Shown: positions 1 through 64,000, numbered from the stretch's first letter. The stretch: 64,000 nt of DNA from Shuttleworthella satelles DSM 14600 (GCF_000160115.1 NZ_GG665866.1:434001-498000); one strand, 5' to 3'. The notes: generated by a model from the letters alone, not told the origin. Numbers and translations are program-made.

Positions 1-371
1 TCTCCATCCACCTTCAGATTCTCAATCTCAAAGCCCTCCTCTGCCAGAGAACGCATACTCTCATATACGCAGGCGTGCTCGAAGGGAGAAGTCAGAATAT
101 GCCTTCCCGCCCTGTGATTGGCGTGAGCCGCTCCCCGAACAAGCAGATTATTCCCCTCTGTTCCGCCGGAAGTGAATACAATCTCCCTGCTCTTTGCCTT
201 CAGGGTTCTGGCAATCCTCTCTCTGGCCTCTTTCAAATAGGCTTCCGCATCCATCCCCTTTTGGTGCAGGGCGGAGGGGTTCCCATAGTCCTTCCTCAGG
301 ACTTTGACCATGAGATCCACCACCTCCTGATCTGTCTGCGTGGTGGCCGAATTGTCCAAATATACTTCCAT
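1..371 (-). CDS. Cysteine desulfurase, NifS/IscS family (N-terminal part, cut by window edge)
   Basis: PLP-dependent enzyme that removes sulfur from cysteine to supply Fe-S clusters or thio-tRNA. Only the first 123 codons lie in the window. The protein opens MEVYLDNSATTQ, the typical beginning of this family, followed by a GNPSALH segment, TSGGTEGNN (the PLP phosphate-binding region) and SPFEHACV, with the conserved His. The PLP lysine and the catalytic Cys loop would lie beyond base 1. The ATG at 371 follows a GAGG box and lies 8 bases after the rsmE stop, so it is the downstream gene of the prmA-rsmE group. Whether it is an IscS- or NifS-type enzyme cannot be told from this fragment. Confidence 0.93.
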   Translation of the reverse strand, partial: MEVYLDNSATTQTDQEVVDLMVKVLRKDYGNPSALHQKGMDAEAYLKEARERIARTLKAKSREIVFTSGGTEGNNLLVRGAAHANHRAGRHILTSPFEHACVYESMRSLAEEGFEIENLKVDG

Positions 372-379
372 ACAAGCCT

Positions 380-1120
380 CTATCTGCTCTCACATGCCAT
401 CATGACCATGGTCATGGCCGCAATGGCCGCCGTATCGGTTCTTAAAATCCGTCTGCCCAGGGAAATGACTCTGATATTGTCTTTTCCTTGAGCCGCCTTT
501 ATCTCATCTGCCGCGAATCCACCTTCCGGCCCAATAAATATGCCAATGCCTCCTGCATGGGCTACAGCCGTCAGGGCTTCGCCAGTCGCCTGCATGCCGC
601 GGGCATTCTCATAGGGAAGAAGGACCAGATCCGCGTCACCCGCGTCATCCAGGGCTTTCTGATAAGGTGTGACCGGGGCGATCCTTGGAATGATGCTGCG
701 TTTTGACTGTCGGGCTGCGTTTGCCGCAATCGCTTGCCAGCGTTCTCTCTTTCTGGCTTTCTTCTTCTCGTCCAGCCTGACCACGCAGTATCTGGTCTCC
801 ACCGGAACAATCTCATAAACCCCGAGTTCAACCGCCTTCTCAATGACCGTCTCCATCCGGTCCCCCTTGGGAATCGCCTGAAAGAGACAGATCTTCTGGG
901 CGAGTTCCGTGCTGGCAGCCTCCTCAACCAGCTTTACAGTCATCTCCTCCCGATCTACCATCAGGACATGACCATAATAATCCCTGCCGCCGCGCACACT
1001 GACACGCACTTCCTCTCCGGGACGGATGCGAACGACTCTCCCTAGATGCCTGGCATCCTCTCCCTGAATCGTGACGATCTCATCATTCACTTGCCGCGCG
1101 TCGACAAAGACCTGCTGCAT
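380..1120 (-). CDS. rsmE: 16S rRNA (uracil-1498-N3)-methyltransferase RsmE
   Basis: SPOUT-class methyltransferase that methylates U1498 of 16S rRNA in the 30S subunit. About 246 residues, the usual length. The N-terminal part (MQQVFVDARQ) is the PUA-like domain. The C-terminal knot holds FIGPEGGFAADE, and LGRRILRTDTAA is the SAM-binding signature of RsmE. An in-frame ATG exists at 1159, but the ATG at 1120 has a good AGGTGGAG box just upstream and matches the family start. It lies 79 bases downstream of prmA, as in most Firmicutes. Confidence 0.95.
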   Translation of the reverse strand: MQQVFVDARQVNDEIVTIQGEDARHLGRVVRIRPGEEVRVSVRGGRDYYGHVLMVDREEMTVKLVEEAASTELAQKICLFQAIPKGDRMETVIEKAVELGVYEIVPVETRYCVVRLDEKKKARKRERWQAIAANAARQSKRSIIPRIAPVTPYQKALDDAGDADLVLLPYENARGMQATGEALTAVAHAGGIGIFIGPEGGFAADEIKAAQGKDNIRVISLGRRILRTDTAAIAAMTMVMMACESR

Positions 1121-1199
1121 TCTTCTCCACCTGCTTTTCCAGCACAGGAGATCCCCCAAAAACGGATCTCTTTATTGTTCTGCCATTCTGTATCACGAA

Positions 1200-2156
1200 T
1201 CATTCCGGTCGCCTGGCAATGATACTGCGCCACTCACCCAGGGCATTGACCTCGACAATTTCCAGTTTCTGATTCCTCAGGGCATCTTCCACCTCTTCTT
1301 GCTTGAAGTCAATAATTCCGGATGTGATAAGAAGACCTCCCGGTCGGAGCCGATCCCGAAGATCCGGCCCCATCGCCGTGATAATATCCGCCAGAATATT
1401 AGCGAAGACAAGATCATAGCAGCCCTCTCCCAGTTCCTTCCGCAGTCCGGTATCCTCCGCCAGATTTCCGATATAAAAGCGCGCCGGGTCAAAGCAAAAA
1501 CCATTGGCCTCCATATTCTGCGCGACCGCATCCTTACAAATCGGGTCGATATCCGTACCCGCCAGCGAACCGGCGCCAAGGCTTGCGGCAACTACAGAGA
1601 GAATCCCGGAGCCAAAACCCACATCCAGAATAGCATCTCCCTTCTTCAGATAATGACGCATGGCCCGGATACAGAGTTCGGTACTCTCATGCCTGCCGGT
1701 TCCGAAGGCAATGCCCGGATCAATGCGAATCAGGGTCTTCCCTTCCAGGTCTGCGGGAGGGTTCTCCCAACTGGGGACAAAGAGAATATCCTCAATGGAA
1801 AAGCTGTGGAAGTACTCTTTCCACTTGTCCTGCCAGTCCTCTCGCCGGATCCGTTCCTCACGGATGGTCAAAGAACCCATATCCGCATATGCTCTGGCCC
1901 CTTCCAGGGCACTTCGAACTCTCCTGAGCAGTTCGGTATGATCCCCCTCTGCGTCCAGATAGAAACGGATGCGGCAGGAGCCGTCGTCCTCCGGCAGATC
2001 CGGCTGTAACTCCTCGAAATTGCCCCCCTGTATGCTGTCATCAACCGGAAGCAGATCATCAATCTCAAGGGAATCGATCCCTTCCTCTGCCAAAAGGCAG
2101 CTGACAATCTCCTCCGCCTCCTCCCTCGTCTCAATCGTATAGCGAATATAATCCAT
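1200..2156 (-). CDS. prmA: Ribosomal protein L11 methyltransferase PrmA
   Basis: SAM-dependent enzyme that trimethylates ribosomal protein L11. About 318 residues. The N-terminal substrate-recognition domain begins MDYIRYTIETREEAEEI. The Rossmann core contains DVGFGSGILSVVAASLGA (SAM motif I) and FANILADII. The frame stays open back to 2309, but the ATG at 2156 is preceded by GAGGAGAG at the right distance and gives the family length, so the longer reading is rejected. In most Firmicutes prmA directly follows dnaJ; here a sugar transporter operon lies between them, and prmA seems to depend on its own upstream region (2157-2330). Confidence 0.95.
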   Translation of the reverse strand: MDYIRYTIETREEAEEIVSCLLAEEGIDSLEIDDLLPVDDSIQGGNFEELQPDLPEDDGSCRIRFYLDAEGDHTELLRRVRSALEGARAYADMGSLTIREERIRREDWQDKWKEYFHSFSIEDILFVPSWENPPADLEGKTLIRIDPGIAFGTGRHESTELCIRAMRHYLKKGDAILDVGFGSGILSVVAASLGAGSLAGTDIDPICKDAVAQNMEANGFCFDPARFYIGNLAEDTGLRKELGEGCYDLVFANILADIITAMGPDLRDRLRPGGLLITSGIIDFKQEEVEDALRNQKLEIVEVNALGEWRSIIARRPE

Positions 2157-2245
2157 ATTCTCTCCTCTTCGGCGGAAAAAGCCTGACGCCGCGAATCTTC
2201 GCCCGCCAAAGCGACAATGGAATGTATGCTTTGCAAGCAGCTGCT

Positions 2246-2297
2246 TGTCACGACATGTGCGCCGTGCGTACAGTCGATTGTCACATGTCACGACATG
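2246..2297. promoter_or_regulatory. Repeated 12-bp palindromic motif upstream of prmA (candidate operator)
   Basis: TGTCACGACATG occurs exactly twice, at 2246-2257 and 2286-2297, 40 bases apart. A third partial copy (TTGTCACATG) lies at 2278-2287. The second full copy extends to CATGTCACGACATG, an inverted repeat with 6-bp arms around two bases. The pair lies 90-140 bases upstream of the prmA start, where a promoter or operator would be expected. It does not match CIRCE, CtsR, LexA or cre consensus sequences. Function is inferred from position only. Confidence 0.4.
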
Positions 2298-2328
2298 CAT
2301 GTTCTGCAACGACTTGATTGCCGGTTAT

Positions 2329-2379
2329 CATAAAAACAGCACACGGAAGCCCTCTCACAGGAGGGCATGTCCGTGTGCC
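2329..2379 (-). terminator. Rho-independent terminator of the mal operon
   Basis: On the minus strand the outer arms GCACACGGA/TCCGTGTGC (2339-2347 and 2370-2378) enclose a second inner stem (GCCCTC/GAGGGC), followed by TTTTTAT. It lies about 95 bases after the malG stop and separates the sugar operon from prmA. Confidence 0.85.
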
Positions 2380-2471
2380 ATACTAGCATAAAATGTAACT
2401 ACTGTCGATAATTCCATTGGCTGGCCAGCAGCCTGATTCCAGCCTGATTCCAGTCTGCTTCCGGTCTGTCT

Positions 2472-3356
2472 TTATCCTTTGACCGCTCCAGACATTCCCT
2501 CAACATAGAACTTCTGCATGAAGACAAAGAGAATTGCGATTGGAACGGAAATCACAACAGCTCCGGCTGCAAAGCAGGTATACCACTGATTGATATATTC
2601 TTTCTGCAGCATGTTCCAAAGACCGATGGCAACCGTAAACTGATCGGAGTTGGCTCGCACAATGACCTTGGCAAAGATGAAGTCAACCCAGGGGCCGATA
2701 AAGGAGGTCATGATCGTGTAGATAATGATCGGCTTGGACAGGGGGATGGTAATTCTCGTAAATACCTGCCATTGGGTCGCGCCGTCCACAATTGCTGCCT
2801 CGTCAACCGCACGGGGAATCATGTCAAAATAGCCCTTCGTAATCTGGAATCCCAGACCGGTTCCGGCTGAGTAGACAATGATCAGGGCCAAACGGATCAT
2901 GGATCCATCGGTCAGCCCCATTGCCTTCAGGATATAATACTCGGCAATCATAGCCATAAATCCCGGGAACAATCCAAGAATCATAGCCAGATTCATGTAG
3001 GGCTTACGAAAGCGAAAGCGCATACGGGACAGGCAGTAAGAAACGGACAGGACGAAGAAGGTCGAGACAATGCAGGTGCAGATCGCTATGATCAAGGTAT
3101 TTCCGAACATGCGGGGAAAGTCCAATACATTACGGTCTGTGAACAGCTTGACATAATTGGCAAGCGTGTAACCCTTTGGGAAAAAGGTGCTGACATAGGA
3201 GCCCGGTTCTGCGCGGAAGCTTGTCAGTACGATCCATAAGATCGGCAATATCCATATTGCCGCCAGCACTGCCAGAAACAGGTGAACAAGGAGATTGTTG
3301 ATGCGCTTGGAAAGACTCTTTCGATTACGCTTTACTGTAACTGTATTCGTATTCAT
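2472..3356 (-). CDS. Maltose/maltodextrin-type ABC transporter permease, MalG family
   Basis: Inner-membrane permease subunit of a carbohydrate ABC importer, about 294 residues with six expected membrane spans. The EAA loop that docks the ATPase reads DEAAIVDGATQWQVFTRITI, and the family-typical C-terminus FYVEGMSGAVKG is present. The ATG at 3356 overlaps the malF stop (TGATG), so the two are translationally coupled; a GAGGAGG box lies inside the end of malF. With malF and malE it forms one operon. No ATPase gene is linked, so a shared MsmX/MalK-type ATPase elsewhere in the genome is the likely energiser (inference). Confidence 0.93.
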   Translation of the reverse strand: MNTNTVTVKRNRKSLSKRINNLLVHLFLAVLAAIWILPILWIVLTSFRAEPGSYVSTFFPKGYTLANYVKLFTDRNVLDFPRMFGNTLIIAICTCIVSTFFVLSVSYCLSRMRFRFRKPYMNLAMILGLFPGFMAMIAEYYILKAMGLTDGSMIRLALIIVYSAGTGLGFQITKGYFDMIPRAVDEAAIVDGATQWQVFTRITIPLSKPIIIYTIMTSFIGPWVDFIFAKVIVRANSDQFTVAIGLWNMLQKEYINQWYTCFAAGAVVISVPIAILFVFMQKFYVEGMSGAVKG

Positions 3357-4720
3357 CACATGAACGCCTCCTCGTTCTTATAGGATTTCGATCTGCGGTA
3401 GGTTACGAGTGTAACGACCGTCAGGATAACAAATGTCAGGATACCGATAACCGCGCCCAGATTGTAATACTGCTGGTCAATGGTCAGCTTGTAGAGCCAG
3501 GTTACCAGAAGATCCGTCTGTCCGGCTGTATCTCCTACATAGGTAGGACCACCACCGGATAAGAGGTAGATGACATTGAAGTTATTGATGTTGCCCACAA
3601 ATGAAGTGATCAGATAGGGCGTCGTCACAAACAGCATATAGGGCAGGGTAATCTTCATAAAGATCTTGACCGGACCCGCCCCGTCCATGCGTGCCGCTTC
3701 ATAGAGTTCGCTCGGAATATTCTGAAGAATACCTGTAACCTGAAGCATGGTGTAGGGGATACCTACCCAGAGATTGATCAGGATGATCGTAACCCTGGCC
3801 CACATAGCATCTGTGAAGAAGGGCAGGGGACCGCTGATCAAGCCATGATTCTGCAGGAGAACATTGATTGCGCCCGATGGCTGGAGCATGATATTCATAA
3901 TCATCAGTGAAACGAACTGCGGAACCGCAATTGAGAGCACAAAGCAAAAGCGCCAGAAGCCCTTTGCCTTTGTCTCCTTGCGGTTGATGATCATGGCAAG
4001 AATCATTCCCATGACATAATTTAAGAAGGTCGCAACCAGTGCCCAGACAACGGTCCAGGCCAGGACATGCCAGAACTGCCTTCCTATATTACCGCCGAAG
4101 TTCAGCACGCGTTGGAACTGGGTCAGGCCGTTCCAGCCGAATAACTGTAAGTGATTATCTTCCTTGGAATAGGAGGTGAAGGCCATGCTGATCATGTAAA
4201 CCAGAGGCACAATATTGAATACCAAAATACCGATGCATGGCAGAGACATCAGGGTGATGTGCAGGTTCTCATCGAAGAGAGATCTGATATCCTCAGCGAA
4301 CGTCTTGACATGGACATTGTTTTCTCTTTGCAGCTGCAGACGATATGCCTGCTTGATCTGCATAATCCACAGGAGAATAAATCCTACGATCACAAAACAG
4401 GTCACGATCCCGGACAGAAGAATCAGCTGTGAATTATCCCCAGCTGAGTACTCGTAGATCTGCTTTGCTTCGTTCCAGACCTTCTGCTGGGCCGAGTTAC
4501 CGAGTGAAGGCAGCATAGATAAAGCATAGCCTCCGGAAGTAGCCATATAGAGCACAAAAGCAACTTCCAGCAGAAAAATAAGACCGCCCTTGATCTTCTG
4601 CCCCTTGAGAAATATCCCAAGTCCCATGAAGGGGATAGATAACTTCGTCTGTATATCTCCGGCGGCAATCGCCTTCGAGAGTGGAATTTTACTTTGCATT
4701 TTATTTTCCATACAATTCAT
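3356..4720 (-). CDS. Maltose/maltodextrin-type ABC transporter permease, MalF family
   Basis: Second permease subunit, about 454 residues. After an N-terminal cytoplasmic stretch there are extra hydrophobic segments around residues 45-65 and 100-120 before the core permease domain, an arrangement common in clostridial MalF proteins. The EAA loop reads ELYEAARMDGAGPVKIFM. Three close in-frame ATGs (4720, 4711, 4699) compete and none has a convincing ribosome-binding site; the first is given here. It follows malE after a short gap that holds a stem-loop. Confidence 0.92.
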   Translation of the reverse strand: MNCMENKMQSKIPLSKAIAAGDIQTKLSIPFMGLGIFLKGQKIKGGLIFLLEVAFVLYMATSGGYALSMLPSLGNSAQQKVWNEAKQIYEYSAGDNSQLILLSGIVTCFVIVGFILLWIMQIKQAYRLQLQRENNVHVKTFAEDIRSLFDENLHITLMSLPCIGILVFNIVPLVYMISMAFTSYSKEDNHLQLFGWNGLTQFQRVLNFGGNIGRQFWHVLAWTVVWALVATFLNYVMGMILAMIINRKETKAKGFWRFCFVLSIAVPQFVSLMIMNIMLQPSGAINVLLQNHGLISGPLPFFTDAMWARVTIILINLWVGIPYTMLQVTGILQNIPSELYEAARMDGAGPVKIFMKITLPYMLFVTTPYLITSFVGNINNFNVIYLLSGGGPTYVGDTAGQTDLLVTWLYKLTIDQQYYNLGAVIGILTFVILTVVTLVTYRRSKSYKNEEAFM

Positions 4721-4739
4721 CCAATTCTATAAGAAAAGA

Positions 4740-4769
4740 GGAATGCGGCTGTAATGCCAACCGCATTCC
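4740..4769 (-). terminator. Stem-loop between malE and malF (attenuator-like)
   Basis: Perfect 9-bp arms GGAATGCGG/CCGCATTCC sit between the malE stop and the malF start. On the minus strand they are followed by a T-rich CTCTTTTCTTAT. Such a hairpin can stop part of the transcripts or protect the 3' end of malE mRNA, allowing more binding protein than permease to be made. The role is inferred; the structure is directly visible. Confidence 0.7.
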
Positions 4770-4789
4770 TTCCATCAGTAAATGCAATG

Positions 4790-6028
4790 TTATTGAACGG
4801 CAGCTGTATTCATGGCCTTATTCATGCTCTCTGTCTTCTCGGCGGCATTGTCATGCGTAACCGTACCGGCAATGATCTCCTTACCCATAGATTCTGCGGG
4901 CGTCCAATACTGGCCCATACCGGACTGCAGGGGCTGAACAATCGCGCAACTCTCGATGGTACTCATCTGTACCTTGGACAGATCATCGGAAACCTTCAGC
5001 GTGGTATCGGAAGGAATTACCTTGCGAAGATCATAGTGATCCTGCTGTGCCTTGGAGCTTCCCAGGAAGGCTGCCAGAGCAACCGCAATCTCAGAATTCT
5101 TGCTGTTGGGGTTGACACCGATTGCCTTGGATCCTGCGAAAGCCTTCATCTGCACTTCCTTGCCGTTTAAGTTGAACTTGGGGGGTACGGCAATTCCTAC
5201 ATTTTCCTGGCCGAGAGCATCTACAACAGCCTTATAATCCCAGGCGCCTGAGAAGAGAGCATTAATTGTTCCGTCTCCCAGGGTACTTGCTGACAGACCA
5301 TTGGCATCTTTGAAGTTGGGGTTCTTAGCAAGATCAATCAGGTAATTGGTGACTGCTGTCGCCTTGTCTCCGCTAAAGTCAATACCAGCCTTGCCGTCTG
5401 TTCCGTCCTTGCCGAACAGGGTGCAGCCATTTGCCACATAGGTAGAGGCGAAATACCATGAATTGGATAAGGGGAAGCCAACCTTACCCTTCTTCAACAT
5501 GGTATCAAGGTTCTTAGCGTCGTCTGCGGAGAAGACACGCTTGTCATAATACATAAACCAGGTATTGCCCGTGAAAGGAACACCGTAGATCGAATTGTTA
5601 TAGGTAACCGTGCTGACGGTCGTCGCATCGTTATTCTTCTTAATTGCCTCAACCGTTGATCCTCCCAGCTCTGCCAGAGCGTTGGCCTTGAGCAGGTCGG
5701 GAATCTGATCATTGGCATACATGAATACATCGGCTGCCGCTCCCGGATCTGAGGCTACAAGATTCTTGGCATCACCCTCAGGACATACGCCGGTATTAAA
5801 GGTAAGCTTCCACTCCGGATGTGCCTGCTGGAAGGCGTCCAACTCCTTCTTGAGCCAGTTGCCCTGCTCCTCGGACTGATCCTCTGATGGTGACCAGACG
5901 GTAAGCGTTGCTTCCTTTGATTCCGTTTTCGTATTCTTGTCTGACGTCTTACCGCCAGCGCAGCCTGTCAATGCAGAAACCCCCATCAACGCGGCCAGGC
6001 CAAGTGCTGCAAGTTTTTTACTTTTCAT
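4790..6028 (-). CDS. Sugar ABC transporter substrate-binding lipoprotein, MalE family
   Basis: Extracellular solute-binding protein, about 412 residues, anchored by a lipid. The signal peptide MKSKKLAALGLAALMG ends in the lipobox LTGC. The mature protein has the family-1 pattern ATLTVWSPSEDQ near its start and YGVPFTGNTWFMYYDK in the ligand cleft region. The exact sugar (maltose, maltodextrin or another oligosaccharide) cannot be read from sequence. The ATG at 6028 has GGAGGG upstream; an ATG 12 bases earlier lacks one. First gene of the operon, with promoter and operator just upstream. Confidence 0.93.
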   Translation of the reverse strand: MKSKKLAALGLAALMGVSALTGCAGGKTSDKNTKTESKEATLTVWSPSEDQSEEQGNWLKKELDAFQQAHPEWKLTFNTGVCPEGDAKNLVASDPGAAADVFMYANDQIPDLLKANALAELGGSTVEAIKKNNDATTVSTVTYNNSIYGVPFTGNTWFMYYDKRVFSADDAKNLDTMLKKGKVGFPLSNSWYFASTYVANGCTLFGKDGTDGKAGIDFSGDKATAVTNYLIDLAKNPNFKDANGLSASTLGDGTINALFSGAWDYKAVVDALGQENVGIAVPPKFNLNGKEVQMKAFAGSKAIGVNPNSKNSEIAVALAAFLGSSKAQQDHYDLRKVIPSDTTLKVSDDLSKVQMSTIESCAIVQPLQSGMGQYWTPAESMGKEIIAGTVTHDNAAEKTESMNKAMNTAAVQ

Positions 6029-6054
6029 AGTTCCCTCCATAAAAGCACATATCT

Positions 6055-6068
6055 TGTAAACGTTTCCA
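6055..6068 (-). promoter_or_regulatory. cre/LacI-family operator upstream of malE
   Basis: On the minus strand the site reads TGGAAACGTTTACA, very close to the catabolite-responsive-element consensus with its central CG. It lies about 15-30 bases downstream of the predicted start of transcription, a position where CcpA or a LacI-type MalR would block RNA polymerase. An overlapping half-like site (TGTGAACGCTTGGA) lies next to it at 6065-6078. Confidence 0.8.
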
Positions 6069-6092
6069 AGCGTTCACACAACTTACACTCAT

Positions 6093-6121
6093 ATATTATG
6101 CAAAATGCTCACACATTTCAA
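6093..6121 (-). promoter_or_regulatory. Sigma-A promoter of malEFG
   Basis: -35 TTGAAA (6116-6121), 17-base spacer, -10 TAATAT (6093-6098), with an A/T-rich stretch directly upstream. A weak inverted repeat (GGTAAAACC ... GGTTTTATCC, 6153-6182) lies farther upstream and may be another regulator site. Confidence 0.75.
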
Positions 6122-6235
6122 CTATTTTTTTAAATCCATCGTCATTATGTCTGGTAAAACCTGGATTTGGTCGGTTTTATCCCGAATTCAGTACTTCAAA
6201 CGGGCCAAAAAGCGCCTCCTGACTTCCTGATCCGA

Positions 6236-6344
6236 TCAAAAAGGGCGATCCTCCCGAAGGATCCCGCCCCAACATTTGACATAGAGCCAAAAAAGAACAC
6301 AGCCGCTTCCTCTCGATAAAGTCAAGAGGAAGAAAGCTGTGCTC
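6236..6344 (-). terminator. Two tandem terminators after dnaJ
   Basis: Reading leftwards from dnaJ, the first hairpin (6294-6344) has arms GAGCACAGC/GCTGTGTTC plus an inner TTCCTCT/AGAGGAA stem and is followed by TTCTTTTTT. The second (6243-6270) has GGGCGGGATCCT/AGGATCGCCC-type arms and is followed by CTTTTTG. Both point in the same direction and insulate the chaperone operon from malE. The rest of 6122-6385 holds no convincing gene. Confidence 0.85.
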
Positions 6345-6385
6345 TCTGTCTTTATATAAGAATCCTGACACAGGGATCCTGTCAA

Positions 6386-7570
6386 TTATTCCATCGCGTC
6401 GTCGAACTTATCCTTCATCTCCTGCATCTTCTCCCGAAAGCCCTTCTTTCTCGGCTTGGGATTTGACGCTGACTTAAGACTTGCTCCGGAGAGCTCATCG
6501 AAATGGCGAAGCGCCTCCTTGGCCTCCTCTGTCAGATGGGTCGGCGTCTGAACAACCAGTGTGACATAGTGGTCGCCGCGCACATTCTTGTTGCGCAGAG
6601 TGGGAACGCCCTTGCCCCGCAGGCGAATTCTCGTATCCGTCTGTGTCCCGGGCTTCACCGTGTAGATCACCTTGCCGTCAATGGTGTCGATCTCGACATC
6701 GCTTCCGATCGCCGCCTGGGCGTATGTGATCGGAGCGGACGAGTAGAGATCGAAGCCGTTTCTCTGGAAAATAGGATGCCCGGAAACCCGGACCTCGACC
6801 AAAAGATCCCCTCTGGGGCCTCCGCCTGTCCCCGGCTCACCCTTGTCGCGAATACGAACGGACTGTCCATTGTCAATCCCGGCGGGTATATTGACCTGTA
6901 TCTTCTTGCGTCTTGTGATATATCCGCTCCCGTGACAGTCCGGGCATGGGCTCTCGATCACCTGCCCGCTGCCTCCGCAATCGGGACAGGTCGTCACATT
7001 CTGCACGGTTCCAAACATGGACTGCTGGGTCATAACGACCCGGCCCTTACCGCCGCACTTGGAGCAGGTTTTCTTTCCTGTTCCCGGCCTGCAGCCCGAA
7101 CCATGACAGGTCGGACACTCCTCCTTCAGATTCAGATCCAGTTCCTTGACCACGCCGAAGACTGCCTCTTCAAAGCTGATGCGGACAGACGCGTGAACAT
7201 TTGCCCCCTTATGGGGACCGCGCTGGGCGGAGGATCCGCCGAAGCCGCCAAAGCTCCCAAAGCCGCCAAAGAGATCTCCGAAGATATCTCCAAAGTCCAT
7301 ACCGGAGAAATCAAATCCGCCGGCTCCACCGGCTCCGTTGCCCTCGAAAGCTCCCATACCGAACTGATCGTACTGGCGGCGTTTGTCCGGATCCGAGAGG
7401 ATGGCATAAGCCTCTGAGGCCTCCTTGAACTTCTCCTCTGCCGCCTTGTCTCCCGGGTGAGAATCCGGGTGATATTTCTTGGCGAGCTTGCGATATGCTC
7501 TTTTCAGAGCTGCGTCGTCGGCATTTCTGTCGACGCCCAGCACCTCATAAAAATCTCTTTTATCTGCCAT
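6386..7570 (-). CDS. dnaJ: Molecular chaperone DnaJ (Hsp40)
   Basis: Co-chaperone that delivers substrates to DnaK and stimulates its ATPase. 394 residues, full type-I architecture: J domain (1-70) with the HPD motif at 34-36, a Gly/Phe-rich linker (about 75-135), four zinc-binding CxxCxGxG repeats ([32 protein letters not shown]; about 150-215), then the substrate-binding C-terminal domains. It starts 7 bases after the dnaK stop. Expressed from the grpE promoter under HrcA control. Confidence 0.98.
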
Positions 7571-7577
7571 GATCTAA

Positions 7578-9470
<1,893 letters not shown>

Positions 9471-9513
9471 TCATTTTTGAATTATAAAAATCAGATAATC
9501 TGTACCAGTCTCT

Positions 9514-10242
9514 TTAGTTGGCCACCTTGACCATGCTGTGGCGGATGACCCGGTCGTGAAAACGGTATCCCTTTTGCAATTCCTCCACGATCTCGTTCTC
9601 ACCGGCGTTCTCGTCATCCACATGCACCACTGCATTGTGAAGATCTGGATCAAAGGTCTGCCCCAAAGCCTCAATAGGACTGACTCCCAGATCTGTCAGA
9701 GTCGTGATCAGCTGTTTATAGATCTTATCCATGCCCTCCGCAAAGGCATCTGCCTCTCCTTCCGGCAAGAGACTCAGTCCGCGCTCGAAGTTGTCGACCA
9801 CAGGGAGAATCTTCTCGACAATAGCCGAAGCGCCCATCTCAAAGCTGGCATTCTTCTCTTTCTCCGTTCGCTTGCGGAAATTGTCGAATTCAGCCATCTG
9901 ACGGGTCACCCGGTCTGTGAGCTCGGCGATCTTCTCGTCTCTCGGATCCTTCTTCTTGTGAAAGATTCCCTTCCCGCTCTCTTTTTGTCCGGGGTCCGTC
10001 TCTGACGCCGCTTCCTCTGCCTCCTCAGTTTCCCTGGTCAGGGAATCTGTATCCGCATCCGTCTTGGCATCCACATCTATATCGGAGGCTTCTCTCTGAT
10101 TCTCCGCTGCAGCGGATTCTTCCTCCGCCTCCTTGATATCACCGGCCTCTTCCTGCTTCTTCGCTTCTTCTCTGGCCTCTCTTACGGCTTCTTTCACAGC
10201 CTCTTCATTGCTGCTCTCTGGAGTCTTCATCTCTTCAGCCAA
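9514..10242 (-). CDS. grpE: Nucleotide exchange factor GrpE
   Basis: Releases ADP from DnaK. About 242 residues, longer than usual because the first 110 are a very acidic, low-complexity Glu/Asp/Ala stretch. The GrpE domain proper (AEFDNFRKRTEKEKNASF; VVDNFERGLS; PDLHNAVVHV) occupies the second half. The best start is a TTG at 10242, which has AAGGTGG 8 bases upstream; an ATG four codons in (10230) is the alternative. First gene of the CIRCE-controlled chaperone operon. Confidence 0.96.
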   Translation of the reverse strand: MAEEMKTPESSNEEAVKEAVREAREEAKKQEEAGDIKEAEEESAAAENQREASDIDVDAKTDADTDSLTRETEEAEEAASETDPGQKESGKGIFHKKKDPRDEKIAELTDRVTRQMAEFDNFRKRTEKEKNASFEMGASAIVEKILPVVDNFERGLSLLPEGEADAFAEGMDKIYKQLITTLTDLGVSPIEALGQTFDPDLHNAVVHVDDENAGENEIVEELQKGYRFHDRVIRHSMVKVAN

Positions 10243-10288
10243 AAAACTACCACCTTTCTCGGGTCTGCAACCCTGGGATTTGTTTCAA

Positions 10289-10315
10289 TTAGCACTCAAT
10301 ATTGGTGAGTGCTAA
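10289..10315. promoter_or_regulatory. CIRCE operator upstream of grpE
   Basis: Perfect 9-bp inverted repeat TTAGCACTC/GAGTGCTAA with the canonical 9-base spacer. Binding site of the heat-shock repressor HrcA, located between the promoter and the grpE start. Confidence 0.97.
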
Positions 10316-10329
10316 TATCTTCATGCACT

Positions 10330-10358
10330 AAGATAACACCCCTCACAGATCGTGTCAA
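10330..10358 (-). promoter_or_regulatory. Sigma-A promoter of grpE-dnaK-dnaJ
   Basis: Consensus -35 TTGACA (10353-10358), 17-base spacer, -10 TATCTT (10330-10335), immediately upstream of CIRCE. Confidence 0.85.
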
Positions 10359-10446
10359 CTTAAATTTGCAAGTTTTTCACTGAAGAAAAATGAAAACGTA
10401 AATTCTATTCTTCTAAAAGGGTGAGGACAAAAACTTGGGCGCTGCA

Positions 10447-10602
10447 ATGCCCCTGGGAGAACAGATGAAGTATTCGAAAGAGCAGATGATGGTTGCGCTG
10501 ACATTGTATAACGCAATTGGATCGTTAAATGTCGCCATACTGACACCGGGATATCCCTCAAATCCTATACCTCTTGTTCCCCGTATCACGAAAAGCTGCT
10601 GA
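10447..10602 (+). pseudogene. Remnant of an insertion-sequence orfA (helix-turn-helix transposase)
   Basis: A 51-codon plus-strand frame whose first 36 residues (MKYSKEQMMVALTLYNAIGS ... GYPSN) look like the N-terminal helix-turn-helix of IS3/IS150-type orfA proteins, with the KYS-EQ start and GYPS turn. Similarity stops after that and the frame runs into unrelated residues. Neither orfB nor a second end is visible. I read it as a decayed fragment, supported by pattern only. Confidence 0.45.
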
Positions 10603-11211
10603 TCAGCCTCCGAGTGAACTCAAATATGCATACAAGCCATCCTGTGAATCGCAGATGACAGCACCTTTGGGGACTTTTCTCATAACATTTATTACATCCA
10701 TATAGTCAGGCGCCGGAGATATAAGCCCCATGAATGCGGATACCATACATATCGTAAGCAGTGGTTTCATTGTTATTGGAATAAAAATAAACCCTATTAG
10801 AGGAATGATTCCCAAAAGGGCAGGGGCTAAAGACATACAGATAAACCGCCTTTTTGTAAGAGGATGATATGAAATGGCCCATGCCTGCATTTTACGAACA
10901 CACAGCCCCACCCACACCGTAGCTTCTTTCGGATAGCAAACTGCGTGCGCAAACTCGTGAATCGGTAATGCTATCATAAATCCAATCAAAAAGGCCGGGA
11001 CAAGGTATATTGGAGAAATCGGTGCTTCCTTGCTTGTAAATGCCTTTAAGAATACCGCCAACATGCAAATCATCATTGGAGCTATACCAAACGGCAGGGA
11101 CTTGCCAATAAATCCTTCAGCATCACGAATCTTAACCGCATTCTGCTGAACCGGCGGACTTTGATGCGATGTTCCAAATTCTTTTTTATTTCCTTCCCAA
11201 ACGATCGCCAT
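10603..11211 (-). CDS. DUF3267-type membrane zinc metallopeptidase-like protein
   Basis: 202 residues with about four hydrophobic segments. The motif LPIHEFAHAVCYP contains HExxH, as in DUF3267 (site-2-protease-like) proteins, and is embedded near a membrane span, with a later PDYMDV that could carry the third metal ligand. Its stop lies one base from the end of the IS remnant on the opposite strand. Base composition is poorer in GC than the neighbouring chaperone genes. Substrate unknown; it is probably an accessory gene that arrived between hrcA and grpE. Confidence 0.7.
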   Translation of the reverse strand: MAIVWEGNKKEFGTSHQSPPVQQNAVKIRDAEGFIGKSLPFGIAPMMICMLAVFLKAFTSKEAPISPIYLVPAFLIGFMIALPIHEFAHAVCYPKEATVWVGLCVRKMQAWAISYHPLTKRRFICMSLAPALLGIIPLIGFIFIPITMKPLLTICMVSAFMGLISPAPDYMDVINVMRKVPKGAVICDSQDGLYAYLSSLGG

Positions 11212-11224
11212 CTTAACCTCAGAA

Positions 11225-11490
11225 TCATACCCTTAAAATGATTTTGACATCTCCTGCCAATCTTCCTTCTTCATCAGGTGATCTATGGCGCAGCATTTCC
11301 TTCACAGCTTCCGGCATGATACCCTGACCCTGAAATGCTTCTCCAAACCAGTATTCCCGTTCGGCACTCGCCATATATCCTGCAATCTGAAATACAGCAA
11401 ACGCTTCGTCTCCGATGACTCCCGCATCATGTGCTACTTCTGCAAAATACAGCTTCTCTGCATCATCCGATGACAGAAAAGCTGTTGCAG
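11225..11490 (-). pseudogene. Broken gene fragment abutting hrcA (GNAT-like motif, frameshifted)
   Basis: Minus-strand frame from just after the hrcA stop to 11225 with no plausible start codon. It contains EYWFGEAFQGQGIMPEAVKE, which resembles the acetyl-CoA-binding region of RimJ/RimL acetyltransferases. Beyond it the coding signal seems to switch by one frame to AIDHLMKKEDWQEMSKSF, ending at a TAA at 11233-11235. I take this as a truncated, frameshifted relic; the family is uncertain. Confidence 0.35.
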
Positions 11491-11508
11491 CAACAAACTC
11501 TATTCTCT

Positions 11509-12579
11509 TTATTCCCGGGCATCCTCCATGATCTCAGAGAGCTTGCTCTTGAGCTCTTTGAGACTGCCCATCACCTTGGCATAATCCATTCGCTTGGGTC
11601 CCACGATACCGATCGTCCCCCTGACTCCGTCACCCAGGTCATAGTTGGCTGTCACAACCGAGCAGTCCGGCATGTTTCCGATGGGAGATTCGTTTCCAAT
11701 ATAGACCTGGATCCCCGTCGAATCGGGATTGTTAGCGCTCTGCTCCTGCACGTCATTGATCAGCTCCGCCAATTGTCCCTTCTCCTCAAAGGTAGAGATG
11801 AAGGTCGAGGCCTTTTGCGCGTCAGACAGCTCCGGGTATTTGAAAATATTGGTGGCTCCGGACGTATAGATCTCCAGTCCGTCATCCTCACGCAGCGTCT
11901 CCGGAATGGTCTTTAAGACCTCCGCCACAATATCCTCGTGAATTCCCGCCTGCTCCTGCATCCTGCTGATCGTAGTCAGATTGATTTCCTGCGCGGTCAG
12001 CCCATTCAGGCTGTTGTTGAGCAGCATATTGAGCTTCAGGAGATTCTCACCGCTCAGAATGCTCTTGACCTCAATCAGGCGGCTCTTGACCATATTGCCT
12101 CCCATCATGATGACGGCCAGGATCTGGTGCTCATTAACCTGAGAGAGCTGGAGGAACTTAATCCGGTTCTTGCTCACAGCCGGCGCGGAGATCAGGGAGG
12201 TGTACTGCGTAGTATTGGCCAAAAATTTGGCAACCTGCTGTAAGACCTTATCCATCTTCTCCGTCTTCTGGATCACGAAGTCTTTGAGCTCTGTGACCTC
12301 CTGGTCCTTCTCCGCCATCAGATGATCCACATAGAAGCGATAGCCCTGATCCGTCGGGATCCGGCCGGCCGAGGTGTGGGGGCGAATGATGTAGCCCATC
12401 TCCTCTAAGTCGCTCATCTCATTGCGAATCGTAGCGGAGCTTAGACTGACGCCCTCTAACTTGGAAATCGTCCTTGAGCCGACCGGCTCTCCGGACTCCA
12501 GGTAATTCTGAATAATTGCGTGGAGGATCTTTGACTTGCGCTCGGAAAGCTCCTCAATACCCTGCCCGGAATCTGCCAT
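11509..12579 (-). CDS. hrcA: Heat-inducible transcription repressor HrcA
   Basis: Represses the chaperone genes by binding CIRCE; its folding depends on GroEL, giving feedback. 356 residues: winged-helix N-terminus (ERKSKILHAIIQNYLESG, VGSRTISK, SSATIRNEMSDLEEMGYI, HTSAGRIPTDQGYRFYVD) followed by the GAF-like dimerisation domain and the conserved GPKRMDYAKVM near the C-terminus. ATG with GAGAGGAG upstream. Usually first gene of hrcA-grpE-dnaK-dnaJ; here it is separated from grpE by about 1.3 kb of accessory DNA. Confidence 0.97.
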   Translation of the reverse strand: MADSGQGIEELSERKSKILHAIIQNYLESGEPVGSRTISKLEGVSLSSATIRNEMSDLEEMGYIIRPHTSAGRIPTDQGYRFYVDHLMAEKDQEVTELKDFVIQKTEKMDKVLQQVAKFLANTTQYTSLISAPAVSKNRIKFLQLSQVNEHQILAVIMMGGNMVKSRLIEVKSILSGENLLKLNMLLNNSLNGLTAQEINLTTISRMQEQAGIHEDIVAEVLKTIPETLREDDGLEIYTSGATNIFKYPELSDAQKASTFISTFEEKGQLAELINDVQEQSANNPDSTGIQVYIGNESPIGNMPDCSVVTANYDLGDGVRGTIGIVGPKRMDYAKVMGSLKELKSKLSEIMEDARE

Positions 12580-12601
12580 AGATTTCTCCTCTCTTTTGGC
12601 A

Positions 12602-12628
12602 CTAGCACTCGATTCTCCTGAGTGCTAC
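12602..12628. promoter_or_regulatory. CIRCE operator upstream of hrcA
   Basis: TAGCACTC/GAGTGCTA arms with a 9-base spacer, 8 bp perfect per arm and slightly degenerate at the outermost position. Implies autoregulation of hrcA. Confidence 0.93.
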
Positions 12629-12638
12629 AACTCCTTTT

Positions 12639-12667
12639 ATTGTAGGGACAGGGCCCTTGCCTGTCAA
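12639..12667 (-). promoter_or_regulatory. Sigma-A promoter of hrcA
   Basis: -35 TTGACA (12662-12667), 17-base spacer, -10 TACAAT (12639-12644), directly upstream of CIRCE. Shows that hrcA is transcribed independently of hemW. Confidence 0.85.
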
Positions 12668-12675
12668 CATGAGGG

Positions 12676-12761
12676 GATGAATCTATTGCTTTTAGGGAGA
12701 CAAATTACTGCTTTTGTGCGACAAATTACTGCTTTCGTGAGATAAATTTGCCGCTTTGGGG
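12676..12761. repeat. 21-bp degenerate tandem repeat between hemW and hrcA
   Basis: Units begin at 12699, 12720 and 12741, each 21 bases. The first two differ at only two or three positions (GACAAATTACTGCTTT core); the third is diverged (GATAAATTTGCCGCTTT). A still more diverged copy starts at 12676. It lies just upstream of the hrcA promoter, in the region following the hemW stop. Confidence 0.7.
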
Positions 12762-12791
12762 CTGTTTTGTTTCTGTTTTAACGCAAAAAAT

Positions 12792-14081
12792 TTAACACAA
12801 ATATTCCGCCAGCACCTGGTTAGAAATATCCGTACCTGCCTTTGTAAGAGCAATCATCCCTCCCTGTCGGCGCAGGAGGCCCCGCTTGCTCTGGCTCTCC
12901 AGAGTGGATCCATAGACGCTGCCGATGGGGAGTCCGAAGGCGTTGAAAAAATCAGTCTCCCGTATGCCTTTAGTCTTGCGCAGCCCCAGAAAGAGAAATT
13001 CCTCCATGGCCTCCCGGCGGGTCAGCTTCTGAACCGTTTTGGAATCAATCCAGGGCGCGTCCGCCAGGACTTCATCCAGGTCCAGCTGTTGACCGGGATC
13101 ATATTTTTCCCAGAGGTCAATATAGCGGTCTGTCTCAGGGATATTGGAAAAGCGCAGATTTGGATAAGCGCAGCTTCTCTGTGCCGGATCCTTTCGCATG
13201 AGCAGATCCATGTCCGAATGCCTGTCTATGAGGGAATCACAGAGTAAAGACGCCGCCCCCACACCAAATCCAAGGTAGGGCTTTCTCTCCCAATAGCCCA
13301 GATTATGACGACAGGCATAGCCCTCCCTGGCATAGTTGGAAATCTCGTATTGTCTGTATCCCTTTCCCGTCAGGAAGGCCCTCGCCATATCATAGAGCGC
13401 GTACTCCAGGTCACTGTCCGGCAGCTCCAGCGTTTTTTCGCCCCTCTCTCTCCTGGCGATATCCCCGGCATATCTCTCATAAAAGGGCGTACCCGGCTCT
13501 ACAATCAGAGAATAGGCGGAAATGTGCTCCGGCCGGAGCATGGTCACCATCTGCAGGGTTCTCTTGAGCTTATCCTCGGTCTGCAGGGGCAAACCCGTCA
13601 TAATATCCACATTGACATTGGAAAAACCGGCTGCGCGGACATGTTCAAAGGTACGCAGAAAATCATTCCAGCTGTGAATTCGTCCCAGCAGGGCCAGCTC
13701 ATCGTCATTGGACGACTGCAAGCCGATCGAGACGCGGTTGATCCCCATCCTTTGATAGGCCCTCAGCGCCTTTGCCGTCACGGTCCCCGGGTTTAGCTCC
13801 AGACTGACCTCAGCGTTCCTGGCCAGAGAAAAGTTCCTGTAAACTGCCGCAAAGATCTGCTCCATCAGAGAATAATCCAGCCAGGAAGGAGTTCCTCCCC
13901 CCACGAATACACTTGCCACCTGCTTCCTGCCGATCAGTCTGCCCCACCAGTCGATTTCTTTGACCAGGGCGCCGGCATAAGCCGCCTGCTCCTTCGGGCT
14001 CCCCGGATGAGAGTTAAAATCGCAGTATAAACATTTTTTCACACAAAAGGGAATATGTATGTAGAGCTCCAAAGCTTCCAC
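12792..14081 (-). CDS. hemW: Radical SAM heme chaperone HemW
   Basis: HemN-like heme-trafficking protein (often misnamed coproporphyrinogen oxidase). 429 residues. The radical SAM cluster is CVKKCLYC (Cys 13, 17, 20), preceded by LYIHIPF. The SAM-binding GGGTPS and the C-terminal HemN domain with YEISNYAREGYACRHN are present. Start is GTG at 14081 with AAGGAG 9 bases upstream. Downstream of lepA in the classical lepA-hemW-hrcA order. Confidence 0.95.
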   Translation of the reverse strand: MEALELYIHIPFCVKKCLYCDFNSHPGSPKEQAAYAGALVKEIDWWGRLIGRKQVASVFVGGGTPSWLDYSLMEQIFAAVYRNFSLARNAEVSLELNPGTVTAKALRAYQRMGINRVSIGLQSSNDDELALLGRIHSWNDFLRTFEHVRAAGFSNVNVDIMTGLPLQTEDKLKRTLQMVTMLRPEHISAYSLIVEPGTPFYERYAGDIARRERGEKTLELPDSDLEYALYDMARAFLTGKGYRQYEISNYAREGYACRHNLGYWERKPYLGFGVGAASLLCDSLIDRHSDMDLLMRKDPAQRSCAYPNLRFSNIPETDRYIDLWEKYDPGQQLDLDEVLADAPWIDSKTVQKLTRREAMEEFLFLGLRKTKGIRETDFFNAFGLPIGSVYGSTLESQSKRGLLRRQGGMIALTKAGTDISNQVLAEYLC

Positions 14082-14170
14082 GCGCCCTGCTCCTTCTCTT
14101 GATGTATCCCGACCGCTGTTTCAGACAGACCTGCCGCAAATCCATGTCGTCGCCGGATGCGCGTCTGTTC

Positions 14171-14254
14171 CTCAGAGAGCGGCATCCGATCCTCGAAGAG
14201 CGGCACCCGATCCTCGGAGAGCGGCATCCGATCCTCGAAGAGCGGCATCCGATC
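14171..14254. repeat. 21-bp tandem repeat, four units, directly after the lepA stop
   Basis: Four nearly identical 21-base units (14171, 14192, 14213, 14234), core GAGCGGCATCCGATC, differing at one to three bases. The array abuts the lepA stop codon at 14256. Because 21 is a multiple of three, readthrough of the stop would add repeated RGSDAAL heptads. It fills most of the gap to hemW. Confidence 0.85.
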
Positions 14255-14255
14255 C

Positions 14256-16070
14256 TCAGTCGTCCGAATCCAGCTTGAGAACCGCCATAAAGGCTTCCTG
14301 CGGGATCTCCACACTGCCCACCTGCCGCATGCGCTTCTTTCCCTCCTTCTGCTTCTCCAGAAGCTTTCTCTTGCGGGAAATATCTCCCCCGTAGCACTTG
14401 GCCAGGACATCCTTGCGCATGGCCCGGACCGTCTCTCTGGCAATTACCTTCCCCCCGACTGCTGCCTGAATGGGAATCTCAAAGAGATGCCTGGGGATCT
14501 CCTTTTTGAGCTTCTCGCACATCTTTTTCCCCCGCTCGTATGCGGTGCCTGAGAACACAATAAAGGAAAGGGCATCCACCTGTTCCTTATTGATCAGCAT
14601 ATCCAGCTTGACTAAGTCTGACCTCTGATAGCCCTTCATCTCATAGTCGAGGGAGGCATAGCCCCGGCTCCTGGACTTCAAGACATCGAAGAAATCATAG
14701 ATGATCTCATTGAGAGGCAGGGTATAGCGAAGCTGAGCCCTGCCCTCCTCAATATACTCCATGCTGATATACTGGCCGCGCCGCTCCTGGCAGAGATCCA
14801 TAATGGCTCCGATATAGTCGGATGTGACCATAATCTCCGCCTCGACGACAGGCTCCTCCATGTAGTCGATCTCGGATGGATCCGGCAGATTGGATGGATT
14901 GGTCAGCTCCATCTGGCTCCCATCCGTCTTATGGATCCGATAGACGACGCCGGGCGCAGTCGTCACCAGATCGAGCTTATACTCTCTCTCCAGGCGCTCC
15001 TGAATCACATCTAGATGCAGAAGACCCAGAAAACCGCAGCGAAAGCCAAATCCCAGGGCCGCTGAGGTCTCCGGTTCAAACTGCAGGGCAGCGTCGTTGA
15101 GCTGGAGCTTCTCCAGAGCCTCACGAAGTTCCGGATATCTGGCGGAATCCGCCGGGTATATCCCGGAATAGACCATGGGCTGGACCTTCTTATAGCCCGG
15201 CAGGGCCTCTTCTGTCGGCCGATCCGCCGAGGTCACCGTATCGCCGACCCGGGTCTCCCTCAAATCCTTGATCGAGGCGGTAAAGTAGCCTACCATACCC
15301 GCCTCCAGTTCCTCACAGGGAATAAACTGACCGGCGCCGAAGTAGCCCAGCTCAACCACTTCGCAGCTGAAACCGGTCGCCATCATACAGACCCTGTCTC
15401 CAGCCTTCATTGAGCCCTCCATCAGGCGTATGAAAACAATGACTCCCTTATAGGAATCGTAGAGAGAGTCGAAGATCAGAGCCTTCAGAGGCGCCGTCCT
15501 GTCTCCCTGGGGGGCCGGGAGATGATGAACGATCGCCTCCAGAACATCCTCTACATTCAGACCCGTCTTGGCGGAAACCAAAGGCGCGTCCTGACAGTCC
15601 AGACCGATGACATCCTCCACCTCCTTCTTCACCCTCTCGGGGTCCGCGGATGGAAGATCAATCTTATTGATGACTGGGATCACCTCCAGATCATGATCCA
15701 GAGCCAGGTATACATTGGCCAGGGTCTGGGCCTCAACCCCCTGGGTCGCGTCAACGACCAGAACGGCTCCGTCGCAGGCCGCCAGGGCGCGGGAGACCTC
15801 ATAATTGAAATCCACATGTCCCGGCGTGTCGATCAGGTTGAAAATGTACTCCTCCCCATTCCTGGCCCGATAAATAACCCTGACCGCCTGTGACTTGATT
15901 GTAATGCCCCGCTCTCTCTCCAGATCCATCGTGTCCAGAACCTGCTCCTGCATCTCCCGCTTGGTCAGTGTTCCGGTCATCTCGATGATCCGGTCCGCCA
16001 GGGTGGACTTGCCGTGATCAATGTGGGCCACAATACAGAAATTGCGAATTTTACTCTGGTCGATTCCCAT
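14256..16070 (-). CDS. lepA: Elongation factor 4 (LepA)
   Basis: Ribosome-associated translational GTPase, about 604 residues. G1 is [10 protein letters not shown]3 DTPGHVDF, G4 [10 protein letters not shown]; the C-terminal LepA-specific domain includes [20 protein letters not shown]-like sequence (here [20 protein letters not shown]). An ATG 15 bases earlier (16085) overlaps the AGGAG box that serves the ATG at 16070, so the latter is the start. The gene lies downstream of rpsT with no gpr or spoIIP between. Confidence 0.97.
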
Positions 16071-16152
16071 GGATTTGCTCCTCATGCGCCGCGGTCATGA
16101 TCCCTCGACGGCATTTCCCGCTCCTGTTCTCATCATCCGCCCATGCGGCGAA

Positions 16153-16191
16153 CAAAAAGAGAGTCAACAGATGACGGGCTGTTGACTCTCT
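16153..16191 (-). terminator. Terminator of rpsT
   Basis: Perfect 13-bp arms AGAGAGTCAACAG/CTGTTGACTCTCT (16158-16170, 16179-16191), followed on the minus strand by TTTTTG. Confidence 0.93.
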
Positions 16192-16245
16192 TATCCTTCA
16201 TTCCTGCGGCATCGGTGTATCTGACGCCTCTTCTCGTCCGATTGA

Positions 16246-16509
16246 TTAAGCGAGCTTGTTGACAGCCTTGCTGAGACGAGAAACCTTGCGTGCCGCTGTA
16301 TTCTTGTGATAAACACCCTTAGAGCATGCTCTGGCGATCACGCTGGTAGCCTCTTTGAGCGCTGCAAGGGCCGCGTCCTTATCCTCAGCCTCAACTGCCG
16401 CGTCGACCTTCTTGATGTAGGTCTTCACCTCTGACTTGATTGCCTTGTTGCGGGCGGTCTTGGTAGCAGTTACGAGTACTCTCTTCTTTGCGGACTTAAT
16501 GTTAGCCAA
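16246..16509 (-). CDS. rpsT: 30S ribosomal protein S20
   Basis: Small-subunit protein, 87 residues, beginning MANIKSAKKRVLVTATKTARN and rich in Lys/Ala helices. The initiation codon is TTG at 16509, with a strong GGAGGT 8 bases upstream; no ATG is nearby, so a non-ATG start is firm. Monocistronic between its own -10-like TACAAT region and terminator. Confidence 0.97.
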   Translation of the reverse strand: MANIKSAKKRVLVTATKTARNKAIKSEVKTYIKKVDAAVEAEDKDAALAALKEATSVIARACSKGVYHKNTAARKVSRLSKAVNKLA

Positions 16510-16663
16510 TTTAGATTACCTCCAATGTAAATCGAATGTTTCTTATAGAAAAAATCCTTAGTTACATTGTAGCCGGACACGGACAGTTCAATGTAAACAT
16601 ACTCGTACATGATACTGTCCGGGCCTGCTCCTGTCAAGGATTAATTACGGGCAGGCGCGTGCC

Positions 16664-17641
16664 TCACCTGGCATAGCGCATCATGAGGACTTCCACTCCC
16701 AGTCGGTCTGTAATTTTCCCGGTCTTGATTCTCTCCTCCATGTCAGAGGCGTCCGCCAGCAGCTGTCTGATCTGTTCCTGGCTATAGCTTTCTGAGCTGC
16801 GGCGGATCTTTCCGACAATATAAGGGGAGACGGCGATTTTCTGTCCGATCTCGCGATCTGACAGATGATCTGATGACATCTGCCGCACCGCCAGCATCTG
16901 GATGAACTGGCGCTCAATCAGGCTGAGGATACGCAGGGGCGGTTCTTTGGCCGCGATCATATCCGCGTAGTGCTCCAGGAGCAGCTTTCCGTCCCGCCTC
17001 GCCATGGCGTCGATCAGATCAAAGACACGGTTGTTGAGCGGACGGCTTGTGATGGCCCTGACATCATCGAGTTCAATGCGTTCTCTGTCCAGGCAGTAAG
17101 TCACAAGCTTCTCGTACTCCCGCTCCATATTCTCCATATTCTCGCCGCTTCGCAGAAAGAATTCCCGCCACGCCTCGGGTGACATGGTCTTCTTCTCCTT
17201 GGACAGGCGGCCTCCGATCCACTGCATGAGGGTTCTCTCATCGGGCTTTAAGAACTCACAGGCATAGCCATACTTCGTTATGGCCTTAAAGGGTCTGGTC
17301 GATTTCCTGACGGCCTTCTCGACAAAGATCAGCACAGCCGTCTCGGGCACAGTCTCAAGATAAGCCGCCAGTTCATCGTTGCTACTGTTAAAGAAGCCGG
17401 ATTCCATAATCAGAATGCAGCGATGGTCCGCGAAAAAAGGCATGGTCTGCGCCAGATCAATCAGCCCTTTCAGGTCGCAGTCATCTCCCTCCATCCGGCT
17501 GAAATTCATGCTCTCCTGGCCGCCTGTCAGGGCCCTGACCAGCCGATCCCGATACTGGAGCTTGAGATAGTCCTCTTCTCCATAGAGCAAATAGGCTCTG
17601 TGAAATTGTCCCGTCTTAATATCCTGATTGATGGTCTGCAT
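16664..17641 (-). CDS. holA: DNA polymerase III subunit delta (HolA)
   Basis: Clamp-loader subunit that opens the beta sliding clamp. About 325 residues from the ATG at 17641 (MQTINQDIKTGQFHRAYLLYGEEDYL, the usual family start with the YGEE motif). In-frame ATGs also exist at 17668 and 17710. None has a good ribosome-binding site, so the start rests on homology. Conserved NNRVFDLIDAMARRD and ILSLIERQF lie in the C-terminal half. It has its own promoter (17726-17754). Confidence 0.93.
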   Translation of the reverse strand: MQTINQDIKTGQFHRAYLLYGEEDYLKLQYRDRLVRALTGGQESMNFSRMEGDDCDLKGLIDLAQTMPFFADHRCILIMESGFFNSSNDELAAYLETVPETAVLIFVEKAVRKSTRPFKAITKYGYACEFLKPDERTLMQWIGGRLSKEKKTMSPEAWREFFLRSGENMENMEREYEKLVTYCLDRERIELDDVRAITSRPLNNRVFDLIDAMARRDGKLLLEHYADMIAAKEPPLRILSLIERQFIQMLAVRQMSSDHLSDREIGQKIAVSPYIVGKIRRSSESYSQEQIRQLLADASDMEERIKTGKITDRLGVEVLMMRYAR

Positions 17642-17725
17642 GAAAACAATTGTAAAATCCCGCTCCATACAAGTCAATCTGCGGAATGCGCACTTAAGTT
17701 CGATAGGCATCGGAAGGCAAAAGCG

Positions 17726-17754
17726 CTTATAATAGTAAAAAATTCAGCTGACAA
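17726..17754 (-). promoter_or_regulatory. Promoter of holA
   Basis: -35 TTGTCA (17749-17754), 17-base spacer, -10 TATAAG (17726-17731). Transcription would start near 17719, 78 bases before the chosen ATG. Confidence 0.6.
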
Positions 17755-17825
17755 AACAACAGCCATAATCTGTCTCTGCCGCGTCCAGCGCGCCCTGCGG
17801 ACAATGGCCCTGTAAGGAGAATATC

Positions 17826-18248
17826 ATGTCACAAACCGTCACAAATGCCCACGAGGCCTGTCAACTCGCCCAGGACTATATCGATCGGCTGGCTCCCGCC
17901 GAAAATCTCTTCTATCACGCCTGGGTCTGCCACCGCTATTATATCTTTGACTTTCTCCCCCGAGATTTGGATCCGACAGAACTGACCGCGCAGGCCCAAA
18001 AGAAAGGGGAATTTTGGACCAGTCTCTTCCACAGAAATCCATCCGGTCACTCCGCAGACAATACCGCCTGCCTTCTGTCCGGCAAAGAGGGCTATACCGC
18101 TTACAGCTACGGCAAATTCGGCCCTGTACTCGTCGACAAGTCCTCGGGCGAGTGTTCTATTCACCCCCTGGATGATCCGAAGGGATTGGAGCATTACCGG
18201 ACCTTGATCGAACACGCGCAGGTGATCCGCGAGGATCAGCTGATCTAA
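17826..18248 (+). CDS. Small protein with Imm35/YrhB-like features (tentative)
   Basis: 140 residues, the only intact plus-strand gene seen. Strong AAGGAG 7 bases before the ATG. The N-terminus is a helix (AHEACQLAQDYIDRLAP). The C-terminal half has KFGPVLVDKSSGECSIHPLD, which resembles the G-P-hydrophobic-V-D-x-x-x-G-x end of Imm35-type immunity domains. No signal peptide or membrane span. It is divergent from holA and convergent with comEC; no toxin gene is next to it. The family call is by eye; it could also be an unrelated orphan. Confidence 0.6.
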   Translation: MSQTVTNAHEACQLAQDYIDRLAPAENLFYHAWVCHRYYIFDFLPRDLDPTELTAQAQKKGEFWTSLFHRNPSGHSADNTACLLSGKEGYTAYSYGKFGPVLVDKSSGECSIHPLDDPKGLEHYRTLIEHAQVIREDQLI

Positions 18249-18302
18249 TCGTTTTATCGAGCCAGACTTTCTCCCATGCGAATCGGTGTCAAGAGGCGAA
18301 TT

Positions 18303-20963
18303 TCACGGGAAGCGGACCTGATATTTCCAGTCGCTTCCCTTTCTGCGCAGGGTCATCTGCCCCTGATACATAGTTCGATCGATCGGACAGCCGATCTCCT
18401 TCATCCGCTCCAGAGTCTCCTTTCCCGGATGTCCATAGCGATTTCTGATCCCGGCACTGATCCAGATCAGATCCGGCCGCAGCCTTTGGAGAATCTCCCG
18501 GCTGTTGGCTCCCTTGCTCCCGTGATGGGAGGCCTTATATAAAGAGAGCTTCCCCTCTCTTTTGTCTCCAGAGAACATGCCCTTGCGCAGCAGGGTTTCT
18601 TCCTGCTGTGTCCCAATATCTCCGGCGCAAAAGGCAGAGAGTCCCGGCATGGTAATCGACAGGATCAGACTGTTCTCATTGGCCCCCCTGGCCAAATGAT
18701 CCCTGCCCGGTCCCAGGCAGCGCACCAAAAGGATCTCCTTCTTCTCCCCACCGCCCTCTATACAAAGCTGGTCCCCCTGATCCCAGAGCAGGACCCGGCA
18801 TCCATTTCTCTTTGCCAGAGCAGTAAGCCTTTCATAGGCGGGATTTCTCCCCTCATCGACATAGGGCATATTGGCCGAAAAGACAAGATTCTGTATGGAA
18901 TACCCTTCCTTTAGGGCCTCTTCCAGGCCGCTGATATGGTCCAGATCGGTGTGGCTGACAAACCAATAGCGGATCTGCCGAATGCCCCTGGCTTTGAGAA
19001 AGGGAAGAATACGCCGCTTTCCCAGCTGATCCAGACTGGTCGATCCCCCGTCAATCATGTAATGGCCTCCTCTCCCGTCACAGAAGTACAGACCATCCCC
19101 CTGTCCGACGTCTAACATGGTAAATTCAGCTCCTGCCAGATAGGGAAGGCTTGCAGACCAGAGGATCGGCGGCGACAGCAGAAGGGCAAGGGCGACCCCC
19201 GCGGAAATTCTCCCCTGAATCCGCCGCTTTTTTGTTTGACTCTTTGCCCTTCTCTGCCCGGGATAAACAGCCCATCTTTTCTCTCTTCCATACAGCAAAT
19301 AAAAGAGGCTCCCGTAATAGACAAGGATCAGCCAAATCGGGGGCTTGCCTGTAATCATCCTCGCTCCGGGCAGGTGCAGACTCAGATCCGAGCTCCATTC
19401 AAAGAAGTAGAGCAGGCAGTGGCTGACTCCCAGGCAAAGATCCGCCGGCGCTTTCAGAAACCCGAGCTCTGCCGCCAGACCCAGAAATCCTCCCAGCAGA
19501 CCGCTCGCCAGGACCAGTCCCAGAAAGGGCAGCAGAAGCAGATTGAGAAAAATCACATAGAGAGCTATCTCGCTGTAGCAGAAGGCGAGCAGGGGTAAGA
19601 CAGCCAGCTGGATTCCCAGGGCCAGGATTATCTGCCCCAGGATACGCTGGGTCAGGTTGGGCTGATAGGACCCGGATACACGGTCGCGCCCCCGATTCCA
19701 GGGCAGTTGCCTTTGACGCATTCGAAAAAGCTGATGCTGTCTCGCCTTAAATTTCTCTTTACAGTCGGACCGGTAGCGCTCCTGCATCGGCCTGGCTACA
19801 AGCTGCATACCTAAAATCGCCGCGAATGAGAGCTGAAACCCCGGGTCGCCTATGGCCATGGGATTTGGGATCAGAATCACAAGCGCCGCCAGCGCCAGCG
19901 CGGACAGAGAATCGTAGGCCTCGCCCAGACATTTCCCCAGAAGAACAAGCAGATACATCCACACCGCTCTCTGCGTGGAAACGGCATTCCCGGTCATCAT
20001 ACCGTAGAAAATGATTCCCATACCGGAAATAAGGGCAGCCAGGGTCAGATTAAGGCGCAAGCTCCTCAAAAGCCCAAGGAGAAGGGAAGCCAGGAGGAAG
20101 ACATGAAGGCCGGAAATCGCCAGGATATGCGATAGACCGGATCGGGTGAACAGATCCCTGACCTCCGCGTCCAGACTGCTCCTTGCCCCCAGCGCCATGG
20201 CGGAAAGAAGCCCCGCCTCTTCCGCCGGCAGATTCCTGTCAAAGACCCCTGCCAGCCCTGACCGCAGGCTCTCAAGCAGCTGCCTCAAATGCCAATAGGG
20301 ATGACCGGCCCCCTCTGCAAGCAAAACCGGATGAGAGGCCTTCTTAAAATGCCCGTAGATCTGCCTGCTGTATTCATAGGCTCTTTCGTCAAAGCCCCCC
20401 TCATTTGGCGCAGGCTGTCCCGGACTGTATAAAGCGCTGAGGCGGATCCTGTCTCCCAGTTGAAGGCGCGTCCCGCTTTGATCGATGGTTTCGGCCAAAT
20501 CATCGACATAAATTTTCCCCAGTTCCCACTCTTTTTCATGATCCCGGGCTGAAATTTTCACCTGTCCCAGGAGTGCCCGAATGCCTTTTTCCCTCGGCTC
20601 AAGGGCATAGATTCTCCCCTCAGCGATGATCTGCTGTCCCTCTGTCAGTTTCTGCGCGACCCGCAGCTGATGATCCAGGAGGGCCTGGCAGCGCGTGAAT
20701 CCGATCAGGAAGAAGGCAGAGACCATCAGTCCCGGTCCGATCCGTCTGACCGCTTTTCTCATGTTGATAAGAGAAGATAAGACCGCGGGCCTGCCGCCCT
20801 CGATCAGGGGGCAACCCGGGATAAAAAGGACCGCTGCGACAGCGGGCAAAATAAGCGCAATCAGTAGAATCAGAACTGCCTGGCGCGCGCAAGGCGCACG
20901 CGCAATAAAAATTCCCGCAAGTAAACTCAAGGCCATGATGACCAGAGGCCTGGCTCTAAGCAT
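18303..20963 (-). CDS. comEC: DNA uptake channel protein ComEC/Rec2
   Basis: Polytopic membrane protein that carries transforming single-stranded DNA across the membrane. 886 residues: N-terminal DUF4131-type region with membrane spans (1-230), competence domain (about 230-560; LSHILAISGLHVFLL is characteristic), then a metallo-beta-lactamase-like domain with MLDVGQGDGLYF, SHTDLDH and SHHGSKGANS. ATG preceded by GGAGGTGG. Last gene of the degV-to-comEC run, 17 bases after the GerMN lipoprotein. Confidence 0.95.
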   Translation of the reverse strand: MLRARPLVIMALSLLAGIFIARAPCARQAVLILLIALILPAVAAVLFIPGCPLIEGGRPAVLSSLINMRKAVRRIGPGLMVSAFFLIGFTRCQALLDHQLRVAQKLTEGQQIIAEGRIYALEPREKGIRALLGQVKISARDHEKEWELGKIYVDDLAETIDQSGTRLQLGDRIRLSALYSPGQPAPNEGGFDERAYEYSRQIYGHFKKASHPVLLAEGAGHPYWHLRQLLESLRSGLAGVFDRNLPAEEAGLLSAMALGARSSLDAEVRDLFTRSGLSHILAISGLHVFLLASLLLGLLRSLRLNLTLAALISGMGIIFYGMMTGNAVSTQRAVWMYLLVLLGKCLGEAYDSLSALALAALVILIPNPMAIGDPGFQLSFAAILGMQLVARPMQERYRSDCKEKFKARQHQLFRMRQRQLPWNRGRDRVSGSYQPNLTQRILGQIILALGIQLAVLPLLAFCYSEIALYVIFLNLLLLPFLGLVLASGLLGGFLGLAAELGFLKAPADLCLGVSHCLLYFFEWSSDLSLHLPGARMITGKPPIWLILVYYGSLFYLLYGREKRWAVYPGQRRAKSQTKKRRIQGRISAGVALALLLSPPILWSASLPYLAGAEFTMLDVGQGDGLYFCDGRGGHYMIDGGSTSLDQLGKRRILPFLKARGIRQIRYWFVSHTDLDHISGLEEALKEGYSIQNLVFSANMPYVDEGRNPAYERLTALAKRNGCRVLLWDQGDQLCIEGGGEKKEILLVRCLGPGRDHLARGANENSLILSITMPGLSAFCAGDIGTQQEETLLRKGMFSGDKREGKLSLYKASHHGSKGANSREILQRLRPDLIWISAGIRNRYGHPGKETLERMKEIGCPIDRTMYQGQMTLRRKGSDWKYQVRFP

Positions 20964-20980
20964 AGGCCACCTCCCCGCTC

Positions 20981-21907
20981 CTATTCGGCGTTGGAAGTCA
21001 CCATATTGAAGTTGGGCGTATAAGAATTGGACAGCTTGTCCCCTCGGAAGATGGAATTCATCTCTCCGTTGATCGCGATCTGTACACTGGATATCTCGTT
21101 CAGCTCACATAAAGAGTTGACGATCGAATATATCACGACCTGCTGTGATATTTTATCTGTGGCATTGAGGAAATTCTCATCCAGATTCAGATAACAGACC
21201 CCGCGATTTACATTGATATTGAGCAGTTTGGTGCTGTCCGGAATCGGACTGATGGCGTCATCCGTGTGAGGACTGGTCATCAGATATTCCATCACCAGCT
21301 TCTCCGGTGAAATGTTGCTGTTGTAATAGATCTCTCTCTTCTCTCTGACCAGGCTCTGCCCGTCCTTGCTGGCATAGTAGAGGGTAAATGTCCGCCGAAC
21401 CATAGCGTCCTCCGCGTCGCCCCCGAAATCCATAAATGTGTCGGCATTCATGGCGCCAATCTCACTGCCGTCCGCGTTTGTCAGAGCCTTTCCCTGTACC
21501 GTAAAGGTCACTGAGCTGATGTTGCTGATCTGCAGGAGGGTCTTGACGATCGCAGACCGCATGAGGACCTCGTTCGGTCCTGTGATTCGCTCATAAGCTG
21601 TATTGAAATCCAGGACCAGGTGTCCCCCATCCAGGCGATGTGAAATCACTTCCAGATCCCTGGGCATGACACTGACTGCACTTCCTGTATCCGGAGCCTG
21701 TTTCAGGGCAGTTAAAAGCTCACTGATCTGCCCCTCCGTGTCTTTGGCCTTGAGCTTGTAAGCGCTGATCTTTAAGCTGTTCCCGGCCACATCCATATAG
21801 TAGATCTGCTGCGTCCCCGCGTCCCCGCCGCACGCTGTCAGAAGTGTAATAACCATACTCATCATCAGAGCGAGAGAGACGCATTTCTTCCGGATAGATC
21901 TTCTCAT
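20981..21907 (-). CDS. GerMN-domain lipoprotein
   Basis: 308 residues. Signal peptide with lipobox LLTAC, so it is anchored outside the membrane. Two GerMN-type domains can be recognised (DFNTAYERITGPNEVLMRSA and YLNLDENFLNATDKISQQV regions), as in LpqB/GerM proteins. Its start overlaps the end of the histidine kinase gene (ATGA), which suggests a role as partner of that kinase, comparable to the LpqB-MtrB pairing of actinobacteria (inference). Confidence 0.85.
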   Translation of the reverse strand: MRRSIRKKCVSLALMMSMVITLLTACGGDAGTQQIYYMDVAGNSLKISAYKLKAKDTEGQISELLTALKQAPDTGSAVSVMPRDLEVISHRLDGGHLVLDFNTAYERITGPNEVLMRSAIVKTLLQISNISSVTFTVQGKALTNADGSEIGAMNADTFMDFGGDAEDAMVRRTFTLYYASKDGQSLVREKREIYYNSNISPEKLVMEYLMTSPHTDDAISPIPDSTKLLNINVNRGVCYLNLDENFLNATDKISQQVVIYSIVNSLCELNEISSVQIAINGEMNSIFRGDKLSNSYTPNFNMVTSNAE

Positions 21908-23403
21908 TCTCCGCTCCTCTCCTCACGGATCTCATCTGCCCGTCTGGCAATGACATCCTCCTCGGGATCTACGATATAGGTCAGAGGAATACGAACATCA
22001 AAGGTCGTTCCCTGTCCCAGCTCAGAGGCCACACGGATCTCTCCATGGTGCATGCGAATCGCGTTTTGCGTAATTGCCAGACCAAGACCGGTACCGCCGA
22101 TCTCCCTGGAATGCGACTTATCCACCCGGTAGAAGCGCTCGAAGATACGGTCCAGCGAATCCTGCGGGATTCCCATTCCATTGTCCTCAACCGTCACAAA
22201 ACAGTACTGGTGATCAGCATTTAAAGAGACGTGAACCCAGCCGCCGGGATTGTTGTACTTGACGGCATTCTCCACCAGATTTGTAATCGCCAGAGAAAAC
22301 TTGGTCTCATCGATCTCACAGAAAACCGGACGGAAGGACTCGAGGACCAGCTCTACTCCCTGCCGGTCCGCGATCGGACGAACCCGGTGCAGAATGGATT
22401 CGATCAGCTCATTCATATTGACAGACGCGATATTCATGCTGATTCCCGTCTTGTTCATACGAACCAGAGAGAGAAGGTCATTGATAATCTTGGTCTCCCG
22501 GTCAATTTCATGACTCATATCCTGCATGAATTCCTGATAGAGCTCGAGGGGGGCTCCCTCCATACTGTTAATGGAGTCCGCCAGGACCTTCATGGATGTC
22601 AGAGGCGTCTTGAGCTCATGAGAGACATTGGAGACGAACTCCTGCCGGGAAGCCTCCACAGACTGCATGCGGCCCAGGAAATCATTGAAATGGCCTGCCA
22701 GCTCCTCCGCCTCCGCATAGTCTAAATCCTTCAGGCCCGACGAGGCACTGCCGTTTTTCGTCTTATCCAGGGCCTCTTCCATGGTCTTGAGAGGGCGAAT
22801 GGTATGCTCCGCGGTCCAGGCGGCAAGTCCCAGGAGAATGAAGCCTAAAATAACAAAACCGATGATCCCGGGCACGGTCATCTGGTCCAGGGACTGGTTC
22901 ATGTAGTCCATCGAGCGCACTACCATGAGCACTCCGCGAACAGGCGCGTTGTCGTCCGCCGTGCTGCGGATGGGCAGGGTAACCGTCAGGAAATTATTCT
23001 GTTTATCATAGTAGCTGAGAGCCTCTCCCTTGAGAGAGCGAATCGCGTTCGCCCAGACCAGCGTCCGTCCGCTGTCGATGCCGTTGGTATCCTTGATCAC
23101 CCGAAGGTTATCATCAATCAGCAGAATACGCCCTCCATAGATCTGACGAACCGTATCCAGCTGGCTGTTGATCTCCGTGTCCGAAGGATCCGACAGATAG
23201 TCCTTGTCCAGGATTCCCCCGGTCAAAACCTGCATCTGCGAGTGAATCTGCACTTCTTCAATGTTGATGGTATTCTGCCGATAGGCATAAAGATAGAGAT
23301 AAAAAGCGACGGTATAAGGGATCAGTCCCGCCAACAGAATCATGAGAATCAGGCGCAGTCTGAGCCTGTGAAATTGATCCCGGAGTCGTCGAAAAGCATT
23401 CAT
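21904..23403 (-). CDS. Sensor histidine kinase (HAMP, HisKA, HATPase)
   Basis: 499 residues. Membrane spans at about 17-37 and 180-200 enclose an extracytoplasmic sensor domain. HAMP follows, then the H box FVSNVSHELKTPLTSMK (phospho-accepting His), N box NLVENAVKYNN, and G boxes DNGMGIP and GGTGLGLAI. Paired with the response regulator 74 bases upstream. No ribosome-binding site precedes the ATG, but a promoter-like sequence ends 6 bases before it. Confidence 0.95.
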   Translation of the reverse strand: MNAFRRLRDQFHRLRLRLILMILLAGLIPYTVAFYLYLYAYRQNTINIEEVQIHSQMQVLTGGILDKDYLSDPSDTEINSQLDTVRQIYGGRILLIDDNLRVIKDTNGIDSGRTLVWANAIRSLKGEALSYYDKQNNFLTVTLPIRSTADDNAPVRGVLMVVRSMDYMNQSLDQMTVPGIIGFVILGFILLGLAAWTAEHTIRPLKTMEEALDKTKNGSASSGLKDLDYAEAEELAGHFNDFLGRMQSVEASRQEFVSNVSHELKTPLTSMKVLADSINSMEGAPLELYQEFMQDMSHEIDRETKIINDLLSLVRMNKTGISMNIASVNMNELIESILHRVRPIADRQGVELVLESFRPVFCEIDETKFSLAITNLVENAVKYNNPGGWVHVSLNADHQYCFVTVEDNGMGIPQDSLDRIFERFYRVDKSHSREIGGTGLGLAITQNAIRMHHGEIRVASELGQGTTFDVRIPLTYIVDPEEDVIARRADEIREERSGE

Positions 23404-23409
23404 GAGATT

Positions 23410-23438
23410 AGTATAACAGGGAAAAAATCAGGGGACAA
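23410..23438 (-). promoter_or_regulatory. Promoter-like sequence immediately before the histidine kinase ATG
   Basis: -35 TTGTCC (23433-23438), 17-base spacer, -10 TATACT (23410-23415). The -10 is 6 bases before the ATG at 23403, so a transcript from here would begin at or next to the start codon (leaderless). May be fortuitous because the upstream gene is co-directional. Confidence 0.4.
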
Positions 23439-23477
23439 TGTCAAAGACTGAAATCGTATCAAATCGATAAGGAAGTC

Positions 23478-24167
23478 TCAGGCCTGAAAATAATAGCCCA
23501 CCCCCCACTTGGTGTGCACATACCTGGGTTCGCTCGGGCTCGGCTCGATCTTCTCTCTCAGGCGGCGGATGTGTACGTCCACCGTCCTCGCGTCCCCCGG
23601 ATAGTCACTGCCCCAGATCGTGTGCAGAAGGGAATCTCTGGAGTAGACCTTGCCCGGATGATTGACCAGGAGCAGGAGCATATCAAACTCCTTGGAAGTC
23701 AAGTTGATATCCTCTCCCGCAATCCGAAGGCTTCGACGATCCGTGTCCATGCTGACGTCGCCGGATTTGATCACATTTCCGCTGTCCTCTTCCGCCTCCC
23801 GGCTCCTGACCCGGCGCAGAATGGCCTTGATTCTGGCCTTGACCTCCAGAATATTGAAGGGCTTTGTAATATAGTCATCCGCGCCGTACTCCAGGCCCAT
23901 GATCTTATCCATGTCGTCGCCCTTGGCTGTGAGCATGACAATCGGCACGTTGGAGAACTCACGCACTGCCCGGCAGACCTCAAAGCCATCCATCCTGGGC
24001 AGCATGACGTCTAAGAGGATGAGATCATAGTCTCCCTCCCTGGCCTTGTCTAGAGCCTCCTGACCATCATAGGCGCAGTCGACCTTCATCTCATCTTGCT
24101 CCAAGGAGAAGCGAATCCCCTTCACAATCAATTTTTCATCGTCGACCACCAACACCTTTTTGGCCAT
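23478..24167 (-). CDS. Response regulator, OmpR/PhoB family
   Basis: 229 residues. Receiver domain: acidic pair VVDDEK, phospho-acceptor Asp 53 in LILLDVMLPRMDG, conserved Lys in MLTAKG. The C-terminal winged helix contains LTSKEFDMLLLLVNHPGKV and RTVDVHIRRLREKIEP. The ATG at 24167 is preceded by GAGG inside the end of comEA; an ATG at 24179 lacks a site. Partner of the kinase downstream. Confidence 0.96.
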   Translation of the reverse strand: MAKKVLVVDDEKLIVKGIRFSLEQDEMKVDCAYDGQEALDKAREGDYDLILLDVMLPRMDGFEVCRAVREFSNVPIVMLTAKGDDMDKIMGLEYGADDYITKPFNILEVKARIKAILRRVRSREAEEDSGNVIKSGDVSMDTDRRSLRIAGEDINLTSKEFDMLLLLVNHPGKVYSRDSLLHTIWGSDYPGDARTVDVHIRRLREKIEPSPSEPRYVHTKWGVGYYFQA

Positions 24168-24175
24168 CTCATACC

Positions 24176-24820
24176 TCAATTCACAGTGATCCGATCCTTG
24201 ATTTTGGCGTAAACCGCCGCCTTCAAGCCAGGGACCTTCATGATATCCTCTCTTCTGGCAAACGCTCCCTGCTTCCTGCGATAGGCAATAATCGCATCCG
24301 CCTTGCCGGCTCCGATCCCGGGCAGACTCATCAGCTGGTCCCGGTCAGCCCGGTTGATATTGACCTTGGATGAAGATCCGGATCCTGTCTGAGCATTCTC
24401 CGAAGACTGCCCCTCCTCAGACGAGTTCTGCCCCTCTCCCTGTCTGGGCACCCGATACATGGCGCCGTCTTCCAGACGCGCGGCCTGATTTACCTTCTCT
24501 GTATCGGCGTCCCGGCCAAAACCGCCAGCCGCCTCCAGGAGGTCCTTTAAGCGGCTGTCCCTGGGAAGAGAGTAGACCCCGGGGCGCTCCACTGCCCCCT
24601 GAATCTGAACCCAGATTCCACCGGTGTCTGTCCTGTCGCCCTCCGTCTGATTTGTCCCGGAATTCTCCCCCCTGCCTGTATCTCTGGCCTGCTCTTTCGA
24701 ATCGGCCCCCTCTTCCCCCTGTTTTATCTCTCTGGATTGAAGGAAGGATCCTCTTGCGCAGGACGACAGGCACAGGGCCATCAGAAGAAATCCGCACATC
24801 AAATACCTGCGTATTTTCAT
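24176..24820 (-). CDS. comEA: Competence protein ComEA (lipoprotein form)
   Basis: DNA receptor of the uptake machinery, about 214 residues. N-terminal signal with a lipobox-like CLSSC, a low-complexity Glu/Gly/Thr spacer, a SLBB domain (IQGAVERPGVYSLP ... LLEAAGG) and a C-terminal helix-hairpin-helix pair (VNINRADRDQLMSLPGIGAG; IMKVPGLKAAVYAKI) that binds DNA. The ATG at 24820 has GGAGG upstream. Same operon as comEC but separated from it by the two-component system and the GerMN gene, an uncommon order. Confidence 0.93.
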   Translation of the reverse strand: MKIRRYLMCGFLLMALCLSSCARGSFLQSREIKQGEEGADSKEQARDTGRGENSGTNQTEGDRTDTGGIWVQIQGAVERPGVYSLPRDSRLKDLLEAAGGFGRDADTEKVNQAARLEDGAMYRVPRQGEGQNSSEEGQSSENAQTGSGSSSKVNINRADRDQLMSLPGIGAGKADAIIAYRRKQGAFARREDIMKVPGLKAAVYAKIKDRITVN

Positions 24821-24896
24821 CACACACCTCCACAGAGGTGCCCAATGCATCATCTACGTCCAACATTGTATCGAAAAAAGGTCCGTAAGGAAAGCG

Positions 24897-26342
24897 CTAA
24901 ATGTCGCTTTCCCTCTTCTGCGCCGCCTCCGGTCTGAATTCTTCCGGGGAATCGGCCAAGAATGCCTTGACCTGACCCACAAAATAAAGAGATCCGAAGA
25001 GAACCAGAGGGCTCCTGATTCCCTGTCCCTCTCTTCTCTTGCAGATGTCCGCGGCCAGCTCCAGGGCCTCTGAGACAGAGCCTGCCCTGTGAGCGCAGCC
25101 GCCTCGGCCGCGAATCAGAGCAGCCAGCCTCTCTGCCTGCAGAGCCCGGTCACTGTCCACCGTTACCGTGACTACTTCCGCCGCCAGCGGGAGAATCTCC
25201 TCCAGCATCAGGTCGTACTCCTTGTCCGCCAAAATCCCGATGATAAAGACACAGGTCGTATCCGGATAAAAGCCGCGCAGGCTCTTGGCCAAAGCGTCCA
25301 CTCCCTGGGGATTGTGGGCGCCATCGATCAGGATCTGCCTGCCTCTGTAGCTGACTCTCTCCATGCGCCCCGGCCATGAGACCTGAGCCAGACCGCTGCG
25401 CAGAGCCCTGCAAAACGCCTGATTCTCCTCTCTTACAGAATCCGGCGCGGTCGTCGCACTCCCGCGGGCCCTGTCTGTCTTTCTCCCCTTCTGACAGGTC
25501 ACTCCCATCTCATGCAAGATCTCCGCCGCCAGAATCGCGCAGGCTCCATTGTAAAGCTGGTAATGCCCCTCCAGAGCCAGATCCTCCCTTTTCAGTCCCC
25601 TCGCCAGAAAAATATCCTTTGCCCTGCTCTTTGTCACCTGCCAAAAGGGAATCCCCTCTTGCCGGCAGCGCCTTATGATCACCCGGCTGGCCGCCTCCTC
25701 CATAGGACCCAGGATACAGCGTGTGCCAGAGCGAAGAATCCCCGCCTTATTCTCCGCGATCTCCTCCGGGCGATTCCCCAGAATCGCCGTGTGGTCTAAG
25801 CCGATGCTGGTAATGATGCTGATCAGGGGAACTACAGAAGAAGCACGGGTCGAGTCGTATTTTCCCCCCAGGCCAGTCTCTAAGATAACAAAATCACAGA
25901 CCTCTTCCCTAAAGTAGCAGAGCCCCATGCAAAAACAGATGTCAAACATGGTGGGCGGCAGTTCCATGGGCAGCTCAAGAATCTTCTCTCCCAGGCGCCG
26001 GACGGCGTCATCGGAAATCTGCCTTGTAATCACTCGAGGGGCAGTCGCCGCATCGAATGCGCCTCTTCGATTCTCCTCTGTCTCCAGAATGCGGATTCGC
26101 TCGTTGAAACGCAGCAGATGAGGCGAGCTGAAGAGCCCGACCCGAAAGCCCTGTGCCGCCAGAATATACGCCAGGATCGCCGCTGTCGATCCCTTGCCAT
26201 TTGTGCCGGCGATATGAATGACTCTCTGCCCCTCTTCCGGATGCGAAAGGCGATCCAGCATTTCACGGGACACCTGGTATCCTGTCGCCCTGCCGAATCG
26301 CCTCATTTTCTCTATCTTATCTACAATTTCCTGATAAGTCAT
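24897..26342 (-). CDS. folC: Folylpolyglutamate synthase/dihydrofolate synthase FolC
   Basis: Mur-ligase-family enzyme that adds glutamate to folates. About 481 residues. P-loop HIAGTNGKGSTAAIL, then ETGLGGKYDSTR, LDHTAILG, and DGAHNPQGVDAL in the C-terminal domain. Start at 26342 overlaps the end of degV in the sequence TGATATG, so translation is probably coupled. Confidence 0.96.
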   Translation of the reverse strand: MTYQEIVDKIEKMRRFGRATGYQVSREMLDRLSHPEEGQRVIHIAGTNGKGSTAAILAYILAAQGFRVGLFSSPHLLRFNERIRILETEENRRGAFDAATAPRVITRQISDDAVRRLGEKILELPMELPPTMFDICFCMGLCYFREEVCDFVILETGLGGKYDSTRASSVVPLISIITSIGLDHTAILGNRPEEIAENKAGILRSGTRCILGPMEEAASRVIIRRCRQEGIPFWQVTKSRAKDIFLARGLKREDLALEGHYQLYNGACAILAAEILHEMGVTCQKGRKTDRARGSATTAPDSVREENQAFCRALRSGLAQVSWPGRMERVSYRGRQILIDGAHNPQGVDALAKSLRGFYPDTTCVFIIGILADKEYDLMLEEILPLAAEVVTVTVDSDRALQAERLAALIRGRGGCAHRAGSVSEALELAADICKRREGQGIRSPLVLFGSLYFVGQVKAFLADSPEEFRPEAAQKRESDI

Positions 26343-26343
26343 A

Positions 26344-27183
26344 TCAACCAGCCATGATGATACCGCCGTCATTGGCATACATAGAAGAGACTCCCGCGGT
26401 ATCCAAAATCAGAATCTTCTTAAAATGCGCCAGCTTCTCCACCTGGGCCTTGACCATCTGCGCCCGCTCGGGACAGTTGCAGTGAGCAATGGCCAACACG
26501 CGATTCTGAGGATCCGGCGTGACCTCCATGAGGCAGCGAACCATCTTCATCAGCGCGCGCGTCATTCCACGCTCCTGACCAAGCTTCTGAATGGAACCCT
26601 CCTCTGTGGATCCCATCACCGGCTTGATATTCAGTGCCTTGATGATCGTAGCGGCCAGGCCTGAGAGACGACCGGACTTGCGCAGGGTCTCCAGCGTCTC
26701 CAGGACAAAGAAGGTGTGCTGCTTCTCAATATAGTCCTGGGTTTGGCTGACAACTTCTTCAAAGGGCAGACCCTCTTCCTCCAGTTCCTCGATCTTCAAG
26801 CCGATCAGGCTCTCTCCGATGGACGCGGACCTGGAATCAAAGACGTGAATCTTCTTTGCGTCCCCGTATTCCTCCTCATAGAGTTCTTTCCCCAGACTGG
26901 CACTGGCGTAAGAACCGGATAACTTGGATGAAAGCGTGACAATATAGATGTGGTCTGACTCCCCTTCCATCCACTTCATGTAGGCATCCGGAGATGGGCA
27001 GGCAGACTTGGGCTCGTTGGAGCTGGAGGCCACCTTGGCCAAAAAGGTCTTCTGGTCAAAGCTCTCATCGTCCACAATCTCCTCATTGTCCACGCGAAGA
27101 ATCAGAGGAATATTTACAAAGTGCCCGCCGGCTCTCATCTCCTCTGATAATTCGCCGCAGGAATCAACTAAAATCTTATACAT
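26344..27183 (-). CDS. DegV family fatty-acid-binding protein
   Basis: About 279 residues, beginning MYKILVDSCGELSEEM, typical of DegV/FakB proteins that present fatty acids to the FakA kinase. The serine-containing TLSSKLSGSYASA loop and the conserved FDSRSASIG are visible. ATG at 27183 has GGAGGG 6 bases upstream. First gene of the degV-folC-comEA run. Confidence 0.92.
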   Translation of the reverse strand: MYKILVDSCGELSEEMRAGGHFVNIPLILRVDNEEIVDDESFDQKTFLAKVASSSNEPKSACPSPDAYMKWMEGESDHIYIVTLSSKLSGSYASASLGKELYEEEYGDAKKIHVFDSRSASIGESLIGLKIEELEEEGLPFEEVVSQTQDYIEKQHTFFVLETLETLRKSGRLSGLAATIIKALNIKPVMGSTEEGSIQKLGQERGMTRALMKMVRCLMEVTPDPQNRVLAIAHCNCPERAQMVKAQVEKLAHFKKILILDTAGVSSMYANDGGIIMAG

Positions 27184-27262
27184 CCTCACCCTCCTGTGCT
27201 GAGCACGGAGATTATCGATCCGTCACAGTGATACGAACCCATTCTACAACAGATTCCGCAAA

Positions 27263-27291
27263 GAAAAAAGAGAAGCGGCCTGCCGCTTCTC
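27263..27291 (-). terminator. Terminator of the cold-shock gene
   Basis: Arms GAGAAGCGG/CCGCTTCTC (27270-27278, 27283-27291) with a 4-base loop, followed on the minus strand by TTTTTTCTTTG. Confidence 0.93.
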
Positions 27292-27355
27292 TTCTCCTCT
27301 GTGACCACGAATGTGAGCAGAAGTCACATTTGATGATTCCTCATGGTGATTTGAT

Positions 27356-27559
27356 TTATTCCACAACGGTGACGTCGATCGCCTGCGGACCCTTATCGGA
27401 GTCCTCAACCTCAAAGTCAACCGTAGCTCCTTCTTTCAGGGTCTTAAATCCCTCCATGTTCAGCTTGGAGAAGTGTACAAATACATCCTTTCCAGCCTCA
27501 TCAGAGATGAAACCGTACCCCTTACGGTCATCAAACCACTTAACTGTCCCTTTTGCCAT
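27356..27559 (-). CDS. Cold-shock protein (CspA family)
   Basis: 67 residues, one nucleic-acid-binding OB fold: [18 protein letters not shown] (RNP1 region KGYGFI) and VFVHFSKL (RNP2). RNA chaperone. GGAGG upstream of the ATG, own promoter-like element and terminator, so monocistronic. Confidence 0.97.
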
Positions 27560-27612
27560 TCCTTTATACCTCCATACGAAACTATGTCAGAACAGAACAT
27601 CTCAACGGGTCA

Positions 27613-27641
27613 AGGATAACATAAAGCGGAAAAAATAACAA
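27613..27641 (-). promoter_or_regulatory. Probable promoter of the cold-shock gene
   Basis: -35 TTGTTA (27636-27641), 17-base spacer, -10 TATCCT (27613-27618). Gives a leader of about 45-50 bases. Confidence 0.45.
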
Positions 27642-27647
27642 ATTTTT

Positions 27648-28154
27648 TCACACAAGTTCTGACCAATCCAGATGATTTTTTGACAGAAATTCACATACCC
27701 AATGATCCCAGACCTGATCGAGACTCTTGTCCATGGAAAATATCCGACAGGAAGTTCCCGTCGTGAGCCGCAGCGATCCATCCCGATAGGTGAGATTCAT
27801 AGCCAGCGCGTCTACATCCTCTGACCGCATGCCATTTCCCGCTTGATCAAGCAGCTGACTGACCAGGGCCGGCGGAGCCAGAAAGACGAATTTGAAATAG
27901 CCCGGCGCCCTCTTTCCGGAAATGGTCTCCAGACAAATTTTGCGCAGGCGGCCATAGGGCAGGCAGCGGTAACCGGCCGCCTCCAGTTTCTCCCATTCTT
28001 CCGCGGTGTAGAAGTCGCAAATCAGATGCCCGTCAAGGGTCAGGGAAAAGGACGAGCGTATCTCTGCCTTTGCCAGTGGAAAGGCGTCCCAGGTCTCCTC
28101 CAAAAGCAGACTGTGCATAATCCCGGCCTGACTGGAAAAACGCAGAGCCCTCAT
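27648..28154 (-). CDS. DUF5721 family protein
   Basis: About 168 residues, no signal or membrane span. The pattern MRALRF ... HSLLLEETWDAF ... SFSLTLDGHLICDFYTAEEW ... ISGKRAPGYFKFVF matches what I recall of DUF5721, a clostridial family of unknown function. Start at 28154 follows GGAGGAGAGG; an earlier ATG at 28181 is less likely. Lies 48 bases downstream of the glycosyltransferase. Confidence 0.8.
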   Translation of the reverse strand: MRALRFSSQAGIMHSLLLEETWDAFPLAKAEIRSSFSLTLDGHLICDFYTAEEWEKLEAAGYRCLPYGRLRKICLETISGKRAPGYFKFVFLAPPALVSQLLDQAGNGMRSEDVDALAMNLTYRDGSLRLTTGTSCRIFSMDKSLDQVWDHWVCEFLSKNHLDWSELV

Positions 28155-28202
28155 GCCTGCCTCTCCTCCTGCATTTTGCACGCTCCTATCTCATGAGGAT
28201 TC

Positions 28203-29594
28203 TTAACTCCGGACATAGTCACTCCCCTCTGCGTCTTTAACTCCTGCCGCACGGTTCAAGCGGTCATTCTCCCCTTCCCGGACAAGAAACTCGGTCATCT
28301 TGTATGGGACCTCCTCCTTATCTTCGCGGGAGGCAATCGCTTTCCTGCTGCCGGCAGGCGGCAGAGCCTTGCTCTCCTGAGGCGCGGCAATGCCCTCGTG
28401 GTCAATCCGTTTCCAGCTCCTGACCGGGTGTACCAGGGCAATCACAGAACAGATGCTGTAGAAGAAGAAGAAGACCGGCATAAAGAGCAGGGCAGGCATA
28501 AAGGGCCGAAGCTCCTGGTGATAGAAGAAACGGATCATACAGAAGAGGACAACCTCCGTCCCTGCCAGAATCAAGGCGAGACCCAAAAGCGCCAGTCCCG
28601 GGAAGTACCAGAGAGTCAGAGGAATCATGACCAGATTGGCGAAGAATGCGACAAAATTGACAGGGCCCAGAAGCAGAAGCATCAGGTTGTCCGTCGTGCG
28701 TCTGCGATAGGGATCTTCACTGGAGATCTTAAGGGCGTGCATCCATGCCCCGATATAGCGGCGAAGGATCTGATAGGAGCCCGTACACCAGCGGATCAGC
28801 TGGCGAAAGAGCACCCTGACCTCAGAGGGCTGCTCATCAAAGCACACGGCGTCCAGACAGAAGGCAACTCTCCTGCCAGCCAGACACTGCTGGACGGAGA
28901 ACTCAACATCCTCCGTAATGGACGAGGTCCTCCAGCCCGCGGACAGGACTTCTTTTTTGACGGCAAAACCGGTGCCGGTCAGAAAGGCTGAGAGCCCCAT
29001 CTTCTGCCTGGGATAGGAAAAGAGGAAGCTGTAGAGCATCCAGTAGATGGCAAACCACTTGGTGACAAAGGTCTTGTAGGGGCCGCCTCCCAGGCGATTC
29101 CCCTGCACGATCTCCTCCCCTGACTGCAGCATGTCATTGATATGGATCAGGTAGTCCTCTCGGACAATATTGTCGGCATCGAAAAAGGCAAAGGAATCGA
29201 TGTCGTCGCCATACTCTTTCATGATGCGGCGGATTCCCCAGGCCAGGACATCTCCCTTGCCCCTGGTGGGCCCTTCATTGCGCTCCATGACAATGACGCG
29301 ATCAAAGCCTGAGGCTGTCTGAGCCGTGCGATCTGTACAGTGATCCGCGAGAACAAAAATCCTGAGCTTATCCTGAGGATATTTCTGCTGAGAGAGACTG
29401 GTCAGAAGCTTGTCTATCACCGCCTCCTCATTGCGGGCGCAGATGACAACGGCAAAGCGATCCTGCCTGTCGGCGTGCGGATATGTCTTCTTCCTGCGGC
29501 TCAATCCCCAAATAACCACAAAGGCAAGCCAGATGCTCGGAATGACCGTCAGGATCTGTATCAACAGTGCGATAATTCCTTCTATACGGGGCAT
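28203..29594 (-). CDS. Membrane glycosyltransferase, GT2 family
   Basis: 463 residues. One N-terminal span, a cytosolic GT-A domain (FAVVICARNEEAVIDKLL; FFDADN as the metal-binding DxD; SSITEDVEF; QLIRW as the processive QxxRW motif), then three or four C-terminal spans and a charged tail. Resembles poly-N-acetylglucosamine, cellulose or hyaluronan-type synthases, so it probably makes a cell-envelope polysaccharide or glycolipid. The product cannot be named. ATG with GAGGAAG. Confidence 0.9.
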   Translation of the reverse strand: MPRIEGIIALLIQILTVIPSIWLAFVVIWGLSRRKKTYPHADRQDRFAVVICARNEEAVIDKLLTSLSQQKYPQDKLRIFVLADHCTDRTAQTASGFDRVIVMERNEGPTRGKGDVLAWGIRRIMKEYGDDIDSFAFFDADNIVREDYLIHINDMLQSGEEIVQGNRLGGGPYKTFVTKWFAIYWMLYSFLFSYPRQKMGLSAFLTGTGFAVKKEVLSAGWRTSSITEDVEFSVQQCLAGRRVAFCLDAVCFDEQPSEVRVLFRQLIRWCTGSYQILRRYIGAWMHALKISSEDPYRRRTTDNLMLLLLGPVNFVAFFANLVMIPLTLWYFPGLALLGLALILAGTEVVLFCMIRFFYHQELRPFMPALLFMPVFFFFYSICSVIALVHPVRSWKRIDHEGIAAPQESKALPPAGSRKAIASREDKEEVPYKMTEFLVREGENDRLNRAAGVKDAEGSDYVRS

Positions 29595-29666
29595 ACATCT
29601 TCCTCACTGAGCAATGATGGAGCTCCCCCCATGCGATTGCGAGAATTTCGAAAATTACTTTCAGAC

Positions 29667-29672
29667 ATTATT
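29667..29672 (-). promoter_or_regulatory. -10 element upstream of the glycosyltransferase
   Basis: Consensus TATAAT on the minus strand at about 29667-29672 within a co-directional intergenic region; the -35 (TAGAGC, 17 bases away) is poor. Confidence 0.35.
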
Positions 29673-29711
29673 ATAGCGAATCCCTTCTGCCTGCTCTATT
29701 AAACTTATCTT

Positions 29712-29964
29712 AAACTTTTGTAAGACAGCCTCCGGCGGCAGCGATCATCCGCTGTCTGACGGCATTCTATGAACCTTTTACAGGGCAGCCCTGGCGGCGG
29801 CGGTCATCCGCTGTCTGACGACATTTTATGAACCTTTTACAGGGCAGTCCTGGCGGCGGCGATTATCCGCTGTCTGACGGCATTTTATGAACCTTTTACA
29901 GGGCAGTCCTGGCGCCGGCGGTCATTTGTTGTCTGCGGCATTCCATGAACCTTTTACAGGGCAG
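29712..29964. repeat. 59-bp tandem repeat, four units plus a partial
   Basis: The string AACCTTTTACAGGGCAG recurs at 29772, 29831, 29890 and 29948 (periods 59, 59, 58), with a diverged first copy from 29712. The rest of each unit is also conserved (GGCGGCGGCG, ATCCGCTGTCTGACG, CATTTTATG). The array lies between the rnpB terminator and the glycosyltransferase promoter. No conserved long reading frame is evident. The copies are too alike along their whole length to be a CRISPR. Confidence 0.9.
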
Positions 29965-29969
29965 ATGGG

Positions 29970-30008
29970 AAAAAGAGAAAAGACCGTCCTTACAGAGAGG
30001 GACGGTCC
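29970..30008 (-). terminator. Terminator of rnpB
   Basis: Arms GACCGTCC/GGACGGTC (29982-29989, 30000-30007), followed on the minus strand by TTTTCTCTTTTT. Confidence 0.9.
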
Positions 30009-30019
30009 TATGAAACGCG

Positions 30020-30420
30020 AAATAGAAAGCAGGGCGATAAGCCGGGTTATGTCTTGTGTGATCATCTATCTAGGACGGCTGTTGCCAGCCGCCTCGAGCA
30101 ACCAACCCGGAGCTGGCGGGCCGCGTCATCGCTCCTGCTCGGTCTTGCTTCGGATGGGGTTTACATGGCTGCGCCTGTTACCAGCCGCACGGTAGTCTCT
30201 TACACTGCCTTTCCACCCTTACCGGGTTCCCCCGGCGGTATATTTCTGTTGCACTTTCCTGGGAGTCGCCTCCACCGGCTGTTAGCCGGCATCCTGCCCT
30301 GTGAAGCCCGGACTTTCCTCTCCCGTATTCTGAGGTTCGGCAAAGCCTTCCTCTTGGCAAGGTTCTGCGCCGCAAAGCGGCTCCCTTGCATACGGCAGCG
30401 ATCACATACCCTGCTTTCAA
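30020..30420 (-). ncRNA. rnpB: RNase P RNA (rnpB)
   Basis: Catalytic RNA of RNase P, which trims tRNA 5' ends. On the minus strand the conserved blocks appear in order: GAGGAAAGTCCGGGCT (CR I), AGAGACTACCGTGCGG, AAACCCCATCCGAAGCAAG and GACATAACCCGGCTTATCG (CR V). The ends pair (GAAAGCAGGG with CCCTGCTTTC), which sets the boundaries to within a few bases. It has its own promoter and terminator. Confidence 0.97.
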
Positions 30421-30426
30421 GGCCTT

Positions 30427-30456
30427 ATTATAGCGATTTCAAAGGGGTAAGCGCAA
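30427..30456 (-). promoter_or_regulatory. Promoter of rnpB
   Basis: -35 TTGCGC (30451-30456), 18-base spacer, consensus -10 TATAAT (30427-30432), ending about 7 bases before the mature RNA. Confidence 0.7.
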
Positions 30457-30537
30457 GACCGATGAAGGTCCCGGCCAACAAAGGTCTGCAGAGCAAATCC
30501 AACGAAAGCCGGTAGAGCAGAACGCGCAAACTCCTTC

Positions 30538-32223
30538 TCAAACCTGAAAACAGCTGCCCCCGATAAATTCCCGGATCAGGGAATTGTTGGCAATATCTTC
30601 CGTGGGGATGGCCAGAAAGTAATCCAACAGCTTGAGCAGGCGGTGCGCCTCCGCGTATGCCGGATCTTCCTTGTCAATCGCAAAGAGCAGGGGCTCCGCA
30701 TAGAGCTTGAGCACGCCGATCTCATAGACCAGAGCCGAATTAAACATCTCATCGGCCATCTCCTGAAAGGGGAAAATCCCGCTCTCTTCTCCTCTGCGCA
30801 CAGAGTCCCACATGCGAATGGTCTCGGCAGCGGAAGTCCCGCGCGTCCGCGCGTCCCGGACAATACGGCGCAGAAGCCTGCCGTCTGTTGTCGACAGGGG
30901 ATTGTGCTCATCTATCCCCAGCTGAGTCAGGGCGGAGATATAAATCTTGTACTTCATGGAGGCGGGAATGGAATAAGAGAGCTTGTCGTTGAGACCGTGA
31001 ATCCCCTCGATCACAAGAATATCTCTCTCCCCCAGCTGCATATATCGGTCATGGTACTCCCGCTTGCCTGTCGTAAAATTATACTCGGGAAGAAGAACCC
31101 GTTTCCCGGCAAAGAGGTCCGTGACATTCTGGTTGAAGAGCTCTACATCCAGCGCCTCAAGGGCCTCGAAATCCTTGTTTCCCTTCTCATCCAGGGGAAC
31201 CTGGCTCCTCCCCCTGTAATAGCTGTCCAGGGGAAAGGGATGGGGCGTGAAGCCCCGGGCCATCAGCTGGGTTCCCAGTCGATGGGAAAAAGTCGTCTTT
31301 CCGGAAGAAGAGGGCCCGGCAATCATCACGACGCGTCGGCCTCTGTCAATGATCCGGGAGGCCATGCTGCCGATCTGCTCCTCCATCAGAGCCTCCTGGG
31401 CCAAAATGATATCCCGGATTCTGCCGGAAGCAATCGCATCGTCCAGCGCTCCCACCGAGGGAATGCTCAGACGGGCAGACCAGTTGCCTGACCTCTCCTG
31501 CACCTCAAAAAGCTTCATGGCCGGGTCAAAATCAGCAACCTTCTTCCCCTCCCGATAGGGAAAGAGAAGCATGAATCCATCGGTAAATGTCTGCAGATCA
31601 AAATATTTCAGCAGGCCGGTCGACGGAACCATATAGCCGTAGAAGTAGTCGCTGACGCCCTCGAGATCATAGAGGTTGGTGTGAGAATCCATCCGATAGC
31701 GCAGAAGGCTCACCTTGTCGACAAGTCCCTCCCTGCGGAAGTAATCCCTGACCTTCTCCGTAGAGACAGATCTCTTGACGATAGGAATATCTTCATCCGC
31801 CATTGCCAGCATCTGATCCCTGAGCTGGGCAATCAGCGAGGCCTGCGGATGAGAGAGCAGATGAAAGCCGTCCTTCTCCCTGCTGTATATATGGCAGAAG
31901 TAACCCTGACCGAGCGAATGCTCCACCCGGATATCCATCTGTCTGTCCGGATCAAGCCTGGCTGCAGCAGCCTGCATGAGCAGAATCAGACTTCTGCGAT
32001 AGGCTCTCCGCCCGTTTTTGTCAACACTGGTCAAAAAGCGGATCTTCTCCCCCTCTTCAGCCACATGACCAAGCTCCCGCAGGTGGTGATCAACCTCCGC
32101 AAGGACAATATCCTCCGGATAGGCCTGCGGATCCCGCTCTGTGATCTCCTTCGCGATCTCCAAGAGGCTTGTTCCCTCCGCGTATTTATGTGTCTTTCCT
32201 TCGATTTCGACTCTGATTGCCAC
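30538..32223 (-). CDS. Uridine kinase-like nucleoside kinase with N-terminal TGS domain
   Basis: About 561 residues. The N-terminus is a TGS domain (VEIEGKTHKYAEGTSLLEIA) followed by a threonyl-tRNA-synthetase-like second region; the C-terminal third is a P-loop kinase (MIAGPSSSGKTTFSHRLG near residue 300; FPLDSYYRGR) of the uridine kinase/phosphoribulokinase type. This fusion is common in Clostridia and its exact substrate is not known. Start GTG at 32223, with AGGGGAG 7 bases upstream. Last gene of the dgt-dnaG-rpoD group. Confidence 0.9.
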   Translation of the reverse strand: MAIRVEIEGKTHKYAEGTSLLEIAKEITERDPQAYPEDIVLAEVDHHLRELGHVAEEGEKIRFLTSVDKNGRRAYRRSLILLMQAAAARLDPDRQMDIRVEHSLGQGYFCHIYSREKDGFHLLSHPQASLIAQLRDQMLAMADEDIPIVKRSVSTEKVRDYFRREGLVDKVSLLRYRMDSHTNLYDLEGVSDYFYGYMVPSTGLLKYFDLQTFTDGFMLLFPYREGKKVADFDPAMKLFEVQERSGNWSARLSIPSVGALDDAIASGRIRDIILAQEALMEEQIGSMASRIIDRGRRVVMIAGPSSSGKTTFSHRLGTQLMARGFTPHPFPLDSYYRGRSQVPLDEKGNKDFEALEALDVELFNQNVTDLFAGKRVLLPEYNFTTGKREYHDRYMQLGERDILVIEGIHGLNDKLSYSIPASMKYKIYISALTQLGIDEHNPLSTTDGRLLRRIVRDARTRGTSAAETIRMWDSVRRGEESGIFPFQEMADEMFNSALVYEIGVLKLYAEPLLFAIDKEDPAYAEAHRLLKLLDYFLAIPTEDIANNSLIREFIGGSCFQV

Positions 32224-32326
32224 TCTCCGGCTCCCCTCTTCTTGCAGGCTAAACAGTTTCTCTCTTCTTTTATCTTCCCCTCCGCCCCTTCTCCCCGGCA
32301 AGAGAGCATGGGACCAAGGCAGACCG

Positions 32327-33175
32327 TCAGACGATCCAGACCGGTTCTTTCATGGGCTCTGTCAGGACATCGATCTCCGCCAGCTGCGCTCTGAGTGTCA
32401 TGGCCATATGCTCAATGAAAATATGCTCCACCCCATAGTGGCCCGCGTCAATTACCGCCAGTCCTTGGGCCATGGCATCCAGTCCCGTATGATGATCGAT
32501 GTCCCCGGAGACATAGGTGTCCGCCCCGGCTGCCAGGGCACAGTCTACCTCTGACTTGCCGGATCCAGGACAAATCGCCACCCGGTGCACCTCGCGCTCG
32601 GGATCGCCGAAGACTCTGACATGGGAGAGCCCGAACGCCTCCCTGACCTGCTTCGCGTAGTCCCGCAGGCTGGGCGCAATGGCCTCCCCCATCTCCCCGA
32701 CCTTGCCGATTCCCATCGAAGAACTGACCCGAATGGGAGGGATGGCGTCTGTCCCGTCTCCCGCCGCATCGACCGGATCAATGTCCCTTCCGTCGTAACT
32801 GACATCCAGGGTGATCAGTTCCGTCATTCCCAGGGTATCGGCGGCCAGATCTCCCATCTCACAGACATCGTAATTGGTGTGCATAGCATAATAGGAAATC
32901 TCATGGCTGATAAGCCTGATGATGCGCCGACCCACAAAATCATCCGCCCGCACGGACCGGATCGGCGAGAAAATCATGGGATGGTGGGTAATGAGCATAT
33001 CGGCCTTGGCGCCAATCGCATGGTCGATGACCTGATCGGTGGCATCCAAAGCGACATAGATGCGATGAACCTCCTGGTCGGGATCGCCAACCAAAAGTCC
33101 CACATTGTCCCATTCCAGCGCCGCCTGACGGGGAATGCGCTTCTCTATCCTGTCTGTAATTTCTCTGACTCTCAT
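32327..33175 (-). CDS. Nif3-like dinuclear metal centre protein
   Basis: About 282 residues; begins MRVREITDRIEKRIPRQAALEWDNVGLLVGD, typical of the NIF3/YqfO family of hexameric metal-binding proteins of uncertain function. Metal ligands include the His pair in MLITHHPMIF. The ATG at 33175 has GGGAGG upstream. In Firmicutes it normally follows trmK and rpoD, as here. Confidence 0.93.
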   Translation of the reverse strand: MRVREITDRIEKRIPRQAALEWDNVGLLVGDPDQEVHRIYVALDATDQVIDHAIGAKADMLITHHPMIFSPIRSVRADDFVGRRIIRLISHEISYYAMHTNYDVCEMGDLAADTLGMTELITLDVSYDGRDIDPVDAAGDGTDAIPPIRVSSSMGIGKVGEMGEAIAPSLRDYAKQVREAFGLSHVRVFGDPEREVHRVAICPGSGKSEVDCALAAGADTYVSGDIDHHTGLDAMAQGLAVIDAGHYGVEHIFIEHMAMTLRAQLAEIDVLTEPMKEPVWIV

Positions 33176-33283
33176 CTTCGCCTCCCGGGGCTGTAAAAAA
33201 CTGCGTGGTCCATCTGATCCCGCATGCCGGTGCAAATATCCAAGCTGGTCTGACACTGATCTTTTCTGTATTTTACAGGATCC

Positions 33284-33991
33284 TTACTTCTCCTCAGATA
33301 TTCTCAAACGGGCTCTTCGATTCTGCTTCAGCCTCTCTAAAATCTCTTCTCTTCGCCTGACCTTCCCCTGAGGAAGCGCTGCAAGAATGCTCTTCAGCAT
33401 GGCCTCCTCTCTCCGCAGATAAACCTCCAGAAGAGGGTGGCGATTCTCAATCAGAAGCTTTCCGTAGGCCAGCTCCTCCGGAGTCCAGGAACAGTCCCCC
33501 CGGCTTCCTTCCTGGTAACGGACCCTGGCGAGGAAGTACCACTTCCCCCCATCCTCCACAAGATCCTGAGCCTGCGTGACAAATCCCCTGTCAAGCAGCC
33601 AGGCCCGCAGCATGGGTAAGTCAGACTGTGCCCCCAGAATGATCTGTCCGGCCTCCCTGGCCGAAGGCAGGTCCGCCTCCAGGATATCCCGGATCAGACC
33701 GCCTCCCATTCCGCTGATCAGAATGGCTTTTGTCTCCCCCGGACGATAAGACGCAAGACCATTGGAACAGCGGACTTCAATCCGGTCCGCCATTCCCTCC
33801 GCCGCAATATGCTCTCTTGCCCTTTTTAAGGGACCCGGCCTGATATCCATGGCCAGAGCCCGCTTCACTCTCCCGGATTCAAGAAGCGCCAGACTCAGAT
33901 AGGCGTGATCACAGCCAACATCCGCCAGACTCTGACAGGGCTCTACCAGAGCCGCCAGAGCCTGCATCCGCCTCGATAACCTGACAGCCAT
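33284..33991 (-). CDS. trmK: tRNA (adenine-22-N1)-methyltransferase TrmK
   Basis: 235 residues. SAM-binding motif SLADVGCDHAYLSLALL, and ILISGMGGGLIRDIL with the NPPY-equivalent region of this family. Starts 2 bases after the rpoD stop, so it is cotranslated with the sigma factor. Confidence 0.92.
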   Translation of the reverse strand: MAVRLSRRMQALAALVEPCQSLADVGCDHAYLSLALLESGRVKRALAMDIRPGPLKRAREHIAAEGMADRIEVRCSNGLASYRPGETKAILISGMGGGLIRDILEADLPSAREAGQIILGAQSDLPMLRAWLLDRGFVTQAQDLVEDGGKWYFLARVRYQEGSRGDCSWTPEELAYGKLLIENRHPLLEVYLRREEAMLKSILAALPQGKVRRREEILERLKQNRRARLRISEEK

Positions 33992-33993
33992 AA

Positions 33994-35838
<1,845 letters not shown>

Positions 35839-35853
35839 TTTCTCTCCTCATTC

Positions 35854-37803
35854 TTATTTTAGGTCAATGCTGATATGTTCCAGTTCCTGCAGTTTCTTCT
35901 TATCGCGGATCATCTCAGTCAGAAAATCCGGGTCGACCGCATTGCCCTTCCTGCGCTTTCGCTCCATAGCCGCCCGCTTGATCCGCAAGAGGGTCTCCCG
36001 AAGAGCCTTAATCCGATCTGTTCGCTCAGTCAACCTCCCGACTGTGGTATTGAAGATCCTGGCCACTTCACGCTGTACTCCCTCATCTCCCTCCTGGAAA
36101 TGATCCATAATTCGGGCCGGATTGACTCCACCTTGTTCCGACTGGCTCCAGACCTCCTCTGCCACATCCCGATATACGCCCTCCTCGAAGTCCATCGGCT
36201 CAAGATAGGGCTTCACGACCCGGTAGATCTCCGGGTCCTCCGTAATCCATGTCAGCAGTAAGCGCTGGGACTGGCGCATGCCGGTCTCTCTGGGCTGGCT
36301 CCTCTGACCCGGCCCCTTGCGCGCGGTTCTCGCTGGTGAGAGGTCCATTCCCGGATCGCTCCCCCGATAGGCGGCCTCCGTCTCGTCCTGGGCGCGGGCA
36401 TAAGCGTCTGCCATGGCAAACGCGTCCTCGTCCGGATCCCTTTGACTTCGATTCAAAGAAAAGGCTCCTTTGTCCGCCTTGTCCGCAGACTTCCTCCGGG
36501 CCAGAATTCCCTCCTGGGAAGCCATGTGCACAACCAGCTGGCGGATCGACTCCGCGCTTCTGTGGTAGCGATCAGCGACAGCCTGGATGTAATTGCCCCG
36601 TTCTATCTCCTCCGGAAAACGGCTGATCCGCAGGGCCACCTGGCGAAAGAACTCTGTATTGGACTCCGGGTCATCCATCTGGTAATCCCTCTCCAGCATG
36701 CGGATCGTAAACATAAAGGAATTCTCCGCCTCCTTGATCCTCTCTTCATAGGCGTCCGGTCCCAGCTTCTTCATGAACTCATCCGGATCCTTGCAGGGCT
36801 GCATATTGATAATCTTACAGCTGATACCCGCGTCCTTGAGAAGAGGGATCGCCCGCAGGGCTGCCCTGATTCCCGCCGGATCCGAGTCATACGAGAGATA
36901 GACCTGCCTCGTATAGCGCTTTAACATCTGCGCGTGCCCCTCCGTCAAAGCTGTTCCCAAAGAGGCCACGGTATTGTCAAAGCCATTCTGGTGCATAGAG
37001 ATCACATCCATATATCCCTCGCAGAGAATCATCTGGGGACGGCGCGTTCTCTTTGCCAGGAAGAGGCCGAAGAGGGTGCGGCTCTTGTTGAAAATCATGG
37101 TCTCGGGGGAGTTGAGATACTTGGGTTCCCCCTCTCCCATCACACGACCCCCGAAGGCGATCACCTTACCTCCCGCATCCATAATGGGAAACATGGCCCG
37201 GTTCCAGAACTTATCGTGCGCTCCCCTTCTCTCGCTGATCGCAATCAGGCCGGAGTCGACCAGATCGCGGTCCTCGTATCCCTTGCCCTTTAAATAGCGG
37301 TAGAGGGCATTGGAGTGACTTCCGGTATAGCCCAGGCCCCATTTCTGCATGGTCTCCTCTGTCAATTGCCGGTCCCTGAAATAGTTCATGGCCGTAGCCC
37401 CGTCCTTACCGCGAAGGACGGCAAAATAGAACTTGGCCGCCTCTCTGTTGATCTCTAAAAGCCGGCTCCTCTTATCGGCCCTGGCCCGGTCCTCTTTGCT
37501 CATCCTGCGCTCGGGGAGGGCGATTCCGGCCCGGTCGGCCAAGGTCTTGACCGCCTCCGGAAAGGTCATGTTCTCGTAATTCATCAAAAAGGTAAATACA
37601 TTGCCGCCCGCGCCGCAGCCGAAGCAATGATAGAATTGCTTGCCCCGGTTGACGTGGAAAGAACCCGTCTTCTCGTTGTGAAAGGGGCAAAGCCCCACAT
37701 AAGCTGATCCGGTCTTCTTTAATCCGACATACTGGCCGATAACATCTACAATATCATTGGCCTCGCGAACCTGATCGATCAGTTCGTCTGAATAATATGG
37801 CAC
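35854..37803 (-). CDS. dnaG: DNA primase DnaG
   Basis: 649 residues. CHC2 zinc finger (CPFHNEKTGSF ... CFGCGAGG), catalytic core, TOPRIM domain with CEGYMDVISMHQ and SYDSDPAG, and a helicase-binding C-terminal domain after a disordered Arg/Asp/Ser-rich linker at about 435-500, which makes it slightly longer than usual. Between dgt and rpoD, as in many Clostridia. Confidence 0.97.
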   Translation of the reverse strand: MPYYSDELIDQVREANDIVDVIGQYVGLKKTGSAYVGLCPFHNEKTGSFHVNRGKQFYHCFGCGAGGNVFTFLMNYENMTFPEAVKTLADRAGIALPERRMSKEDRARADKRSRLLEINREAAKFYFAVLRGKDGATAMNYFRDRQLTEETMQKWGLGYTGSHSNALYRYLKGKGYEDRDLVDSGLIAISERRGAHDKFWNRAMFPIMDAGGKVIAFGGRVMGEGEPKYLNSPETMIFNKSRTLFGLFLAKRTRRPQMILCEGYMDVISMHQNGFDNTVASLGTALTEGHAQMLKRYTRQVYLSYDSDPAGIRAALRAIPLLKDAGISCKIINMQPCKDPDEFMKKLGPDAYEERIKEAENSFMFTIRMLERDYQMDDPESNTEFFRQVALRISRFPEEIERGNYIQAVADRYHRSAESIRQLVVHMASQEGILARRKSADKADKGAFSLNRSQRDPDEDAFAMADAYARAQDETEAAYRGSDPGMDLSPARTARKGPGQRSQPRETGMRQSQRLLLTWITEDPEIYRVVKPYLEPMDFEEGVYRDVAEEVWSQSEQGGVNPARIMDHFQEGDEGVQREVARIFNTTVGRLTERTDRIKALRETLLRIKRAAMERKRRKGNAVDPDFLTEMIRDKKKLQELEHISIDLK

Positions 37804-37812
37804 GCTGACTCC

Positions 37813-38829
37813 TCAATATCCGTCTACTTCCCAGGCCTTGGGCAGGAAGAACTCGCTGAATTTGGTCACTGCATACTGATCCGTCATCCCAGAAATATAG
37901 TCGCAGATGATCCGCCCCTCATCGTCCCCGGTCTCCTCCGCGATCCTCCGGTACTTCTCGGGGATCTCCTCAAAATGATCCGCATAGTACTCGTAGAGCA
38001 TTTTCAGCATCCGCTTGGCCTTGACCTCTTCCGACTTGGCCACAGGATTGGTGTAAAGACTTTGAAACATAAACTTGCGCAGGTCCAGTAGAGCCTGCCA
38101 GATTTCATCGGACATACAGATCGCGTCCGTGTCACGGCTTGAAATAATCACATTGTGGATCATGGTGTCCAGGCGATCCTTAGCCGTTTGCCCCAGTGTA
38201 TTGCGCAGCTCCTTTGGAATGTCCTCCTCGCACAGAATCTCCGCCCGAATCGCGTCGTCAATATCGTGGTAGACATAGGCGATCTTATCGCAGAGTCGAA
38301 CAATCTTCCCCTCCGGCGTATGAGGGGTAAGAGCAGTCTGATGATTGCGGATTCCATCCCTGACCTCCCAGGTCAGATTGAGCCCCTGCCCCTCCTTCTC
38401 CAGAAGCTCTACCACCCGCACACTCTGTTCATTGTGGCGGAAGCCCCCGGGATAAATCTCCGTGAGCGCCCTTTCTCCGGCATGACCGAAGGGAGTATGG
38501 CCCAGATCATGACCCAAAGCGATAGCCTCTGTCAGATCCTCATTCATGCGCAGAGCCTTGGCGACGGTTCTGGCATTCTGGGACACCTCCAATGTGTGAG
38601 ACATACGAGTCCTGTAGTGGTCACCCAGAGGGGTTAAAAAGACCTGGGTCTTATTTTTCAGACGTCGAAAAGCCTTGGAATGCAAAATGCGATCACGGTC
38701 TCTCTGAAAAAGAGGACGTATGTCACATTGGTCTTCCTCCTTCTTTCGCCCCCTGGAGTCCACATCATGCGTGGCATAGGGACTGAGGAATTCCTCTTCC
38801 AAGAGCTCCATCTCCTGGCGAATATTCAT
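37813..38829 (-). CDS. dGTPase-like HD-domain phosphohydrolase
   Basis: 338 residues, deoxyguanosinetriphosphate triphosphohydrolase-like family. HD-domain metal ligands in TRMSHTLEVSQNA and LGHDLGHTPFGHAGE; RRLKNKTQVF and the later IAYVYHDIDDA are also characteristic. Cleaves dNTPs to nucleoside and triphosphate. Placed at the head of the dnaG-rpoD operon; ATG with GGAGGAAG. Confidence 0.93.
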   Translation of the reverse strand: MNIRQEMELLEEEFLSPYATHDVDSRGRKKEEDQCDIRPLFQRDRDRILHSKAFRRLKNKTQVFLTPLGDHYRTRMSHTLEVSQNARTVAKALRMNEDLTEAIALGHDLGHTPFGHAGERALTEIYPGGFRHNEQSVRVVELLEKEGQGLNLTWEVRDGIRNHQTALTPHTPEGKIVRLCDKIAYVYHDIDDAIRAEILCEEDIPKELRNTLGQTAKDRLDTMIHNVIISSRDTDAICMSDEIWQALLDLRKFMFQSLYTNPVAKSEEVKAKRMLKMLYEYYADHFEEIPEKYRRIAEETGDDEGRIICDYISGMTDQYAVTKFSEFFLPKAWEVDGY

Positions 38830-38910
38830 CTGAAACTTCCTCCAAAAAACATCCTATTTATTTATTGCGGCCTGGAAACAAATTTCCTTTTTTAAACATC
38901 ATAAGCAACA

Positions 38911-38945
38911 GAAAAAGGTCTGACCGATAACATATCGATCAGACC
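38911..38945 (-). terminator. Terminator of rny
   Basis: Arms GGTCTGA/TCAGACC (38917-38923, 38939-38945), with further pairing inside (ATCGAT region), then TTTTTCTG on the minus strand. Confidence 0.85.
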
Positions 38946-38955
38946 GATTCCCTGC

Positions 38956-40509
38956 TTATTTCGCAACATCACTGACACGGGACTCTCGAACCAGGTTTAC
39001 CTTGATCTGTCCGGGGTAGTCCAACTCGCTCTCAATACGCTTGGCGATATTGCGGGCCAGAAGGACCATGTCTGCATCACTGATTTGCTCGGGAACAACA
39101 CTCACGCGAATCTCGCGGCCTGCCTGAATGGCATAGGCATTGTCAACCCCTTTGAACTCCTTGGTAATATCTTCTAACTGCTGTAAGCGCTCTGTATACG
39201 CTTCCAGAGACTCGCGTCTGGCGCCGGGACGGGCTGCGCTGATGGCATCCGCTGCGGCGACAATCCAGGCGACCAGTGATTCCGGTTCCACGTCGCCATG
39301 ATGCGCTGCGATCGCGTTGACGACAACCGGACTCTCCTTGTACTTCTTGGCAAGTTCCACACCGATCTGCACATGCGTGCCGGTGATTCCCTCCTGATGG
39401 TCGATTGCCTTGCCCAAATCGTGCAGAAGACCTGCCCGCTTGGCGACACGGACATCGACACCGACTTCCTGAGCCAGAAGACCGGACAGCTGCGCAACCT
39501 CTATGGAATGCTGCAGGGCATTCTGACCGTACGAGGTACGATACTTCATACGGCCTAAGAGCTTGATCAGATCCGGGTGCAGACCATGCGTTCCCACCTC
39601 AATGGCGGCGGCCTCGCCAGCCTCCTTCATCGCGTTGTCTACTTCCCGGCTGGCCTTCTCGACCATCTCCTCAATCCTGGCAGGATGAATCCGTCCGTCC
39701 ACAATCAAGCGCTCGAGCGCAATTCTTGCGATTTCACGGCGTACCGGATCAAATGCGGACAAGACAACCGCCTCCGGCGTATCATCAATAATCAGTTCCA
39801 CCCCGGTCAATGTCTCAAGGGTACGGATATTGCGGCCCTCACGGCCGATGATCCGCCCTTTCATATCATCATTGGGGAGCTGAACAACAGAAATCGTCGC
39901 TTCCGCGACATGGTCTACCGCACACTTCTGAATGGCGGTCACCACGATCTCTCTGACCCGCTTGTTGGCTTCGTCCTTGGCCTGAGCAACGGATTCCTTC
40001 ACGATCTTCGCAGCATCGATCTTGACATCTTCTTCAACAGTCTTCAGTAGATATTCCTTGGCTTGTTCAGAGGTTAATCCTGAGATTCGCTCGAGTTCCT
40101 GCAACCTCCTTGCGTTGAGCTGGGCCACTTCTTCTCTGGCCTTCTCAATGTTCTGCTCACGGTCATGCAGGCTCCGTTCTCTTCTGGCGAGGGCATCGCT
40201 TTTCTTGTCGATGTTCTCCTCCCTCTGCAGAATACGATTCTCAGAGCGCTGTACTTCTGCCCTGCGTTCACGAATCTCCTTCTCCAAGTCATTCTTAGTC
40301 TTCAGGGAGTCTTCTTTGGCCTCCAGGAGAGCCTCGCGCTTCTTCGCCTGAGCCTCTGTAACAGCCTCATCGATGATTCTGCGCGCCTGTTCCTGGGCGC
40401 CGCTGATGGTCTCAGCATCCTGTTTCTTATGAATGGAGTTCGCAATCGCCAGGGTGACCGGAGCTACAACTACTAGGGTAATCACTACCGCAATGATAAT
40501 TGCAACCAC
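38956..40509 (-). CDS. rny: Ribonuclease Y
   Basis: Membrane-anchored endoribonuclease that starts mRNA decay. 517 residues: N-terminal membrane span, long charged coiled coil (about 30-190), KH domain with [17 protein letters not shown], and HD domain with [11 protein letters not shown]. Start codon is GTG at 40509, with GGAGGT 6 bases upstream. Has its own terminator; recX-recA lies upstream. Confidence 0.97.
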
Positions 40510-40608
40510 GGGAGCACCTCCTTATGAAATTGTGATTGTATGCTTCAAAATGGACTATCCATAATGTTGTCTACAACACTTAAATATTATAATTTTCGGA
40601 AAAATTAG

Positions 40609-41220
40609 TCAAGATTCATCGGACTTTTGCAGAGCCTTCATAATGGCGGAGGCAGAGAAGCCCCGATAGGCCAGAAAGCGGTAGAGCTTCCCCCTCTCTC
40701 TGGGATCGGATACTGTCGGATCATAGCCCTTCTTATGGAGCAGGCTCCGAATCTGATCCTCCTCCGATGCCGTGTATTCTGCATCCAGGGTCTGCTCAAT
40801 CAAGTCCCTGTCAATCCCCCGTCTCGTCAGGTCGAGGGCAATCCGCCTGCGGCTTTTATTCTCCTGATGAGCGTGCACATAGGCAGCTGCCATGCGACGG
40901 TCATCCAGATAATGAAAGCGACTGACGTATTCAATCGCGTAATCGACGGCCTCCTGGGGATAGCCGCTTGTCTCAAGCTTCTGACGAAGTCTCTTCTCCG
41001 CGTAATCTCTGACCTCAAGAAGCCGCATCGCCCTCTTGGCGGCCCTGGGAAAGAAAATCTCGCTGAGAAGGATGTGATACTGGTCCTCCGACAGTTCCTC
41101 TCCGGCCTTTAGCGCATATTGACTGACTTCCGCCTGATAGAGAAGAAAGTCTGTCCCGTCATCGAGACAGACTCTCTGCCGCTTCCCTTCCGGCTCTATG
41201 GATTCAATCAAACGACTCAC
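40609..41220 (-). CDS. recX: RecA regulator RecX
   Basis: 203 residues of three-helix repeats ([44 protein letters not shown]). Modulates RecA filaments. Starts with GTG overlapping the recA stop (GTGA), so it is coupled to recA and under the same SOS control. Confidence 0.93.
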
Positions 41221-42290
41221 TCTTCTTTTGCCTCAGGCTCTTCGGCCACTTCTTCTGGCGCATAGTGGTCGCGAATCAGCTGTTCAATCCGCTCCATGAG
41301 CTCCGGGTGCTCTTCCAGATACTTCTTGGCATTCTCACGGCCCTGGCCGATCTTCTCCCCCTCATAGGCATACCAGGCTCCGGACTTGTTAATAATATCA
41401 ATATCAACTGCCAGATCCAGAATATCTCCGGATCTTGAAATCCCCTGTCCGAACATAATATCAAATTCAGCCTGTTTAAAGGGAGGCGCCACCTTATTCT
41501 TGACAATCTTGACGCGGGTATGGTTGCCGACCACGTCGCCCCCCTGCTTGATCGCCTCCGTGCGGCGGACATCCAGGCGGACAGAGGCATAGAACTTGAG
41601 GGCCCGGCCGCCGGTCGTAGTCTCAGGATTCCCGAACATGACGCCGATCTTCTCTCGCAGCTGATTAATGAAAATGACAATGCAGTTGGTTCGGCTGACA
41701 ACAGAGGTGAGCTTGCGCAGGGCCTGAGACATCAGTCTGGCCTGCAGACCCACATGGCTGTCTCCCATATCCCCCTCAATCTCCGCCTTCGGCACCAGCG
41801 CGGCGACGGAATCGACCACAATAATATCAACCGCTCCGGAGCGAACCATTGTCTCGGCAATCTCCAATGCCTGCTCCCCGTTATCCGGCTGTGAGATATA
41901 GAGATTATCAATATCAACGCCAATATTCCTGGCATAGACGGGATCCAGCGCGTGCTCCGCGTCAATAAACCCTGCGATCCCTCCCCTCTTCTGTACCTCA
42001 GAGACACAGTGAAGGGCCACCGTCGTCTTACCGGAGGACTCCGGTCCGAAGATCTCAATGATTCTCCCCTTGGGGAGACCTCCAACGCCCAGGGCCAGGT
42101 CCAGGCTGATAGAGCCTGTGGAGACCGCCTCAACCTTCATGCGCTGGCTTCCCTCTCCCAGCTTCATGACAGAGCCCCTGCCATACTGCTTCTCAATATG
42201 CGTAATCGCGGCTTCCAGAGCCTTCTGCTTCTCCTCTGCCGTCTTCGCTTCTACTGTCTTCGCTTCTACTGTCTTCGCTTCTGCTGCCAT
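41217..42290 (-). CDS. recA: Recombinase RecA
   Basis: Strand-exchange protein and SOS co-protease, about 357 residues. Walker [10 protein letters not shown], Walker B region [12 protein letters not shown], loop L2 region [14 protein letters not shown]; acidic C-terminus. The N-terminus carries an AKTVE repeat encoded by a 15-bp tandem repeat. The frame is open to 42347, but that would place the SOS boxes inside the coding region. The ATG at 42290 has AAGGAG 6 bases upstream (ATG at 42293 is an alternative). Confidence 0.98.
42241..42285. repeat. 15-bp tandem repeat within the recA 5' end
   Basis: Three units of GTCTTCGCTTCTACT (the last with one change), adding AKTVE copies to the disordered N-terminus of RecA. 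In frame and therefore tolerated. Confidence 0.85.
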
Positions 42291-42305
42291 CATGCTCTCC
42301 TTGTT

Positions 42306-42333
42306 CGAACGTTTATTCGCGAACAGCTGTTCG
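42306..42333. promoter_or_regulatory. Two adjacent LexA/DinR (Cheo) boxes upstream of recA
   Basis: CGAACAGCTGTTCG (42320-42333) is a perfect CGAAC-N4-GTTCG palindrome. CGAACGTTTATTCG (42306-42319), directly adjacent, differs from the consensus at one position. They lie between the promoter and the start codon. Confidence 0.93.
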
Positions 42334-42345
42334 CCTTTGTTGATC

Positions 42346-42374
42346 ATCTTAATCCTATTCTACATAGCTGTCAA
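42346..42374 (-). promoter_or_regulatory. Promoter of recA-recX
   Basis: -35 TTGACA (42369-42374), 17-base spacer, -10 TAAGAT (42346-42351). The LexA boxes begin about 6 bases downstream of the expected transcription start. Confidence 0.88.
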
Positions 42375-42587
42375 CGACATGATCGGGTTTCTGACCGCAG
42401 ACATCCGTCTGATCGAATTCACTTCCCCTTGCGCATCCTCATTCTCCCATGCCGGAGGGACTTTGGCAATCACTCCCCGCCCGATTCTCTCTCTTGCACG
42501 ATTTTTTCCGCCAAACTTCGGCGGATCTGTCATTTGCAGGATTTTCTTCATACGGAAAACAGAAAAGGACAAGGTCTCGCAGAGCCG

Positions 42588-42757
42588 AAACCTTCAAAGA
42601 CAAATTTCCAGAGAGTTAGAGCCTTCAAAAACAAATCTCCGGAGAATTGGAGCCTTCAAAAACAAATCTCCGGAGAATTGGAGCCTTCAAAAACAAATCT
42701 CCGGAGAGTTAGAGCCTTCAAAAACAAATCTCCGGAGAATTGGAGCCTTCAAAAAAT
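42588..42757. repeat. 31-bp tandem repeat, five units plus a diverged copy
   Basis: GAGCCTTCAAAAACAAATCT recurs with exact 31-base spacing from 42619, 42650, 42681, 42712 and 42743, preceded by a diverged copy from about 42588. Each unit carries the 8-bp palindrome CTCCGGAG and an A-rich stretch. It runs up to the prfC terminator, whose T-tract is shared with the last unit. Fills much of the 500-base gap between prfC and recA; the remainder (42375-42587) shows no gene. Confidence 0.92.
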
Positions 42758-42783
42758 CCCGCCGGGCTCAAGCCCTGCGGGAG
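42751..42783 (-). terminator. Terminator of prfC
   Basis: Minus-strand arms CCCGCAGGGC/GCCCGGCGGG around TTGA, followed by ATTTTTT. Lies 9 bases after the prfC stop. Confidence 0.88.
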
Positions 42784-42791
42784 CAAAACAA

Positions 42792-44393
42792 TCAATCCTG
42801 TGAAAATTCGGCCAGCTCCAGTCCCTCATTGCGCTCCTGCGTCATTCGGATGGACCACTCATTGACCCAGAGCAAAAGGGGCCTGCCCTTTAAATCGGTC
42901 ACCTTCTTCATATCGGATGTCCCCACAATCGCGTCTACATCCACTCCCTCATTGCTGATCCAGCGAATATACTCATAGGGAAGATTCTCCATCTTGATCT
43001 CGACCTTGTACTCATTGTTGAGGCGAAATTTCAAAACGTCAAACTGGAGGACGCCGACCACTCCCACAATGATCTCCTCCATTCCCGTATTGTATTCGCG
43101 AAAGATCTGGATGGCGCCCTCCTGGGCAATCTGATTGATCCCCTTCATGAACTGCTTGCGCTTCATGGTGTCCACCTGACAGACACGGGCGAAATGCTCC
43201 GGGGCAAAGGTGGGAATACCGTGAAAGCTGAAGTGCTCTTTTCCCGTCAGAATCGTATCCCCAATAGAGAAAATACCCGGATCAAAGACTCCAATGATAT
43301 CACCCGCATAGGCCTCATCGACAATATGGCGGTCATCCGCCATCATCTGCTGGGGCTGGGAGAGACGGATATTCTTTCCCTCCTGGACATGAAAGACCTC
43401 CATGCCGGCTGTGAACTTGCCGGAAGTAATACGCATAAATGCAATGCGGTCTCTGTGACGGGCATTCATATTGGCCTGAATCTTGAAGCAAAAAGCGGAG
43501 AAATCCTCTGAGAAGGGATCAATCAGCCCCGCATCGGACTCTCTTGGCAAAGGTGAAGATGTCATATCCAGAAAATGTTTCAGAAAGGTCTCTACGCCGA
43601 AGTTGGTCAGGGCGGATCCGAAAAAGACAGGAGAGAGCTGTCCCGCATCCACCTTGCCCTGATCAAAGGCAGCGGCAGCGCCGTCCAAAAGTTCAATCTC
43701 CTCCTCCAGAATTCCAAGCGCTTCCTCGCCGATGGCCGCACGAAGTTTGGCGTCTCCGATGTCAAACTCCTCCTCACTTCCCTCCTTGGTCCCCTTCATC
43801 GTATCCGCGAAGGTCATAACCCTCTTCGTATCGCGGTCGAAGACTCCCTTGAAATCTTTACCGGAGCCAATGGGCCAGTTGATGGGACAGGTGGCGATCC
43901 CCAGCTCATTTTCAATATCATCCAGGAGTTCAAAGGTGTCCATGGCATCCCGATCCATCTTGTTGATAAAGGTGAAAATGGGAATATGACGCATGACGCA
44001 GACCTTAAAGAGCTTTCTGGTCTGGGCCTCAACTCCCTTTGATCCGTCGATGACCATGACCGCGGAATCAGCTGCCATCAGAGTCCGGTAGGTATCCTCC
44101 GAGAAATCCTGGTGGCCTGGCGTATCCAGAATATTGATGCAGCGTCCGGCATAATTAAACTGGAGAACAGAAGATGTGACAGAGATTCCTCTCTGCTTCT
44201 CAATCTCCATCCAGTCAGAGACCGCATGCCGGGCGGTCGCCTTCCCCTTAACAGAACCGGCCGTATTGATTGCGCCCCCGTAGAGCAGGAATTTCTCTGT
44301 TAGGGTTGTCTTACCGGCATCCGGGTGAGAAATAATGGCAAATGTTCTCCTCTTCTCGATTTCTTCTCTCAACTTAGACAAGATGCACCTCAT
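42792..44393 (-). CDS. prfC: Peptide chain release factor 3
   Basis: GTPase that recycles RF1/RF2. About 533 residues. G1 SHPDAGKTTLTEKF, G3 DTPGHQDF, G4 NKMDRDAMD. The frame is open to 44501, upstream of the promoter, so a shorter start is certain. The ATG at 44393 lacks a ribosome-binding site. A TTG four codons later (44381), which follows GAGGTG, gives the family-like start SKLREEIEKRRTFAI and may be the true one. Transcribed from 44480-44508. Confidence 0.94.
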   Translation of the reverse strand: MRCILSKLREEIEKRRTFAIISHPDAGKTTLTEKFLLYGGAINTAGSVKGKATARHAVSDWMEIEKQRGISVTSSVLQFNYAGRCINILDTPGHQDFSEDTYRTLMAADSAVMVIDGSKGVEAQTRKLFKVCVMRHIPIFTFINKMDRDAMDTFELLDDIENELGIATCPINWPIGSGKDFKGVFDRDTKRVMTFADTMKGTKEGSEEEFDIGDAKLRAAIGEEALGILEEEIELLDGAAAAFDQGKVDAGQLSPVFFGSALTNFGVETFLKHFLDMTSSPLPRESDAGLIDPFSEDFSAFCFKIQANMNARHRDRIAFMRITSGKFTAGMEVFHVQEGKNIRLSQPQQMMADDRHIVDEAYAGDIIGVFDPGIFSIGDTILTGKEHFSFHGIPTFAPEHFARVCQVDTMKRKQFMKGINQIAQEGAIQIFREYNTGMEEIIVGVVGVLQFDVLKFRLNNEYKVEIKMENLPYEYIRWISNEGVDVDAIVGTSDMKKVTDLKGRPLLLWVNEWSIRMTQERNEGLELAEFSQD

Positions 44394-44479
44394 ATATTCT
44401 GCCGGGATCGCCCGGCATTTTTCTGTTTCTATAGGGCAGACACCAGCCTCTCTCGGCCGCGGTTCCGCCAAACTTCTAT

Positions 44480-44508
44480 AGTTTACGGGTGGAAAAATCA
44501 CTTGTCAA
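44480..44508 (-). promoter_or_regulatory. Promoter of prfC
   Basis: -35 TTGACA (44503-44508), 17-base spacer, -10 TAAACT (44480-44485). The -35 lies inside the left copy of the 37-bp repeat that flanks the inserted cassette. Confidence 0.7.
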
Positions 44509-44534
44509 TTCCCCGGGGCGCAAACAAAAGCCCC
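44498..44534. repeat. Left copy of the 37-bp direct repeat flanking the TA/GNAT cassette
   Basis: 34 of 37 bases identical to 45758-45794 (shared core CAATTCCCCGG, then GCGCA-ACAAAAGCCCC). This copy carries the intact prfC -35 and the T-tract of a terminator for the acetyltransferase gene. Confidence 0.9.
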
Positions 44535-44565
44535 ATGTAAGCCACAAAAATGCTTGATCATGAGG
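44522..44565 (-). terminator. Terminator after the GNAT gene
   Basis: Minus-strand arms CCTCATG/CATGGGG (44559-44565, 44531-44537; one G-U pair) with a long loop, followed by CTTTTGTTTG. The T-tract belongs to the duplicated rpsU terminator sequence. Weaker than the rpsU original. Confidence 0.45.
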
Positions 44566-44566
44566 T

Positions 44567-45118
44567 TTATAAATGGTCACAGCGCAGAATAGCATATTCT
44601 GTCACATCGCAGATTCCCTGATTATTTATGTCAGCACTTCTTTTGGTTCCTTCTACCCTCATACCGCACTTTTTCATAACGTCTCCTGAATGGGGATTGT
44701 TGGTGTCATGTCTGGACTCAATTCTATTGCATCCAACCTCGTTAAAAAAGAAATCAATAATTGCACTAAGTGCCTCTGTCATTATTCCTTGATGCCACCA
44801 TGCACGTCCGATGCAATAACCTATATGCACCATGTCTATCTCGTCCTTTTTCCCAACTACAGAAATAGTACCTATTACCTCCCCTATGGATTTCAATTCG
44901 ATGCCCCATTGATAACAGTCTTCTTTCCTATAGTCCTTTGACCACAAGGAAAGAAGTTTCTTCGTAGTTTCAATACTCTCATGAGGAGGCCAAGTCAAAT
45001 ATTTAGTAACCTCCGAATCTGATGCCCAATTTTTATACATGGCTTCAGCATCATTAACACTTAGCTTTCGAAGGCACAGTCTGTCTGTTTCTATAGTTTT
45101 TGTACCAAGGTGTGTCAT
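44567..45118 (-). CDS. GNAT family N-acetyltransferase (RimJ/RimL type)
   Basis: About 183 residues from ATG 45118 (THLGTKTIETDRLCLRKLSVNDA, typical start). Acetyl-CoA-binding pattern IGYCIGRAWWHQGIMTEALSA and ESRHDTNNPHSGDVMKKCGM. Clearly more AT-rich than prfC and rpsU. Weak ribosome-binding site; an ATG at 45211 would overlap the toxin gene. Follows the toxin by 28 bases. Substrate unknown; such genes often ride in mobile cassettes. Confidence 0.9.
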   Translation of the reverse strand: MTHLGTKTIETDRLCLRKLSVNDAEAMYKNWASDSEVTKYLTWPPHESIETTKKLLSLWSKDYRKEDCYQWGIELKSIGEVIGTISVVGKKDEIDMVHIGYCIGRAWWHQGIMTEALSAIIDFFFNEVGCNRIESRHDTNNPHSGDVMKKCGMRVEGTKRSADINNQGICDVTEYAILRCDHL

Positions 45119-45146
45119 TTTTATTCTCAATTCTGAAAAATATATT

Positions 45147-45413
45147 TTAAATTCTATCCAAAATATCGTGGTGTCCAACATCAAGAAGAAGGATAAGTTG
45201 ATCATCCTCATAGTACCAGATAATCCTTATATCCATATTGACGCTACACTCAAAAAGATCATCCGTCCCCTGAATCCTTTTTGTCCTAAGAGACGGATGA
45301 AGTGGATTTTTCGAAAGCGTCTCTACTTTCGATTTAATCTGCTTCTTTTCGGTCGCAGCCATTTTCTTGTAGTGCTTCTGAAATCGCTTTGTGTATGTAA
45401 TCTTATATGCCAT
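45147..45413 (-). CDS. RelE/YafQ-type toxin of a type II toxin-antitoxin pair
   Basis: 88 residues: MAYKITYTKRFQKHYKKM, then LRTKRIQGTDDLFECSVNMDIRIIWYYEDD, ending LLDVGHHDILDRI, the usual end of YafQ/RelE ribosome-dependent mRNA interferases. ATG at 45413, one base after the antitoxin stop, with GGAGAAG inside the end of the antitoxin gene. Confidence 0.9.
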   Translation of the reverse strand: MAYKITYTKRFQKHYKKMAATEKKQIKSKVETLSKNPLHPSLRTKRIQGTDDLFECSVNMDIRIIWYYEDDQLILLLDVGHHDILDRI

Positions 45414-45414
45414 A

Positions 45415-45672
45415 CTACTTCTCCAGCGATTCGAAGAGAGCATCTACAGTATCAAATACTGGCTGCTCACCACAAGCAATCTTCGCTTTGATATCGCTTA
45501 CCTCTTTTTTCAGATCGTCTATGTACTTCGTCGGATAAACAGCCATAGGAAAGAGCATGATTGTTCCATCCTTTTCCATGACATCGAGCTGGTCGCCTTC
45601 GGAAAGACCCAGCTTAGTAACAATCTCACTTGGCAAAGTTATCTGCGATCTTTTTCTTATGGTTGCAATCAT
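45415..45672 (-). CDS. AbrB/MazE-type antitoxin
   Basis: 85 residues. N-terminal swapped-hairpin DNA-binding domain (MIATIRKRSQITLPSEIVTKLGLSEGDQLDV), C-terminal helix that would block the toxin. GGAGGT 6 bases before the ATG. Probably autoregulates: upstream lie three octamer repeats (TCTGAAAT-type, about 45692-45715) and the near-palindrome AACACATGTT at 45721-45730. Confidence 0.92.
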   Translation of the reverse strand: MIATIRKRSQITLPSEIVTKLGLSEGDQLDVMEKDGTIMLFPMAVYPTKYIDDLKKEVSDIKAKIACGEQPVFDTVDALFESLEK

Positions 45673-45757
45673 GTCGTCACCTCCATATTTTCTGAAATTC
45701 TGATTTTCTGATTAAAATGTAACACATGTTGCAATAAGAGAAAAGTGCTTTTTGATC

Positions 45758-45794
45758 TCACTTATCAATTCCCCGGAGCGCAGACAAAAGCCCC
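45758..45794. repeat. Right copy of the 37-bp direct repeat flanking the TA/GNAT cassette
   Basis: 34/37 match to 44498-44534. This copy keeps the rpsU terminator hairpin next to it; its -35 equivalent has changed to TTGATA and no -10 follows. Confidence 0.9.
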
Positions 45795-45813
45795 CGAGGA
45801 TAACCTCGGGGGC
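45783..45813 (-). terminator. Terminator of rpsU
   Basis: Arms GCCCCCGAGG/CCTCGGGGGC (within 45790-45813) with a 4-base loop, then CTTTTGTCTG on the minus strand. Confidence 0.93.
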
Positions 45814-45827
45814 TGATCGTTCACTCA

Positions 45828-46004
45828 TCAGTTGAACTTGCGCTTACGTGCGGCCTCAGATTTCTTCTTGCGGCGAACGCTGGGCTTCTCGTAGTGCTCG
45901 CGCTTGCGGATCTCCTGCTGGATACCAGCCTTAGCTACGCTGCGCTTAAAGCGACGCAGTGCGCTGTCAAGAGACTCATTCTCTTTTATGATAATGCTTG
46001 ACAT
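45828..46004 (-). CDS. rpsU: 30S ribosomal protein S21
   Basis: 58 residues, [21 protein letters not shown] ... [15 protein letters not shown], full length. ATG at 46004, with GGAGGT about 10 bases upstream; the frame is open farther but without support. Monocistronic with a strong promoter. Confidence 0.97.
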
Positions 46005-46090
46005 ACTCTTCTCGACCTCCCTCCAGTCGTGGATTTGTGTTTTGAATCCGCGAAACTGCATATTCACGGGAAGTCGCAACACCAATGTGT

Positions 46091-46120
46091 ATTATACTTG
46101 CCCGACCTCTTTCTTGTCAA
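46091..46120 (-). promoter_or_regulatory. Promoter of rpsU
   Basis: Consensus -35 TTGACA (46115-46120) and -10 TATAAT (46091-46096), 18-base spacer. The remainder of the gap to 46309 is AT-rich and shows no gene. Confidence 0.88.
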
Positions 46121-46309
46121 ACACAAGCAGAAGCTCTTCTAAACCATCGCAAGTCCTTCAGGCTGTGATTGAATTTCATCAAATTCTATCATCAAGATTT
46201 TTTTCATGTCCTATGTGCGTAAAAAGTCCCCCCTTTCCAATCTACCAATATCTGCTTCAAACTTCTTCTGTACCTATTTTGGGAATGATATGTAAAATAT
46301 GGCATGTCG

Positions 46310-46900
46310 TTAGAAACATACGAATAATTCTTCGCCAATCTCCTCGAAAATATCACTTGAGGGATCAACATACTCTTCGGCTTTATATAAGGGCATTAAT
46401 CCGGTGGGATCCAGCTGCTTGTCTTCAATCATGTTCCACTCACCATTGATGCCCTTTTCAAAGACAAATTCATGTCTTGCATCATATCCGGTTTCTACAC
46501 CTGTTTCTGCTATTGTTAAATATGTCTCCTCCTTTACACTGACTGATACCCTTGAATCAGAATCCTTTTTTACTTCATTGATATCTATTATGGTTCTTGC
46601 TTTGGAATATGTCTCACCCACAGATTCTAATTTTTTTCTAAATTCAGCTATTTCAACTCTTTGTCTTTGCTCTATCATAAAATTTCTCTGTGATCGAAAG
46701 ACATTTTTACATGAGATATTCTCATCAGACAGCATGACAGAAGCTCTTTCTCTTAAGAGATTGTCTATTTTTTCACGAATTTCCATCTCATCTGGCTTCC
46801 CAGGTCCCATATTGGAGCTGGCATAGATTGTATTAGAGAAACTCGAGAAAAACATGATAGCAACAAGTGCAAATGACAAAATCTTTTTTATATTTTTCAT
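46310..46900 (-). CDS. Secreted protein of unknown function (possibly a truncated amidase-domain protein)
   Basis: 196 residues, AT-rich gene unlike its neighbours. Clear Sec signal peptide (MKNIKKILSFALVAIMFFSS, cleavage near YASS). The mature part is helical and charged, then TYLTIAETGVETGYDARHEFVFEKGINGEWNMIEDKQ-like sequence (only parts quoted: GINGEWNMIEDKQLDPTG) that resembles the N-terminal region of clostridial secreted proteins carrying a C-terminal amidase domain. That domain is missing here, so the gene may be truncated. Family link is tentative. Confidence 0.7.
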   Translation of the reverse strand: MKNIKKILSFALVAIMFFSSFSNTIYASSNMGPGKPDEMEIREKIDNLLRERASVMLSDENISCKNVFRSQRNFMIEQRQRVEIAEFRKKLESVGETYSKARTIIDINEVKKDSDSRVSVSVKEETYLTIAETGVETGYDARHEFVFEKGINGEWNMIEDKQLDPTGLMPLYKAEEYVDPSSDIFEEIGEELFVCF

Positions 46901-47365
46901 ATATACACCCTTTCTGTGCTATTCCATTCTTAATAGTTACGTAAGAATATCCGTATTCCACAATAAGATCCTGCCTATCGCCACTTAACGGAAGCAGACT
47001 TTATTTCAATGCTTTTTCTCGTTTCCCTCCTCTCTCCATTTATATAGATAGATTCTATTAGTCTATGATTCCCTTATGTGAAGTCTACTTTTCTTCCTAT
47101 AATGAGTTATAACATGCGTAACTTTATAATGCTATTAGCAAAACCCAACGAATACGAAATCCTCTTTTTGTGAAGCTCTTATACTTTTCACTTGTTTGCG
47201 GAACTATTTTTACCTCACTATAGAGAGAACGACAGAAAGAATCTCTTAAAGAAAATCGGACCCAGGAAGATCCCATCTGATGAAATCATCCTGAGTCCTA
47301 AACTCTTTAAGTATACGCATGTCTGTCAGAGCATCCGGCACAAGAAGCAATCCGGCAAATACTTC
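46901..47365. other. AT-rich gene-poor stretch between the secreted protein and alaS
   Basis: 465 bases with no supported gene. A plus-strand open frame from 47192 runs on for over 560 codons, but beyond 47366 it is the complement of alaS. Its first 50 codons (RKNLLKKIGPRKIPSDE region) look protein-like but match nothing I know. No clear terminator for alaS was found. Confidence 0.5.
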
Positions 47366-50044
47366 CTAGGACAACTGTTCCTCAAGAACTCGCTCAGCCT
47401 CAGCCAGAGCCGCAGGAATCCCCGCCGGATTCTTGCCGCCGGCCTGCGCCATGTTGGGGCGGCCTCCGCCGCCTCCGCCTACGAGTCCCGCAATGCCCTT
47501 GATCAGGTTGCCGGCATGAGCACCCGCCTTCTGAGCGCCTTCTGTTGCGGTCGCCATGAGAACAACCTTACCGTCATTTGCGGAGGCGAGGAGGACAATG
47601 CCCTCTCCCAGTTTGGCCTTGAGCTGATCGCCCAGGTCGCGCAGGCCATTCATATCAACGCCCTCCAGGGCTTTTGCCAGGAACTTGACCCCCTTGATCT
47701 CCTTGACAGCATCCTCGACATTGCCAAGGGCCTCTTTTGCGGCGGCCGCCTTCATAGACTCCAGCTCCGCCTCCAGACCCTTGATCTCCTCCTGCATGTG
47801 CCCGATCTTCTCTACCAGGTCAGAAGGCTTGGTCTTCGCCGCTGTGGCCGCTTCATTGAGTTCTCTCTCGATATCCTCATAATAGGCAAAGACAGCTGGT
47901 CCGGTCAGAGCCTCAATCCGGCGGACGCCTGCGGAAGAACCCACCTCAGATATGACTTTAAAGGCCTGTATCTTACCGGTACGCCCGACATGGGTTCCAC
48001 CGCAGAGCTCAGTAGAGTAATCACCCATCTCAACCACGCGGACTTCATCGCCGTACTTCTCCCCAAAGAGAGCCATCGCTCCGGTCTTCTTGGCATCCTC
48101 CTGGCTCATGATCTCTGTCACGACAGGAATATCAGCCGCGATGCGCTCATTGACCAGATCTTCAACCTTCCTGATCTCCTCCGTGGACATGGCGGAGAAA
48201 TGGACGAAATCAAAGCGGAGCTTCTTGTCGTCAACATAGGAGCCCTTCTGCTGAACATGATCTCCCAGTACCTCGCGCAGGGCCCTGTGAAGAAGATGGG
48301 TCGCCGAGTGATTCCTTGCGATATTGGCCCGGCGGTCGGCATCCACCTGAAGCGTCACCCGGTCGCCCACCTTGAGCATGCCGGAAATCATCTGTCCCAC
48401 ATGGCCGATGCGGCCGCCCAGCAAATGGATGGTCTCATCCACGCGAAAGGTCCCCTCTGCCGTCTCAATCAGACCGGAATCGCCCAGCTGACCGCCCATG
48501 GTGCCATAAAAGGGAGTCTCGTCCACAATCACGGTTCCCCTGCTGCCGTCGGTCAGAGCGTCAACCAATTCGCCGTACTTGTCCTCTGCCGGATTGACCT
48601 CCGTGGTCAGGACGCTGATTTTAGAGCTTGCCTCCAGCTTGTCATAGCCGACGAAAGAAGAGCTGATGGAATTATCGATATCGTCGTAGACCGTTGCTTC
48701 CTTCCCCATATAATTGGAGGCCTTGCGGGCGCCGCGGGCCTTGGCTCTCTGCTCCTCCATGGCCGCCGCAAAGCCCTCCCTGTCATAGGTCATCCCCTTC
48801 TCTTCCAGGATCTCCGCCGTCAGGTCAACCGGGAATCCATAGGTGTCATAGAGGCGGAAGGCGTCTGCGCCGGAGAGAACTCTCTCTCCCCTAGCTGAAA
48901 GCTGATCCTCCAGCTGAGCCAGCATGGCCAGTCCCTGGTCGATGGTGGCGTTGAATTTTCTCTCTTCTTCCGTCAGGACACGGCGGATAAACTCCTGTTT
49001 CTCGGCGAGTTCTGGATAACCGTCCCTGGACTCACGAATTACAACATCCGCAAGTCTGGCCATAAACTCGCCGGAAATCCCCAGCATGCGTCCATGTCTG
49101 GACGCGCGGCGGATCAGACGGCGAAGGACATAGCCGCGTCCCTCGTTGGAGGGCATGATGCCATCGGAGATCATAAATGTGGTGGATCGGATGTGGTCCG
49201 TGATCAGGCGAATCGAAATATCGTCCGAAGCATTTGCCTCATAGGTCTTGCCCGACAGGGCGCAGACCTCATCCCGGATGGCCTTCATGGTGTCGATCTC
49301 GAAGACAGTCTCTACATCCTGCATGACAACCGCAAGACGCTCCAGTCCCATGCCGGTGTCAATATTCTTCTGGGCAAGCTCTGTATAATTGCCGTGGCCG
49401 TCATTATTGAACTGGGTAAAGACATTGTTCCAGATCTCCATGAAGCGGTCGCCCTCGCCGCCCATAACATCATCAGGGCCATTGCCGTACTTTTCTCCCC
49501 GGTCATAATAGATTTCAGAACAGGGTCCGCAGGGACCGGAGCCGTGCTCCCAGAAATTGTCCGAGGCGCCGGTCTCGGGATCCTTGCCAAAGCGATAGAC
49601 GTGATCAGGGGCGACCCCGACCTCCCGGGTCCAGATCTCATAGGCCTCGTCATCATCGATGAAAATGGTGGGATAGAGCCGGTCCGGCTCAAGCTTCAGC
49701 ACCCTGGTTAAAAACTCCCAGGACCAGTGAATCGCCTCCCTCTTGAAGTAATCGCCGAAGGAAAAATTGCCCAGCATCTCAAAAAAGGTCAGATGACGGG
49801 CTGTCTTGCCGACATTCTCTATATCGCCGGTGCGGACGCACTTCTGGCAGGTGGTGACGCGGCGGCGGGGAGGAATCTCCTGACCCGTGAAGTAGGGCTT
49901 TAAGGGCGCCATGCCCGCATTGATCAGCAGGAGGCTGTCGTCGTTGTGGGGTACCAGCGAGAAGCTCTTCATCACCAGATGTCCCTTGCTCTCAAAGAAG
50001 TCCAGATACATTCTTCGCAGCTGGTTTACACCGAATTTTTCCAT
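47366..50044 (-). CDS. alaS: Alanyl-tRNA synthetase
   Basis: Charges tRNA-Ala; about 892 residues. Class II core near the N-terminus (MEKFGVNQLRRMYLDFFESKGH; HGSGPCGPCSEIYYD), editing domain with HSATHLLHRALRE and CGGTHVGR, and the C-terminal Gly-rich oligomerisation domain (GLVGGGGGGRPNMAQAGG). ATG at 50044 has AAGGAG 9 bases upstream; two earlier in-frame ATGs lack support. No T-box leader is visible upstream. Confidence 0.98.
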   Translation of the reverse strand: MEKFGVNQLRRMYLDFFESKGHLVMKSFSLVPHNDDSLLLINAGMAPLKPYFTGQEIPPRRRVTTCQKCVRTGDIENVGKTARHLTFFEMLGNFSFGDYFKREAIHWSWEFLTRVLKLEPDRLYPTIFIDDDEAYEIWTREVGVAPDHVYRFGKDPETGASDNFWEHGSGPCGPCSEIYYDRGEKYGNGPDDVMGGEGDRFMEIWNNVFTQFNNDGHGNYTELAQKNIDTGMGLERLAVVMQDVETVFEIDTMKAIRDEVCALSGKTYEANASDDISIRLITDHIRSTTFMISDGIMPSNEGRGYVLRRLIRRASRHGRMLGISGEFMARLADVVIRESRDGYPELAEKQEFIRRVLTEEERKFNATIDQGLAMLAQLEDQLSARGERVLSGADAFRLYDTYGFPVDLTAEILEEKGMTYDREGFAAAMEEQRAKARGARKASNYMGKEATVYDDIDNSISSSFVGYDKLEASSKISVLTTEVNPAEDKYGELVDALTDGSRGTVIVDETPFYGTMGGQLGDSGLIETAEGTFRVDETIHLLGGRIGHVGQMISGMLKVGDRVTLQVDADRRANIARNHSATHLLHRALREVLGDHVQQKGSYVDDKKLRFDFVHFSAMSTEEIRKVEDLVNERIAADIPVVTEIMSQEDAKKTGAMALFGEKYGDEVRVVEMGDYSTELCGGTHVGRTGKIQAFKVISEVGSSAGVRRIEALTGPAVFAYYEDIERELNEAATAAKTKPSDLVEKIGHMQEEIKGLEAELESMKAAAAKEALGNVEDAVKEIKGVKFLAKALEGVDMNGLRDLGDQLKAKLGEGIVLLASANDGKVVLMATATEGAQKAGAHAGNLIKGIAGLVGGGGGGRPNMAQAGGKNPAGIPAALAEAERVLEEQLS

Positions 50045-50203
50045 GAAATACATCTCCTTATGCACCGTTCCTGGAAAACACTCCGCAGACCGGCTTATCT
50101 CTAATCCAATTGAGCGGGCAAATGCACGCATAACAATACAGCGGCTATCGTATGCGCGCGCCGCAGACATTCCATCGTCATGAATTATAGTGAATCGAAT
50201 CCT

Positions 50204-50680
50204 TCAATTCAACTCCACGTCATCGCACAAATTCTCTCCGTCCGCGGCACTTGTGGCCAGAAAATCACAGCGCTCATTATAGGTCTGTCCGGCGTGTCCC
50301 TTGACCCAGTGGAAGGTCACCTGATGCGGGGACATAAGCTCTAGAAGCTTCTTCCAGAGATCTATATTTTTCACTGCTTTCTTCCCTGCGGTCTTCCAGC
50401 CGTTCTTCTGCCACTTGTCAATCCAGTGCTCCTCAAAGGCTTTGACCACGTACTGAGAATCCGACCACAGGTCCACCTGACAGGGGCATTTTAAAGCCTC
50501 CAGAGCCCGAATCACTCCCATGAGCTCCATGCGGTTATTCGTGGTCTTCTTATAGCCGCAGGAGAGCTCCTTGATGTGCTCCTGTCCCCTGGCATCCACA
50601 TAGGATATGACCGCTCCGTAGCCGCCCGGCCCGTCCGGATTGCCCCGGGCCGCCCCGTCAGTGTAAATTGTCACTCGCAT
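50204..50680 (-). CDS. rnhA: Ribonuclease HI
   Basis: Degrades RNA in RNA-DNA hybrids. 158 residues. Active-site residues in [18 protein letters not shown] (Asp), [13 protein letters not shown] (Glu), LWSDSQYVV (Asp) and the C-terminal ERCDFLA (Asp). Three bases after the upstream hydrolase stop. Confidence 0.96.
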
Positions 50681-50683
50681 GAA

Positions 50684-51451
50684 TCACTCCTCGATCTCAA
50701 AGATCATATTCTCCTGGGTCAGGTCTACAATCTTGTCTTTGAAATTTGCAGCCTGCGGCAGGCGCTTATACCTGTCAATCAGGTCGTAGTCTCTCCACAG
50801 ATGACAGGGGAAGACCAGATCGCAGTCTATGTGCTCCAGAAAATAGTCCATGCCATAGGAGAAGCCCTCCTTCATGCGGGGATCCAGCACGACAAACGCG
50901 AGGTCGATATGCTTGCCCGCCAGCCGGTTGACCTCGTGCTTATAGGCCCGGCCGATGGTCTCACAGTAGAGTTCCCCCCGCTCGCCCCAGTTCCACCAGT
51001 GCAGATCACCGGCGTGGTAGATATGAAGGCCTTCCGCTTCAATATAAAAGGCCACTCCCTCGTCTGTAGAGCGCAGGGTCTGAATCACAAGATCGTCGAT
51101 GCGGTAAACAGAGACCGGAGAGACCCTGTGAATGCGTTTCTTAAACTCCCTGTCCCCTCTGTGTCCAAGCCGGGTTAAGAGATCCCTCGGGATATGGATA
51201 TCATCGCTTAAAATATAGCTGATATCCGGGTGACGGGTTTTCTGCCAGGCCAGAACCTCCGGCGTCCAGTGATCCCTGTGCCGGTGACTGGCGAATACAT
51301 AGAGCTTCTTGTCCTGGGGGAAGGCAGGAATCTTCCCTCCGAAAACCATGCGGTCAGACAGGGCATCCGGGGGGAAATAGTCAAAGAGAAGGAGGGTATG
51401 ATCCAGCTCCACAAGATAGGAGCTGTGCTGAATATAAGTCACCTTGATCAT
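50684..51451 (-). CDS. Metallo-beta-lactamase-fold hydrolase (UlaG-like)
   Basis: 255 residues. Metal-binding FASHRHRDH, then IYHAGDLHWWNW and FPCHLWRDYDL. Start overlaps the end of the amidohydrolase gene (ATGA), so it belongs to the nucleoside-salvage operon. Substrate unknown; UlaG-type proteins act on phosphodiester or lactone substrates. Confidence 0.88.
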   Translation of the reverse strand: MIKVTYIQHSSYLVELDHTLLLFDYFPPDALSDRMVFGGKIPAFPQDKKLYVFASHRHRDHWTPEVLAWQKTRHPDISYILSDDIHIPRDLLTRLGHRGDREFKKRIHRVSPVSVYRIDDLVIQTLRSTDEGVAFYIEAEGLHIYHAGDLHWWNWGERGELYCETIGRAYKHEVNRLAGKHIDLAFVVLDPRMKEGFSYGMDYFLEHIDCDLVFPCHLWRDYDLIDRYKRLPQAANFKDKIVDLTQENMIFEIEE

Positions 51452-52773
51452 TGGCCAAACCCCGCCTCACGATTGATTCTCTGGATGATCTCGTTGGCTC
51501 TGGCATAGATATCCCCCGGATCAAAACCGATATGGAAGCTCCCGTTTTCGTAGAGAATCCTTCCGTCGACCATGGTCATCTTCACATTCTGTTTGCTCCC
51601 GGAATAGACCAGGTTCTTTAAGATGTCATTCTCCGGCTGCATATTGGGCTGTTTGAGATCAATCATAATCAAGTCGGCCTTCTTGCCCTCAGCCAGTCGA
51701 TCGCAGTCCGTCAGTCCCATCGCTTTCGCCCCGCCGGCTGTCGCCATGTAGAGAACGTCCTCGGCCGGAACAGCGGAGGCATCCCCCTCCCGCACCTTGG
51801 CAAGGGCCGTTGTCAGATACATCTCCCGAAACATATCCAGGGCATTGTTGGATGAGGCTCCGTCGGTGCCGATCGCCAGAGAAATGCCCTCGTCAAGGAA
51901 GCGGCTGATCGGGGCGATCCCGGAGGCCAGCTTGAGGTTGGAGGCCGGATTGGTGACGGCAGTCAGCCCTCTCCTCTTATAGATCTCAAAATCCTCATCA
52001 GAGAACCAGATGCAGTGGTAACCGCCGCCGCCGTACTCATACATTCCCAGAGAATCTGTCAGCTGGGTCGGGGTCTTGCCCCAGCGATCGATACACTCCT
52101 TTACCTCCCTCTCTGTCTCAGAATTATGGAGAAAGACGGGACTTTTGTATTTCGACGCCAATTTGGCCACATCTTCCATCCGCTCCATGGATGTCGTATA
52201 TTCCGCATGGAATCCCACCACCATGGAGACGAGCTCCCCCATCTCATTCACCCGGCACATATTCTCCTCGACAGTCTCAATCGGCGCGCCGAAGTTATTA
52301 AAGCCGGGCACCAAAACCGTGCGAAATCCCGTGTCAACAGAGGCGCTTGCATTCATGGGCGGATAGAAGTACATATCGAAGTTGGACGTGATCCCGGACG
52401 TCAGATACTCCATGATACCGAGAATATCCAGCCAGTAGATATCCTCCTCCCTAAGACAGCCCTCTCTGGGAAAAATCTGTTTGGTCAGCCAATCCTGCAG
52501 AGGCAGATCATCCGCAACTGTGCGGACAAAAGTCATGGCCGTGTGGGTGTGCGCATTCTTAAATCCCGGCATCAGCAGATTGCCCTGGCAGTTCTCCTGC
52601 CGCTCCCAGACCAGGGGACTTTTCTCTGAGGCGACCTCCTGGGCCCGGCGGTCACGACCGTCCCCGATATAGACAATCTGATTTCCCTGTACCCAGAGCT
52701 CCCCCTCGGTCAGGGCAGGCCTTTCCCTCTCATCCAGGGTCATGAGCCTGGCATTATAAAATCGGATATTCAT
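51448..52773 (-). CDS. 5-methylthioadenosine/S-adenosylhomocysteine deaminase-like amidohydrolase
   Basis: 441 residues, MtaD/SsnA type TIM-barrel amidohydrolase. Metal ligands in NAHTHTAMTF, FHAEYTTSMER, the later His in LHNSETEREV, and Asp in AIGTDGASSNNALDM. Removes the amino group of MTA/SAH or a related adenosine. Coupled by ATGA overlaps both to the phosphorylase before it and to the MBL protein after it. Confidence 0.9.
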   Translation of the reverse strand: MNIRFYNARLMTLDERERPALTEGELWVQGNQIVYIGDGRDRRAQEVASEKSPLVWERQENCQGNLLMPGFKNAHTHTAMTFVRTVADDLPLQDWLTKQIFPREGCLREEDIYWLDILGIMEYLTSGITSNFDMYFYPPMNASASVDTGFRTVLVPGFNNFGAPIETVEENMCRVNEMGELVSMVVGFHAEYTTSMERMEDVAKLASKYKSPVFLHNSETEREVKECIDRWGKTPTQLTDSLGMYEYGGGGYHCIWFSDEDFEIYKRRGLTAVTNPASNLKLASGIAPISRFLDEGISLAIGTDGASSNNALDMFREMYLTTALAKVREGDASAVPAEDVLYMATAGGAKAMGLTDCDRLAEGKKADLIMIDLKQPNMQPENDILKNLVYSGSKQNVKMTMVDGRILYENGSFHIGFDPGDIYARANEIIQRINREAGFGQ

Positions 52774-53615
52774 CTCGCCTCTCTCTTTCCCTTTGACATT
52801 TTCCCAATGGAGCCCTTCACAAGTCTGGTGAATTTCTCCGCCACGATCCTGCCGGCCTCGATAACCTCCTCCTCCGACAGAGGCTTAGGGCTGATCCCGG
52901 CCGCCAGGTTGGAAATGCAGGAGACGCCGACCACACGCATTCCCATGTGTCTGGCCGCAACCGCCTCACAGGCAGTGGACATGCCGACGGCATCCGCCCC
53001 CATAGCACTGGCCGCGCGGATCTCCGCCGGCGACTCATACTGAGGCCCTCTTGTCTGCAGATAGACCCCTTCCTTAAGGTGGATTCCCTCCTCCCCCGCC
53101 GTATCCCTGATCAGATCGGACAGGTCGGGATCATAGATATGGCTCATGTCCGGGAATCGGATTCCCAGCTGAGAAATATTTGCTCCGCGCAGGGGAGAAG
53201 GCAGGAGGAAGGAAATCTGGTCGCGAATCAGCATGAGGTCTCCCGCAGCAAGGCCCCGGCGAATGCCCCCGGAGGCATTGGTCAGAAAGAGGATCTTAGC
53301 TCCCATCAGCTTCATCAGACGGATCGGCATAACCACCTCTTCCATCTCATAGCCCTCATAGTAATGAATCCTTCCCTGCATGACGACGGTCGGCGTCCCG
53401 GCCACATAGCCGATCACATAGCGTCCCACATGTCCCGGCGCCGTCGACTGTGGAAATCCCGCAATCTCCTGATAGGGAATCAAACCCTCCAGCTGCATGC
53501 TGTCAGCGAAATCACCCAAACCGGACCCCAGAACCAGAGCCACCCTGGGTGTGAAGGGAATGCGATCCCGTATGCTCTCATAGGCCCTCAGCACTTGTTC
53601 AAAAGTCGAATCCAT
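52770..53615 (-). CDS. Purine nucleoside phosphorylase
   Basis: 281 residues, trimeric PNP type (PunA/DeoD-II). VALVLGSGLGDFAD binds phosphate, HYYEGYEMEEVVMPIRLMK and ADAVGMSTACEAVAARHMG are the family blocks. Splits inosine/guanosine to base and ribose-1-phosphate. ATG with GGAGAGGAGG. First gene of the salvage operon; a GC-rich stem-loop (GGCCCGG/CCGGGCC, 53641-53663) lies just upstream. Confidence 0.94.
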   Translation of the reverse strand: MDSTFEQVLRAYESIRDRIPFTPRVALVLGSGLGDFADSMQLEGLIPYQEIAGFPQSTAPGHVGRYVIGYVAGTPTVVMQGRIHYYEGYEMEEVVMPIRLMKLMGAKILFLTNASGGIRRGLAAGDLMLIRDQISFLLPSPLRGANISQLGIRFPDMSHIYDPDLSDLIRDTAGEEGIHLKEGVYLQTRGPQYESPAEIRAASAMGADAVGMSTACEAVAARHMGMRVVGVSCISNLAAGISPKPLSEEEVIEAGRIVAEKFTRLVKGSIGKMSKGKREAR

Positions 53616-53689
53616 ATAACCTCCTCTCCTGTCTTTTACAGGCCCGGCCCCTGAGACCGGGCCGCAAAAAAGTCTGACCAGACAAAGTA

Positions 53690-54676
53690 TTATATAAAAA
53701 TCCGCAGCTTTCCCGGCAGACAGGTGATTCTGATCTTTCGATGCATGCCAAGATCCTCCCCGTCTGAGTGAACCGGCAGGGCTTCTTCCATATGAATCTG
53801 CAGACTCTTCGTCTCTATCTGATGCACGCCGGGCAGGATTTTGTGCATTCGAAAGAGAAAGCCGGGCAGCATGATCAGGGCGAGCAGGCGGGGCACAGAA
53901 TCCGCCAGACAGATACCGAACTTCCCGTCGAAGGCATTTGCTCCGGGATACATGGGGACGCCTCCTCCTTCAGCCGCCTGATTCATAGCAGCCACGAAGA
54001 TCATGTTCTCAACTTCAAGACAGCTGCGGCCTTTTTCTTTCCGATAGAAAACCCTCCCCCGGTAGAGGGGCATGGAGAGAATGGTCTGCAGGGTCTTGGT
54101 AAGATAGGACAGCCGCCCCAAATGAAGCTTATTCAAGATCCCCTTCATATACATGTGGTCTACTCCCCTGCAGACAGCGGCATCAAAGCCCATGCCGCAG
54201 GAAATGGCGAAGAGACGGCTGTTCCCGTCGTCCAGCTCCACCCGCCCCAGATCCATCCTGCGAACCCGGCTCTCAGACTCTGCTGCCCTTTCTCTGTCGT
54301 GACAATCGGTCAGAATGTCCTCCAGCCTCGCCAGCGGATCCTTATTGGTAATTCCAAGTCCCCGCCCCAGGTCATTGCCGCTGCCCAGAGGAATCATTGC
54401 CAGATTCACCTTATCGAAGTCATGCATACCATTGATCACCTCGTTAAAGGTGCCGTCTCCCCCGACCGCGACAATGGTCGATCGCAGGCCACAGCGATCA
54501 AAATCAGCGGCCGCCTGGTCTGAAAGCTGATCCGCCAGCTGCACGGCATGGCCCGCGAACCGGGTCATATGGATTTGGGCAGAGACCTCTCTCTCGTTCA
54601 GCCGATGACTGATTTTCTCCCAGGCCTTCATGCTCTGCCCGCTTCTGGAATGTATGTTGGCAATGAAGTAAAACAT
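53690..54676 (-). CDS. Diacylglycerol kinase-family lipid kinase
   Basis: About 328 residues. Catalytic motif VGGDGTFNEVINGM and substrate loop IPLGSGNDLGRGLG, as in DgkB/YegS-type kinases. The frame is open to 54949, but ATG 54676 gives the usual start (MFYFIANIHSRSG) and lies one base after the helicase stop (TAATATG), meaning translational coupling. The lipid acceptor is not predictable. Confidence 0.9.
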   Translation of the reverse strand: MFYFIANIHSRSGQSMKAWEKISHRLNEREVSAQIHMTRFAGHAVQLADQLSDQAAADFDRCGLRSTIVAVGGDGTFNEVINGMHDFDKVNLAMIPLGSGNDLGRGLGITNKDPLARLEDILTDCHDRERAAESESRVRRMDLGRVELDDGNSRLFAISCGMGFDAAVCRGVDHMYMKGILNKLHLGRLSYLTKTLQTILSMPLYRGRVFYRKEKGRSCLEVENMIFVAAMNQAAEGGGVPMYPGANAFDGKFGICLADSVPRLLALIMLPGFLFRMHKILPGVHQIETKSLQIHMEEALPVHSDGEDLGMHRKIRITCLPGKLRIFI

Positions 54677-54677
54677 A

Positions 54678-56111
54678 TTAGCGTCCTCTCCCCTGCCCGT
54701 AATAAGAGCCGGAATATCCTCCTCTTCCTCTGGACTCGTCGCTGATATTCTCCCTCTCAGACCGCCCGTTATTGATATTGGGCATGGGGCGGGGCCCCTG
54801 GTCCCTGCGCCTTCTTCCGCGGCCGCTCCCGGAAGCGCCGCCCGCCTTTTGCCTGCGGTCTGCGTGTCCCTGGCGGTTCCTGCTGCCGGTCTTGTGACCG
54901 CTCTTTCCGGCATTTTTCTGGCCTCCTGACCGATATCCGCTCCGACCATGTCTTGTGCGCCCTCCCTTTCCCTTTCTGGCCTTTCTCTCCAGAGGAAGGG
55001 ACCATTGCGTCTGAAGCTCCGGAATGGGCTTCTCTAAAAGCTCCTCTACCTCACGCAGGGCGTCCAGCTCCGCCTCACAACAGAGGGTAATGGCGATACC
55101 GCTCTCCCCCGCGCGACCGGTACGACCGATGCGGTGGATGTAGGCGCCGGCCTCCTCCGGCACATCATAGTTGAAGACATGGGACAGCTTGGGGATATCC
55201 AGGCCTCTTGCAGCCACGTCCGTAGCCACCATAACCCTGACCTTGCCGGACTTAAAGCGATTCAGGGCATCCTGCCTCTGCCCCTGGGTCTTATCCCCGT
55301 GAATCGCCACAGACTCGATTCCCCGACGCTTTAATTCCCTGGACAGCTTATCGGCCCCGTGCTTGGTTCTGGTAAAGACAATCGCGCTCTCCACCGCCTC
55401 GTCTGTCAGCAGGGAGGCAATGATCTCCCTCTTGTCCTCTCGGCTGCTGAAAATGAGCTTCTGCTCGACCGTATCGGCCGCCTCATTCTCCGGAGTCACC
55501 TGAACCTGGACCGGATCCTTCAGCATCCGATCCGCCAGCTGGCGAACCTCCTTCTCCATGGTGGCCGAGAACATAAGCGTCTGCCGCTTAGAGGGCGTAC
55601 TCTCAACAATGCGGCTGACATCCGGGAGAAATCCCATATCCAGCATCCGGTCCGCCTCATCCAAGACCAGGATTTCCACAGAGCTCAGGTCCACCAGGTC
55701 CTGGCCCATGAAGTCCAGCAGCCGTCCCGGTGTGGCGACCAGGATATCCGCCCCCCTGCGCAGAGCTCCGATCTGAGGTCCCCTCTTTGCTCCCCCGTAG
55801 AGACAAACCGTCCTCAGATGCAGATATCTCCCGTATTTTTTAAAATTATCAAAGATCTGAATGGCCAATTCACGCGTGGGGGTAAGCACCAGGGCTCTGA
55901 CCCTGGGTCTCTTTAAAAGCGTGAGCTTGTGTAAAACAGGCAGGGCGAAGGCCGCCGTTTTCCCGGTGCCGGTCTGCGCGCAGCCGATCATATCCCGTCC
56001 CTCTAAGATGACAGGGATGGACTCTTCCTGTACAGGCGTCGGCTCCTCATAGCCCGCCTTTCGAATCGCGCTGAGCAGGTCTTTTTTTAGTCCAAATTCA
56101 CTGAATTTCAA
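54678..56111 (-). CDS. DEAD-box RNA helicase with Gly/Arg-rich tail
   Basis: About 477 residues. Motif Q near FSEFGL, motif I AQTGTGKTAAF, Ia PTREL, II VLDEADRML, III FSATM, V ATDVAARGLD, VI HRIGRTGRAG. The last 120 residues are rich in Arg, Gly, Lys and Ser (RGRRRRDQ, SRGRGGYSGSYYGQGRGR), an RNA-binding tail of the CshA/DeaD type. The start is TTG at 56111 (KFSEFGL), with GAGGAG 5 bases upstream. The region between its predicted promoter and start holds a terminator-like hairpin. Confidence 0.94.
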   Translation of the reverse strand: MKFSEFGLKKDLLSAIRKAGYEEPTPVQEESIPVILEGRDMIGCAQTGTGKTAAFALPVLHKLTLLKRPRVRALVLTPTRELAIQIFDNFKKYGRYLHLRTVCLYGGAKRGPQIGALRRGADILVATPGRLLDFMGQDLVDLSSVEILVLDEADRMLDMGFLPDVSRIVESTPSKRQTLMFSATMEKEVRQLADRMLKDPVQVQVTPENEAADTVEQKLIFSSREDKREIIASLLTDEAVESAIVFTRTKHGADKLSRELKRRGIESVAIHGDKTQGQRQDALNRFKSGKVRVMVATDVAARGLDIPKLSHVFNYDVPEEAGAYIHRIGRTGRAGESGIAITLCCEAELDALREVEELLEKPIPELQTQWSLPLERKARKGKGGRTRHGRSGYRSGGQKNAGKSGHKTGSRNRQGHADRRQKAGGASGSGRGRRRRDQGPRPMPNINNGRSERENISDESRGRGGYSGSYYGQGRGR

Positions 56112-56199
56112 GTTTACTCCTCTTCTGAACCCCTGATCGGGCTCTTGATCTCTTTGAGAATCCCGAGAAGAACCCTTCCAAAGAAGTCGTTTCGAATCC

Positions 56200-56238
56200 C
56201 AAAAAAGACACTGACCGGGGCCTCCCGAATCAGTGTCT
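56200..56238 (-). terminator. Intrinsic terminator upstream of the helicase gene (end of the aga operon or attenuator)
   Basis: Perfect arms AGACACTGA/TCAGTGTCT (56206-56214, 56230-56238) followed on the minus strand by TTTTTT. It is 175 bases after the alpha-galactosidase stop and 90 bases before the helicase start, and downstream of a good promoter at 56290-56318. Confidence 0.9.
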
Positions 56239-56289
56239 GCACAAAAATTCCGCCGACTTGTTTCTTGCTCTCGAGAATATACTTGCATA

Positions 56290-56318
56290 ATCATAGTGTT
56301 TTTTTCTCGAATGTGCAA
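56290..56318 (-). promoter_or_regulatory. Predicted promoter of the helicase-lipid kinase pair
   Basis: -35 TTGCAC (56313-56318), 17-base spacer, -10 TATGAT (56290-56295). Gives a leader of about 170 bases that includes the 56200-56238 terminator. Confidence 0.65.
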
Positions 56319-56412
56319 GATTCTGCCATCTCAGACGCGATCCGCCATTTCGCCATCCGAAATCTCCCCGGACATATCGGTCTGCGTGCCAGGTATACCG
56401 GTCCCGGCCCTC

Positions 56413-58857
56413 TTACGAATAAAATCCCTGTGAATCAACTTCCTCCATAAAATAGAGTCTGCAGGCAAAATCGGGCAGATAGCGAACCCGCTCATCAAAT
56501 CCGGTCCCCACGAAGTTCTGCCCGCATGCCAGCCCGGCCATCAGGGCATCCCCGTAAGCTGTGAGATCCTCTGTCTCCCCCTTAAGCTGAACGAATCCGG
56601 CGATCACATTGTGGAGAAGCCCCCCCTCTCTCACATGTACGGGGGTCTGCTGATTGATCAAAGATCCCATAGCCCTCACATCCACCTTCTGGGGCCGGTT
56701 GAAAAAATGATATCTTCGCGCGGGATCCAGCCCCCTCGGATAGAAGAAGGAGAGATCTTCTCCCGCCCGGTTCACGGTTCTGCTGTAAAAACCGACCGCC
56801 CGACTTCTGTCGGCAGAGACGATCGTCCAGTCCGTCTCATTATCTCCTCTTCCCCGGTAGAACTGTCCTGACTGGAGAATATGACGGTACTTCTTGTAGA
56901 GGCTGATCTGTGATCGGATCTTCTCCTTCTCTTCCCTGGGCAGATCCCTCAAATTGAGCTCGTAGCCCAGATTCCCGAAGGCTGCCACGGCAAAGCGGGT
57001 ATCCAGAGACGTTCTCCGCAGGGTCTGATGATTCGGGCTGGCGGAGACATGCGATCCGAAGCAGATCTGGGGATAGCCGTAAGAGTATCCCCTCTGTATG
57101 TCGATTCGGGCCACCGGATCCGTATCATCAGAGCCCCAGATCTGCGGGAAATAAGAGAGGATCCCCAGGTCGAAGCGATTGCCCCCGGCGGCGCAGCCCT
57201 CAAAGAGAATTTCCGGGAAGCTCTCTGTCAGCTCCTTCATCATGCGATAGAGACCGAGAACATAGCGGTGGCCTGTCTCCTGCTGCCGCGCGAAGGGCAA
57301 GGCCGGAGAATAGACATCTGAGAAGATCCGGTTCATGTCCCACTTGACGTAGTTGATTTCAGCGGAAGAAAAAAGCTCCTTCAACCGACGGATCATTTCA
57401 TCCACGACCTGCGGATTGGCCAGATCAAGGATTCTCTGATTCCGTCCCTCCGCCTGACTCTCTCTCTTCCAGGGCAATTCCATGGTCCAGTCAGGATGCT
57501 GTCGATAGAAGTCGGAGTCTGTATTGACCATCTCCGGCTCCACCCAGATCCCGAAATTAAGGCCCAGACCATGGATCTGGTCTGCCAGAGATTTCAGACC
57601 TCCCGGCAGCTTCTTTGGATCAGGCGTCCAGTCTCCCAGGGATCGATGATCATCTGTCCGCTCTCCAAACCAGCCGTCGTCCATGACCAGAAGCTCTATC
57701 CCCAGACGGGCCGCCTCCCTGCCGAGGCTGAGCAGTTTTTTTTCTGAGATATCAAAGTAGTTAGACTCCCAGCTGTTGAGGAGGATGGGCCTGTCCCTCT
57801 TAGCCCAGACTCCCCTGAGGATATGCTCCCTCACAAAGCTGTGCATATTGGCGCTGATCCCGTTGAATCCGCGATCGCTATAGGTCAGAACCCCCTCCGG
57901 ACTCTCGAAGGAATCGCCGGGGGAGAGCTGCCAGGAGAAGTCTTCGGGACTAATACCTGCCAGCACACGCACAAGCCCGGCTGCCGTCCGCTCAACAGCA
58001 GCATAGTGGTTCCCGGAGTAGATCAGATTAAAGGCATAGGCCTCCCCTCGATCCTCCCCGCAATCCGGGCTTAAGAGCATAAAGAAGGGATTGCAGCGGC
58101 TGGAGGAGGTCCCGGCACGGCTGGTCATGGACCATTTCCCCACGGTCAGGGGCTGACGCTTCTGATTCATCTCGTGGGCCCAGCCGCCGTCAAAGGCGAT
58201 GACATCCAGAGCGCGCGGTCTCAGATCCAGCCCGTAACTCATCAGACGGCGGATCACAAGCTCCTCCCCGCTCTCATTGGTCAGAAGAGCCCTTCGGGTG
58301 ATGACATCCTTTTCAGGAAAAAGAGCATAGTAGAGATCCAGCCGATTTTTGCTCAACCGGTCCCGCAGAGTGATCCTGACCTCCTCAACCCCGTCCGACT
58401 CCTTACTCTTTCGGCTTTCATCTCCGGCATCATCTAATGAATCCCCGGGCGCGTCCGACTGCCCGGCTTTTGCCCAGGCGGACGGCATGGTCGCCATCGC
58501 GCTCTTTCCCTTTTGAAGCTCGCAGGACTCATAGACCCAGTCCGCGCTGCGGTTTCCCCTGGCGTCCACGAGCTCAATCATGGGTTCCCTGAGGTCCCCC
58601 TTTCCGGGCGACGTCCACTCCAGACAAGTACTCTCCAGAGAGAAATCCGGCCGCGTATTGTCATATAATATCGTATTCCCCGGCGCGAATGCCCGCTTGG
58701 GAATCAGGGAGTCAAGATCAGACTCCCTTTCCACCCGCAGTTTCCCGCCATAATAGAGATGCTCTAAATGTCCCGTCACAAGCACCCGAAAGATATAGGC
58801 GCTTTGCCTGCCCTCTAAGATAAAAACGGGCCGATCTCTTCCAATGATACGAATCAT
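56413..58857 (-). CDS. Alpha-galactosidase, GH36 family
   Basis: Removes alpha-1,6-galactose from melibiose, raffinose and the like. 814 residues without signal peptide, hence cytosolic. The nucleophile lies in NYVKWDMNR and the acid/base region is CAAGGNRFDLGILSYFPQIW followed by GSDDTD; LLVMDDGWFGERTDDH is also typical. A hydrophilic insert at about 125-165 (Ser/Asp/Glu-rich) is unusual. ATG overlaps the symporter stop (ATGA). Confidence 0.95.
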   Translation of the reverse strand: MIRIIGRDRPVFILEGRQSAYIFRVLVTGHLEHLYYGGKLRVERESDLDSLIPKRAFAPGNTILYDNTRPDFSLESTCLEWTSPGKGDLREPMIELVDARGNRSADWVYESCELQKGKSAMATMPSAWAKAGQSDAPGDSLDDAGDESRKSKESDGVEEVRITLRDRLSKNRLDLYYALFPEKDVITRRALLTNESGEELVIRRLMSYGLDLRPRALDVIAFDGGWAHEMNQKRQPLTVGKWSMTSRAGTSSSRCNPFFMLLSPDCGEDRGEAYAFNLIYSGNHYAAVERTAAGLVRVLAGISPEDFSWQLSPGDSFESPEGVLTYSDRGFNGISANMHSFVREHILRGVWAKRDRPILLNSWESNYFDISEKKLLSLGREAARLGIELLVMDDGWFGERTDDHRSLGDWTPDPKKLPGGLKSLADQIHGLGLNFGIWVEPEMVNTDSDFYRQHPDWTMELPWKRESQAEGRNQRILDLANPQVVDEMIRRLKELFSSAEINYVKWDMNRIFSDVYSPALPFARQQETGHRYVLGLYRMMKELTESFPEILFEGCAAGGNRFDLGILSYFPQIWGSDDTDPVARIDIQRGYSYGYPQICFGSHVSASPNHQTLRRTSLDTRFAVAAFGNLGYELNLRDLPREEKEKIRSQISLYKKYRHILQSGQFYRGRGDNETDWTIVSADRSRAVGFYSRTVNRAGEDLSFFYPRGLDPARRYHFFNRPQKVDVRAMGSLINQQTPVHVREGGLLHNVIAGFVQLKGETEDLTAYGDALMAGLACGQNFVGTGFDERVRYLPDFACRLYFMEEVDSQGFYS

Positions 58858-60290
58858 GACCGCTCCTTCTCTCTCAGCTGCTCACTGATCTCCTCCAACC
58901 TGGCATCCGTCAGGACATACTTTTTGCGGAACCAGAAAAAGGCAATCATCAGACCCGCGATGGGAATCAGGGTCATCACCATGCGAAGTCCCATCTTGGA
59001 TGCCATGGAGACACCGGCCGAGAAATCCACACTCTGATCTGCGCTTCTGGTGGCTGTGGAGCTTAGGCGGAAGGCCTGGAGGGCCAGGGACGCGACCAAA
59101 GCGGCCAGGCCCGAGGCCAGCTTCACAACAAAGGTCTGCATGGAAAAGATGACTGACTCATCTCTTCTTCCCCTGATCAGCTGACCGTAATCGACGGTAT
59201 TGGCCAGAAAAATCGTAGTCAGGACATTGTTCATGCCGCTCGCCGCCATGATCAGGACGCCCGGGATCAGCAGAAGGACCAGATGATTCTGCCCCAGGCT
59301 CGCGATCGCAAAGAGAATGATGTATCCCAGCATGGACATGGCAAGACTGATGTAGAAGATTCGGATGGAACTGACAAAGCGGCGAAGCAGAGGATAGAGA
59401 ACCATCATAGCCAGAATCTGCGCCGCGCCCGCGACCATATTAAAGCCCGTGTAGGACTGGTACCAGGCAGTTCCTCCAAAATCATACTTGAAGAAATAAA
59501 GGACAAGATTCGATGTGATATAGAGGGCGGAGTTCACCAGGACAATGGTGACAACCACACACATGGCCTGATCATTGGAGATCAAAGCCCGAAACATCTG
59601 TCCCAGGCTTGCGGTTTCCATATCAACAGTAGACTTCTCTTTGATCGCCAGGCAGGTAATGGCAATAAAGATCACAAATAAAACCGCGACAATCAGGGCG
59701 AAGATCTGAAAACCGACTCGCTCCACCTCCTGCGAACCGGATCCATGTCCGAAAGCGTCTCCCAGGGCATGCACTAAAATCATGGTGAAAATCGTAACCA
59801 GAGCGCTCCCCACGCCGGAGCAGGACCGGGCCAGAGTTGTCAGCCCCTCCCTCTCTTTGCCCCCCTCGGTGAAGGCTGGGATCATAGACCAGAAGGGGAT
59901 ATCCATCATCGTATAGGTCACGCCCCAGAGAACATAGCTGATGGCCGCATAGGCAATCATCCCTCCTGTATCCAGGCTTGGCGGCGCGGAAAACATCAGA
60001 TATAAGACGATGGCATTGGTCAGTGTTCCAAAAAACATCCAGGGCCGAAACCTGCCCCAGCGGGTTCTGGTTTTCGCCACAATGACCCCCATGATCGGAT
60101 CATTGAAGGCGTCGAAGACACGGGCCGCCAGCAGGATAATCCCCATAGCAGCCGCGGAAACTCCCATAATATCCTGAAAATAGTAGAGAATATAAGAGGC
60201 AGACAGCATATAGACCATATCCTTGCCGACCGCGCCCAGACCATAAGAGGCCTTCTCCCGTCCAGTCAGTTGCTTTTCGTTTTCCATCAT
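58854..60290 (-). CDS. GPH-family (MelB-like) sugar:cation symporter
   Basis: 478 residues, 12 expected membrane spans. N-terminus EKASYGLGAVGKDMVYMLSA and the conserved FDAFNDPIMGVIVAKTRTRWGRFRPW-region (loop 2-3; key parts NDPIMG and RWGRFRPW) mark the glycoside-pentoside-hexuronide family. Presumably imports an alpha-galactoside for the GH36 enzyme. Overlaps both neighbours by 4 bases. Confidence 0.94.
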   Translation of the reverse strand: MMENEKQLTGREKASYGLGAVGKDMVYMLSASYILYYFQDIMGVSAAAMGIILLAARVFDAFNDPIMGVIVAKTRTRWGRFRPWMFFGTLTNAIVLYLMFSAPPSLDTGGMIAYAAISYVLWGVTYTMMDIPFWSMIPAFTEGGKEREGLTTLARSCSGVGSALVTIFTMILVHALGDAFGHGSGSQEVERVGFQIFALIVAVLFVIFIAITCLAIKEKSTVDMETASLGQMFRALISNDQAMCVVVTIVLVNSALYITSNLVLYFFKYDFGGTAWYQSYTGFNMVAGAAQILAMMVLYPLLRRFVSSIRIFYISLAMSMLGYIILFAIASLGQNHLVLLLIPGVLIMAASGMNNVLTTIFLANTVDYGQLIRGRRDESVIFSMQTFVVKLASGLAALVASLALQAFRLSSTATRSADQSVDFSAGVSMASKMGLRMVMTLIPIAGLMIAFFWFRKKYVLTDARLEEISEQLREKERS

Positions 60291-61771
60291 GATTTCTCCC
60301 TCAAATGCATGGCCAGTTCAACCGCCCGATAAGCTCCGTTGTACAGACCGCTGTCCTTATTCCTCTGTATATTCTCGCACATGCGGATCAATTCCCGGTT
60401 CTCTCCCAAAAAGAGGTCAGTCATTTGCAAAATATGGGGAATATCCCGGCACTCCAGGCTCCCGTCCCCCATCTCCGCGGAGTGAATCGCCCCCCACATC
60501 TCATGCTTTCCCACCCGGCGGATAAAAAGCTTGGGCACCGGATAGAAGGCCAGCTCGGACGGCTTGGTCACCAGCAGGTCACAGGACCGCATGAGCAGAT
60601 TAGTGATATAGACCGCCTCGAAAATATTTCTGTGATAGAAGGCGTGAACCCCCTCGACGGAGTCGGTCAGGGCTCCATCCGCAAACGCCGCGGCCTCCTC
60701 AAAATTCAAAAAGCGCTCTGTCGCGCACCTGCCCAATTCCGGAATGTCCGCGAGCAGCTCCTCCCAGACATTGCGATAATCTCCGACATTCACATAGAGG
60801 GCGGCCCGCTTATTTCGAACGGCCGGAAGCAGATGGCGGATAATAGCGCTAAAAAGATCTCTCTGAGCTCCCGCTCCGCCGATAGTCAGAAGAAAGCGCA
60901 TGGGCTCCCCTCTCTTCTTTCTCTCAATCCTCGCCTGGCAGTCCGTCTGCACATTGGCGACAATTTCATGATCCACATAGTGTCCCGTATAAATGAGCTG
61001 GTCCGGCGGAATGGACCTTAAGACCTTCTTCTTGGCGAAGCCATAAAGGGTGCGGTAGCCCTGATAGGCGTAGTTGCACTGAACCGTGTGAAGGCTCCCC
61101 TCCGCCAGGTGCAGAGCCATGGGCCAGTTGTCAGGAATGGCATTGACCACATACCGCATTCCCCCGTGCAGGGCAGCCTGAGCCGGCCACACATGGGTAG
61201 CGAGAAGAGGAATGTCCTTGGGAATCTCCCGAAAGAGGGGGGCCATCAGTTCCGCCTTCTTCTGATCGGAGGCGTTGTAGGTCAGGGCCCGAAAGCCCTC
61301 GTAATTCATGGACTCCCAGACCAGCTTGTTAAAAAGCCTGAAACGGGACAGACGAGAGCCCAGAGAATAGAGGTCATTCTGGGCGCTGATCAGCTTGGTC
61401 GCTGTCGTCTGCGGATAAGAATTCAAGTCCATCCAGTATGGGGTGTAGCCAAGCGCATGAGCCGCGGACGCCATCGCCATGGAGATGCGGTAATGGCCGA
61501 ATCCCATGCGGATATTCCCCACGATCAATCCCTTCCTGTGATCGAAGTCCGCGGGCCTGATCTGTTCTCCGGACCGAAGGGCCTGTCCCAGTCGAATATC
61601 CTTTACGCCCAGCCGGTCCCCAATGACCGGATTATCCTCAATTTCCACCGGATAGAGCTCTCTGCTGTCATCACCGAACTTTCTCGCATATTTCTCCTTG
61701 GAATGTACAGCCCTCTGATAATCTCTCCTGGAAATGGCATTGCCAAAAATCTCCCTGGATCTCTCTGTCAT
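60287..61771 (-). CDS. Unrecognised GT-B-like protein of the alpha-galactoside operon
   Basis: About 494 residues, no signal peptide or clear membrane span. I do not recognise a named family. The N-terminal half has a Gly-rich loop after a beta strand (GLIVGNIRMGFGHYRISMAM) as in MurG/MGDG-synthase glycosyltransferases. The C-terminal half has RFLLTIGGAGAQRDL and a late LLVTKPSELAFYPVP, in the positions where GT28 enzymes bind the nucleotide sugar. Start ATG 61771 has GGGAGAAGG; a longer frame begins at 61846 and would overlap tetR. Downstream it overlaps the symporter start. A glycosyltransferase role is inference. Confidence 0.75.
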   Translation of the reverse strand: MTERSREIFGNAISRRDYQRAVHSKEKYARKFGDDSRELYPVEIEDNPVIGDRLGVKDIRLGQALRSGEQIRPADFDHRKGLIVGNIRMGFGHYRISMAMASAAHALGYTPYWMDLNSYPQTTATKLISAQNDLYSLGSRLSRFRLFNKLVWESMNYEGFRALTYNASDQKKAELMAPLFREIPKDIPLLATHVWPAQAALHGGMRYVVNAIPDNWPMALHLAEGSLHTVQCNYAYQGYRTLYGFAKKKVLRSIPPDQLIYTGHYVDHEIVANVQTDCQARIERKKRGEPMRFLLTIGGAGAQRDLFSAIIRHLLPAVRNKRAALYVNVGDYRNVWEELLADIPELGRCATERFLNFEEAAAFADGALTDSVEGVHAFYHRNIFEAVYITNLLMRSCDLLVTKPSELAFYPVPKLFIRRVGKHEMWGAIHSAEMGDGSLECRDIPHILQMTDLFLGENRELIRMCENIQRNKDSGLYNGAYRAVELAMHLREKS

Positions 61772-61826
61772 ATCCTTCTCCCGCTTCCTTCTACCGACTG
61801 ATTTTCTCAGCTTCTGGCTCTTCTTC

Positions 61827-62393
61827 TCAGTTCCTAATCCCATCAATGATCAGGTTTGCGACCTCTTCAAGAGCCTCATTATAGTCCAGCTCCATCTCAG
61901 CCGCCCTGTCCCCATAGAGCAGGCGCTCGATTGTGGACTCATAAATCACCTTGATTACACTGGGATTCACGGGCCGAAGCTGCCTCTCTTCTATCCCCCT
62001 TTGGATCAGCTCAAAGGTGGGCTCCCAGTTGCTCTCTATGCGGCTTTCCATGCGCTGATATGGCCTCGGATACTTTTCCCGGAAGCGAAAGAGTTCCGCA
62101 AAGTTAATCCCCCTGGCCTCAACCGGCAGCACACAGAGAATTCCTCTGAGCTTGTCCACAACAGACAGATCCCTGTCATCTAAAATAATCTTCTGATCCT
62201 TGGCGACCTGGTCAAAGACATTATCGACCAGGTCCGTCAGTATGGCCTCCTTATCCGAGAAGACCTTATAAATGGTCTTCTTGCTCATAGACAGGCACCT
62301 GGCCAGATCATCCATGGTAAATCTGGCTCCTTTTTCCTTGAGTACTTTCAAACTTCCTGTCAGAATTTTACTTCTTACCGCTTTCCTATCCAT
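61827..62393 (-). CDS. TetR/AcrR family transcriptional regulator
   Basis: About 188 residues. N-terminal helix-turn-helix ARFTMDDLARCLSMSKKTIYKVFSDKEAIL (key part MSKKTIYKVFSDKEA); the ligand-binding part has no clear relatives. ATG at 62393 with GAGGG 4 bases upstream; an earlier ATG at 62447 lies at or above the promoter. First gene of the operon with the GT-B protein, symporter and GH36, so probably its local regulator. A TetR-type regulator is unusual for an alpha-galactoside operon. Confidence 0.93.
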   Translation of the reverse strand: MDRKAVRSKILTGSLKVLKEKGARFTMDDLARCLSMSKKTIYKVFSDKEAILTDLVDNVFDQVAKDQKIILDDRDLSVVDKLRGILCVLPVEARGINFAELFRFREKYPRPYQRMESRIESNWEPTFELIQRGIEERQLRPVNPSVIKVIYESTIERLLYGDRAAEMELDYNEALEEVANLIIDGIRN

Positions 62394-62437
62394 TTTTCCC
62401 TCATCCAGAAACATTATCTCAAATATTCGTTTCCTAC

Positions 62438-62443
62438 ATTGTA
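62438..62443 (-). promoter_or_regulatory. Extended -10 promoter of the tetR operon
   Basis: TGGTACAAT, an extended -10 (TGn plus TACAAT at 62438-62443); no good -35. About 45 bases upstream of the tetR ATG. Confidence 0.5.
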
Positions 62444-62479
62444 CCATCCGAAGATCTGACTGCCCTCTGCATTTTTTGA

Positions 62480-62515
62480 CAAAAAAAATGACAGCCGATT
62501 GTGAAATCTGCTGTC
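62480..62515 (-). terminator. Terminator between the dlt genes and tetR
   Basis: Minus-strand arms GACAGC/GCTGTC (62490-62515), continued inside by GATT/AATC with one mismatch, followed by ATTTTTTTT. Would end the dlt transcript, about 455 bases after the dltX stop. The gap 62516-62970 is AT-rich; the only candidate in it is a 43-codon plus-strand frame. Confidence 0.85.
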
Positions 62516-62575
62516 GAAAAGGGGGGTATTCAAAATTGGTTGCGGAAGAAATCTCTATGAAAAGGGGGTATTGTC

Positions 62576-62707
62576 ATGAAAGAAAGGGGAACTGCCACAA
62601 CCGGGGATATTGCTTCTTTCTGTCCCGTCTTGTTCTCCGGAACAATAGTATCTTACATCTTGGCTTATGCATTGTCAACAGTTTTTATTCGCATTTTTTA
62701 TGCATAA
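62576..62707 (+). CDS. Possible 43-residue membrane peptide
   Basis: ATG at 62576 with AAGGGGG 7 bases upstream. The peptide begins MKERGTATTGDIASFC and carries one likely transmembrane helix (VSYILAYALSTVFIRIFYA) to its C-terminus. The upstream AAAAGGGGG-TATT is a near repeat of a sequence 42 bases earlier. No known family; it could be a remnant or chance. Confidence 0.3.
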   Translation: MKERGTATTGDIASFCPVLFSGTIVSYILAYALSTVFIRIFYA

Positions 62708-62970
62708 CATCTAAAAATCTTCTCTTTCTATGTTTGCTTTGCCTCCCCATTTCTCTTCCGCGCAAAATAATATACAATTTCTCCCTGTCTAAATTGTCTA
62801 ATATATCCAGTTCCCTCTGATTTTCATCCTTTTTCTGAGGGATAGGCCCATAACAGAACGCAGGCTCTGTGAGGATTAGTAGTCATATCCTTCTCCCATT
62901 CTCTCTCTTTTGCTAAAAATAGTACACAGTTTTTGGTCTTCCAAATTGTATAGCATTTCCGGCTCGTGGG

Positions 62971-63120
62971 TCAGAATGCCGCGTATGTGAATCCAGGCTT
63001 GGCCAGACCGCTGCTGAGAATCAACAAAAGATACAGCACAATCATCAGGGCCAGATAGCTTCCTGTGTACTTCCAGAATTTACGGTCCGTCAATATCTTC
63101 TTAATTTTTATAAAAATCAT
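62971..63120 (-). CDS. dltX: DltX-like teichoic acid D-alanylation microprotein
   Basis: 49 residues: short basic N-terminus (MIFIKIKKILTDRKFWKY), one membrane helix (LALMIVLYLLLILSSG) and the C-terminal FTYAAF, which fits the aromatic F-x-Y-x-x-F end of DltX proteins. GAGG 6 bases before the ATG. It overlaps the last 20 bases of dltD. DltX is a small membrane partner of the Dlt machinery that adds D-alanine to teichoic acids. In many Firmicutes it precedes dltA; here it is last. Confidence 0.75.
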   Translation of the reverse strand: MIFIKIKKILTDRKFWKYTGSYLALMIVLYLLLILSSGLAKPGFTYAAF

Positions 63121-64000
63121 AGATTGCCTCATTGATATATACCCATCCAAGAGACCAGGGGTGATAGGCATCTGCCAGGAAATAGGGCGTGTACTCATGC
63201 TTGCTCAAGTCTACACACCTGACTCCATAAGCAGCTGCGCTCTTTGCAATTGCCTGATAGGCAGATTCCCGGTTGGCTTGCGGCATCCCGGTCGCGTCAT
63301 ACCAATAACCGCTGATGGGCAGAATGATCACCTGCGTTTGAATCCCCAGCTCCTTTGCCACCTGCAGGAAAAGTTCCAAATCCCCCTTCTCCTTGGCCGA
63401 GGTCCACTGTTCACCCTTATGGATCTGAGTTCCCGCCTGATAGCTCTTCTGATACAGGTTCTTCCAGGACTCATTCTTCACATAGAGGGGATTATCCGAT
63501 TGAGATGCGGTTTCACTGATTGCATCCGCCTTCATCTTCTCCCAATCGACACTGCCATCCTCTGACTGATAGGAATGAACGGTCGCCTCTGTCGGCTCAA
63601 TATTTTTGGCCACCTTATTCGCATTCTTCAGCTTCAGTACCGCTGCGGCAAAATTCTCCCGGTCTCCCCGGTTCGCTGCCAGCAGATCTGCTGTCAACCG
63701 CTCCGTGGCAGATGCATCCTCCGTGGCATAAGCCCGCTGATAGGCCTTGATCCGGTTTGAGAAAGCGATGTCCGAAGATGCCAGCACCATAACCCGGTTG
63801 ATGATCTTCTGCCTGGTTTCGGCGGAAAGGCGGTCATTCTTCAACATGGCCAGATAGGCCGTGTCGGAAAAATGCTGCTTAAAGGCCGTTGAAGCGACCC
63901 CATCTCCGTAGAACCAGGTTGGAGAAGCCAAAAGCGTGACCTTTTTGGGGGATCTGCTCCCATCAATGGCCGCCAGGCTGATCGCATCCTGCAAAGACTG
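63101..64000 (-). CDS. dltD: D-alanyl-lipoteichoic acid biosynthesis protein DltD (C-terminal part, cut by window edge)
   Basis: At least 299 codons of the extracellular serine-esterase-like domain. Recognisable: KVTLLASPTWFYGDGVAS near the window edge, GDLELFLQVAKELGIQTQVI, and the C-terminal YFLADAYHPWSLGWVYINEA with the catalytic Asp/His pair (DAYHP). The frame is open to base 64000, so the N-terminal anchor and Ser motif lie outside. Transfers D-alanine to teichoic acid with DltB/DltX. Confidence 0.92.
   Translation of the reverse strand, partial: QSLQDAISLAAIDGSRSPKKVTLLASPTWFYGDGVASTAFKQHFSDTAYLAMLKNDRLSAETRQKIINRVMVLASSDIAFSNRIKAYQRAYATEDASATERLTADLLAANRGDRENFAAAVLKLKNANKVAKNIEPTEATVHSYQSEDGSVDWEKMKADAISETASQSDNPLYVKNESWKNLYQKSYQAGTQIHKGEQWTSAKEKGDLELFLQVAKELGIQTQVIILPISGYWYDATGMPQANRESAYQAIAKSAAAYGVRCVDLSKHEYTPYFLADAYHPWSLGWVYINEAIYDFYKN

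Follow-up and report, generated by a model that had tools for sequence, protein, structure and literature searches.

A predicted galactoside-utilisation operon of Shuttleworthella satelles with a putative TetR operator and a GT28-like GT-B protein of the DUF6937/DUF6938 family

Four genes lie side by side on the minus strand of the window, the whole 64-kb stretch of Shuttleworthella satelles DSM 14600 DNA that was analysed. In the direction of transcription they encode a TetR-family regulator of 188 aa (61827..62393), assigned by its PF00440 match and its likeness to the TetR of the conserved operon; a GT-B protein of 494 aa (60287..61771), composed of DUF6937 and DUF6938 and predicted from Pfam, AlphaFold2, VIA-align and a GT28 profile to be a UDP-sugar-dependent glycosyltransferase; a GPH:cation symporter of MelB type with 478 aa (58854..60290; TIGR00792, MelB 4m64); and a GH36 alpha-galactosidase of 814 aa (56413..58857; PF02065, PF16875, PF16874). 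Position and families are those proposed in an earlier note on this DNA, and Pfam and TIGR00792 confirm the families. That note also described all four genes as overlapping stop to start, which holds for the GT-B/GPH junction (60287-60290) and the GPH/GH36 junction (58854-58857), with 4 nt each, and fails for the first pair, where 55 nt separate the TetR stop (61827) from the GT-B start codon (61771). The overlap seen there in raw open reading frames is due to an upstream TTG at 61846; the GT-B gene starts at a conserved ATG at 61771, after GGAGAAGGAT and with a GGAG ribosome site, giving 494 aa. The TetR gene likewise starts at the ATG at 62393 (188 aa) and not at the far end of its reading frame. 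No Rfam match to an RNA element was found in 55000-64000.

On its sequence scores, the transporter is to be classed as a relative of MelB and not as MelB itself: it reaches 351.6 bits against TIGR00792 (cut-off 231) and 356.7 bits against the MelB equivalog PRK10429, whose cut-off is 456, and it matches MelB 4m64 at E 1e-63. The window protein keeps all five residues of the galactosyl-binding site of MelB (Asp19, Tyr120, Asp124, Trp128 and Arg149; PMC8329300) as well as the cation residues Asp55 and Asp59, and 71 other GPH proteins keep both sets. The galactosyl-site residues are thus invariant in 72 of the 78 GPH proteins of related loci, and the sugar residues are lost in five of six divergent GPH transporters. 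MelB recognises the galactosyl part of its substrates and tolerates varied aglycones (PMC8329300), a tolerance that suits operons with either hydrolase, GH36 or GH2. The GH36 protein shows the three-domain architecture of its family with a melibiase TIM barrel (PF02065 at 475 bits, plus PF16875 and PF16874), its closest solved chains are alpha-galactosidases (E down to 1e-179), and it has no obvious N-terminal signal. The GH2 enzymes of related operons are closest to the solved beta-galactosidase 5euv; a family search of the window genome found no close GH2 counterpart, the best match reaching 74 bits and 30%.

The arrangement resembles melAB-type melibiose systems in joining a GPH symporter that carries the galactosyl-binding residues of MelB to an alpha-galactosidase, for galactoside import and hydrolysis. 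It differs from them in having GH36 in place of MelA, a GH4 enzyme, and TetR in place of MelR, an AraC-type regulator, as well as an optional GH2 and an extra GT-B protein.

The regulator scores 31.6 bits against PF00440 (cut-off 24) and shares 46% identity with its counterpart in the Roseburia porci operon. At 62408..62433, 14 bp upstream of its start codon, lies a 26-bp inverted repeat, GAAAC-N16-GTTTC, to which no strand is assigned; it is the only copy in the window. One exact site in the window is not significant by itself, and the evidence lies in conservation across loci: 90 related loci, 1.36 Mb in total, contain 90 exact sites where about 1.3 would be expected. In 54 of 86 loci the palindrome precedes the first gene of the operon, a place where none of 19 permuted half-sites with the same composition occurs. 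Its spacer length peaks sharply at 16, two copies frequently stand 59 bp from each other (22 pairs), and it is also found upstream where TetR is not adjacent and the GH2 or GT-B gene comes first. A palindromic operator near the regulator's own gene, as looked for in the TetR family, is therefore present as a predicted site, and the recurrence of the repeat marks it almost certainly as the putative TetR operator, a new finding at this operon. A wider TetR regulon was considered and rejected, with four sites in the window genome against three for a reversed control pattern; sites are thus not enriched outside the operon, which is probably the regulator's main target. The conserved palindrome thus supports the TetR control that had been proposed; such control, called unusual in the earlier note, has a precedent in Roseburia, the arabinan locus Ros-8 (PMC5320581). 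The Roseburia and Eubacterium gpPULs (PMC5320581) are likewise Lachnospiraceae clusters of glycosidase, transporter and regulator, including GPH transporters and a TetR-type regulator, and the passages covered do not mention a DUF6937/6938 protein.

Comparison with related genomes drew on the best 80 of 426 contig stretches in which a genome scan detected coding sequence for relatives, a selection that favours close relatives, together with others from whole-genome searches. Near the GT-B gene in these 90 loci were found GPH (78 loci), GH36 (69), TetR (67) and GH2 (52), and in all 62 loci with enough flank the gene is accompanied by a galactosidase, a GPH transporter, a TetR or several of these. 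The two commonest orders are TetR-GH2-GT-GPH-GH36 (25 of 62) and TetR-GT-GPH-GH36 (16 of 62); in six of the 62 the order is GH2-GT-GPH, without GH36. The earlier reading of alpha-galactoside import and hydrolysis needs widening for the operon family, which is not strictly alpha-specific: in many genomes GH36 is accompanied by a GH2 beta-galactosidase or gives way to it. The GT-B and GPH genes are neighbours in 76 loci, making the GT-B gene the most constant partner beside the importer, and the presence of GH2 changes at least eight times on the GT-B tree, as its starred branches force; the GT-B gene has thus been kept while the hydrolase was swapped. In another phylum, a plasmid of Treponema saccharophilum carries GH36-GT-GPH in a different order, with an unrelated TetR and galT near by, its GT-B and GPH proteins being 53% and 63% identical to those of the window. 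This survey, which could have found the GT-B gene apart from GH36 and GPH genes everywhere else, instead found them together in many genomes, a gene association beyond chance that bears out the proposed functional coupling. By their record titles, many hosts of the bacteria with related loci are herbivores, and the genome collections are rich in rumen samples.

Galactoside import and hydrolysis under TetR control is well supported by these data, and a self-regulated galactoside-utilisation operon is a very probable role. A MelB-type cation symporter would import the galactoside, a cytosolic GH36 enzyme (elsewhere GH2, or both) would release galactose from it, and TetR would bind the predicted 26-bp site before its own gene and control the operon.

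The remaining member had been described as belonging to no nameable family, a statement now superseded: PF22052 (DUF6937) and PF22053 (DUF6938), both domains of unknown function, cover the whole GT-B protein in this order with E 9e-118 (392 bits) and E 3e-109 (365 bits), the cut-offs being 27 bits. Both Pfam regions lie on the minus strand: that of DUF6937 (61049..61750) comprises an N-terminal extension and the N-terminal Rossmann domain with its GNIRMGFGHYRIS loop, and that of DUF6938 (60308..61012), also traced by global hhalign to the GT28 profile, the C-terminal Rossmann domain with the IGGAGAQ and TKPSELAFYPVP loops. The pair occurs in all 67 aligned homologues. Both glycine-loop motifs quoted in the earlier note match the sequence letter for letter. 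Their core does not vary among the 67 proteins, nor does any part of the active-site region, including His118 of the GNIRMGFGHYRIS/GNIRMGFGH loop and Glu431 of DUF6938 (invariant residues are numbered from the upstream TTG, for 519 residues; numbering from the ATG is lower by 25). The family is tight: within the phylum only 5 of 398 genomes carry it, all scoring near 400 bits. A phage search gave no match and a plasmid search a single one, so membership in a phage or mobile family was rejected, and Foldseek against viral structures returned generic glycosyltransferases only. A search of freely accessible literature found no paper on DUF6937/6938.

Sequence comparison with solved structures found no homologue of the GT-B protein, and its fold was assessed on an AlphaFold2 model built from the alignment of the 67 natural homologues (pLDDT 86, pTM 0.88). 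Two Rossmann-like domains face a cleft in the model, as in the GT-B superfamily, and the top Foldseek matches are GT-B enzymes, headed by trehalose-6-phosphate synthases. The top VIA-align match is MGD1, an MGDG synthase from plants (Z 21.9, with an rmsd of 3.9 over 284 residues), followed by MurG (Z 19.4), with SenB, BshA and the UDP-GlcNAc 2-epimerases (WecB-type) not far behind at Z of about 17-18. Profile comparison by hhalign, whose E-values are those of single comparisons, gave a weak match to MGDG-type proteins alone (prob 22, E 1e-3), in which the GNIRMGFGH loop and His118 pair with the G-loop and invariant His of those proteins, and nothing with MurG alone. The clear score came from a mixed MurG and MGDG profile in global mode only, with 329 columns across both domains (prob 88, E 4e-7); in it IGGAGA falls on the GG-loop of GT28, Glu431 on the Glu that follows the GG/KP loop, and His118 on a GT28 position as well. 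Control profiles of GH36, GH2, GPH and TetR stayed at prob 1.6 or below. None of the 67 members matches PF06925 (MGDG_synth) or PF04101 (Glyco_tran_28_C), even at E 1. The catalytic His and nucleotide-site Glu of GT28 are recognisable by motif, with an alignment that is weak outside the motifs, and the sequence profiles tie the protein only weakly to GT28 enzymes. By fold and motif the GT-B protein resembles a GT28 enzyme, but the sequence criterion ordinarily applied does not place it in GT28. The MurG/MGDG-type GT-B fold that had been suggested is upheld by the model, Foldseek, VIA-align and the global GT28 profile, in a structure prediction that could have returned another fold.

The likeness to MGD1 (GT28, Arabidopsis; 4x1t, 4wyi) extends from the GT-B fold to a glycine-rich loop ending in an invariant His, an IGG loop and an aromatic stretch after the first Rossmann strands, at about 16% identity over the aligned residues. 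The G-loop histidine of MGD1, H155, is its catalytic base (PMC7419546). Unlike MGD1, the GT-B protein has its own N-terminal extension of about 80 residues, an insertion at about 372-410, a short TKPSELAFYPVP loop and a place in a catabolic operon, and it lacks a Pfam match to MGDG_synth or GT28_C. MurG (GT28, 1nlm) shares the GT-B fold, the G-loops and, by profile alignment, the Glu of the nucleotide region, at 14% identity; a different gene of the window genome encodes a MurG-like GT28 protein.

The fold of the GT-B protein, its invariant active-site region and its constant place beside the importer favour a UDP-sugar transferase over other roles, and on the model the protein is probably a nucleotide-sugar transferase. 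Such an enzyme would be active and inverting, would resemble GT28 glycosyltransferases and would take a UDP-hexose as donor; His118 would probably act as its catalytic base, and Glu431 would lie close to the nucleotide. A role as sensor or pseudo-enzyme, in which the protein would bind a galactoside or nucleotide sugar and modulate the transporter or TetR, would suit the constant proximity to the transporter gene, yet it is very unlikely: an active-site region wholly invariant in 67 proteins is more than a binding role usually needs, and the Treponema operon pairs its 53%-identical GT-B protein with an unrelated TetR. The catabolic setting raises another option, a phosphorylase or reversed transferase that splits the imported galactoside, or what the galactosidase leaves of it, conserving the energy of the bond in a UDP-sugar or a sugar 1-phosphate. 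Being the importer's most constant neighbour fits such an enzyme, and the GT-B fold includes phosphorylases and sucrose-synthase-like enzymes besides the trehalose-6-phosphate synthases that lead the Foldseek list. This role is nevertheless quite unlikely, given that the best structural matches are inverting, lipid-acceptor transferases, that a single enzyme would have to serve GH36-only (alpha-galactoside) and GH2-only (beta-galactoside) operons alike, and that no phosphorylase family appears among the Pfam matches of the protein and its homologues.

For a UDP-sugar transferase, UDP-galactose made from the freed galactose is the most likely donor; it would be the natural one for an operon that supplies galactose, and a GalT gene is in some cases linked, lying within about 8 kb in 11 loci. 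Family searches detected GalK and no GalT in the window genome, and this doubtful route from galactose to UDP-galactose counts against the preferred reading. The GT-B protein as a stand-in for GalT was rejected as a general rule, since 9 of 12 relatives with the DUF6937/6938 family have GalT.

As to the acceptor, the N-terminal helix spanning residues 38-60 is cationic, its net charge having a median of +5 among 67 homologues, and its hydrophobic moment is among the highest in the protein. Residues 160-190, among the least certain parts of the AlphaFold2 model, hold the invariant aromatics F172, W177, Y182 and F185 at the place matching the lipid-capturing loop of MGD1 (PMC7419546). The cationic helix and the aromatic stretch are hints that would suit membrane contact. 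Across related loci no lipid gene is a constant neighbour of the operon. A lipid-kinase-like gene near the operon, found near six other loci too, was discarded as support for a lipid role; five of the six are Pseudobutyrivibrio loci with the same gene order and are thus not independent. A soluble acceptor (sugar, polyol or phosphate), with a galactoside product that would serve in storage, as an osmoprotectant or in a polymer of the cell surface, would agree with the scores of the soluble relatives SenB, BshA and the WecB-type epimerases, but MGD1 is ahead of these by about 2-4 Z units, the conserved cationic helix fits membrane contact better, and no polymer or cell-surface genes recur near the operon across related loci, which leaves this option unlikely. 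A lipid acceptor, to which the closest folds and the membrane hints point, can be proposed tentatively.

The best overall reading, falling a little short of an even chance, is a galactoside-uptake operon with a dedicated UDP-sugar transferase that probably galactosylates a membrane lipid. Against it stands the setting, since a catabolic operon is not where one would expect a biosynthetic transferase. Most speculatively, imported galactose might pass partly into glycolipid, or the operon might process galactolipid head groups. The digalactosyl head group of plant chloroplast galactolipids contains one alpha- and one beta-galactosyl bond, which would match GH36 and GH2 and makes a galactolipid link attractive; no literature directly tying galactolipid breakdown to such operons was found. 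The fuller picture, a mobile, TetR-switched gut operon that takes in galactosylated head groups or sugars and in which a new GT-B family distant from GT28 galactosylates the cell's own lipid, is conceivable but rather improbable.

The DUF6937/DUF6938 family spans hundreds of contigs from gut and rumen Firmicutes as well as a Treponema plasmid. It now has a predicted fold, constant genetic partners, a probable catalytic His and a probable regulator whose DNA site is specified, so that experiments can address its function directly. Should the GT-B protein prove to be catabolic, it would represent a new way of breaking down galactosides; should it prove to galactosylate lipids, the feeding of common herbivore-gut bacteria on galactosides would be coupled to the composition of their membranes.

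A 26-bp palindrome, GAAAC-N16-GTTTC, is conserved 5' of the operon both in the window (62408-62433) and in related loci, where it frequently occurs as a pair of copies 59 bp apart; it is probably the operator of the TetR regulator. Immediately 5' of this putative operator, an inverted repeat (GACAGC-14 nt-GCTGTC) is followed by eight T residues on the operon strand (62481-62515 in all), forming a possible terminator or attenuator, with a loop that exceeds the scanner's length limit. Directly 5' of the operon's promoter region lies a DltD gene on the same strand (63101-64000), truncated by the window edge. On the other flank, two genes 3' of GH36, a lipid-kinase-like gene of the DAGK/YegS type is encoded (53690-54949), and its homologues occur near the operon in six other loci, chiefly from Pseudobutyrivibrio.

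Regarding galactose use, the S. satelles genome carries a galactokinase domain (C5:1440969-1441121), and family-model searches with TIGR01239 and PF01087 returned no match to GalT in this genome or in those of the relatives G007 and G009.

In the tree of GT-B homologues, two contigs filed as Muribaculaceae and Bacillus (L039 and L046) group with a Roseburia sp. contig (L066) within a Lachnospiraceae clade, and they probably represent misbinned or mislabelled genomes. Plasmid pTS2 of Treponema saccharophilum (NZ_AP025290.1, 96771-102364) harbours a rearranged operon in which GH36, GPH, and the GT-B protein are encoded together with a TetR that is unrelated, a sign that the operon has moved between phyla.

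In some genomes, a methyl-accepting chemotaxis protein gene lies within the operon or immediately 3' of it, as if the galactoside perhaps doubled as a chemoattractant. Two cases are confirmed by Pfam (L040:4039-5532 and L016:13314-14831), and three further loci (L047, L057, and L062) have genes of comparable size at this position.
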